42,109 bases of DNA from Gemmatimonadota bacterium (GTDB lineage: Bacteria > Gemmatimonadota > Gemmatimonadetes > Longimicrobiales > Gaopeijiaceae), in assembly GCA_007120305.1 (NCBI GenBank), contig SKNW01000010.1, positions 1-42,109 on the forward strand, read 5' to 3'. The translations under genes and the position numbers were made by a program. Below are positions 1-42,109 of the stretch, one piece after another. The notes beneath the pieces are model-generated. The model had not been told where the DNA came from. It made no database searches and saw only the letters and a list, made by a program, of their open reading frames with translations. Position 1 is the stretch's first letter; each line of letters opens with the position of its first letter.

Positions 1-648
1 CGAAACCTGCGGTTCGCCGCCGTGACCGGAACGGCGGCCAACCTCATGATGGGGGCCGGCGCCGTCTTCATCGGGATCGTGGGGCGAGCCCATTTCCCCG
101 AGGTCGGACTCCTGGGCGGCGACACCGAGAACCTCTACCCCATGCTGGCTGCGGAGACCCTCCCCCCGGTGCTCTTCGGGGTGGTGGTGGCCTCCATTTT
201 TGCCGCCATCATGTCCACGGCCGATTCCCAGCTCCTGGTGGGCGCCTCCGCCGTGGTCCGGGACGTCTACGAGAAAGGAATGCGGCGAGGCGAGTCGGTC
301 CCGGACACCACCCTGGTCCGCCTCTCCCGGGCGGTGGTGGTGCTCCTGGTGCTGGGATCCCTCGTCCTGGGGTGGGTAGCAGAGGACCTGGTCTTCTGGA
401 TGGTCCTCTTCGCCTGGGCCGGCCTCGGCGCGGCGCTGGGGCCTCCGCTGATCCTGGCGCTGTACTGGAAGGGAACCACCCGGGCGGGCGTGCTGGCGGG
501 CATCCTGACGGGCGCGGGGGTCACCGTGGTCTGGTACTACACCCCGGCCCTCAAGGCCCTGGTCTACGAACTGGTCCCGGCCTTCTTTCTGGCGCTGGGG
601 GTCACGGCGCTGGTCAGCTGGATGGGACGCCGGCGCGAGGCCGCCTGA
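1..648 (+). CDS. Sodium:solute symporter (SSS family, PutP-like), C-terminal fragment cut by window start
   Basis: Frame open from base 1; hydrophobic helices, 'FAAIMSTADSQLLV' and 'GPPLILALYWKGTTRAG' motifs typical of SSS transporters. Confidence 0.88.
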   Translation, partial: RNLRFAAVTGTAANLMMGAGAVFIGIVGRAHFPEVGLLGGDTENLYPMLAAETLPPVLFGVVVASIFAAIMSTADSQLLVGASAVVRDVYEKGMRRGESVPDTTLVRLSRAVVVLLVLGSLVLGWVAEDLVFWMVLFAWAGLGAALGPPLILALYWKGTTRAGVLAGILTGAGVTVVWYYTPALKALVYELVPAFFLALGVTALVSWMGRRREAA

Positions 649-682
649 TGCCGGGTCGCTCGAGGGGCCGCCGGAACCCGGC

Positions 683-967
683 TCAGGGGAGCAGCTCCCC
701 CACCGCCACCACGGCCATCTCCGGCACCAGGTTCAGGTCGTCCTCGACCAGGTGCGCCTGCTCCGCCAGCACGATGACCATGGTCCCGGGGCGGAGCTCC
801 TCGAGGTAGCCCGGAAGATCGTCTCCCTCTTCCAGGGGGGAGTGCGTCACGACCTGTCCGCGTCGCAGTGACCGGTCGGCACAGGTGCCCACAAGCCGGA
901 TGGTGACCCAGCCCGGACGGGGAGTCCAGGCCACGTTGGCGGAGGTGCGGACACGGGTTTCGCGCAT
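683..967 (-). CDS. Hypothetical protein (94 aa)
   Basis: Internal ATG at 967 of the longer minus ORF; protein-like composition after this ATG. Confidence 0.5.
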   Translation of the reverse strand: MRETRVRTSANVAWTPRPGWVTIRLVGTCADRSLRRGQVVTHSPLEEGDDLPGYLEELRPGTMVIVLAEQAHLVEDDLNLVPEMAVVAVGELLP

Positions 968-1053
968 GCGGAGAGGCTCCAGGTACGGGGGAAGGGCCGA
1001 AAGAGCGGACCCGTCGTGGGACCGGTGGGCCAGGAAGCTGGCGGGCTTCGAAA

Positions 1054-1506
1054 TCAGTCGTCGGCGGAGGTGCGTACCTTGCCCTTCACCAGAAGGTCCA
1101 GCGCGGCACGCTGGGCGTCGGAAAGCTCCGGAGGGAGGCCCACCGGCACTGCGCGACCCCGTCCATCCGGGAGGTGGAGGACCATCTGGTCCCAGCGGGG
1201 ACGGCCCTCCAGGGGTGTGGCGCGACCGGTGGCGTCCACGACGACGCTGCGCCCCGGCCCAACCGAGGCCGCAGCCAGCTCCAACCCGAACGCGAGCCAT
1301 GCCTCCAGGGGGTCGGCCTCGCCGCGCCCGACCGCTCCCACGATCTGGACCTCGTAGCGCGCCACCATCTCCCGGTAGGCCGCTTCATCCGCCCCCCGCA
1401 GGTCGCGCAGAAGGCCTCGGTAGAACTCCCGGGGATCCCGGGCGCCGGTGGCGGCCCGTCGTTCGGCGAAGCGCCGGTCGGCCAGGGTGGAAAGATCGTC
1501 GGTCAT
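1054..1506 (-). CDS. Hypothetical protein (150 aa)
   Basis: ATG at 1506, non-biased composition, no overlapping better ORF. Confidence 0.6.
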   Translation of the reverse strand: MTDDLSTLADRRFAERRAATGARDPREFYRGLLRDLRGADEAAYREMVARYEVQIVGAVGRGEADPLEAWLAFGLELAAASVGPGRSVVVDATGRATPLEGRPRWDQMVLHLPDGRGRAVPVGLPPELSDAQRAALDLLVKGKVRTSADD

Positions 1507-1533
1507 CCCGCACGATGGGGCCGGGAGCCGAAG

Positions 1534-1637
1534 GGGTCAATGTACAGGGTCATCGCACAGGGTCATCGCACCGGGTCATCGCACCGGGTCATCGCACCAG
1601 GTCAACGCACCGTGTCATCGCACCAGGTCAACGCGGA
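1534..1637. repeat. 13-bp tandem array, about 8 copies, consensus GGGTCATCGCACC (minus strand GGTGCGATGACCC)
   Basis: Units at 1534,1547,1560,1573,1586,1599,1612,1625 read directly. Confidence 0.93.
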
Positions 1638-1826
1638 GCGCATCGGCCCCGGCACCCCCGGCCCCGGCCCCGGCCCCGGCACCCCGGCCCCGGACCTGTT
1701 ATTCTTTTCTGGAGATGCGGTGCTCCTGGGTGCATCCGCTGGCGAGTTCGTTTCGCCCTCGGATCCCCGGGCCCGGTTTCCCCGCCCCGCGCCCCTGACC
1801 CCCGCCCCTTCGTTCGGAGGCCCCAC

Positions 1827-2414
1827 ATGTCCGGATCGACCCCCAGCCCTTCGTCCGGTTCTTCCTTCCGCCTCCCCGATCCCCACGTCCGTCCCGGGGA
1901 GTTCCTGGAGCTGGACTGGGAAATGTTCGGCGAACTCTGCCGCGCCCTGGCCATGCGGGTGGCGCGGGACTACCGCCCCGAGGTGGTGGTGGGGGTGGCC
2001 CGGGCCGGGGTGATCCCGGCGGCCATCATTGCCTCCCTCCTCCGCATCGACTTTCACGCCATCAGCATCTCGCGTCGCATGGGGCTCCACGGCGCCGACG
2101 ACGATGCCGACGTGCTCGAGCGTCCGCAGGTCTTCTCCCAGGTGCCTCGGCATATCGAGGGGAAGCGGGTCCTCCTGGTCGACGAGATCACCACCTCGGG
2201 CGACACCCTCCGCCTGGGGATCGCCACCCTGCGGGAGGCCTACCCGGCCCAGATCCGCACCGCCACCACCTTCGTGCGCCCCCGGGCCTACCGCCCCGAC
2301 TACCACGCCCTCGAGACCGACGCCACCGTCATCTTTCCCTGGGATGTGAAGGTCTTCGACGGCGAGTCCTGGGTCATCAACCCGCGCTACCGGGAGCTTC
2401 TCGAGGAGAGCTGA
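1827..2414 (+). CDS. Phosphoribosyltransferase domain protein
   Basis: PRPP-binding loop 'KRVLLVDEITTSGDTLRLG' and 'VVVGVARAGVIPAAIIA'. Confidence 0.85.
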   Translation: MSGSTPSPSSGSSFRLPDPHVRPGEFLELDWEMFGELCRALAMRVARDYRPEVVVGVARAGVIPAAIIASLLRIDFHAISISRRMGLHGADDDADVLERPQVFSQVPRHIEGKRVLLVDEITTSGDTLRLGIATLREAYPAQIRTATTFVRPRAYRPDYHALETDATVIFPWDVKVFDGESWVINPRYRELLEES

Positions 2415-2433
2415 CCCGGGACCACCGCGGCAC

Positions 2434-2490
2434 GGACCTCTCCGGCTGGACCCGCAGAGCGGACCTCTCCCGCCCGCAGAGCGGCCCTCC
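2434..2490. repeat. Imperfect tandem repeat, 22-27 bp (GGACCTCTCC..CGCAGAGC), about 2.3 copies, between convergent genes
   Basis: Direct reading: GGACCTCTCCGGCTGGACCCGCAGAGC / GGACCTCTCCCGCCCGCAGAGC / GGCCCTCCC. Confidence 0.7.
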
Positions 2491-2508
2491 CAGGCTCGAG
2501 CCTCGGCC

Positions 2509-3771
2509 TCATCCCGACTGCATGGACTCCAGGAACTCTGCATTGCTCTTCGTTCGCCGGAGCCGGTCCATGAGGAACTCGATGGCCTCGGAGGGATGCA
2601 TGTCGGCCAGGAAGTTGCGCAGGAGGTAGACCCGGTTCAGCTCCCCTTCGGTGAAGAGGAGTTCCTCGCGCCGTGTGCCGGACTTGTTCACGTCGATGGC
2701 GGGGAAGATGCGCTTGTCGGCAATGTGCCGGTCCAGAACCAGTTCCATGTTCCCGGTTCCCTTGAACTCCTCGAAGATCACCTCGTCCATGCGGCTGCCG
2801 GTCTCGATGAGCGCGGAGGCGATGATCGTGAGCGACCCGCCCTCGTCGATGTTCCGCGCGGCTCCGAAGAAGCGCTTCGGCTTGTGGAGGGCATTCGCAT
2901 CCACACCGCCCGACAGGATCTTCCCCGAGTGGGGAACGGTCACGTTGTACGCCCGGGCCAGCCGGGTGATGGAGTCCAGGAGGATGATCACGTCCTTGCC
3001 GTGCTCCACCAGGCGCTTGGCCTTCTCCAGCACCATCTCGGCCACCTGCGTGTGCCGCTCGGCGGGCTCGTCGAAGGTGGAGGAGACGACGTCGGCATCC
3101 ACATGCTCCTCCATGTCCGTCACTTCCTCGGGGCGCTCGTCGATCAGCAGCACGATGAGGTAGACGTCCGGATGATTCTCGCGGATCGAGTTCGCGAGCT
3201 TCTGGAGGATGGTGGTCTTTCCGGCCTTCGGGGGCGAGACAATGAGGCCGCGCTGCCCCATGCCGATGGGGGCGATCAGGTCGATGACCCTCATGGAGAT
3301 GTCGCCCTCGGCGTTCTCGAGTCGGATGCGCGTCTCGGGGTAGCGGGGTCGGAGGTTGTCGAAGGTGGTGCGGTGCTTCGCCTTCTCCGGTTCGTCCAGG
3401 TTCACCTCCTCCACCTTCAGGAGCGCCAGGTAGCGCTCTCCCTCCTTCGGGGGGCGGACCTGCCCCTTGATGGTGTCGCCGGTCCGGAGGTCGAAACGCT
3501 TGATCTGCGAGGGGGAGACGTAGACGTCATCGGGGCCGTAGAGGTAGTTCCAGTCCGAAGAGCGGAGGAACCCGTAGCCCTCGGGGAGAACCTCCAGGAC
3601 GCCCTCGGTCCGGAGAGTCACGTCCGTATCCAGGAGCTTCTGCTCGATCCTGAAGATCAGGTCCTGCTTCCGGAGGCCGGCGAAGTTCTGGAGTTCATGC
3701 TCCGCCGCGATGGCGTGCAGTTCGGAAACGGTTTTCTTCTTGAGGGCGGCGATGTCCACGGGAGTCTCCAT
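2509..3771 (-). CDS. rho: Transcription termination factor Rho (420 aa)
   Basis: '[19 protein letters not shown]', '[12 protein letters not shown]', '[11 protein letters not shown]', 'GTRREELL'; natural start [13 protein letters not shown] at 3771. Confidence 0.97.
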
Positions 3772-4027
3772 CGTCGGGGGGAACCGACGGGGCGGGAAGG
3801 AGGCGGTAGGCCAGGAGGGTGGCGGGGCAGGGCGGGAGGACGTGCGGGAGCCGACGCGAAGCGACGAGGCGGCGAGACAGCGATGGAGGGACCGGGGTTG
3901 GCCGGCCCCGGGGAACCTGCGGAAAGGTTCGGTACCCCGGAGCCCGGGGGATCGAGCCTCCGGGACTCGGCAGCGTCGGGGTCGGGACCCGCCCAATCGA
4001 GCATCCCGCGGGGAACGAGCGGTTCGG

Positions 4028-4079
4028 GGCGACCATGTCCGGTGACCACGGCCGGCGACCATGGTCGGCGACCAGCACC
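4028..4079. repeat. 13-bp tandem array, 4 degenerate copies (GGCGACCATGTCC/GGTGACCACGGCC/GGCGACCATGGTC/GGCGACCAGCACC)
   Basis: Direct reading; lies in the predicted rho 5' leader. Confidence 0.8.
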
Positions 4080-4099
4080 ATGTTCTCGAGAGCGCGGCC

Positions 4100-4128
4100 A
4101 CGATAACGATCTGCCCACAGGGGGTCAA
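4100..4128 (-). promoter_or_regulatory. Candidate sigma70-type promoter for rho: TTGACC-N17-TATCGT
   Basis: Minus strand reads TTGACC CCCTGTGGGCAGATCGT TATCGT. Confidence 0.6.
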
Positions 4129-4211
4129 GCGCCAGCCACCCGGCCGGGCGTGTACCCCGCAGCCGGGGCCGATCGGGGGCGATCGGGGTCGCTCCGGGTC
4201 GACCGAATCGC

Positions 4212-4240
4212 TTGACACGGAACCCCCCCGTCGGGACATT
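4212..4240 (+). promoter_or_regulatory. Candidate promoter TTGACA-N17-GACATT for the divergent plus-strand gene
   Basis: Perfect -35 with weak -10. Confidence 0.4.
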
Positions 4241-4299
4241 CGCCGGGGAGCTCGACCGGCCAACGACAGGCCCATCCATCAACAGGCAGGGTCCACACC

Positions 4300-4659
4300 G
4301 TGGCTCGACACAATCGGGAAGGGGAAGGGGTGGACCAGCACGGTTTCGCCTACCGGATCAGCTATCAGCCGGACTGGCTCCGTCAGGTGAAGATCAGCCG
4401 GGACCTGACCTCCGGCCGGCGCTCCACCATGACCCTCTTCCGGAATCCCCTGGAGCGCCAGGAATCGGCGCCGGGCGACCAGGTCAGGACCCGGATCACC
4501 TGCCCCGAGCAGGGGGTAGACGTCGAGGTCGCGGTTCGCTGCCACGATGGAGGCGTCTGCCGCATCGTGGTTTCCTGCGAAGTGCCCAGGTCCGGCGGCA
4601 ACGGCAACGAAGAGGTGGCCTTCGTCATCGAGAACGGACTGGCACCTCCCCTCGGATGA
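4300..4659 (+). CDS. Hypothetical protein (119 aa)
   Basis: GTG start at 4300, protein-like composition ('FAYRISYQPDWLRQVKISRDLTSGRRSTMTLF'). Confidence 0.6.
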   Translation: MARHNREGEGVDQHGFAYRISYQPDWLRQVKISRDLTSGRRSTMTLFRNPLERQESAPGDQVRTRITCPEQGVDVEVAVRCHDGGVCRIVVSCEVPRSGGNGNEEVAFVIENGLAPPLG

Positions 4660-4762
4660 TCCTCCCCACGGAGAGCTTTCCCCCGGACGTCGCGCCCCGC
4701 CCGGCCCCCCTTTCGCCCCCTGCGCCACCCAACCCTCCCTCCGCTCCTCCGACCCCTGCCGC

Positions 4763-5545
4763 ATGACTCGCACCCTCCTGGCCCCCGTTCGAGCCCTCGG
4801 GCGCGGTACACGGGTATTCACGCTCGCCGTGGGAAGCTGGGGCAGCCTCGTCGTCGACGCCGTCCGGGCGCTCCGGTGGGTCCAGATCTGGGCCCCCCTC
4901 ACGCTCAGGCAGATGACCCGGATCGGGGTGGATTCGGTTCCCATCGCGCTGTTCATTGCGGCCTTCACCGGGATCGTGCTTGCGCTTCAGGCGTCGTACA
5001 CCTTCACCGGCGCCATCCCCCTGTACTTCGTGGGGGTGCTGGTGGGAAAGACCATGATGCTGGAGCTTGGTCCGGTGCTCACCGGCCTGGCCCTTTCCGG
5101 AAGGGTGGGGGCCAACATCTCGGCCGAGATCGGTACGATGCGGGTCACCGAGCAGATCGATGCCCTGGAGACGCTGGCCTACCCGCCCGTGGCCTACCTC
5201 GTGGTGCCTCGGGTCATTGCCGGGACCATCATGTTTCCGCTGGTGACGGCCCTGGCCATCGCCATGGGCATCGTGGCCGGGTGGATCACCGCCATCCAGC
5301 TCCTGGAGCTCTCCACCCCGGAGTTCGTGAACGGCCTCAAGCTCTTCTTCCTCCCCTTCGATGTGACCTATGCCCTTATCAAGGCCACGAGCTTCGGCTT
5401 CGTGGTCACCTCCATCGGGTGCCATTTCGGCTTCAACACCAAAGGGGGAGCCGAGGGCGTGGGACGCTCCACCACCGGGGCGGTGGTGGCCAGTTCCATG
5501 GTGATCCTGGTCCTGGACGCCTTCTGGGCCGTTCTCCTCCTGTGA
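4763..5545 (+). CDS. mlaE: MlaE/YrbE-family ABC transporter permease
   Basis: 'GTMRVTEQIDALETLAYPPVAYLVVPRVIA' MlaE family signature. Confidence 0.93.
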   Translation: MTRTLLAPVRALGRGTRVFTLAVGSWGSLVVDAVRALRWVQIWAPLTLRQMTRIGVDSVPIALFIAAFTGIVLALQASYTFTGAIPLYFVGVLVGKTMMLELGPVLTGLALSGRVGANISAEIGTMRVTEQIDALETLAYPPVAYLVVPRVIAGTIMFPLVTALAIAMGIVAGWITAIQLLELSTPEFVNGLKLFFLPFDVTYALIKATSFGFVVTSIGCHFGFNTKGGAEGVGRSTTGAVVASSMVILVLDAFWAVLLL

Positions 5546-5579
5546 GGCGGCGCTCCTGCTTCCGCCGGATTCCCCGCCC

Positions 5580-6329
5580 ATGAGCATCGAAATCGACGGG
5601 ATCCACAAGGCCTTTGGCGCCAACCAGGTCCTCCGGGGGTTCTCGGTGGAGGCCCGGGAGGGTGAGACCCTGGTGATCCTGGGGCATTCCGGCTCGGGGA
5701 AGTCGGTCACCATCAAGCACGTGGTGGGCCTGCTCCAGCCGGACGAAGGCGAGGTTCGGGTGGATGGCGAACGGGTGGGCGGCATGGACATCGAGGAACT
5801 CTTTAGCCTCCGGCGAAAAGTGGGATTCGTCTTCCAGTTCGCGGCCCTCTTCGACTCCATGTCGGTGGCCGACAACGTGGCCATGGGACTTCGGCGGATG
5901 AAGGAGGTCTCCGACGAGGAGCGGGAAGAGCGGGTGCGGGAGGCCCTCCGGGTGGTGGACCTGGTCGGCTTCGAGGACCGGGCGCCCTCGGAACTCTCCG
6001 GGGGGCAGCGAAAGCGGGCCGGGATTGCCCGGGCCATCGCCACGCGGCCAGGATACCTCCTCTATGACGAACCCACGACGGGGCTCGACCCCATCACACG
6101 GGCCGTGGTGGATCGACTCATCAATCGGATGAAGGACGAACTGGGGGTGACGGGGATCGTCATCACCCACGACATGGAGAGCGCCTTCCGCGTGGCGGAC
6201 CGGTTGGCGATGCTGTATGAAGGAAAGTGCCGGCTGGAGGGCACCCCCGACGAATTCAGGAACTCGGAGGACCCGGTGGTCCGGGCGTTCATCGAGGGCC
6301 GACCCGAACTGATGGAGGAGGCGGAATGA
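5580..6329 (+). CDS. mlaF: MlaF-type ABC transporter ATP-binding protein
   Basis: Walker A 'GHSGSGKS', signature 'ELSGGQRKRAGIARAIA', Walker B 'YLLYDEPTTGLDP'. Confidence 0.94.
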   Translation: MSIEIDGIHKAFGANQVLRGFSVEAREGETLVILGHSGSGKSVTIKHVVGLLQPDEGEVRVDGERVGGMDIEELFSLRRKVGFVFQFAALFDSMSVADNVAMGLRRMKEVSDEEREERVREALRVVDLVGFEDRAPSELSGGQRKRAGIARAIATRPGYLLYDEPTTGLDPITRAVVDRLINRMKDELGVTGIVITHDMESAFRVADRLAMLYEGKCRLEGTPDEFRNSEDPVVRAFIEGRPELMEEAE

Positions 6330-7315
6330 GCGAGAAGCGCGACGCCCTGGTGGGGGTGGTCATCATCGCCGCGCTGGTGGTGATCGCCGCCGGAACGCTC
6401 TGGCTCGAAGGCTCCAGCTTTTCGGGAGAGCGGACCGAGGTGGCGGCGGTCTTCCACGAGGTGGGCCAGATCAAGAGCGGGAACCCGGTCAAGCTCCGGG
6501 GCGTGCGGATCGGGCGGGTTCAGGAGGTGGAGGTGCTCGCCGACGGGAGCGGTGTTCGCGTCCACTTCCGCATCCAGGACGGGATTCGGCTTCCCGAGGA
6601 TGCGGCGGTGGTCCTGTCGCCCGAGTCCTTCTTCGGCGACTGGCAGGCCGAGATCCACCCCCGGACCCGGTTTCCCCACGCCGACTTCGCCGATCCCCGA
6701 GAGGCCGGTGAACTCCCCGGCTACGCCCTCCCGGATATTTCCCAGCTCACCGCCACCGCCGACCGGATCTCGGAGAACCTGGCCGAGCTCACCGACCGGG
6801 TGGGCATCGCCTTCTCCGACGAGACGGCCCGGAACATCGCCTCCCTCATCGGGAACGTGGAGGAGGTCACCGAGCGGCTTTCCGACCTCGTGACCCAGCA
6901 GGCGGCCTCCTTCACCGACGTGACCGACGACGTGCGCCGGGCGACCCAGGGAATCGGCGACGCGGCGCTGGAGGCGCAGGTGGCGCTGACGCGCATGAAC
7001 CAGCTCTTCGCCCAGGCCGCGACCGGAGATGCACTGGATGACCTCGTCGCGCTGGCCGCCAATCTCCGGATCTTGAGCGAGGGCCTTCAGGACACGAACG
7101 TTACCGTCCAGTCCATGGCGTCCAGGGTGGACTCGGCCTTCACCGCCCTGGACCGGGTCGTGGAGCGCGCGGAGTCCGGAGAGGGTTCCCTCGGGCGCCT
7201 CCTGGCCGATCCCACGATGGCGGCCGGAATGGAAGGGACCCTGGCCGAACTCCAGGTGCTACTCCAGGACATCCGGGAGAATCCCCGCCGCTACCTGCGC
7301 CTCTCCATCTTCTGA
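6326..7315 (+). CDS. mlaD: MlaD/MCE domain substrate-binding protein
   Basis: N-terminal TM helix, 'VGQIKSGNPVKLRGVRIGRVQEV' MCE motif; ATGA overlap with mlaF. Confidence 0.9.
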   Translation: MSEKRDALVGVVIIAALVVIAAGTLWLEGSSFSGERTEVAAVFHEVGQIKSGNPVKLRGVRIGRVQEVEVLADGSGVRVHFRIQDGIRLPEDAAVVLSPESFFGDWQAEIHPRTRFPHADFADPREAGELPGYALPDISQLTATADRISENLAELTDRVGIAFSDETARNIASLIGNVEEVTERLSDLVTQQAASFTDVTDDVRRATQGIGDAALEAQVALTRMNQLFAQAATGDALDDLVALAANLRILSEGLQDTNVTVQSMASRVDSAFTALDRVVERAESGEGSLGRLLADPTMAAGMEGTLAELQVLLQDIRENPRRYLRLSIF

Positions 7316-7369
7316 CCGGGCGCCCGTGTTCCCTCTTCTCCCCCTCCCCACCCTGCAGGAGCGCCACCC

Positions 7370-7798
7370 GTGAGCACCGTCGAGCGGAGCGCAGGCGGCG
7401 TGGTCCTGCGCACCATCCATGGCCAGGTCCACGTGCTGGTGATCCGGGATCCCTACCGGAAATGGGGCCTTCCGAAGGGCCACCTGGAGGCCGGCGAGGC
7501 CCCGCACGAGGCGGCGGTCCGCGAGGTGGAGGAGGAGACCGGGCTCACCGGGCTGATCCTGGGTCCCGAACTGGGCGAGATCGACTGGGTCTTCCGCACA
7601 GGGAACGCCCGCATCCACAAGTTCTGCCGCTTCTACCTCATGGCGTCCGGCGACGGTGAGCCCGCTCCCCAGCTGGCGGAGGGGATCACGGAGGCGATCT
7701 GGCTTCCCACCAACGAGGCGGAGCAGCGGGTGACCTACGAAAACGCCCGGCAGATGATCCGACGGGCCCGGACCTTCCTCCCCTGGGAGGTGCTTTGA
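7370..7798 (+). CDS. Nudix hydrolase
   Basis: Nudix box 'GHLEAGEAPHEAAVREVEEETGL'; GTG start. Confidence 0.92.
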   Translation: MSTVERSAGGVVLRTIHGQVHVLVIRDPYRKWGLPKGHLEAGEAPHEAAVREVEEETGLTGLILGPELGEIDWVFRTGNARIHKFCRFYLMASGDGEPAPQLAEGITEAIWLPTNEAEQRVTYENARQMIRRARTFLPWEVL

Positions 7799-9177
7799 CC
7801 GGGGAGGCGGGGGCCCGGGACATGGCGCGGGTGGCCGGGGTCGCAGCCGCCGTCCTCCTCCTGGGGGCGCTCCTCTGGCTCCTCCTCCCCCTCCTGAACC
7901 CGTTGATTCTCTGGTTCGGGCTGGTGGCGGTTCTCTTCCCCTTCCGGAAGGGCGCCACCTTCCTCCCCCTGGTGATCACCACAGGTGTCCTCACGGCGTT
8001 CTGGCTCCTGAGCGAACTGGGGGCCCTTCTTGCACCCTTTGTCGTGGCGGTGGTGCTCGCCTACATCCTGAATCCGGTGGTGAACAGGCTGGCCCGGACC
8101 CGCCCCCTTCTGGCCGCGGGGCGAAAGGTGGGAGATGCGGATCGCTTTCCCCGGACGCTGGCGGTCTTCCTCCTGGGCGTCCCTGTGGCGGGCGCCCTCG
8201 TGGGGGCGGTGGTCTGGGGACTCCCCTGGGCGGCGGAGGAACTGGCGGGGCTGGCCCGCCGCACGCCCGAGGCCCTGAACCGGCTGGCGACCATCCTGCA
8301 GGGGCTGGAGGGCCGGCTGGCCCGGCTCCGGATCCCCGGCGTGGAAGGGGCCGATGTGGCGGAGCGCCTCCGGGCCCTGCGCGCCGACGATGTGGTGGCC
8401 TTTCTGGATGCCCGGAAGGCGCAGCTGGGCGAGTGGCTCCTGAGCGGGGCCCTGGGGGTGGGCCGCGGAGTCGGGGCTGCCCTCACCGTGCTCGGGTACC
8501 TGGTCCTGACCCCGGTCATCGCCTTCTACCTGATGCGGGACTGGGACCGGGTCATCGGTCGCGCCTCCGCCCTGGTTCCGCCGACCCACGACCACATCCG
8601 CGTGTTCGGGCGGGACTACGACCAGGCGCTGGCCAGCTACCTCCGGGGGCAGGTCACCGTGTCCGTCATCATCGGAGCCATGACCGCGGGCGGGCTCCTG
8701 CTGGTGGGCTTCCCGTACGCGATCTTCCTCGGGCTCATCGTCGCCATCTTCAACGTGGTTCCCTACCTGGGCCTGGTCCTGAGCCTTCTGCCGGCCCTGG
8801 CCATCGCCCTGGCCAGCGGCGACGTGGGGACCTCCCTCCTCAAGATGGGCGTGGTCTACACCGTGGCCCAGACCCTGGAGAGCGCCGTTTTCAGCCCCCG
8901 GATCGTGGGGGATTCCACGGGGCTCCACCCGGTCTGGATCCTCCTGGCCATCGCGGTAAGCGGATTCTTCTTCGGGTTTGTCGGCCTCCTTCTGGCCGTC
9001 CCCGGGGCTGTGGGGATCAAGCTCCTCCTGGCTCGGGCACTGGAACGGTACCGGCGATCTCCCCTCTTTGCCGCCGAAGTCGCCCCCGATCTCGCCCCCG
9101 ATCTCGCCGCAAGTGGAGAGGCCGCCGAAGGGGCTGCTTCCTCCGCCGTCGGGCACCCGGACGCCGCTGCGGAGTAG
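7795..9177 (+). CDS. AI-2E family transporter (PerM-like)
   Basis: Multi-TM, 'PFVVAVVLAYILNPVV', 'GLILAVPG'-like C-terminus; TTG start overlapping previous stop (TTGA). Confidence 0.85.
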   Translation: MTGEAGARDMARVAGVAAAVLLLGALLWLLLPLLNPLILWFGLVAVLFPFRKGATFLPLVITTGVLTAFWLLSELGALLAPFVVAVVLAYILNPVVNRLARTRPLLAAGRKVGDADRFPRTLAVFLLGVPVAGALVGAVVWGLPWAAEELAGLARRTPEALNRLATILQGLEGRLARLRIPGVEGADVAERLRALRADDVVAFLDARKAQLGEWLLSGALGVGRGVGAALTVLGYLVLTPVIAFYLMRDWDRVIGRASALVPPTHDHIRVFGRDYDQALASYLRGQVTVSVIIGAMTAGGLLLVGFPYAIFLGLIVAIFNVVPYLGLVLSLLPALAIALASGDVGTSLLKMGVVYTVAQTLESAVFSPRIVGDSTGLHPVWILLAIAVSGFFFGFVGLLLAVPGAVGIKLLLARALERYRRSPLFAAEVAPDLAPDLAASGEAAEGAASSAVGHPDAAAE

Positions 9178-9257
9178 TCCGAAGGCGGCCGCCGCCCCTG
9201 ACCGTGCCCGCACATGTCCTCATCCACCACGCCACGAACACGCACCCGACCCCACCC

Positions 9258-10352
9258 ATGACGCAGGCATCCCCTTCTCCTGATTCCTCCCCGGAATCCT
9301 CCCTTGACGCTTCCCCGGCCGAATCCGGAAACCCCACCTCGGACCCCGACCGGACCCGTGACCTGACGGTCATCGGAGGGGGGCCCACCGGGCTCTTCGC
9401 CGCCTTTTACGCGGGGATGCGGGGGGTGTCGGTCCGGATCATCGACTCCCTGCCGGAACTCGGCGGGCAGCTCATGGCGTTGTATCCGGAGAAGCACATC
9501 TTCGACGTGGGGGGCTTCCCCAGGGTTCTGGCCAGGGACCTGGCCATGAACCTGATCTCGCAGGCCATGCAGTTCGAACCCGAGGTGATTCTGGACGAGG
9601 AAGTCCGCCACGTGACGCGCCAGGCCGACGGCCTCTTCCGGATGGAGGGCCGGACCGGCACCTGGTGGACCCGGGCCATCGTGCTGGCCGGGGGCCGGGG
9701 AGCCTTCGAGCCCCGGAAGCTGGACTGCCCGGGGTACGACACCTTCCTCGGCCGCGGGGTGCATTACGCGGTCAAGCGCCCCGACGACTTTGCCGGGAAG
9801 CGGATCCTCATCGTGGGGGGAGGAGACTCGGCGCTGGACTGGACCCTGATCCTCAAGGAACTGGCAGCCCACGTGATCCTCGCCCACCGCCGCGACGAGT
9901 TCCGGGCCCACGAGGCCTCCCTGACCCAGCTGGATGCGGCTGTGGCCGCCGGCCAGGTCGAACTCCGCCTCTTCCAGGAGGTGGCCGAGATCCAGGGCAC
10001 GGAGACGGTCGAGGGGGTCACGCTGGTGGACAACCGGGACCAGTCCCGCGCCGAGCTGGAGGTGGACGTGGTCCTCACCTTCCTCGGGTTCAAGCCTGAC
10101 CTGGGTCCCATCAAGACCTGGGGCGTCGAGGTGGAGAAGAACCGGGTCAAGGTGGGCCGCCTCATGGAAACCAACATTCCCGGCCTCTACGCCGCCGGCG
10201 ACCTCGTGGAGTACGAGGGAAAGCTCGATCTCATCGCCACCGGCTTTGCCGAGGCCGCCACCGCCGTCAACAATGCCGTCCGCTTCGTGGATCCCACGGC
10301 CCGGGTCAACCCGGGGCATTCCACGAGCAACAAGGCCTTCCAGGGAGCCTGA
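9258..10352 (+). CDS. Ferredoxin/flavodoxin--NADP+ reductase, thioredoxin-reductase-like type
   Basis: FAD motif 'VIGGGPTGLFAAFYAGMRG', 'GGQLMALYPEKHIFDVGGFP', NADPH motif 'VGGGDSALDW', no CxxC. Confidence 0.9.
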   Translation: MTQASPSPDSSPESSLDASPAESGNPTSDPDRTRDLTVIGGGPTGLFAAFYAGMRGVSVRIIDSLPELGGQLMALYPEKHIFDVGGFPRVLARDLAMNLISQAMQFEPEVILDEEVRHVTRQADGLFRMEGRTGTWWTRAIVLAGGRGAFEPRKLDCPGYDTFLGRGVHYAVKRPDDFAGKRILIVGGGDSALDWTLILKELAAHVILAHRRDEFRAHEASLTQLDAAVAAGQVELRLFQEVAEIQGTETVEGVTLVDNRDQSRAELEVDVVLTFLGFKPDLGPIKTWGVEVEKNRVKVGRLMETNIPGLYAAGDLVEYEGKLDLIATGFAEAATAVNNAVRFVDPTARVNPGHSTSNKAFQGA

Positions 10353-10355
10353 GCC

Positions 10356-11393
10356 ATGTCCGCATCCGACACTGCATCCGAATCCGCCACGCCCATCGAG
10401 AACGTCGTCATCATCGGCTCCGGCCCCGCCGGGTGGACAGCCGCCGTCTACGCGGCGCGTGCGCGCCTGGATCCCCTGGTGATCGAGGGCGGCCCCTCCC
10501 GGGAAATGATTCCCGGCGGGCAGCTCATGTTCACCACCGACATCGAGAACTTTCCCGGTTTCCCCGAGGGCGTGGACGGTCAGAAGCTCATGGCCGACAT
10601 GAAGCTGCAGGCCGAGCGCTTTGGAACCCGGGTCGTCACCGACGACGTGGTGGAACTGGACACCTCGGTGCGCCCCTTTCGCCTGGTGACCCGCTACAGC
10701 GGCGAGGTGCGGGCCCACACCGTGATCGTGGCCACCGGAGCCCGGGCAAACTGGCTGGGGCTGCCGAACGAGGAGCGGCTGGCCCACAGCGGGGGTGGCG
10801 TGTCGGCGTGTGCGGTCTGTGACGGCGCCCTTCCCGCCTTCCGGGACCAGGTCCTGGCCGTGGTCGGCGGGGGCGACTCCGCCATGGAGGAGGCCACCTA
10901 CCTCACCAAGTTCGCCCGCGAGGTCGTCATCGTGCACCGGCGGGATTCCTTCCGCGCCTCTCCCATCATGGTGGAGCGCGCCCTGGAGAACCCGAAGATC
11001 CGGGTGGCGTGGAACTCCGAAGTCGTGGACGTGCTGGGTGATGATTTCATCACAGGGCTCCGTCTGCGTGACACCGTCACCGGCGAAGAGTCCGAGATCG
11101 AGGTGGGCGGGCTTTTTCTCGCCATCGGGCATACCCCCAACAGCGCGTTTCTTCAGGGCGTGCTGGAACTGAACGAGGCCGGGTATGTGGTCCCGGCCGA
11201 ACCCTGGCGGACCCGCACCTCGGTGGAGGGGATCTTCGCGGCGGGCGATGTCATGGACGACTACTTCCGTCAGGCCGTCACCGCTGCCGGTACCGGGTGC
11301 ATGGCCGCCCTGGAGGCCGAGCGATGGCTGGCCCACGGGGTCGACGTCGAGGCCCACGACATTCCAGCGGAGCCCGTGGCCTCGGAGTCGTAG
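10356..11393 (+). CDS. trxB: Thioredoxin-disulfide reductase
   Basis: '[17 protein letters not shown]', redox motif 'CAVCDG', '[11 protein letters not shown]'. Confidence 0.94.
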
Positions 11394-11418
11394 GCCGCCC
11401 CCGGCGGCGGCTGCCCGT

Positions 11419-11506
11419 GGGACTGGCCACGGGACCGGCCAGGGGAACGCCCGCCCGCCCGGGGGGTGCAACGAGACACACGGCAAAGGTGCGCGGCAGA
11501 GGTGCG
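11419..11506. repeat. Two short arrays: 12 bp x3 (GGGACTGGCCAC..., 11419-11454) and 13 bp x2 (CGGCARAGGTGCG, 11481-11506)
   Basis: Direct reading in the trxB-msrB intergenic region. Confidence 0.65.
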
Positions 11507-11520
11507 CCGCACCTCGTTTT
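11499..11520 (+). terminator. Terminator-like hairpin GAGGTGC-GCC-GCACCTC-G-TTTT
   Basis: 7-bp perfect stem followed by T4. Confidence 0.45.
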
Positions 11521-11539
11521 CCTCCCCACCGAGTGGACC

Positions 11540-12124
11540 ATGTCCGACCCGCACGACCTCGGGACCTCCGTCTCCTCCCGCCGGGCCTTCCTGGGCCAGG
11601 CCGGCGCGAAGCTCCTCTCGGCCCGCCTGGCCCTTCCCTTCCTGGGCTCCGGAGCGGCGCTGGCCCTTTCTGCCTGCCGGAGCACGTCGGGGGGCTCGAA
11701 CGGGTACGAGATGCCCCAGCTTCTCCCCCGCGAGGAGTGGCGGCGCCTCCTCACCGCCGAGCAGTTCCACATCCTCTTCGAGGAGGGCACGGAGCGGGCG
11801 GGATCGAGCCCGCTGGACAAGGTCTACGATCCCGGCACGTACGTGTGCGCCGCCTGCTTCCAGCCTCTGTTCAGCTCCGAGACCAAGTACGACTCCCGAA
11901 CCGGCTGGCCCAGTTTCTGGACCCACCTGCCCGGCGCCGTCGGAACGAAGGAAGACAACACCTTCTTCATGCGCCGCACGGAGTGCCACTGCTCCCGCTG
12001 CGGCGGGCACCAGGGACACGTCTTCTCCGACGGGCCTCCCCCCACCGGGGAGCGTTGGTGCATCAACGGGCTGGCGCTGGAGTTCGTGGCCGAGGGGCAG
12101 CCGCTGCCGGAGCTCCGGGGATGA
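11540..12124 (+). CDS. msrB: Peptide-methionine (R)-S-oxide reductase with Tat-like signal and lipobox-like site
   Basis: 'RTGWPSFW', zinc CxxC pairs (CAAC, CSRC), catalytic 'RWCING'; N-terminus SSRRAFLGQ...LALSAC. Confidence 0.94.
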   Translation: MSDPHDLGTSVSSRRAFLGQAGAKLLSARLALPFLGSGAALALSACRSTSGGSNGYEMPQLLPREEWRRLLTAEQFHILFEEGTERAGSSPLDKVYDPGTYVCAACFQPLFSSETKYDSRTGWPSFWTHLPGAVGTKEDNTFFMRRTECHCSRCGGHQGHVFSDGPPPTGERWCINGLALEFVAEGQPLPELRG

Positions 12125-12150
12125 GGCGCCTTGCGATGAGGCGGCTCGAG
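12121..12150 (+). repeat. 15-bp tandem duplication (ATGAGGCGCCTTGCG/ATGAGGCGGCTCGAG) starting exactly at the msrB/msrA ATGA overlap
   Basis: Direct reading; encodes MRRLA-MRRLE. Confidence 0.75.
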
Positions 12151-12789
12151 AGGGTCCTCCTGGCTACGCTTCTTCCCTTCTGGGGGCTCGCCGCCTGTGG
12201 CGCTGACCTGGAGGCTCGACCCGATGCCGCCCCTCCCGAACCGGCTGCCCGGGAACAGGCAGCGGACACGGCCTGGTTCGCCGGAGGATGCTTCTGGTGC
12301 ATGGAGCCGCCCTTCGACGCGGTGGACGGTGTCTTGTCCACCACCTCCGGGTTCATGGGGGGGAGCGTGGAGAACCCGACCTACCAGCAGGTCACGGCCG
12401 GCGGGACGGGGCACCTGGAGGCCGTGCAGGTCATCTTCGACCCGGCCCGGGTCAACTACGGCCAGCTCCTCCAGATCTTCTGGGTCAACATCGATCCCCT
12501 GGACGACGGCGGGCAGTTCTGTGACCGGGGGAGCATCTACCGGTCCGCCATCTTCGCCCGGGGAGAGGAGCAGCGCGCCACGGCGGAGGCGTCGCTCCTG
12601 GCGCTTCGGACCTCGGGGCGCTTCGATGCCCCCATCGTGACCCGGATCCTGGACGCCGCCCCCTTCTACGAGGCCGAGGAGTACCACCAGGGATACTACC
12701 GGAAGAATCCCGTGCGCTACCGGGTCTACCGGACCTCCTGCGGGCGGGACCGGCGGCTCCGGGCGCTCTGGGGCGCCGACGCGGGCTGA
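12121..12789 (+). CDS. msrA: Peptide-methionine (S)-S-oxide reductase, predicted lipoprotein
   Basis: 'GGCFWCMEPPF' catalytic motif; lipobox-like LAACG; ATGA overlap with msrB. Confidence 0.95.
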   Translation: MRRLAMRRLERVLLATLLPFWGLAACGADLEARPDAAPPEPAAREQAADTAWFAGGCFWCMEPPFDAVDGVLSTTSGFMGGSVENPTYQQVTAGGTGHLEAVQVIFDPARVNYGQLLQIFWVNIDPLDDGGQFCDRGSIYRSAIFARGEEQRATAEASLLALRTSGRFDAPIVTRILDAAPFYEAEEYHQGYYRKNPVRYRVYRTSCGRDRRLRALWGADAG

Positions 12790-12831
12790 CGCTCGGACTG
12801 GCGCGCGGACTGCCGCGCTCGTTTCGGCGTC

Positions 12832-13557
12832 CTACCGCCCGCCCAGGGAGCGGCCCCCGTCCACCACCACCACCTCGCCCGTGATGAAGGGCGACCGATG
12901 CAGGAAGAGGACGGTCCGCACCACATCCTCTGGCGTTCCCAGGGTGCCCAGTGCCGCGGCCCGGCGGGACCGCTCCCGGTAGGCGTCTTCGGCGTCGTCG
13001 GGGGGGAGCACGGAGCCGGGGGCGATGGCGTTCACCCGGACCCGGGGGGCCATGGCCCGGGCCATGACCCGGGTCAGGTGGAGGAGCCCGGCCTTGGACA
13101 CGGCGTGATGGGCATACTCCGTCCAGGGCTGGGTGGCCGAAAGGTCCACCAGGTTCACCACCGTGCCTTCTGCCTGGTCCAGGAGGTCGGCTGTGGCCTT
13201 GAGCATGAGGAAGGGGCCCTTGAGGTTCACGGCCATGACCCGGTCCCACTCCTCCTCCTCCACCTCCAGCAGGCGCCGGGGCTGAAAGAGGGAGGCGTTG
13301 TTCACCAGCAGGTCCAGACGCCCGAAGCGCTCCCGGAGCACCGCGGCCACGCGCTCCACGCCGTCCGAGGTCGACACGTCACCCTGCACGGCCACGGCCC
13401 GCTGACCCAGCGCCTCGATCCGGTCCACCACGTCCTGCGCATCTCCCGGCGAGGCATGGTGGTTGACCAGGACGTCGAACCCGGCCTCCGCCAGGCCGAG
13501 GGAGATGGCGCGCCCCACGCGGCGGGCGCCTCCGGTGACGAGGGCAGTTCGGGCCAT
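12832..13557 (-). CDS. SDR family oxidoreductase, pteridine-reductase-like
   Basis: 'TGGARRVGRAIS', 'LLVNNASLF', YxxxK as 'HHAVSKAG'; resembles FolM/PTR1-type SDRs. Confidence 0.8.
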   Translation of the reverse strand: MARTALVTGGARRVGRAISLGLAEAGFDVLVNHHASPGDAQDVVDRIEALGQRAVAVQGDVSTSDGVERVAAVLRERFGRLDLLVNNASLFQPRRLLEVEEEEWDRVMAVNLKGPFLMLKATADLLDQAEGTVVNLVDLSATQPWTEYAHHAVSKAGLLHLTRVMARAMAPRVRVNAIAPGSVLPPDDAEDAYRERSRRAAALGTLGTPEDVVRTVLFLHRSPFITGEVVVVDGGRSLGGR

Positions 13558-13704
13558 GGTGGATGATGGTGAGGGCTGGAGCGACAGAGGCTCGGAATGA
13601 AACGAAGGAGCTACTCCAAGGTACCCCTCTCATGCCGAACGGACGAGAGCGAACGCGTTCTCGGGCGGCAGGCGGCATCTACATCGACATCGAGGGAGGA
13701 ACCA

Positions 13705-14445
13705 GTGGCTGAAGCGTCTGGGGGACACGACCTGGCCGGGAAGGTGGCCGTCATCACGGGGAGCACGAAGGGGATCGGCCGGGCCCTGGCCGAGGACCTG
13801 GTCCGGGCCGGAGCCCGGGTGGTGATCTCGAGCCGAACCGCGGCCGATGTGGAGCAGGTGGCCGCGGAAGTCAGCGGCATCGGGCCGGGGGAGGCCGTGG
13901 GCATCCCCTGCGACGTGCGCGAACCGGCGGCCTGCCATGACCTGGTGAGCGGTGCGGTGGCCCGGTTCGGTCGGCTGGACATTGTCGTGAACAACGCCGG
14001 GCTCGGGCGCTTTGCCCGCATCCAGGAGATGGACCCGGCGGACTGGGAGGTCCAGATCCGCACGAACCTGGACGGGGTCTTCCACGTTTCCCAGGCCGCC
14101 ATCCCCCACCTGGTGTCGGCGGGCGGTGGGTGGATCTTCAACGTGGCCTCGCTGGCGGGGCGCAACGCCTTCTCGGGCGGCACCGCCTACAACGCCACCA
14201 AGTTCGGCCTGGTGGGGATGACGGAGGCCATGATGCTGGACCTGCGCGACGAGAACATCCGCGTGAGCTGCATCATGCCCGGAAGCGTGAACACCCACTT
14301 CTTCGGCGGCGAGCCAGGACCGGAAGGGGCATGGAAGCTCCAGCCCGAAGACATCTCGCGGGTGATGATGGACCTCCTCGCGTTCCCGGGTCGCGCCCTC
14401 CCCTCCAAGGTGGAAATCCGCCCCAGCCGGCCTCCGAAGAAGTAG
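13705..14445 (+). CDS. SDR family oxidoreductase (3-ketoacyl-ACP-reductase-like)
   Basis: 'TGSTKGIGRALA', 'VNNAGLG', 'YNATKFG'; GTG start preceded by GGGAGGA. Confidence 0.88.
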   Translation: MAEASGGHDLAGKVAVITGSTKGIGRALAEDLVRAGARVVISSRTAADVEQVAAEVSGIGPGEAVGIPCDVREPAACHDLVSGAVARFGRLDIVVNNAGLGRFARIQEMDPADWEVQIRTNLDGVFHVSQAAIPHLVSAGGGWIFNVASLAGRNAFSGGTAYNATKFGLVGMTEAMMLDLRDENIRVSCIMPGSVNTHFFGGEPGPEGAWKLQPEDISRVMMDLLAFPGRALPSKVEIRPSRPPKK

Positions 14446-14568
14446 GGAAGATCCTGGGTGGGGATGATTTTTCTTGACGTGGGTGAAGGGGGGCGGAAGG
14501 TTCGACCCATGGATGCACCGTTCTTCCATCCGGCATGGACGGTTCACGTCAAGCAATGGAGGTGTTTC

Positions 14569-14835
14569 ATGGCCATTTTCGCAGCGGATCGCAGTCTCCC
14601 GGGCATCACGATGGAGCAGCTCGCCGGCGCCCAGAAGGCGGCCATCGACACCTGCGGCCAGTTTACCGCAAACGGTCAGCCCGTTCGGTACATACGGTCC
14701 ATGTACGTGCCCGGAGACGACCACTGCCTGTGCCTCTTCGAAGCCGACGACGCCGAGGTCGTGAAGGCCGTCAACGACACGGCAGGCATCCCCTACACCC
14801 GGGTGGTCGAAGCCATGGATCTCACGCCGGGCTGA
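14569..14835 (+). CDS. DUF4242-like small protein (88 aa)
   Basis: 'YIRSMYVPGDDHCLCLFEADDAEVVKAVNDTAGIPYTRVVEA'. Confidence 0.8.
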   Translation: MAIFAADRSLPGITMEQLAGAQKAAIDTCGQFTANGQPVRYIRSMYVPGDDHCLCLFEADDAEVVKAVNDTAGIPYTRVVEAMDLTPG

Positions 14836-14883
14836 GGTCAGCCCCCCCGGTGCGGCCCACCGGGGAGGCTCTCCGCGGGGAAC

Positions 14884-16854
14884 CTATCCTCCCACGGCCC
14901 CCCGGAACGCGGCCTCGCCGCCTACCACGGGGAGCACCAGCGAGGTCCCTGCCAGCTCCACCGTGACCTCCGTACCCGGGGCCGGCCAGAGGGTGTAGTC
15001 CCGGTCCGACGAAAAGATCATGAGCCCGATCTGCCGGCCGGCCGGGATCACCTGGTCGGTGGGCTGGAGGGTGAAGGTGACGTCCCGGAAGACCCCGGGG
15101 ACCATGGGCTCGCTCTCGGTCAGGGAGCGATGGTTCTTGGGGTCGGCCCACCCGCGGGTGATGATGCTGAAGCTGGGCTGCCGGGGGGCGGCCTCCTCCC
15201 AGGGAAGGGCCACGAGCCAGACCGAGAGGTTCCCGGCCGCCCGGTCCAGCGCCAGGCGGACCGTCACTTCCGGGGTTCCCGACACGTGGACGGGGGAAGC
15301 GAGTTCGGGCGTGGCATAGAGAAGCCGGTGGGCGGATGCGCCGTCCATGGCCAGCTGGGCCCCGCTCACGCCCACGTCATCAGTGAAGGTCTCCCGGGCG
15401 GGAGCTCCTCCGGAGGCTGGGGTCCCGGCGTCCTCTGAGCCGGAAGACCGAGTCGAGAAGACCAGGCCTCCCACCTGCCGTCCGGCCCCCTCGGGGTGGA
15501 GGATGACCGGCGCTGCCCCCGGAACGGGCCAATCGGCGTACGCCGTGGGGGAGAGGCGCTCGTCATCTTCCCTCACGATCCAGGCCCGGGGATCCTGCTC
15601 GACTCCGTTCTCGACCCCAACGACGTAACGGGTGAACCACCGGTTCATCATCTCCAGCGGGGGAGCTCCGCCGTGGCCCCCCTGGTGGAAGTACATCTGG
15701 AGCGGCGTCCCCCGCGCCCTGAGCCCCTCGATCACACGCACCGAGTGCTCGGGCATCACGTTCCAGTCATTCCAGGCGTGGGCCATGAGCACGGCGGCCC
15801 GAAGCGAGTCCAGCTGCAGGGCGTAGTCTCGCGAGGCCCAGAAGTCGCTCCAGTTTCCGGTGACCCGGTCCAGGTTCGCCAGCAGCTCCCCCTCGCGGAC
15901 CACGGTGTTGCAGTAGTCGCGCCGGTCCTCGGGCCCCGAGTAGACGAAGTCGTAGAGGGAGTCGATGTCCTCTCCCAGGTACCCGCCGGGGGAGCGGATC
16001 AGCCCGTGGGAACGGTAGTAGTGCCAGTAGGAGGTGTTGGGCGCGATGGGAATGATGGCCTCGAGCCCTGCCACCCCGGTGGTGGCGGCGGCCAGGGGGA
16101 GGGTGCCGTTGAACGACGTCCCGGTCATGCCGACTCGCCCGGCGGACCAGGTGGCCACGACCTCCTCGTTCCCGTCGGCCGTGGTGAAGCCCCGGGCTTG
16201 CCCCGTGAGCCACTGCACAACGGCCTTCGGGGCCAGGGACTCGTTGATCCCCCCCATGGTGGGACACCCCTGGCTCAACCCGGTCCCCGGTGCCTCCGAG
16301 TGGACCACGGCGAACCCGCGGGGCACCCAGGTGGCGATGTGGGAGCTGGAAATCCCCACGCCCCGGTCGCCCCTGTGAGGCACCACGGGCTGCGGTCCGC
16401 GAGGCGGGGGCTCGGTGTAGAGTTCCTGGTTCACATCCCAGAGGATGTCCTGCACGCTGGCGGTGCCGGCGTAGTAGGGACTCGTCTCGTAGATCACCGG
16501 GACCCGGATCCCCGAGGTCTCGGTCTGGCGAGGCCGGACCACGCTCACGTGCACCCGGTCCGGGCGGCCGTCCCCGTCGGAGTCGATGGCCGTCTCCACC
16601 CAGAGCCGCTCCCGGATCCAGGCGGTGGAGTCGGCAAACGCCTGCACCACCTGGACCTGGCCGTCGGCGATCACGAGCCCGGCCTCCTCCGGAGACCAGG
16701 ATGAACCGGCGACCTGTCCCGCCGGCGAGGTCGCCGACTCGGGCCCGGGACCGGGGGAGCACGCGGAGAGTCCGGCCGCTCCCCCCAGCCCAACAAAAAG
16801 AAGGACCGGGAGCGGCGGGACCCTGGGGGAGGTGGGGCGAAGGCGGTTCGTCAC
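14884..16854 (-). CDS. CocE/NonD-type or X-Pro dipeptidyl-peptidase (S15) family hydrolase, predicted lipoprotein
   Basis: Nucleophile 'GMTGTSFNGTLP', 'YETSPYYAG', C-terminal jelly-roll; GTG start overlapping the previous stop. Confidence 0.87.
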   Translation of the reverse strand: MTNRLRPTSPRVPPLPVLLFVGLGGAAGLSACSPGPGPESATSPAGQVAGSSWSPEEAGLVIADGQVQVVQAFADSTAWIRERLWVETAIDSDGDGRPDRVHVSVVRPRQTETSGIRVPVIYETSPYYAGTASVQDILWDVNQELYTEPPPRGPQPVVPHRGDRGVGISSSHIATWVPRGFAVVHSEAPGTGLSQGCPTMGGINESLAPKAVVQWLTGQARGFTTADGNEEVVATWSAGRVGMTGTSFNGTLPLAAATTGVAGLEAIIPIAPNTSYWHYYRSHGLIRSPGGYLGEDIDSLYDFVYSGPEDRRDYCNTVVREGELLANLDRVTGNWSDFWASRDYALQLDSLRAAVLMAHAWNDWNVMPEHSVRVIEGLRARGTPLQMYFHQGGHGGAPPLEMMNRWFTRYVVGVENGVEQDPRAWIVREDDERLSPTAYADWPVPGAAPVILHPEGAGRQVGGLVFSTRSSGSEDAGTPASGGAPARETFTDDVGVSGAQLAMDGASAHRLLYATPELASPVHVSGTPEVTVRLALDRAAGNLSVWLVALPWEEAAPRQPSFSIITRGWADPKNHRSLTESEPMVPGVFRDVTFTLQPTDQVIPAGRQIGLMIFSSDRDYTLWPAPGTEVTVELAGTSLVLPVVGGEAAFRGAVGG

Positions 16855-18557
16855 GGATGACTCCGGTCGGCGGGGTGGCGGGGGGGAGGCGGAAGGAGTC
16901 GGGACGTCTCGCGGGGAAGTTCCCGCAGCCGGTGCACCGGGAGGAATCCCCCGACCCGCTTTTCGGCGGCGAACCGCCCCTCGCTGGCAAAGGAGTCCAC
17001 GTCTTCCGGCTCGAGCAGGGCGAAGGCCAGCCCCGCCATGGGCTGACCCGCCCGGACCAGGTAGGCACCCCGGGGGAGGGCCGCCCGGCGAAGCTCCGGC
17101 GTCGTCCAGACGGCCCGCTCGTAGTATCCCTCGGCCGTGGCGGAAGCCACCTGGATGGAGTCCACCCGGAAGCTTTCCACCTCGGTCTCCAGCGGCCCGT
17201 CGATCCACTCCACCTGCAGGCCGTGGCGCAGCAGCTGCTCGGCCAGGTCCCCCCGATGCGCCTCGATCAGGTACCCTACGGGACGGGGGCGCGTCACCAC
17301 GCCCACGATCCGGTCCCGGTAGGGCACGCGCAGCTCCAGGATGCGTCCGGTGGGTTCGAACCCGGGTCCGTCGGTCCGGCGCCGCATCTCGGGGGATCGG
17401 TAGTCCACCGTGTCTCCTACCTCCAGCTCGGCCCGCACCACGAGGGTGTCGGACGGATCCCACCGGTTCCCGAGCCGCTCGTTTTCGGCCCGCCCCTCGG
17501 CCACCGCAGCCATGACCTCCGCGCCGTTCTCCACCGCCCAGCGCGCCAGTCCCTCCATGGCCAGGTGCTGCCAGCGGGCGCGCTCCTCGATGCGAAGGCT
17601 CGGGTCGTCGTCGCGGCGGCTCTCGTAGAGGAGGCTCACGGCCCCGCGGACCCCCCCGTAGCTCCGGAGGATGCGCACGCCGTACCCGGCCCCGATGATG
17701 CCCGCCTCAGGGATGGTGGTGGGATCCGAGGGGAGGAGGTGGTAGGGGAAGTAGGTGTATCCCGCTCCCTCGATGGCCCGGCGCACCGCGTCGGTGGCGG
17801 GGCCGGCGGCCATCTCCCGGACGGCGGTGGGGGTGGACAGATGGCTGGGATGCAGGGCGTAGAAGTCGTAGGCGTGGGCTCCGGACACCTCGTGGGCGTC
17901 CACGGTCACGTGGGGACGCCAGGGGGTGAGGATCTCCTCCACAATGGCCCGGGATTCGGGGTTCACGAGGCGGGCGTAGTCCCGGTTGACGTTGTAGCCC
18001 GCGGGGTTGGTCCGCGTCCCGTCCCGGCTCGCTTCGGCGGCATCGGGATTGATCTGCGGGACGAGGACGAACACGGCACCGTCCAGGAGGTCACGGGCGT
18101 TCCCCACGGCCAGTTCCCGGGCAAAGAGCATGAGTCCCTCCTTGCCGGCGGGCTCGTTGCCATGGACCTGCGCGCCGATGAACACGATGGGCTTGCCCGA
18201 GGCGTGGGCCTCCCAGGGTTCGGCCACGGCCGGACGCGACAGGGTCACGCCCAGAATCGGACGCCCTTCCCGGCTCACGCCGATCTCGCGAAGCCGCACG
18301 TCGGGGGAGTGGCGGGCCAGTTCCCGGTAGAACCGGAGCACGTCGTCATGCGGGGTCAGCTCCGCGAAGCCGGAGCGTTCCGCGTGGGTGCGAAGCGCGT
18401 CGGGAATGCCCGTCGCGGTCCCGGTCACATCCTGGGCGTGAAGCTCCGCAGGCTCAAGGAGTGCAGCGGGAATCGCAAGGACCGAAACCGCGAGGAGAAG
18501 GAGGGTCGAGGCCAGGGAAGACCTGGAGCTCCGACGAGCCGGGGGGGGAGCGGGCAT
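16851..18557 (-). CDS. Zinc carboxypeptidase, M14 family
   Basis: 'GAQVHGNEPAGKEG' HxxE zinc motif, 'VTVDAHEV', signal peptide. Confidence 0.9.
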   Translation of the reverse strand: MPAPPPARRSSRSSLASTLLLLAVSVLAIPAALLEPAELHAQDVTGTATGIPDALRTHAERSGFAELTPHDDVLRFYRELARHSPDVRLREIGVSREGRPILGVTLSRPAVAEPWEAHASGKPIVFIGAQVHGNEPAGKEGLMLFARELAVGNARDLLDGAVFVLVPQINPDAAEASRDGTRTNPAGYNVNRDYARLVNPESRAIVEEILTPWRPHVTVDAHEVSGAHAYDFYALHPSHLSTPTAVREMAAGPATDAVRRAIEGAGYTYFPYHLLPSDPTTIPEAGIIGAGYGVRILRSYGGVRGAVSLLYESRRDDDPSLRIEERARWQHLAMEGLARWAVENGAEVMAAVAEGRAENERLGNRWDPSDTLVVRAELEVGDTVDYRSPEMRRRTDGPGFEPTGRILELRVPYRDRIVGVVTRPRPVGYLIEAHRGDLAEQLLRHGLQVEWIDGPLETEVESFRVDSIQVASATAEGYYERAVWTTPELRRAALPRGAYLVRAGQPMAGLAFALLEPEDVDSFASEGRFAAEKRVGGFLPVHRLRELPRETSRLLPPPPRHPADRSHP

Positions 18558-18583
18558 GGGGTGTTGATCCGTTGCAATGGGTC

Positions 18584-18622
18584 GGAGCCAGGGGTCGGAA
18601 CCAGGGACCGGAACCAGGGACC
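18584..18622. repeat. 13-bp tandem array x3 (GGAGCCAGGGGTC/GGAACCAGGGACC/GGAACCAGGGACC)
   Basis: Direct reading upstream of the M14 gene. Confidence 0.8.
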
Positions 18623-18927
18623 GGACCGCGGAGTGGACGCGAGGCCGCGTGGCGGGCCGGGACACAGCTGCGCATCCCCCCCGCGAAACACAACCTTCAC
18701 GCTACCATGTCATGGGCAACGCGACCAGAGGCTCGGCCAGGGGCGAGGGGCGACAGCGCCAGGGGCTTCGCATCCGGGGTCATTCCCCCCCATATTGTGG
18801 GCCTGTCGAGGCGACGGCCCATGGGCTCCGCCTCCCCTGCGGGATCCCACGTCCCTGCCCCCTGTCATCCCGGGATCTCCCGTCACCCCCGAGACTCGCG
18901 TCTCGACATCATCATGGAGCGTTGCCG

Positions 18928-20337
18928 ATGTCCGAAGGATTCCGGACGGAGAAGGACTCCCTGGGCCTGGTGCAGGTGCCGGCCGCGGCGCTGTTTGGCG
19001 CCCAGACCCAGCGGGCGGTGGAGAACTTTCCCATCAGCGGACAGCGCTTCGGGCGCCGGATGATCCAGGCGCTGGGAACGGTGAAGCAGGCGGCCGCCCG
19101 GGCCAATGGGGCCCTGGGGAACCTGGATCCGCAGATGGCGGATGCCATTGCCGAGGCCGCCGCCGCCGTCGCCGCCGGGGACTGGGATGACCAGTTCGTG
19201 GTGGACGTCTACCAGACCGGATCAGGCACCTCCTCAAACATGAACACCAACGAGGTGGTGGCCACGCTGGCCAGCCGGATCCTGGAGGGGTCGGGGACCC
19301 GGGTTCACCCGAACGACCACGTGAACTTCGGGCAGTCCTCGAACGACGTGATCCCCACGGCAATCCACGTGGCCGCGCGCCTCGCGGTGGTGGAGGAGAC
19401 GATCCCGGCCCTCGAAGGGCTGGCAAAGGCGCTCCGCGAGAAGGCGGGGGCCTTCGATGGAATCGTGAAGTCGGGGCGCACCCACCTCATGGACGCCACC
19501 CCCCTCCGGCTGGGGCAGGAGTTCGGCGGGTACGCCACCCAGGTCGAAAAGGGGGTCGCCCGACTCCAGGCCGCCTCCGAGGCCCTGGCGGAACTCGCCC
19601 TGGGCGGGACCGCCGTGGGCACCGGAATCAACACCCACCCCGACTTTGCGCCCCGGGCCATTGCCGGGATCTCCGAGGCCACGGGCCTTTCGTTTCGCGA
19701 GGCGCCCGACCACTTCGAGGCCCAGGGGGCCCGGGATGCCCTGGTGGAGGCCCACGGGGCCCTGAACACGGTGGCCGTCTCGCTGATGAAGATCGCCGAC
19801 GACATCCGCTGGCTTGCCTCGGGGCCCACCTCCGGCCTGGCCGAGATCCAGCTTCCCGCCATTCAGCCGGGGAGCTCCATCATGCCCGGCAAGGTCAACC
19901 CGGTTCTCTCCGAAGCCCTCATGATGGTCTGCTGCCGCGTCATGGGGAATCAGACCACGATCACGGTGGCCGGAAGCCGGGGGAACTTCGAACTGAATGT
20001 GATGATGCCCGTGATGGCCCAGGCCTTCCTGGAGTCCGCCACCCTTCTCGCCGGCGGGGTCCGCGCCTTCACCGATCGGTGCGTGGTCGGCATCACCGCC
20101 AACGAGGCCCGGGCCCGGCAGCTCCTGGAACTCAACCCGGCCATTGCCACGGCGCTCAACCTCTCCATCGGCTACGACGCGGCCAGCGAGGTGGCGAAGC
20201 AGGCGGCCCGGGAGGGTCGATCGGTCCGGGACGTGGTCCTGGAGCGGGGCCTGCTGGACGAGGCGAAGCTGGACGAGGCCCTGGATGTGCGCAGCATGAC
20301 CGAACCCGGTCTTCCCGGCGCTTCCAGCCCCGCCTGA
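18928..20337 (+). CDS. fumC: Class II fumarate hydratase
   Basis: '[13 protein letters not shown]', '[11 protein letters not shown]', '[12 protein letters not shown]'. Confidence 0.96.
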
Positions 20338-20366
20338 CGACCCCGCCCGACGGCCCCGCCGATGAA
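20328..20366 (+). repeat. 13-bp tandem array x3 spanning the fumC stop and the next ATG
   Basis: CCCCGCCTGACGA/CCCCGCCCGACGG/CCCCGCCGATGAA. Confidence 0.7.
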
Positions 20367-21543
20367 CGAGTGGGAGGAACGCGCGGTTCTCCGGAAGCCG
20401 GAGGATCCCCGGCGGGGCGACCCGGTCCAGGGCCGGCCCCTCGAAGGGCTGGCGGCGCAGATCCCCATGCTCCTCGGCGTGCTGGGCACCCTGTACGCCG
20501 TCACCACCTCATGGCACCTCGTGGCCACGGGACGCGAAGCCACGACGCCGCTCCTCGTCGGGGTGTCCCTCGCCGCCACCCTGGCCCTGGCCGGGGCCTG
20601 GCGGGTCTGGTCCCGAGACGACCTCCCGTCGCCCGAGTCGGCCCACCGGTTCCTCTTCCTGGTGGTGGCGGTGGCCATCACGGTGAGCTTCGTCCACCTT
20701 GCCGTCACGCAGGACCCTCTCCACAGCATCGGTTTTGCGCTGATCCTCCTGGCCATCGCCGCCCTCTTCCAGGACGGGGCTCGCCTCCTGGTCGCCGGAC
20801 TCCTGACCCTGGCCGCCTGGGTGGTGGCGCTCCAGCTGGCTGGGCTCCCCCGTGAGAGTTGGCCCATCCTGGGGATGGGGATGCTGGGAGCCGCCGGACT
20901 CGGCGGCGTCATGAGCGTCTACCGCATCCGGGAACTGCACCGGCTGGAGTCGCGGAACCGGGAGCTCCAGGTGCAGATCGGGTTCGATGCCCTGACCGGC
21001 ATCGCCAACCGGCGGGCCTTCGACGAGCGACTGACGGCGCTCTGGATGCGCCTTGCCCGGGAAGATGCCTCGCTGGCCCTGATCCTCGTGGACCTGGATG
21101 ACTTCAAGAACCTGAACGACACCCGGGGGCATGGCGAGGGGGATGCCGCCCTCCGCCAGATCGGCGGCGTGCTGCGCATGGTGGTCCGGAGCACCGAGGA
21201 CGTCCCGGCGCGCCTGGGGGGCGAGGAGTTCGCCATCCTCCTGCCCCGTACTCGCATGGAGCATGCCCTCCTGGTGGCCGAACGCCTTCGGGAGGCGGTG
21301 GCGTTCACCCGAATCCCCAATCCAGGTGCGCCCACCGGCGACCGCCTCTCCGCCAGCATCGGGGTCGCCATGGCCTGGCCGAGCGACGGAGGGGCCGCCG
21401 CCGAACTCTTCGAACGCGCGGATGCGGCGCTCTACCGAGCCAAGGCCGAGGGCCGCGACCGGGTGGTGGTGGACCCCTCCGGGCACCGCGCTCCTCGCAC
21501 CCCGGACTCCACCATCCCCCAAACCGAACCTCCGGAATCATGA
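20362..21543 (+). CDS. Membrane GGDEF diguanylate cyclase
   Basis: N-terminal TM helices; 'DALTGIANRRAFDERL', intact 'GGEEF'. Confidence 0.92.
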   Translation: MNEWEERAVLRKPEDPRRGDPVQGRPLEGLAAQIPMLLGVLGTLYAVTTSWHLVATGREATTPLLVGVSLAATLALAGAWRVWSRDDLPSPESAHRFLFLVVAVAITVSFVHLAVTQDPLHSIGFALILLAIAALFQDGARLLVAGLLTLAAWVVALQLAGLPRESWPILGMGMLGAAGLGGVMSVYRIRELHRLESRNRELQVQIGFDALTGIANRRAFDERLTALWMRLAREDASLALILVDLDDFKNLNDTRGHGEGDAALRQIGGVLRMVVRSTEDVPARLGGEEFAILLPRTRMEHALLVAERLREAVAFTRIPNPGAPTGDRLSASIGVAMAWPSDGGAAAELFERADAALYRAKAEGRDRVVVDPSGHRAPRTPDSTIPQTEPPES

Positions 21544-22451
21544 CCGAGCACGATCGTTCCTCCGACGTCCCCGCCCCCGCCGATGCCTCTCCCGTCCTCG
21601 ACGAACTCGGGGCCCACATTTCCACCGCCGGCGGCGTCGAGAAGGCACCGGCGCGGGCCCGGGACATCGGTTCCGTCACCCTTCAGCTCTTCACGAAGCA
21701 GCCGAACCGCTGGGCCGAACCCCTGATCGACGACGCCCGGGCCGGGACGTGGGCCTCGGAGCGAGCGACCCGGAACATCGTCACCGCCGGATCCCACGAC
21801 TCCTACCTCATCAACCTCTCCACCCCCACGGACGATCTCTGGGATCGATCCTTTGCGTCCTTCCGCGCCGAGCTGGAGCGCTGCGCTGCGCTGGAGCTGG
21901 ACTTCCTCGTGACCCACCCGGGGAACGCCACCGACGGCGACCCCGACCGGGGGGTGGCCCGGAATGCCGAGGGCGTCACCCGGGCGCTGGAGGAGGTGCC
22001 GGGCTCCACCCGTGTCCTCCTGGAGATCACCGCCGGGTCCGGGACGTCGGTGGGCGGAAGCTTCGAGAACCTGGCGGCCATCCTCGAGCGCATTCCCGAG
22101 CCCCAGCGCAGCCGCGTCGGGATCTGCTTCGATACCTGCCACGCCTACTCCGCCGGCTACGACCTGGTCCGGGACTACGAAGGGGTCTGGTCCCGCTTCG
22201 ATGATGTCCTGGGGCTGGATCGGCTGGGGCTTTTTCACCTGAACGACTCCCAGCATCCCTTCGATTCCAGGAAGGACCGGCATGAGCACATCGGAGAGGG
22301 TTCGCTGGGCGAAGAACCCTTCCGGCGCATCATGACCGACGAGCGATTTGCCCGGGTCCCGAAGGTCCTGGAGACCCCCAAGGGCGACGACATGGTGACC
22401 CTGGACCGGATGAACCTGGCCCGGCTCCGCAGCTACCGAGATTCTGTTTGA
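21540..22451 (+). CDS. nfo: Endonuclease IV-like AP endonuclease
   Basis: 'GAHISTAGG', 'GICFDTCHAYSAGYD', 'FHLNDSQ', 'RHEHIGEG'; ATGA overlap with GGDEF gene. Confidence 0.94.
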   Translation: MTEHDRSSDVPAPADASPVLDELGAHISTAGGVEKAPARARDIGSVTLQLFTKQPNRWAEPLIDDARAGTWASERATRNIVTAGSHDSYLINLSTPTDDLWDRSFASFRAELERCAALELDFLVTHPGNATDGDPDRGVARNAEGVTRALEEVPGSTRVLLEITAGSGTSVGGSFENLAAILERIPEPQRSRVGICFDTCHAYSAGYDLVRDYEGVWSRFDDVLGLDRLGLFHLNDSQHPFDSRKDRHEHIGEGSLGEEPFRRIMTDERFARVPKVLETPKGDDMVTLDRMNLARLRSYRDSV

Positions 22452-22476
22452 CACCGCGCCCCAGGATCCTTACCTT
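22448..22476 (+). promoter_or_regulatory. Candidate promoter TTGACA-N17-TACCTT
   Basis: Perfect -35; -10 matches 3/6. Confidence 0.5.
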
Positions 22477-22482
22477 GAATTC

Positions 22483-22696
22483 AGGATGTGTCGAAGGGCC
22501 TCGTTATTGAGCCAACACATCTGAAGCCGGGACTGACTTTGGCGCCCGACGACCTGCCCCGGGCGGTGCTTCACCGCGGGGGACTTCGGAAGGCGCGGAG
22601 AGGTCACCAGACGATTGAACCCGGGCTTCAATACAACCCCTTCGGCACGATCCGGAGTCGGCATCCTTTCCTTGGAAAGGGTGCCGGCTTTTTTTT
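22483..22696 (+). ncRNA. Candidate structured RNA / riboswitch-like leader ending in an intrinsic terminator
   Basis: Hairpins GATGTGT/ACACATC, TGAAGCCGGG/CCCGGGCTTCA (1 bulge), GCGGTG-CTT-CACCGC; no convincing ORF. Confidence 0.5.
22656..22696 (+). terminator. Strong intrinsic terminator
   Basis: AGTCGGCATCCTTTCC-TT-GGAAAGGGTGCCGGCTT (G-U wobbles) ending in T8. Confidence 0.88.
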
Positions 22697-22819
22697 ATCC
22701 CCTGGCCATCGCCGTGACACTCTGGCTCCTCAGGCTCGTTCCGGCTCCATTCGGGGTGGATCCCCGAGGTGCCCTGCGGGTAGTCCTCGCTCCGTTTCCC
22801 TCCCCGCCCCCGGTTCACC

Positions 22820-23260
22820 ATGCCCCAGCCCCTCGTTCGCGTTACCCGCCGGCTCCACTTCAACGCCGCGCATCGCCTCTACCGGCCCGACTGGACCGAC
22901 GAACGCAACGCCGAGGTCTTCGGTCCCTGCGCCAATCCCCACTGGCACGGCCACAACTACGAGATCGAGGTCACGGTGGAAGGGACGATCAACCCCGAAA
23001 CGGGGTACGTGATGGACCTGGGTGACCTGAAGGACCGGGTGAACGAGTCCGTCATCGACCAGGTGGATCACCGGAACCTCAACGTGGAGGTCCCCTGGCT
23101 GGAGGGTCTCAATCCCACCACCGAGAACTTCGTGGTGGCCATCTGGACGCGGCTTGAGCCACTTCTGCCTTCCGGGGTGCGCCTGGCCCGCCTGGTGCTC
23201 TGGGAAACCCCCCGCAACTACGTGGAATACGAGGGCGAACTCGCCCCTTCCTCCTCCTGA
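22820..23260 (+). CDS. 6-pyruvoyl-tetrahydropterin synthase, animal-PTPS-like subtype
   Basis: 'FNAAHRLYRPDWTDERNAEVFGPCANPHWHGHNYEIEVTVEG', 'DHRNLN', 'TTENFVVAIW'. Confidence 0.9.
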   Translation: MPQPLVRVTRRLHFNAAHRLYRPDWTDERNAEVFGPCANPHWHGHNYEIEVTVEGTINPETGYVMDLGDLKDRVNESVIDQVDHRNLNVEVPWLEGLNPTTENFVVAIWTRLEPLLPSGVRLARLVLWETPRNYVEYEGELAPSSS

Positions 23261-23989
23261 ATGGACTCCATGGATTCAAGGACGCCCTCCATGCCTTCGA
23301 ACCTGCTCGATACCGAGAACGGGCTCACGCCCGCCCCCACCGCCTCGATCCCCACGGCCGACGGATCCCTTCCGCCCCTCGACGGCGACGTCTCTCCGGA
23401 ACAGGCCGAGGTCATTTCCCAGGTCCCCTTCACGGCCCTGGTGCGCGAGACGCTGCGGCGGATCGGAGAGGAGCCGGACCGGGAGGGGCTCCTCAAGACC
23501 CCGGAGCGGGTGGTGAAGGCCTGGGAGTTCCTGGCCCGGGGCTACCGGGTCTCGGCCGAGGAGACCATCGGCGACGCCCTCTTCGCCGAGCGGCATCACA
23601 ACATGATCATCGTGAAGGACATCGAGATGTACTCGCTCTGCGAGCATCACATGATTCCCTTCTTCGGGAAGGTGCATGTCGCCTACATCCCCGATGGCCA
23701 CATCCTCGGACTCTCCAAGGTGGCGCGGCTGGTGGAGGTCTTCAGTCGCCGGCTCCAGGTGCAGGAGCGGCTCACCGAGGAGATCGCCCAGAGCTTCTGG
23801 GAGGTGGTGCAGCCGCAGGGCGTGGGCGTGGTCATCGAAGCCCATCATCTGTGCATGATGATGCGCGGCGTTCAGAAGCAGAACTCCTACACGATCACCT
23901 CGGCCATGCGGGGGGCGTTCCTCGAGGAACCCAGCACCCGCGACGAGTTCCTCCGCCTGTGCATGCACAGCCGGCCCCCGGTGGGGTGA
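23261..23989 (+). CDS. folE: GTP cyclohydrolase I with N-terminal extension (alternative start 23291)
   Basis: '[25 protein letters not shown]', '[11 protein letters not shown]', '[12 protein letters not shown]'. Confidence 0.95.
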
Positions 23990-23993
23990 GGTC

Positions 23994-24770
23994 ATGATGG
24001 TGGATGCGACGAATTCGGCCGAGGCGACGTCATCGGTCTCCGGCGCCGGGAGCGCCGGCCCGAAGCCCCTGGCGGGGCAGTCCGCCCTTGTCACCGGCGC
24101 CTCCCGGGGGATCGGGGCGGCGGTGGCCCGGGATCTGGCCCGCCTGGGAGCCCGCGTCGGCGTGGCCGCCCGAAGCGAGGCCCCGCTCCGGGAACTGACC
24201 GCAGAACTCGGGGGGTGGGCCCTCCCCGGCGACCTCACCGACCCCGACGGCGTCGCGCAGATGCTTCGGCGCTTCCGGGAGGCCGCGGGGGGCGAGCCCG
24301 ACATCCTGGTCACCTCGGCGGGGGTCTTCACCATCGCCTCGGTGGAGGCCACGTCGGCGGAGGAGCTGGACCTGAACTGGGCGCTGAACGTCCGGGCCTC
24401 CGTCCTCTGCGTGCAGGGGGTTCTGGCCGGGATGAAGGCCCGGGGATCCGGTACGCTCGTGCAGGTGGGCTCGGTGGCGGGTCGGAAGGCCTTTCCGGGG
24501 AACGGGGCCTACTCGGCCTCCAAGTTCGGGATCCGGGGGTTCCACGAAGTGCTCCTGGAGGAGATCCGGGGCACGGGCGTGCGGGCCACCCTGCTGGAAC
24601 CGGCGGCCACCGACACCCCCATCTGGGATCCCATCGACCCGGACAACGACCCGCATCTCCCCCCCCGAGCGGCCATGCTCCGTCCCGCCGAGGTGGCGGA
24701 AGCAGTATCTTTCGTGGTCACCCGGCCGGCGGGGGTACAGATCCCCTTCCTGCCCATCGAGCGGAGCTGA
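23994..24770 (+). CDS. SDR family oxidoreductase
   Basis: 'TGASRGIGAAVA', 'YSASKFGIRGF'. Confidence 0.88.
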   Translation: MMVDATNSAEATSSVSGAGSAGPKPLAGQSALVTGASRGIGAAVARDLARLGARVGVAARSEAPLRELTAELGGWALPGDLTDPDGVAQMLRRFREAAGGEPDILVTSAGVFTIASVEATSAEELDLNWALNVRASVLCVQGVLAGMKARGSGTLVQVGSVAGRKAFPGNGAYSASKFGIRGFHEVLLEEIRGTGVRATLLEPAATDTPIWDPIDPDNDPHLPPRAAMLRPAEVAEAVSFVVTRPAGVQIPFLPIERS

Positions 24771-24879
24771 AGGGGCGAGTCCGCCCCCAGGCCCCCTCCC
24801 TGCAACCGAACCCCCCGGAGCCGGCCCGTCGGCCCCCGCCGCTCGCCGGCCTCCGGATGCGCGTCTCCCGGAGTTCCGC

Positions 24880-25296
24880 ATGTACACCGTCAGCGCCCAG
24901 GCCCACTACGACGCCGCCCACTTCCTCCGCCATCACAAGGGGAAGTGCGCCCGTCTTCATGGACATCGGTACGTGGTGGAAGCCGCCGTTCAGGCGGCGG
25001 AGCTGGACGAGGCCGGGCTCGCCTTCGACTTCGGGGACCTGAAGGCCATTCTCCGCGAGCTGGCCGAGGAACTGGACCACGAGAACCTGAACGAACTTCC
25101 CATGTTCCAGGGCGTGGAGACCAGTGCCGAGAACCAGGCCCGCTGGTTCCACGACGAGCTGAAGCGCCGCCTCCCCGCCGACCTGGCCGGGGGGCTCCTC
25201 TACGCCCGCATCTGGGAGTCTCCCACCCAGTGGGCCCAGTACGGTCCCGCGTCGTCCGGAGGGGGGATGCCCGCGTACCGCGCCCCCTCCCTCTGA
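24880..25296 (+). CDS. queD: QueD-like 6-carboxytetrahydropterin synthase
   Basis: 'YDAAHFLRHHKGKCARLHGHRYVVEA', 'FDFGDLKAIL', 'DHENLNELP'. Confidence 0.85.
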   Translation: MYTVSAQAHYDAAHFLRHHKGKCARLHGHRYVVEAAVQAAELDEAGLAFDFGDLKAILRELAEELDHENLNELPMFQGVETSAENQARWFHDELKRRLPADLAGGLLYARIWESPTQWAQYGPASSGGGMPAYRAPSL

Positions 25297-25299
25297 GCC

Positions 25300-25929
25300 A
25301 TGCACCTCCTGACCACCGACCGGCTGGCCTGCCCCCGCTGCGGTCCGGCCTTCGGGCTCATCCTCCTGGCCGACCGGGTGGTGGATCGGAGGGTACTGGA
25401 AGGGAGCTTCGGCTGCGCCAACTGTCGTGAGCGCTTTCCGGTCCGGGGCGGCTTCGGGGACTTCCGCCCTCCTCCCGCCGCGCCTCTGGCCGAAGACCCC
25501 CGGGCCGCCGATCCCGGCCCCGACGACCCCGAAGGAGCGCTTCGCCTTGCGGCCATGCTGGGGGTGACCGAGGGGCCGGCCACCCTCCTCCTGCTCGGAG
25601 GACCGGCGCGCCAGGCCGAGCGCCTGGTGGCCATGGTGCCGGGGGTGGAGGTGGTGGCGGTTCACCCGGGCCTCCGGGAACGGCCGGAGGGGGAGGGGGT
25701 TTCCCGTCTCCATGTCAGTACCGTCCTTCCCTTCTTCTCCGCTACCTTCCGGGGCGTGGCCATGGATGCCGCATGGGCCGCGACCCACCTGGACGAGGCG
25801 CTCCGGGTGGCCGCTCCCGGCGTCCGTGTGGTCGTGGAGCTGTCCGATGCGGCGCTGGCCCGCCGGGTCACGAAGGCGCTCCAGGATGTCCTCCTCCAGA
25901 CCGAGCGGCTGATCGTTGGCACACGCTGA
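25300..25929 (+). CDS. Trm112-like zinc-ribbon protein with a degenerate methyltransferase-like C-terminal region
   Basis: 'CPRC...CANC' ribbon near N-terminus followed by 'ATLLLLGGPA...' Rossmann-like pattern. Confidence 0.6.
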   Translation: MHLLTTDRLACPRCGPAFGLILLADRVVDRRVLEGSFGCANCRERFPVRGGFGDFRPPPAAPLAEDPRAADPGPDDPEGALRLAAMLGVTEGPATLLLLGGPARQAERLVAMVPGVEVVAVHPGLRERPEGEGVSRLHVSTVLPFFSATFRGVAMDAAWAATHLDEALRVAAPGVRVVVELSDAALARRVTKALQDVLLQTERLIVGTR

Positions 25930-25972
25930 TCCCTGCACCTTCGGCCCCCCCCGGCCAAGCCCAGCGGCAGCA

Positions 25973-26002
25973 TTGCGTTTCGGGGTCGGCGGCCGCTACC
26001 TT
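25973..26002 (+). promoter_or_regulatory. Candidate promoter TTGCGT-N18-TACCTT
   Basis: Hexamers read directly; same TACCTT -10 as at 22471. Confidence 0.35.
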
Positions 26003-26040
26003 CGGACCCGATTTCCACGGACCCTCGGCCCGGGAGCGGT

Positions 26041-26475
26041 ATGAATTTCTGGAAGAAGATCCTCGGAGGGGAAGACAGCACCGAGCGGGTGGACTACTAC
26101 GAGGAGGGCATGTCGCTTCTCCGGGAGGGTCGGTTCCACGATGCCCTCACCTCGTTTCGTCTTGCTCTTCGGGAAGCTCCCGGTGACTCGGTGGTCCTTC
26201 AGCAGATCGCCATCTCGTACACGCGAATCGGGATGGCGGAAGAGGCCCTCCGCACCTACCGGTCGGTGCTGGAGCGAGACCCGCGGGCCCATGGCGCCCA
26301 CTACGGTCTGGCGTTCCTCCTTCTGCGAAAGGGCGACGAGGCCGAGGCCGCCCAGCACCTGGAGCGCTTTCTCGAGAACCCGCCGCGAGGTCCGGAGGCC
26401 CAGGAGCACATTGCCCATGCCCGCTCCACCCTGGCCCGCCTCCGGGGGGAACCGGAACCCCATCCCGAATTCTGA
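26041..26475 (+). CDS. TPR-repeat protein
   Basis: 'YYEEGMSLLREGRFHDALTSFRLALREAPGD' TPR pattern. Confidence 0.85.
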   Translation: MNFWKKILGGEDSTERVDYYEEGMSLLREGRFHDALTSFRLALREAPGDSVVLQQIAISYTRIGMAEEALRTYRSVLERDPRAHGAHYGLAFLLLRKGDEAEAAQHLERFLENPPRGPEAQEHIAHARSTLARLRGEPEPHPEF

Positions 26476-26498
26476 CCCTTTGACGTCGGCCGCACGCC

Positions 26499-26924
26499 AT
26501 GTCCGAGCATCTCCGCACCGCCACGCTTCGCTGGACCGGCGAGGGCCTTGCCTTCGAGGGAACGGCCGGATCCTCCGGCCCCGACCGGATCGTACCCATC
26601 GACGGGGAGGGAGACGGGGGGCCCGCGCCCATGGAGATGCTCCTTCTCTCGCTGGGAGGATGCATGGCCATCGACATCCGGGTGATTCTCGTGCGATCCA
26701 GGGTGAAGCTGGACACCCTGGAACTGGACCTGGTGGGCGAGCGTCGCGAGGCCGAGCCCCAGTCGTTCCAGGCCATCCGCATGCACCTCCGCATGGCCGG
26801 CCCCTCGGAAGGGGACCGGGCCAAGGTGGAGCGGGCCATCCGTCTGTCCGAGGAGAAGTACTGCAGCGTCTACCACACGCTCCGTCCTGACCTCCGGATC
26901 CAGACGTCGTTCGAGCTCGTCTGA
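26499..26924 (+). CDS. OsmC/Ohr family protein
   Basis: 'PMEMLLLSLGGCMAID' and C-terminal 'EEKYCSVYHTL' paired cysteines. Confidence 0.9.
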   Translation: MSEHLRTATLRWTGEGLAFEGTAGSSGPDRIVPIDGEGDGGPAPMEMLLLSLGGCMAIDIRVILVRSRVKLDTLELDLVGERREAEPQSFQAIRMHLRMAGPSEGDRAKVERAIRLSEEKYCSVYHTLRPDLRIQTSFELV

Positions 26925-26994
26925 GGACCCCGCCGTCCGGGCCCGGGTCACCGCGCCTGGAGCCTGCCCGACCCTCTCGAAGGAGTTCTCCCTC

Positions 26995-28869
26995 ATGGCG
27001 AAGACCCACGCCTCCAACCCCGCCGATCTCCCCGAGGCCACCCTTGTGGAGTTCTTCTTCGAGGCGATGGAACGCTTCGAGACGCTTCCGGCCTTTCGCC
27101 ATCACGCGGGAGGAAGCTGGCATGACCTGAGTCACGCCGACGCCCTCGAGCGGGTGCAGGCTGCGGCCGCCGCCCTCCGGGCCTCCGGGCTTGTCCGGGG
27201 GGATCGGGCGGCCATTCTGGCCGAGAATCGGCCCGAATGGGCCATGGCTGACTACGCCTGCCTGACGTCCGGCGTGGTGGATGTGCCGGTCTACGCCACG
27301 CTGACACCGGGTCAGATCCGCTACATCCTGGAAGATGCCGGGGTCCGGGTCGTGTTTGCCTCCGACGCCGAGCAGCTGGCCAAGATCCAGGAGATCCGCG
27401 GGGATCTGCCGGCGCTGGAGCGGGTGATCGTGTTCGACGAACCCGCAGGCATCCTTCCCCAGGGGGTGGTGGGGTGGGAGTCCTTCCTGGAAGAGGGGAG
27501 GGCGGCGGCCCTCTGGGACGACCCCGGCGGCTTCATGGAGGAGGCGCTCTCGGCTCGGCCCGAGGATCTGGCCACCATCCTCTACACGTCGGGAACCACA
27601 GGGAACCCCAAGGGGGTCATGCTCACGCATCGGAACCTGAGTTCCAACGTGCTGGCGGCGAGCCAGGTTCTCATCATCGACGAAAAGGACGTCACCCTTT
27701 CGTTCCTCCCCCTCTCCCACGTCTTCCAGCGCATGGTGGACTACCTCCTGTTCAGCAAGGGGTGTCTCATTGCCTACGCGCGCTCCATCGAGACCGTTCC
27801 CGAGGACCTCCGGGCCATCCGACCCACCATCGTGGTCTCGGTCCCTCGCCTCTACGAGAAGGTCTACGCCAGGGTAACCTCCGCCACGGGGGCGAAAGGG
27901 ACCCTGGTGGGATGGGCCCGGGGTGTGGGGGAGCGTTGGGCCGAGGCGAAGCTGGCCGGGCGGGAGCCGGGGGCGGGCATTCGCCTCCAGTACGCCCTGG
28001 CCAGCAAGCTCGTCTTCTCGAAGATCAAGGCCGGGGTGGGGGGGAACCTCCGGTATTTCGTCAGCGGTGGGGCTCCGCTGGCCCCGGACATCAACCGCTT
28101 CTTCTTCGCCTCCGGGGTCATGATTCTCGAGGGGTATGGCCTCACCGAGACAAGCCCGGTCACGAACGTCAACAGCCCCATCGACTTTCCAGCCAACTTC
28201 CGCATTGGGACCGTGGGGAAGCCGGTGGCGGGCACCGAGGTGCGCATCGCCGAGGACGGCGAGATCCTGATCCGGGGACCCCAGATCATGAAGGGGTATC
28301 TGAACCGGCCCGAAGACACGGCCGAGGTCATCGACGCCGACGGCTGGTTCCACACCGGAGACGTGGGCGAGATCGATGACGATGGTTTCCTTCGCATCAC
28401 GGACCGGAAGAAGGACCTCATCGTGACGGCGGGCGGGAAGAACGTGGCGCCGCAGCCCATCGAAAATCGCCTCAAGAAGAACCGCTTCGTGGACCAGCCG
28501 GTGCTCGTCGGCGACCGGGAGCGCTTCATCACCCTCCTCCTGGTCCCCGACTTCGAGGTGCTGGAGAACTGGGCGAAGGAGTCCGGGGTGTCGGCCACGG
28601 AGCGGCGGGAACTCCTGGCCGACGCGAGGGTCCAGAAGCACCTTGTCCAGCAGATGGAGACGGAGCTCTCGGACCTGGCACGGTACGAGATGCCGAAAAA
28701 GCTCGTGCTCCTGGATGTGCCCTTCACCATCGAGGATGGCTCCCTGACCCCCACCCAGAAGGTAAAGCGAAGAATCGTGCAGGAGCGCCTGGCTTCGCGG
28801 CTCCGGGAGGTCTACGCGGAAGAGAACGCACAGCAGACCGTTTTCACGGCGTGGAATGGCGACGGCTGA
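26995..28869 (+). CDS. Long-chain acyl-CoA synthetase (AMP-binding)
   Basis: 'TILYTSGTTGNPKGVMLTHRN', 'EGYGLTETSPV', 'RKKDLIVTAGGKNVAPQPIE'. Confidence 0.95.
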   Translation: MAKTHASNPADLPEATLVEFFFEAMERFETLPAFRHHAGGSWHDLSHADALERVQAAAAALRASGLVRGDRAAILAENRPEWAMADYACLTSGVVDVPVYATLTPGQIRYILEDAGVRVVFASDAEQLAKIQEIRGDLPALERVIVFDEPAGILPQGVVGWESFLEEGRAAALWDDPGGFMEEALSARPEDLATILYTSGTTGNPKGVMLTHRNLSSNVLAASQVLIIDEKDVTLSFLPLSHVFQRMVDYLLFSKGCLIAYARSIETVPEDLRAIRPTIVVSVPRLYEKVYARVTSATGAKGTLVGWARGVGERWAEAKLAGREPGAGIRLQYALASKLVFSKIKAGVGGNLRYFVSGGAPLAPDINRFFFASGVMILEGYGLTETSPVTNVNSPIDFPANFRIGTVGKPVAGTEVRIAEDGEILIRGPQIMKGYLNRPEDTAEVIDADGWFHTGDVGEIDDDGFLRITDRKKDLIVTAGGKNVAPQPIENRLKKNRFVDQPVLVGDRERFITLLLVPDFEVLENWAKESGVSATERRELLADARVQKHLVQQMETELSDLARYEMPKKLVLLDVPFTIEDGSLTPTQKVKRRIVQERLASRLREVYAEENAQQTVFTAWNGDG

Positions 28870-29206
28870 GGGGGATGCGGTAACGACCGGTGCGGTCCGG
28901 GTGGTCCTGGTCTCCCTCCCCGATGCCGGTGCGGCACGGGTCCTGGCCAGGACGCTGGTGGACGAGCGTCTCGTCGCCTGCGGGTCGGTGGTCCCGGGCG
29001 TCACCTCCGTGTACCGCTGGGAGGGCGAACTCCAGGAGGACCCGGAGGTCATGCTCTTCCTCAAGACCACGGACGCCGCCCTCCCGGATCTTCTTCGGAG
29101 GATTCCCGAACTCCACGGCTATGACGTCCCCGAGATCCTCGCGCTGCCGGTTTCCGAGGGACACCCGCCCTACCTGGCCTGGGTCACCGAGTCCACGGAG
29201 AGGTGA
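28856..29206 (+). CDS. cutA: CutA1 divalent-cation tolerance family protein
   Basis: 'LVDERLVACGSVVPGVTSVYRWEGELQEDPEVMLFLKT'; 14-nt overlap with previous CDS. Confidence 0.92.
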   Translation: MATAEGDAVTTGAVRVVLVSLPDAGAARVLARTLVDERLVACGSVVPGVTSVYRWEGELQEDPEVMLFLKTTDAALPDLLRRIPELHGYDVPEILALPVSEGHPPYLAWVTESTER

Positions 29207-29293
29207 GCCGGGCCTCCGGTTCTCCGCGTCCGGTGGATTTCCGGATCGGGTGACCCTGGCCAATCCCCCCGCTTCACAACGAACGGACACCTC

Positions 29294-29746
29294 ATGTCGC
29301 AGGACGAACTTCCGCACGACCTCGACTCCGAGGTTACCCTTCACCTGCTTCTCGAGGAGGTGCAGGAGGCCGACCGGCGAGGCGAGGCCGAGCGGGCGCT
29401 GGCGCTCTTCGAGGAGGCTCTCGCCCTGGATGGATCGGATCCGGGGCTCAGGGTCGCCTGGGGGCGTGCCCTCATGACCCGGGCCCGCCACCGGGAGGCC
29501 CTGGCGGTGCTTCGGGACCTCTGTCAGGAAGACGAGGCCCACGCCGAGGCCCACCGCGTCCTGGGCGAAGTTCTGCACCGAACCGGTGCCGACGAGGACG
29601 CCCTCCAGGTCCTGGCGCGGGCGGCCGAACTGGAGCCCTCGCATCCCCGGCCCTGGTACCTGATGGGGCTGGTCCACGACAGCTGCGGCCGACCCGAAGA
29701 GGCGGCCGCCATGTACCGCCACGCCCGGGAGCGGTCGGCAGGCTGA
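29294..29746 (+). CDS. TPR-repeat protein
   Basis: Three TPR-like units. Confidence 0.8.
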   Translation: MSQDELPHDLDSEVTLHLLLEEVQEADRRGEAERALALFEEALALDGSDPGLRVAWGRALMTRARHREALAVLRDLCQEDEAHAEAHRVLGEVLHRTGADEDALQVLARAAELEPSHPRPWYLMGLVHDSCGRPEEAAAMYRHARERSAG

Positions 29747-30327
29747 TGACCTGGCGTGTCGCGGTCCTGGTCGGGGACCCTCTCCGGACGCCGGGCGATG
29801 CGCTGGCGCGCCCGGTTACGGGGGCCATGGAGGGGATCACCCCCTGGTCCCGGCAGGTGGAGGTGGAGGGCGGAACGAGACTGACCCAGCAGTTGGCGGG
29901 ACAGGATGGGCTGCCCGCCGGGGCCGTCCTCGTCACGCCGGCCGGCGAACTCCCTTACGAACTCCTTCTCCACGCGGTCCTCCTCACCGCCGAGGAGGGT
30001 GTGGCCAGGGGCGGGCTCCTTCGGGCGCTTCGGAACGTTTTCCGCCAGGCCGCCGAGTGGGACGTTCGGGTCCTCGTTCTTCCCCTCCTGGGTGCCGGCG
30101 TGGGACAGCTCTCGCTGGAGGAGGCGGCGGAGGTCCTGGCCGATGCCCTCTCCGAACTGGACGGCCACGCCGCCGACCTCGAGATCCGCATCCCCACGGC
30201 AGGGCCGACGGAGGCCGGGGTGGTCCGGCAGACTCTGGCCCGGAGCTTTCCCGGCCGTGTGGGCGTCCAGGCGTCCCCCGAACCGGCGTCCCCCCGGGCG
30301 GCGTCCTCCGGAGAGGAAGGGGCGTGA
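29746..30327 (+). CDS. Divergent macro-domain-like protein
   Basis: 'VTPAGELPYELLLHAVLL...LLRALRNVFRQAAEWDVRVLVLPLLGAGVGQLSLEEAAEVL' matches the C-terminal half of macro domains; TGATG overlap. Confidence 0.55.
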   Translation: MTWRVAVLVGDPLRTPGDALARPVTGAMEGITPWSRQVEVEGGTRLTQQLAGQDGLPAGAVLVTPAGELPYELLLHAVLLTAEEGVARGGLLRALRNVFRQAAEWDVRVLVLPLLGAGVGQLSLEEAAEVLADALSELDGHAADLEIRIPTAGPTEAGVVRQTLARSFPGRVGVQASPEPASPRAASSGEEGA

Positions 30328-31883
30328 CCCGCCGAGTCGTCCTGGCGGTCGCCGTGCTGGTGGTCTGGGTGGCGGTGGCGGGCTGGCACGTGCGCCGGGA
30401 GTACTTCGCCCCCGCGCTGACGCGCCTGGCCGAGGCCACGCTCACCCTGGACCCGGTCACGCATTTCTATGCCATCCGCATGGGGGATCGCACCATCGGG
30501 ACCTCCTCGTCGAGGCTGGACACCGTGCCGGAAGGGTTTCGCCTCGACGACCTGACCCAGCTGGACCTGCTGGCCATGGGGCAGTCCGGGCAGGCGGTGG
30601 TACGGACCCGGACCACGCTCTCTCCCACCCTTCGAATGCTGGATTTCGAGTTCGCCCTCCAGTCGGCGGCGGGCGACGTCGAGGCCGAGGGGCGGGTGGA
30701 AGGGGATTCCCTCCTCTGGGTCCGACTCCAGGCCGCGGGAGCCCCCCCGGAAGAACTGACCTTCCGGGTGGCCGAGGCGCCCCTGGTGAGCGGGGCTCTC
30801 CCCATCCGCCTCGCCAAGGGCGGGGAGCTCCGGGCTGGCCGGACGGTGCGCTTTCCGGTCTTCGATCCCTCCACCGTCTCGAACCGCGTGGTGGAGGTGG
30901 AGGTCATGGAGCAGGGACTCGTGTCGCTCGTCGACTCCGCCAGGGTGAATCCGGCCACCGGACGGTGGGAGCCCGCCCGGGAGCGATCGGTGGAGGGGTG
31001 GCGGATCGTGGAGCGCTACGGGGGGGTCCAGGTGGAGAGCTGGATCGACGAAGACGGACGCATCCTGCGTTCCACCTCGCCCCTGGGTTTCGCCCTGGAA
31101 CGGACGGAGTTCGAGCTGGCCCGGCAGGCCCGGGAGGACACGCGCGGGCGGGGCGCGGGGGACCTTGCAGGAGGGGCGGGCTCGGGCGACCTGATCCTGG
31201 CCACGGCCATCGCCTCCAACGTGGCCCTGGACGCCCCCCAGGGGTACGATCGCCTTCGGTTCCGCCTCTCCGGCGTGGAGCTGGAAGGCTTCGACCTGGC
31301 CGGCGGACGTCAGCGCCTCGAAGGCAACGTCCTTACCGTGGACCGGGAGCGCTGGGGCGATCTCGCGCCGGGGTACACCCTGCCGTACCCCCGGATGGAT
31401 CTTCGCGAGGCGCTGGAGCCCGAGCCCCTGGTGCAGAGCGGCGATCCCCGGATCCGCCAGGCTGCGGAGGCCATGGTGCGGGAGCGGGGCCGCCTGCCCA
31501 ACGATCCCCGGGTGGTGGCGGAGCGACTGACCCTGGGGGTCCACCGGCTCCTCCGCAAGGAGGTGGTCTTCGCCCTCCCGTCGGCCCTCTCCGTGCTGGA
31601 GAGCCGCCGGGGCGACTGCACCGAGCACACGGTCCTCTTCGTGGCGCTGGCCCGGTCCCTGGGCCTCCCGGCCCGGACGGCCGTGGGGCTGGTCTACCTG
31701 GAGGGGGCCTTCTACTACCATGCGTGGCCCGAAGTCTGGCTCGGGGAATGGGTGGCGGTGGATCCCACCTTCGGCGACGTCCCCGCAGGAGCCGCCCACC
31801 TGCGCTTTGTCACCGGAACGCTGGCGCAGCAGGTCGAGATCGCGAGGCTCATCGGAACCCTGGGCATCGAGGTGCTGGAATGA
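30324..31883 (+). CDS. Membrane-anchored transglutaminase-like protein
   Basis: N-terminal TM; 'RRGDCTEHTVLFVALARSLGLPARTAVGLVY...YHAWPEVWLGEWVAVDPTFG' Cys-His-Asp motifs; GTGA overlap. Confidence 0.9.
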   Translation: MTRRVVLAVAVLVVWVAVAGWHVRREYFAPALTRLAEATLTLDPVTHFYAIRMGDRTIGTSSSRLDTVPEGFRLDDLTQLDLLAMGQSGQAVVRTRTTLSPTLRMLDFEFALQSAAGDVEAEGRVEGDSLLWVRLQAAGAPPEELTFRVAEAPLVSGALPIRLAKGGELRAGRTVRFPVFDPSTVSNRVVEVEVMEQGLVSLVDSARVNPATGRWEPARERSVEGWRIVERYGGVQVESWIDEDGRILRSTSPLGFALERTEFELARQAREDTRGRGAGDLAGGAGSGDLILATAIASNVALDAPQGYDRLRFRLSGVELEGFDLAGGRQRLEGNVLTVDRERWGDLAPGYTLPYPRMDLREALEPEPLVQSGDPRIRQAAEAMVRERGRLPNDPRVVAERLTLGVHRLLRKEVVFALPSALSVLESRRGDCTEHTVLFVALARSLGLPARTAVGLVYLEGAFYYHAWPEVWLGEWVAVDPTFGDVPAGAAHLRFVTGTLAQQVEIARLIGTLGIEVLE

Positions 31884-32686
31884 CGCAGTTCATCGACCGG
31901 AGCGGGGAGGCCCCTCCGCTCCTGGAACTGGAAGGGGTGAAGAAGGCGTACGGCCGGTTCCAGGCCGTGCGGGGGATCGACCTGGCGGTCCCCCGGGGCG
32001 AGATCTTCGGATTCCTGGGGCCCAACGGAGCCGGCAAGACCACCACGATCCGCATGGTGGCCGGCATCCTCCAGCCCACTGCCGGACGCATCCGGGTGGC
32101 GGGGGTGGATCTCCTGGATGACCCCGGCACGGCCAAGCGGCACATCGGGTACATTCCCGATCGCCCCTTCCTCTACGAGAAGCTCTCGGGCGGTGAGTTT
32201 CTCCGGTTCGTGGCCGCCCTCTGGGGGAAGGAAGGCCCGGAGGTGGAAGCGCGCATGGACCGGTTCCTCGAGCTCTTCTCCCTCGCCGCGTGGAAGGACG
32301 AGCTCATCGAGAGCTACTCCCACGGGATGCGGCAGAAGCTCCTGATCTCGTCGGCCTTTCTCCACGACCCCGACCTCGTGGTCGTGGACGAGCCCATGGT
32401 GGGGCTCGATCCCCGCTCGGCCCGGATCCTCAAGGACCTCCTTCGCTCCTTCGTGGAGGGGGGCGGCACCGTCTTCCTCTCCACCCATACGCTGGAGGTG
32501 GCCGAAGCGGTGTGCGACCGGATCGCCATCATCGTGGCCGGCGAGGTCCAGGCCCAGGGGACCATGGACGAGCTCAGGACCCAGGCGGGGCAGGGCGCCA
32601 CCCACCTGGAGGAGATCTTTCTCCGGGTCACCGGGGGGGACGAGGTGGCGGACCTGGTGGGTGCCCTCGCGGGAGAGGTCCGATGA
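31880..32686 (+). CDS. ABC transporter ATP-binding protein (ABC-2 type)
   Basis: 'GPNGAGKTTTIRM', 'YSHGMRQKLLIS', 'VVVDEPMVGLDP'; ATGA overlap. Confidence 0.95.
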   Translation: MTQFIDRSGEAPPLLELEGVKKAYGRFQAVRGIDLAVPRGEIFGFLGPNGAGKTTTIRMVAGILQPTAGRIRVAGVDLLDDPGTAKRHIGYIPDRPFLYEKLSGGEFLRFVAALWGKEGPEVEARMDRFLELFSLAAWKDELIESYSHGMRQKLLISSAFLHDPDLVVVDEPMVGLDPRSARILKDLLRSFVEGGGTVFLSTHTLEVAEAVCDRIAIIVAGEVQAQGTMDELRTQAGQGATHLEEIFLRVTGGDEVADLVGALAGEVR

Positions 32687-33507
32687 GCGGTGCCCCGATA
32701 GGCGGAGAGACAATCAGCGGAGCGAGGACCGGAGGCCCGCTCCGGAATCTGCTCCGGGTGCTGGAGACCCGGCCGGCGTTCGGGATCGGCCTGTTCGCCG
32801 TCTTCTACGGGGTCGGGGTGGTGGGTCACCTCCTGGACGGGGTGCGTCCGACCATGCTCCTCATCACCCCCTACTTCCTTCCGGCCATGGGCCTCCTGGC
32901 CCTCGCCACCCTCCTGGCGCCAACGGGCGAACCGAGCCGCTCCAGGTTCTGGGCCTGGGCCGGAGGGACCTTCGCTGCCACCTGGGCCCTGGAGGTCCTG
33001 GGCGTGCACACGGGCATCGTCTTCGGCGAGTACGTGTACGGTCGGGGCCTGGGGGCGCCCATCCTGGGGGTCCCGCCCCTCATCGGGTTCAACTGGGTGC
33101 TGGTCTGCCTGGGGATGCTGATCTGGGTGACCTCCGCCGAGGCGTGGTGGGTGGCCCGGAGGCGCGAAGAGGGCCGGACGTTCAAAGGGGGCCGGACGTT
33201 CGAAGGGGGCCGGGAGGATGGGCATCTTCCCCGGCCAATCCTGGCCCTGGCGGCGGCGGTGCTGGCCACCGGCTTTGACTGGGTCATGGAGCCCGTGGCC
33301 ATCGGGCTGGGCTACTGGAGCTGGGCGGGAGGGGACATCCCTCTGCAGAACTACGTCGCCTGGTTTGCCATTGCCCTGGGCGCCTCCCTGGCGTGGCTCT
33401 ACCTCCTCCCTCGCGCGATCCGGACCGCCACGCGGCTCCCGGCATGGCATGTCCTCGCCCAGCTCCTCTTCTTCGCGGCGCTCCGCGTGGGGCTTTTCAG
33501 TGGGTGA
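32683..33507 (+). CDS. CruF-like (carotenoid biosynthesis/DUF422) integral membrane protein
   Basis: 'GIVFGEYVYGRGLGAPILGVPPLIGFNWVL', 'FDWVMEPVAIGLGYWSWAGGDIPLQNYVAWF'; ATGA overlap. Confidence 0.85.
   Translation: MSGAPIGGETISGARTGGPLRNLLRVLETRPAFGIGLFAVFYGVGVVGHLLDGVRPTMLLITPYFLPAMGLLALATLLAPTGEPSRSRFWAWAGGTFAATWALEVLGVHTGIVFGEYVYGRGLGAPILGVPPLIGFNWVLVCLGMLIWVTSAEAWWVARRREEGRTFKGGRTFEGGREDGHLPRPILALAAAVLATGFDWVMEPVAIGLGYWSWAGGDIPLQNYVAWFAIALGASLAWLYLLPRAIRTATRLPAWHVLAQLLFFAALRVGLFSG
33172..33207 (+). repeat. 18-bp in-frame tandem duplication (GGCCGGACGTTCRAAGGG x2) in the CruF-like CDS
   Basis: Direct reading; encodes GRTFKG-GRTFEG. Confidence 0.9.
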
Positions 33508-33570
33508 TCGGGCGGGTGGTTGATCGGTCGGTGGGTGATCGGTCGGTGGGTGATCCGGCCCTGGGTGATC
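33502..33570 (+). repeat. 15/16-bp tandem array x5 (consensus GGTCGGTGGGTGATC)
   Basis: TGATC cores end at 33509, 33525, 33540, 33555, 33570. Confidence 0.9.
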
Positions 33571-35312
33571 CGGCGGCACGAGGGCACGTTCGCCCCGGGG
33601 TTCGGGCACTCCTCCGGCCCAAGCTCCGGAGCAAGTGGAACCGGAGCGCCCGACGGGAGGGAGGCCGGGTCCGGCTGGCCTTCCTGGGCGTCCTCGCGCT
33701 GGGGTTCTGGGCCCTCCTCTTCACCCTCATCTACCGGATGCTGCTGTACTTCCGGGGGGCGGAGGGGATCGGCGACCTGCTGGCGGGGAAACTCCTGGGG
33801 ATCGGATTCCTGACCTTCCTCATGATCCTCCTCCTCTCCAACGTCATCACGGCCCTCTCCACCTTCTTCCTCTCCCGGGACCTGGATCTCCTCCTGGCGG
33901 CGCCGGTGGACCCCCTGCAGGTCTACTGGGCGCGCCTCACCGAGAGCATGGTGAACTCCTCGTGGATGGTGGTGCTCCTTGTGGTCCCCCTGCTGGCCGC
34001 CTACGGTGTCATGTACGGCGCCTCGCCTCCCTTCTGGCTCCTGGCGGCCGTGGTGCTCCTGGCCTTCCTGGTGCTCCCGGCGGTGGCAGGTTCGGCGCTG
34101 ACCCTGGTCCTGGTGAACGTCTTTCCGGCCCGGCGTACGCGGGACCTGCTGGCGCTGGTGGGGCTCCTTGCCGCCGCCGGCGTGGTGCTTCTCGTCCGGC
34201 TGCTCCAGCCCGAGCGACTGGTGCGGCCCGACGAGTTCCGCTCCCTCGTGGACTTCATGGCGGTGCTCCGCACCCCCACCTCGCCCTGGCTTCCCTCGGA
34301 GTGGGCGGCCTCCACCCTCCTCACCTTCCTCACGGGTCGGTGGGATGCCTTTCCCCTGGTCCTCCTGGTGAGCACCGCCGCGGCGGCCCTGGTCCTGGGG
34401 GGGGTGCTGCACCTCAAGGCGTTCCCCTCCGGCTATTCCCGGGCCCAGGAAGGGGCGGAGCAGCAGGCGGGACGGACCCGGAGCCGATGGGCAGAGCGGC
34501 TCGTTCCGGCCCGGAACCCGGCGATCCGGCAGCTCGTGGCCAAGGAGGTGCGTGTCTTCTTCCGGGACACCACCCAGTGGTCCCAGCTCATCCTCCTGGC
34601 GGTGCTGGTGGTGGTCTACGTCTACAACATCCGGGTGCTGCCGGTGGGACGAACGGCCGACGTCTCGTTCTTCCTGGTCAACGTCATCGGGTTCCTGAAC
34701 CTGGGGCTGGCCGGGTTCGTGGTGGCGGCCATTGCGGCCCGCTTCGTCTTCCCGGCCATGTCGCTGGAGGGACGCATGAACTGGCTTCTCCGCTCCTCCC
34801 CCCTGGATCCCCGGACCCTCTTCTGGACCAAGTACGCCGTGGGGACGCTCCCTCTCCTCGTCGTGGCCCTCCCCCTTATCGTCCTCACCAACCTGACGCT
34901 GGAGGTCTCTCCCCTCCTCTTCTGGGTCTCCACCCTGGCCATGGTGGGGGCCACCCTGGCCATGACCGCCATGGCGCTGGTCCTGGGGGCCCTGTTTCCG
35001 AACCACGAGACCGAGAACCCGGCCGAGATCCCCACCTCCTTCGGGGGACTTCTCTTCATGATGTCGGCGGTGGCGTACCTGGCGGCCGTGGTGGCTCTCT
35101 GCGGCTGGCCCGTCTACCGGATCCTGCGGGCCCGCCTGGCCGAGGTGGCAGGCGGCCCCGGGGCGATGGTCCCGGACGTGGGGCTCCTTCCCCAGGTGCT
35201 GGGCTTCGGGGGAGCCACGCTCCTGACCGGGGTCATCATTGCCCTCTCCCTCCGCCTCGGGGTGCGACGCATCCGCGAGGCCGAGACCTTCGTGGGAGAG
35301 GGGGCGGCCTGA
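33504..35312 (+). CDS. ABC-2/putative ABC exporter permease
   Basis: About 12 hydrophobic segments; GTG at 33504 overlaps upstream stop (GTGA); alternative in-frame GTGs at 33516, 33531, 33546. Confidence 0.82.
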   Translation: MIGRVVDRSVGDRSVGDPALGDPAARGHVRPGVRALLRPKLRSKWNRSARREGGRVRLAFLGVLALGFWALLFTLIYRMLLYFRGAEGIGDLLAGKLLGIGFLTFLMILLLSNVITALSTFFLSRDLDLLLAAPVDPLQVYWARLTESMVNSSWMVVLLVVPLLAAYGVMYGASPPFWLLAAVVLLAFLVLPAVAGSALTLVLVNVFPARRTRDLLALVGLLAAAGVVLLVRLLQPERLVRPDEFRSLVDFMAVLRTPTSPWLPSEWAASTLLTFLTGRWDAFPLVLLVSTAAAALVLGGVLHLKAFPSGYSRAQEGAEQQAGRTRSRWAERLVPARNPAIRQLVAKEVRVFFRDTTQWSQLILLAVLVVVYVYNIRVLPVGRTADVSFFLVNVIGFLNLGLAGFVVAAIAARFVFPAMSLEGRMNWLLRSSPLDPRTLFWTKYAVGTLPLLVVALPLIVLTNLTLEVSPLLFWVSTLAMVGATLAMTAMALVLGALFPNHETENPAEIPTSFGGLLFMMSAVAYLAAVVALCGWPVYRILRARLAEVAGGPGAMVPDVGLLPQVLGFGGATLLTGVIIALSLRLGVRRIREAETFVGEGAA

Positions 35313-35464
35313 ACGACTCGACAGCATGGATCCGAGAGCCCATATTCGGGTATCGACGTCGCCGTTGACCCACAGGACCCGACCCTGCGCCGCCCGCGGT
35401 CCGAGCCGCCCTCGCCCGTCCGGTCCCCTTCGCCACGACCTTCACCCCGAATCGAGAGCAGGCC

Positions 35465-35605
35465 ATGCTTCCCGGTGGATACGACTTCATTCACATCGTC
35501 TTCTGGATGGTGGTGATTCCCATCATCGTGGGAACCAACTTCATGGCCATTGCCCTTTCGGTGGGGCTGGGGCTTCTCCTGATGGAGTCCATCGGGAAGC
35601 GTTGA
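35465..35605 (+). CDS. Small membrane protein (46 aa), absent from ORF track
   Basis: MLPGGYDFIHIVFWMVVIPIIVGTNFMAIALSVGLGLLLMESIGKR*. Confidence 0.5.
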   Translation: MLPGGYDFIHIVFWMVVIPIIVGTNFMAIALSVGLGLLLMESIGKR

Positions 35606-35667
35606 CGGGCCCGGGCCATAGCCGGGCCATGAACAGGGCCCTGGCCGGACGTTGGACGGGCTGGATG

Positions 35668-35704
35668 CGGGGGACCTCCGGAACCATCCGGGGGTCCCCC
35701 GTTT
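35668..35704 (+). terminator. Intrinsic-terminator-like hairpin, 14-bp stem
   Basis: CGGGGGACCTCCGG-AACCAT-CCGGGGGTCCCCCG-TTT with one G-U. Confidence 0.7.
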
Positions 35705-35758
35705 ACCTTTACCCAGTCTCCCGCTCCGCCCAGCCTCCCCGCCCCGACCCCGGTCTCC

Positions 35759-36007
35759 ATGTCCTTTCTTGCCATCCTCGGGATGTTCGCCGCCCTCGCC
35801 TTCGGGATCTACTGGGGGCTTCCGACCCGGTACCAGCCGGACATGGACGAGATCGACGAAGCCCTGTCCGACGAGAACCGGGAACGGCACCGGGTGGAAC
35901 GAAAGGCCACCTTCCTCTCCCTGCTTCAGCGGAACATGATGCGGGGATCGGACCGGCGTCGTGGACGACGCGGACGACGCCCCTTCCAGCTGAACCAGGA
36001 AGACTGA
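35759..36007 (+). CDS. Hypothetical single-TM protein with basic C-terminus
   Basis: ATG at 35759, N-terminal TM, RRRGRRGRR tail. Confidence 0.6.
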   Translation: MSFLAILGMFAALAFGIYWGLPTRYQPDMDEIDEALSDENRERHRVERKATFLSLLQRNMMRGSDRRRGRRGRRPFQLNQED

Positions 36008-36029
36008 CCGGCACCGGCAGCCGCCGGGT

Positions 36030-37604
36030 TCAGGGAAGGAAGGCGTTTACTCCCACGAGAATCATGCCGATCATGGCGCCCAGGATGTAGCCCAGGCGCA
36101 CGATGAGGCGGAGTTCCCGCTCGGTGACGCGCCGTACCAGAGCCTCCAGTTCGGCCGTGGGGTAGGCCATGACCTTGGCCTCGACGCGGTGGACCACGTC
36201 CATGGTCTGGACCAGTTCGGGGATCTGCCCCTGGAGCCAGCCCCAGAGCGGCTCCGACAGGGCCGCCTCCAGGCGCGCGGGGGCTCCGTCGGGAAGCCAG
36301 TCGGCGGGACGACCGATGGGACGGTCAAGGAGTCCCAGGAGCGCCCGCTGCAGGGCGTTTCGGTAGGCCTCCCGGGCCGCGCCGCTGCGGGCGGCCGTCA
36401 CCACCCCTTCGGCGATCCGCTCCGGGGGAACGTGGCGGAGCAGGTCCCCCCAGGTGCCCTCCGACGCCTTCCCCAGCCCAGCCTGCAGCTTCTCCACCAG
36501 GAACCCCCGGGTCGAGGGATCCCGCGCCATCCCCAGCACCCACCCGGCGAGGGTCTCCCGGGTCCGGACCACCGAGTCGTCCTCGGGCGCACCCAGAACC
36601 TCGGTCACGGGGCGACGCATCAACTCCACCACCGCCTCGTTCACTCCCCGGGCCAGGGCCTTCTGGATGTCCGGCTCCCGGAGCATCTCGGCCACCCGCT
36701 CGGCACCTTCGGCCTGAACGGTGTCCAGCACCCGCTCCAGCGTGTCCTCGGTCACCACCAGCTTGGCCACCAGACGCTGATGGAAGCGCAGGTCCCCCAG
36801 GAGGCGCTGGAAGAGGTCGTGAAGGGCCGTCTCCACCCTTGCCCGGGCCACGGGGTCTTCCAGCAGCCGGCCCAGCCGCTGGACGGCCACGGGCAGGTAG
36901 GTGGCCATGGCCCGTTCCAGGGAACCGGCCAGCCCCAGTGGGAGGATCTCCTCGAAGGTCCGGTCCGGCCGGAGGAGGGCCCGGGATCCCCGCTCCAGGT
37001 AGTCGTCCACAGCGGACCGGAAGCTCTCCCGTTCCACGGCGGATCCGAGCCAGTCTTCGACGGCCCGGGTCACCGCGGCTTCCCGGGCCGGCGTGAGGAG
37101 ATCTCCCACCGGCTCTCCGGCCATCCGGGTCAGGAGCTCGGCGGTGCTGCGACCCGCGGCCGCCTCGAAGTCTTCCGAATCCATCCAGGCGGTGAGGCGG
37201 GTGGCCAGGTGCTCGGCCACCCCCTCCAGGACACGCGTGGCTTCGGCCTCCAGCTCCGGAGGGAGGAGTTCCCGGAGGCTCCCCCGCTCCTCCCGGAGCA
37301 GACCGTCGAGGAACGCGGTGAGCCGTCGGTCAAAGGCTTCGCGGATCTCCTCTCCGCCCAGGATCCCCTCCAGATCCTCCCGGGTCAGGAGCCGGTTTCC
37401 CACCGTGCGCCCCACGGCGGAGGCGAGCCTCGGCTGGTTCTTGGGGATGGCGCCGTGGAGGAACCGGATGGGCCACCGTCCGAAGAGCCGGGGCGGCTCG
37501 TAGGGATGAAAGAGCATCCACACCGCCACGGTGTTCGTGAGCCCCCCCGCCAGGGAGCCGGCCACCACCGTGACGGCGGCGCGGATCAAGTCGGCCTGGG
37601 TCAT
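36030..37604 (-). CDS. DUF445 family membrane protein
   Basis: 'GSLAGGLTNTVAVWMLFHPYEPP', 'GAIPKNQPRLASAVGRTVGNRLLT', C-terminal 'RLGYILGAMIGMILVGVNAF'. Confidence 0.88.
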   Translation of the reverse strand: MTQADLIRAAVTVVAGSLAGGLTNTVAVWMLFHPYEPPRLFGRWPIRFLHGAIPKNQPRLASAVGRTVGNRLLTREDLEGILGGEEIREAFDRRLTAFLDGLLREERGSLRELLPPELEAEATRVLEGVAEHLATRLTAWMDSEDFEAAAGRSTAELLTRMAGEPVGDLLTPAREAAVTRAVEDWLGSAVERESFRSAVDDYLERGSRALLRPDRTFEEILPLGLAGSLERAMATYLPVAVQRLGRLLEDPVARARVETALHDLFQRLLGDLRFHQRLVAKLVVTEDTLERVLDTVQAEGAERVAEMLREPDIQKALARGVNEAVVELMRRPVTEVLGAPEDDSVVRTRETLAGWVLGMARDPSTRGFLVEKLQAGLGKASEGTWGDLLRHVPPERIAEGVVTAARSGAAREAYRNALQRALLGLLDRPIGRPADWLPDGAPARLEAALSEPLWGWLQGQIPELVQTMDVVHRVEAKVMAYPTAELEALVRRVTERELRLIVRLGYILGAMIGMILVGVNAFLP

Positions 37605-37655
37605 GGCGCCCGTCTCATCGCCGCTCTCTCATCGCTGCCCCTCTCATCGCTGCCG
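37601..37655 (-). repeat. 14/15-bp tandem array carrying four ATGA junctions between the lipoprotein gene and the DUF445 gene
   Basis: Minus strand GCGATGAGAGGGGCAGCGATGAGAGAGCGGCGATGAGACGGGCGCCATGA. Confidence 0.92.
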
Positions 37656-38735
37656 GTGCCTCACCACGCCCCGTACCGCCAGGCGCTCCCCCAGGATCAG
37701 GATCTCTCCTTCCACCTCCAGGAACCCCTCCACGGGCAGAATGGGCCCCGGACCCTCTTCCACATTGAGGAAGGACCGGACCACCCGGAGTTCTCCTCCG
37801 AAGGCAGCGGCGGGGGCCGCGCCTCCGGTACCGGTCCCCGCGCCGGGGCGACGAGCCTCCAGCGACCATCCGGTGGGAACATCGCGCCGGGCCCGTTCCA
37901 GCGGGCGGACTCCGGACCAGCGTACCTGGACCTCGTTCCAGTTCCGCTCCTGGAAGGCCACTCGGGACCAGCCGAGCCACACTCCGGCCTCCCGCTCCGC
38001 AGCCCCGGGCGGCTCCCGCAGGAGGACCTGGGTGCCCGCCCCGTCGTGGAGGAACATCCAGTCCAGTCCGGGAGCACTCCCCGGCCCCCGGCTCCGGCTC
38101 AGGTCCAGCAGGAGGCCCTGGATTCCACCTGACGGCAGCACCACCTCTCCGCGGTGGATCCGCCACACCGATCCGGCGTCCGGAACCCACTCGGCCAGAA
38201 ACTCGCCGGGGATGAGCTCCACCGTGCGGGGCGGCGCGTCGAAGAGGAGCGACGCCACCGCATCTCCCTCGCCCACGACCAGGCGGACCGGCCCCCCGGG
38301 GAGGATCCGCCAGGGAAACCGGCTCAGGGGCGTGACCAGGGTGTCGGCCAGCAGGAGTTCCCACGTTCCCCCTCGCCCCAGGGAGGCCTGCCGGTGGCGA
38401 AGGATCCCCTCCTCGGTGATGGTGGAGCGGAAGCTCCAGGGGAGAAGGGTGGTGGAGTCCGAGGCCAGCGAAAGGAAGGTCAGCGCCCGGAGATGTTCCG
38501 CGCCCGCCACGGGCGCCGCGCCCTCCGGAGAGGGAGCAGGGGGAGGATCGTCCTCCGGGGCCAGGGCTCCACCCTCCGCGAAAGGGGAGGCCCCGTCTTC
38601 GGAATCGCCCGGGAGGGCGTCTCCGCGGTCGGTGCCTCCGCAGGCGGTGGCCAGGAGCCAGAGCGGGACCAGCGGGACCAGGAAGACCCTGAGCCGGTGG
38701 GGGACCGGGTTCCGGGAGGGGGTGGGAGAGAACAT
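37644..38735 (-). CDS. Predicted lipoprotein, possibly lipocalin/AttH-like
   Basis: Lipobox LLATAC; beta-rich C-terminal part; start at 38735 preferred over 38777. Confidence 0.6.
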   Translation of the reverse strand: MFSPTPSRNPVPHRLRVFLVPLVPLWLLATACGGTDRGDALPGDSEDGASPFAEGGALAPEDDPPPAPSPEGAAPVAGAEHLRALTFLSLASDSTTLLPWSFRSTITEEGILRHRQASLGRGGTWELLLADTLVTPLSRFPWRILPGGPVRLVVGEGDAVASLLFDAPPRTVELIPGEFLAEWVPDAGSVWRIHRGEVVLPSGGIQGLLLDLSRSRGPGSAPGLDWMFLHDGAGTQVLLREPPGAAEREAGVWLGWSRVAFQERNWNEVQVRWSGVRPLERARRDVPTGWSLEARRPGAGTGTGGAAPAAAFGGELRVVRSFLNVEEGPGPILPVEGFLEVEGEILILGERLAVRGVVRHRQR

Positions 38736-38757
38736 GGATGGGAAGCTAAGCTCCGAC

Positions 38758-38786
38758 TTGCAGGGGGGGGAGGCCATGTCTATCTT
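38758..38786 (+). promoter_or_regulatory. Candidate promoter TTGCAG-N17-TATCTT
   Basis: Direct reading, about 48 bp upstream of the symporter ATG. Confidence 0.6.
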
Positions 38787-38833
38787 CGCGCGGCTTCCTT
38801 CCAGACCATCACGGGTTCCGCGCGGGACAACGC

Positions 38834-40123
38834 ATGCAGCTCTACACCAAGATCCTCCTGGGGCTCGTCCTCGGGGCGGCCGTCGGCTTTGCCGCCAATG
38901 TCTTCCAGCTCCAGGGGCTGACCACGGTCCTCCTGGCGCTGGAGCCCATCGGGACGGCCTTCATCCGTCTCATCACCATGATCATCATCCCGCTGGTGGT
39001 GGCGAGCCTCATGGTGGGCACGGCCTCGCTGGGGGACCTGGCCAAGCTGGGGCGGATCGGAGGGAAGACCATCGGCTTCTACCTCTGCACCACCGCGGTG
39101 GCCGTGACCATCGGGCTCATGGTGTCCAACGTGGTGAAGCCCGGGTCCCGCATCGACGACACCACCCGCGATGCCCTCTCGGCCCGCTTCGAGGGAGATG
39201 CCGTGAGCCGCATGCAGCTGGCGGACGAGGCTCCCCGGGTCATCGACACCCTGCTGAACATCATCCCCAGGAACCCCATCCAGTCGGCGGCCAACCTGGA
39301 GCTCCTTCCCCTCATCTTCTTCACCATCATCTTCGCCGCAGCGGTGAGCGTCATCGCCCCGAAGCGGCGGGAGGCGGTGATCACCTTCTTCGAGGGGGTG
39401 AACGACGCCAGCATGGTGGTCATTGACTGGGTCATGAAGCTGGCGCCCTACGCGGTGTTCGCCCTCATTGCCGCCGTGGTGGCGGACTTCGGGGCCGACC
39501 TCCTGGTAAGCCTCCTGGTCTATTCGGCGGTGGTGGTGGCCGGTCTCCTCATCCACCTCACCGTGACCTACGGACTCGCGGTCCGCTTCCTGGCCCGCCT
39601 CCCCTTCGGAACCTTCCTCCGGCGCATCTCCAAGGCGCCCCTGGTGGCGTTCTCCACCTCCAGTTCCAACGCCACCCTGCCGGTGACCATGGAAACGGCG
39701 GAGACCGAGGTGGGGATCTCCAAGCCGGTGGCGAGCTTCGTCCTTCCGCTGGGGGCTACCATCAACATGGACGGCACGGCGCTCTACCAGGCCGTGGCCG
39801 TCATGTTCATCGCCCAGATCTACGGGATCGAGATCGGGATCGCCGAGCAGCTCATCGTGGTGCTCACCGCCACCCTGGCCTCCATCGGGGCCGCAGGTGT
39901 GCCCAGCGCCGGGATCATCACGCTGATCATCGTGCTGAACGCCGTGGGGCTCGGAGCCCAGGTCCAGGCGGGGATCGCCCTGATCCTGGGTGTGGACCGC
40001 ATCCTCGACATGATCCGCACCTCAGTGAACGTCACCGGCGATCTCACCGCCGCCGCCGTGGTGGCCCGGAGCGAGGGCGAGGACCTCTCCTTCGAGCCGC
40101 GGGGAGGACGATCCGCCGCCTGA
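38834..40123 (+). CDS. Dicarboxylate/amino acid:cation symporter (DAACS)
   Basis: 'STSSSNATLPVTM', 'LPLGATINMDGTALYQ', 'AGVPSAGIITL'. Confidence 0.95.
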   Translation: MQLYTKILLGLVLGAAVGFAANVFQLQGLTTVLLALEPIGTAFIRLITMIIIPLVVASLMVGTASLGDLAKLGRIGGKTIGFYLCTTAVAVTIGLMVSNVVKPGSRIDDTTRDALSARFEGDAVSRMQLADEAPRVIDTLLNIIPRNPIQSAANLELLPLIFFTIIFAAAVSVIAPKRREAVITFFEGVNDASMVVIDWVMKLAPYAVFALIAAVVADFGADLLVSLLVYSAVVVAGLLIHLTVTYGLAVRFLARLPFGTFLRRISKAPLVAFSTSSSNATLPVTMETAETEVGISKPVASFVLPLGATINMDGTALYQAVAVMFIAQIYGIEIGIAEQLIVVLTATLASIGAAGVPSAGIITLIIVLNAVGLGAQVQAGIALILGVDRILDMIRTSVNVTGDLTAAAVVARSEGEDLSFEPRGGRSAA

Positions 40124-40175
40124 TGTCCTGCGTCTGATGTCCTGCGTCTGATGTCCTGCGCCTGATGTCCTTGCG
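40121..40175 (+). repeat. 14-bp tandem array x4 (TGATGTCCTGCGTC) starting exactly at the symporter stop codon
   Basis: Units at 40121, 40135, 40149, 40163. Confidence 0.93.
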
Positions 40176-40917
40176 TCAGGGGTGCAGGCGGTACTGGATC
40201 GACACGTTGGCGCTGACCCGCTGGAGTCCAGCCTCCACCGGCGTGGGGACGGCCTCCATGGCTGCCATGGCCATGCCCATGTCGGCCCTGAACGAGGGGC
40301 CGGGCTGAGGGAAGCTGGCCCCGCCCTGAACGGTGATGGGTGCGCCCAGCCGCATCCCCAGCGCCTCGGCCATGGCGGACGCCTCGCCCCGGGCCGCCGC
40401 GATGGCGAGGCGGAGCGCCTCCTGCCGGTGGGGCTCGGTGTCGCGGATCTCGAAGCTCATGCCGGCCACGCGGTTGGCTCCGGCCTCCAGCGCGGTGTCC
40501 ACCAGGCGCCCCACGGCATCCACGTCGTCCACGATTACCTGCACCGCGTTCCGGGCCGTGTACCCGGCGATGCGCTGGGGCTCGTTCCCCGACCGGGGGG
40601 CGTAGCGGGGCGCCAGGGAGTACCCGGACGTCTCGATGCGGAGGTCCGGGATGCCGGTGCCCCGGAGCGCCGTGATGACCCGGTCCATGAGGCGGGCGTT
40701 GGCTTCGCCGGCCTCCCTTGCCCCCTCGTGCTCGGTCTCGACGGCAAAGGAGAGGCGGGCCCGGTCCGGGGCCACCTCGACGTAGCCGGATCCGGTCACG
40801 TTCATCGTGGTCTCCTGGGCCAGGAGCCCGGGGGGCGAGGCGACGAGGAGGGAGGCCAGGGCCAGCGCCGGAACCAGGGCGAAGGCGGCAGGCAGGGTCC
40901 GCGGGGAGGTGGGCATG
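40176..40917 (-). CDS. SIMPL domain (DUF541) exported protein
   Basis: Signal peptide; 'VTGSGYVEVAPDRARLSFAVETE', 'YTARNAVQVIVDDVDAVGRLVD'. Confidence 0.9.
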
Positions 40918-40985
40918 GGTCGTCTCCGGACGTAGGACGTGGCGTGAGGTGGGTGGCAGCGTGTGTCACGGTCAAGCATTGGCGC

Positions 40986-41015
40986 TTGTACACCGCAAGG
41001 GCGTCCGGGTATCAT
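40986..41015 (+). promoter_or_regulatory. Candidate promoter TTGTAC-N18-TATCAT
   Basis: Direct reading, about 42 bp upstream of next ATG. Confidence 0.5.
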
Positions 41016-41056
41016 GAGAGGTGGTTCGCGCTTTCTCCAACCCCCGGAACTCTTCC

Positions 41057-42055
41057 ATGAAGGCTGTCATCCCCCTCGCCGGTCGCGGCACCCGTCTCCG
41101 CCCCCACACCCTGACGACGCCGAAGCCCCTGGTCCACGTGGCCGGGCGTCCGGTCATGAGCTACATCATGGACGACCTTCTGGAACTCGGGGTGACGGAG
41201 GTGGTGTTCGTCATCGGGTACCTGGGGGAGGTGGTGAAGGACTACGTGGCCCGGGAATACCCGGGGATCACCGCCCACTTCGTGGTGCAGGAGGTCCAGG
41301 ACGGCACCGCCGGGGCCGTGAAGCTCGCCGAACCCTTCGCCGGGGACGACGACCTTCTGATCCTGTTCGTGGACACCCTCTTCGACGCCGATCTTTCGCT
41401 GGCCCGCTCCCTGGACGACTCGTGGGCCGGGGTGATCTGGGCCAAGGAGGTGGAGGACTACCAGCGGTTCGGCGTCATCGTCACCGACGAGGACGGGGCC
41501 ATGACCCGCATCGTGGAAAAGCCCTCGGAGCCCATCTCGAAGCTGGCCAACATCGGGCTCTACTACATCCGGGACACGGAACTCCTCTTCCGGGGCATCG
41601 ACCACGTCCTGGCGGCCGGGGCGGCCAGTTCCGGCGAGTACTACCTCACCGACGCCTTCCAGTACATGGTGGACCACGGGGCCCGGATCCGTACCGCCCC
41701 GGTGGGCGGGTGGTACGACTGCGGGAAGGTGGATGCGCTGCTTGAGACCAACGCCCATCTCCTGGCCACCTCCCGCGGCGGGATCTCGCCGGATGCGGTG
41801 GTGGACGGCGCGGAGATCGTGGAGCCGGTGCGAATCGAGGCCGGCGTCCGGATCCGGGGCGGCCAGATCGGGCCCAACGTGACCCTGGAGGCGGGCGTGG
41901 TCCTGGAGTCCGCCGAGATCCGGGACAGCATCGTGGGGGCCAACGCTCACCTCCGGAACGTGCGCCTCGCCGACTCCATGGTGGGGGCCGAGGCACAGCT
42001 GGACGGGGTCCGGGGCCAGGTCAACGTGGCCGAGTACGCCGAAATCCGGGTATAG
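41057..42055 (+). CDS. Sugar nucleotidyltransferase (RmlA/GlmU-like) with left-handed beta-helix tail
   Basis: 'MKAVIPLAGRGTRLRPHTLTTPKPLVHVAGRPVM', hexapeptide-like C-terminus. Confidence 0.92.
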   Translation: MKAVIPLAGRGTRLRPHTLTTPKPLVHVAGRPVMSYIMDDLLELGVTEVVFVIGYLGEVVKDYVAREYPGITAHFVVQEVQDGTAGAVKLAEPFAGDDDLLILFVDTLFDADLSLARSLDDSWAGVIWAKEVEDYQRFGVIVTDEDGAMTRIVEKPSEPISKLANIGLYYIRDTELLFRGIDHVLAAGAASSGEYYLTDAFQYMVDHGARIRTAPVGGWYDCGKVDALLETNAHLLATSRGGISPDAVVDGAEIVEPVRIEAGVRIRGGQIGPNVTLEAGVVLESAEIRDSIVGANAHLRNVRLADSMVGAEAQLDGVRGQVNVAEYAEIRV

Positions 42056-42066
42056 GCAGGACAGGG

Positions 42067-42109
42067 CTCGCCGGGTCAGGACTCTCCGGGTCAGGACTCT
42101 CCGGGTCAG
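42067..42109. repeat. 15-bp tandem array, at least 3 copies (CTCTCCGGGTCAGGA), runs off window
   Basis: Units at 42067, 42082, 42097. Confidence 0.88.

Follow-up and report, generated by a model that had tools for sequence, protein, structure and literature searches.

The junction between a predicted lipoprotein gene and a DUF445 membrane protein gene is most probably a case of termination-reinitiation coupling that would be carried over a grown gap by micro-ORFs of selected phase, a reading given a probability of about 0.72. The junction lies on the minus strand of a 42,109-nt stretch of DNA from an incomplete Gemmatimonadota MAG; the whole stretch analysed is called the window. The lipoprotein stop and the DUF445 start are separated by a direct gap of 39 nt. 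Across this gap, which would normally break coupling, two micro-ORFs probably hand ribosomes over stepwise. The parts of the junction are:

37644..38735, minus strand: predicted lipoprotein gene, the upstream partner, with a lipobox-like LLATAC near the N-terminus and a C-terminus ending ...RHRQR
37615..37647, minus strand: micro-ORF 1, MRGAAMRERR*, joined at its ATG to the lipoprotein TGA by a 4-nt overlap
37601..37618, minus strand: micro-ORF 2, MRRAP*, whose ATG lies on the micro-ORF 1 TGA and whose own TGA lies on the DUF445 ATG
36030..37604, minus strand: DUF445 membrane protein gene, the downstream partner (PF04286, E 1.7e-29)
37608..37654, minus strand: 15-nt tandem repeat (TRF: 3.2 copies, 81% match), the source of the repeated ATGA motifs

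Read on the minus strand, the junction is ...CACCGGCAGCG ATGA GAGGGGCAGCG ATGA GAGAGCGGCG ATGA GACGGGCGCC ATGA CCCAG, with GCAGCG as the bases just 5' of the first ATGA. The A of each ATGA falls at 37647, 37632, 37618, and 37604, giving intervals of 15, 14, and 14. The lipoprotein gene closes with the codons for H R Q R and a TGA at 37646-37644. Micro-ORF 1 reads ATG AGA GGG GCA GCG ATG AGA GAG CGG CGA TGA and micro-ORF 2 reads ATG AGA CGG GCG CCA TGA. The micro-ORF coordinates, peptides, and ATGA spacings of the original prediction proved exact on rereading, whereas its 4-nt overlap at each of the four ATGAs holds for three. These three true stop/start overlaps link the lipoprotein stop, both micro-ORFs, and the DUF445 start, while the ATGA at 37632 is an in-frame Met within micro-ORF 1. 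The DUF445 start at 37604 is backed by homology, as relatives align from query residue 1-2; a Pfam search of the upstream lipoprotein returned no match. Taken directly, the lipoprotein stop neither overlaps the DUF445 start nor lies within about 10 nt of it, and such proximity is reached solely via the micro-ORFs.

In the proposed mechanism, a ribosome ending on the lipoprotein gene would reinitiate at the overlapping ATG, translate a few codons, and stop at the next ATGA. Such short steps would bring it to the DUF445 start, 43 nt downstream, with no need for long scanning, and the encoded micro-peptides would be functionless. Reinitiation in native E. coli gene pairs drops by 40-80% at +14 nt and is nearly gone at +38 nt (PMC10666635), so at a distance of 39 nt DUF445 would lose its coupling unless ribosomes walked across the gap. 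We infer that stepwise reinitiation is the simplest account. The ancestral state was presumably the usual 4-nt overlap, and the spacer would have grown by 14-15-nt tandem duplication here and by other insertions elsewhere; only overlap-keeping phases would have survived, because DUF445 would rely on ribosomes from the lipoprotein gene. Anti-SD pairing is weak at the DUF445 ATG (-2.8 kcal/mol), and the first two ATGs have values of -6.4 and -6.7. Across junctions, SD strength does not cleanly separate relays from the rest, with a stronger median at relay starts.

The locus on its own is weak as proof because ATGA is common and a tandem period not divisible by 3 readily yields chains. The evidence from relatives rests on 121 family genomes and named GTDB genomes, which gave 109 nonredundant junctions with an upstream ORF; junctions without a lipoprotein homologue were excluded. 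A lipoprotein homologue sits directly upstream of DUF445 throughout the family, and the two co-directional neighbours are conserved together. In an initial set of 43 junctions, the relay signal was suggestive only. Two apparent long-gap junctions (L030, L166) were rejected and reclassed, as the upstream ORF was spurious and the true lipoprotein ends at -4.

The close relatives display several forms of the junction. A same-genus relative with a 79% identical DUF445 reads CAGCC ATGA GGGCCCTGCGCAG ATGA CACAG and has a single 6-codon micro-ORF, MRALRR*, with both overlaps intact. The relative at 71% has GTGA CCGGGGCGCA ATGA and the micro-ORF MTGAQ*. At 67%, two relatives show a simple ATGATG overlap, and one at 65% has two chained micro-ORFs across 42 nt. 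Relay gaps of 4, 9, 10, 13, 22, 25, 42, 54, 55, and 73 nt occur among the relatives, and within one genus (g25), the gaps of 13, 22, 25, and 73 nt differ by multiples of 3.

For the statistical test, junctions were classed by stop context ((A/G/T)TGA, CTGA, or TAA/TAG) and by start context (NTGA or other). A relay was defined by the presence of the first and last NTGA with a continuous overlap chain between them. Lineages were collapsed at 80% identity, and the class test used gaps of >=4 nt. All 15 of the 15 non-window lineages in the NTGA-stop/NTGA-start class are complete relays with gaps of 4-73 nt, 12 of them using a single micro-ORF and 3 using a pair, compared with 0/34 in the remaining classes. 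Random 1-nt indels would give 6.1 relays (P 8e-7) and shuffled spacers 4.7 (P 2.5e-8). The harshest null counts the 12 one-step lineages alone at a chance of one half each, because phase 2 is a direct overlap with an N-terminal extension rather than a gap, and still returns a P of about 2e-4. Every phase-0 junction in the class (the window, L007, L137, and L139) carries a two-step relay. Controls with TAA/TAG stops, or with CTGA stops and non-NTGA starts, have no clear phase.

The same architecture was sought at other gene pairs in 2.2 Mb from three family genomes (the window's own, G025, and G005), using pairs without an overlapping start candidate; genes and starts there are predictions from a home-made gene finder, and the counts are small. 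For NTGA/NTGA pairs with gaps of 4-40 nt, 14/14 besides the window are relays where about half would be expected. All 14 are in phase 1, and the window's two-step chain, in phase 0, brings the total to 15. At gaps of 41-110 nt, 15/30 such pairs are relays, which equals chance and reveals no phase lock. The lock of the NTGA/NTGA pairs is not seen where the upstream stop is CTGA, TAA, or TAG. Because short-gap pairs at other genes are also all relays, the DUF445 locus is probably one case of a wider habit. The stronger proposal, with chances a little short of even, is that this family, and possibly high-GC bacteria at large, uses micro-ORF relays as a general, selected architecture, in which gaps of 4 to about 70 nt would be phase-locked, overlaps would carry ribosomes, and spacers would change length only along relay-keeping paths.

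These comparisons bear on the main alternative, which is that the chain is accidental: a minisatellite with units of 14-15 nt expanded at an ATGA junction, its period, not divisible by 3, made the overlaps, and DUF445 is translated independently or by scanning. The window offers some grounds for this account. It is rich in 12-18-nt arrays, it contains another ATGA array (1534-1634) that lacks an upstream co-directional gene, and ATGA is over-represented overall (260 occurrences vs 168 expected). Yet repeat-free relatives also have complete chains with unrelated spacers, in 15/15 lineages, and the phase lock reappears at other genes, at short gaps only. Shared sequence or tandem repeats fail to explain the chains, since the gaps span 4-73 nt and the spacers are unrelated, and an accidental origin is unlikely. 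The description of the locus as a tandemly duplicated junction accordingly suits the window, where the repeat at 37608-37654 is a real minisatellite of head-to-tail copies, but not its sister or most other relays, which lack tandem copies; duplication is thus one route to a spacer and not the essence. The further suggestion that the junction kept its relay geometry is supported by an unbroken chain in every NTGA-stop/NTGA-start relative with a start-like stop, despite differing spacing. Comparison of the junction in relatives had been named as the place where the idea could fail, and there spacing varies and little spacer sequence is common, yet in the NTGA-stop/NTGA-start class the overlaps are never broken.

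On the DUF445 tree (102 rows), the relay label requires at least 11 changes. Relays mostly adjoin direct -4/-1 overlaps (L007 by L005/L006, L074 by L070, and L170/L173 by L171), and one clade of 22 rows is made up of 10 direct, 10 relay, and 2 other junctions. This pattern would be expected if relay and direct overlap were interchangeable solutions for one need, in which case lineages that gave up coupling would drift to other spacings. Coupling is not universal, as about half of the family junctions fall outside both the direct and the relay type.

The phase may be partly inherited or otherwise caused, because 8/8 CTGA-stop/NTGA-start DUF445 junctions are in relay phase though CTG is a poor start. 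CTG may be usable as a start during reinitiation, the junctions may be relays that have decayed, or phase may be under a second influence. A second alternative to the relay attributes the phase to avoidance of a same-frame downstream gene behind a leaky TGA, where read-through would yield a fusion. Same-frame pairs are somewhat scarcer genome-wide after CTGA stops too (27, 47, and 43 in phases 0, 1, and 2), but read-through avoidance leaves unexplained the two-step relay in every phase-0 junction of the DUF445 class, the position of relays close to direct overlaps on the tree, and the bias toward CGA at the lipoprotein end. CGA as the last codon creates an ATG at the stop, and its excess adds to the case for the relay. 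It is the last lipoprotein codon in 7/19 CGN codons at relay-phase junctions (near-copies not collapsed), and its genome-wide share of CGN is 6-8% in three family genomes. As the sole source of the phase, read-through avoidance is improbable. In the genome-wide set, TGA stops are seldom followed at a gap of 4-40 nt by a gene in the same frame, and no clear shortage of this kind is seen after TAA/TAG; perhaps read-through fusions are avoided.

Slightly less probable still is RNA-unfolding coupling, in which lipoprotein translation opens structure at the DUF445 start, with the micro-ORFs playing no part or merely prolonging ribosome passage. The model is recognised (PMC12548453) and compatible with a relay, but shuffled versions of the junction fold as well as the real one (z 0.59), an Rfam search of it found no family or element, neither result points to a structured leader or attenuator, and structure would impose no phase.

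Micro-ORF relays share features with several known systems. Termination-reinitiation at ATGA/TGATG overlaps (PMC6728339, PMC10666635, PMC12548453) uses the same 4-nt stop/start overlaps in a co-directional pair. As in classic ATGA coupling, several close relatives of the window have a plain -4 overlap; unlike in classic coupling, 39 nt separate the two real genes here, with two micro-ORFs carrying the overlap across.

The relay principle is already known from mycobacterial MIRUs and is found here without a mobile repeat. The senX3-regX3 case of a MIRU was reportedly described by Supply et al. in 1997. MIRUs are small ORFs at a gene start, coupled with -4 spacing and possibly in tandem copies (PMC12548453). 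The window and its relatives likewise have a small ORF that shares NTGA sites with the frames on either side. However, MIRUs are mobile dispersed repeats, whereas the relay spacers of relatives are mutually unrelated, and the present junction would have grown locally and be held by phase. A MIRU-like dispersed-repeat origin was rejected, as the genome elsewhere gives only weak 15-27-nt matches to the window spacer.

Ribosome-delivering uORFs (PMC12548453) resemble the relay micro-ORFs in that their function would lie in the act of translation and not in the peptide, but relay micro-ORFs are intercistronic and would be fed by the upstream gene instead of their own SD. Fourth-site adenine as frameshift proofing (PMC5850271) accounts for common NTGA starts but makes no prediction of spacing phase relative to the upstream stop. 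Phase-locked micro-ORF relays were not found described in the open-access literature, subscription literature lying outside the search.

Genes 20-70 nt apart are usually regarded as uncoupled, since reinitiation measured in native pairs nearly vanishes by 20-40 nt (PMC10666635). If micro-ORF chains keep genes coupled over such distances, the reading of many operon junctions is wrong, and gap phase combined with an NTGA stop and start would offer a simple test for any genome from sequence alone. The relay would also serve as a natural experiment on local reinitiation vs scanning by terminating ribosomes.

Relay-like micro-ORFs also occur behind or across the ends of TAG/TAA-ended lipoproteins (L018, L021, L041, and L044), where they start at or near the stop and end overlapping or abutting the DUF445 start. 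In the TAG-ended L018, L021, and L041, the micro-ORF begins at or just past the stop and terminates on the DUF445 start; in such relays the ribosome would hop a short way forward.

Several other tandem arrays lie in the window. The second ATGA array (1503-1634, minus strand) consists of 13-nt tandem units (GGTGCGATGACCC) upstream of a gene starting at 1506 and has no co-directional gene upstream. Its ATG at 1553 (minus strand) begins an ORF of 16 codons that ends in a TGA overlapping the gene ATG at 1506, and the array's ATGAs 26 nt apart chain too. Possibly the array is the relay in leader form; alternatively, it may show that minisatellites arise here from ATGA sites. A 14-nt array at 40120-40177 (CTGATGTCCTGCGT, 4.1 copies), with units containing TGATG, spans a convergent-gene interval almost exactly from stop to stop. 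A 15-nt tandem array occupies the contig's very end (42062-42109), and arrays of this kind may be what breaks the assembly. Another 15-nt array (33500-33576; GTGGGTGATCGGGCG, 5 copies) lies where two co-directional predicted genes meet, the first ending at 33507 and the second called from 33504, in a GTGA-type overlap region.
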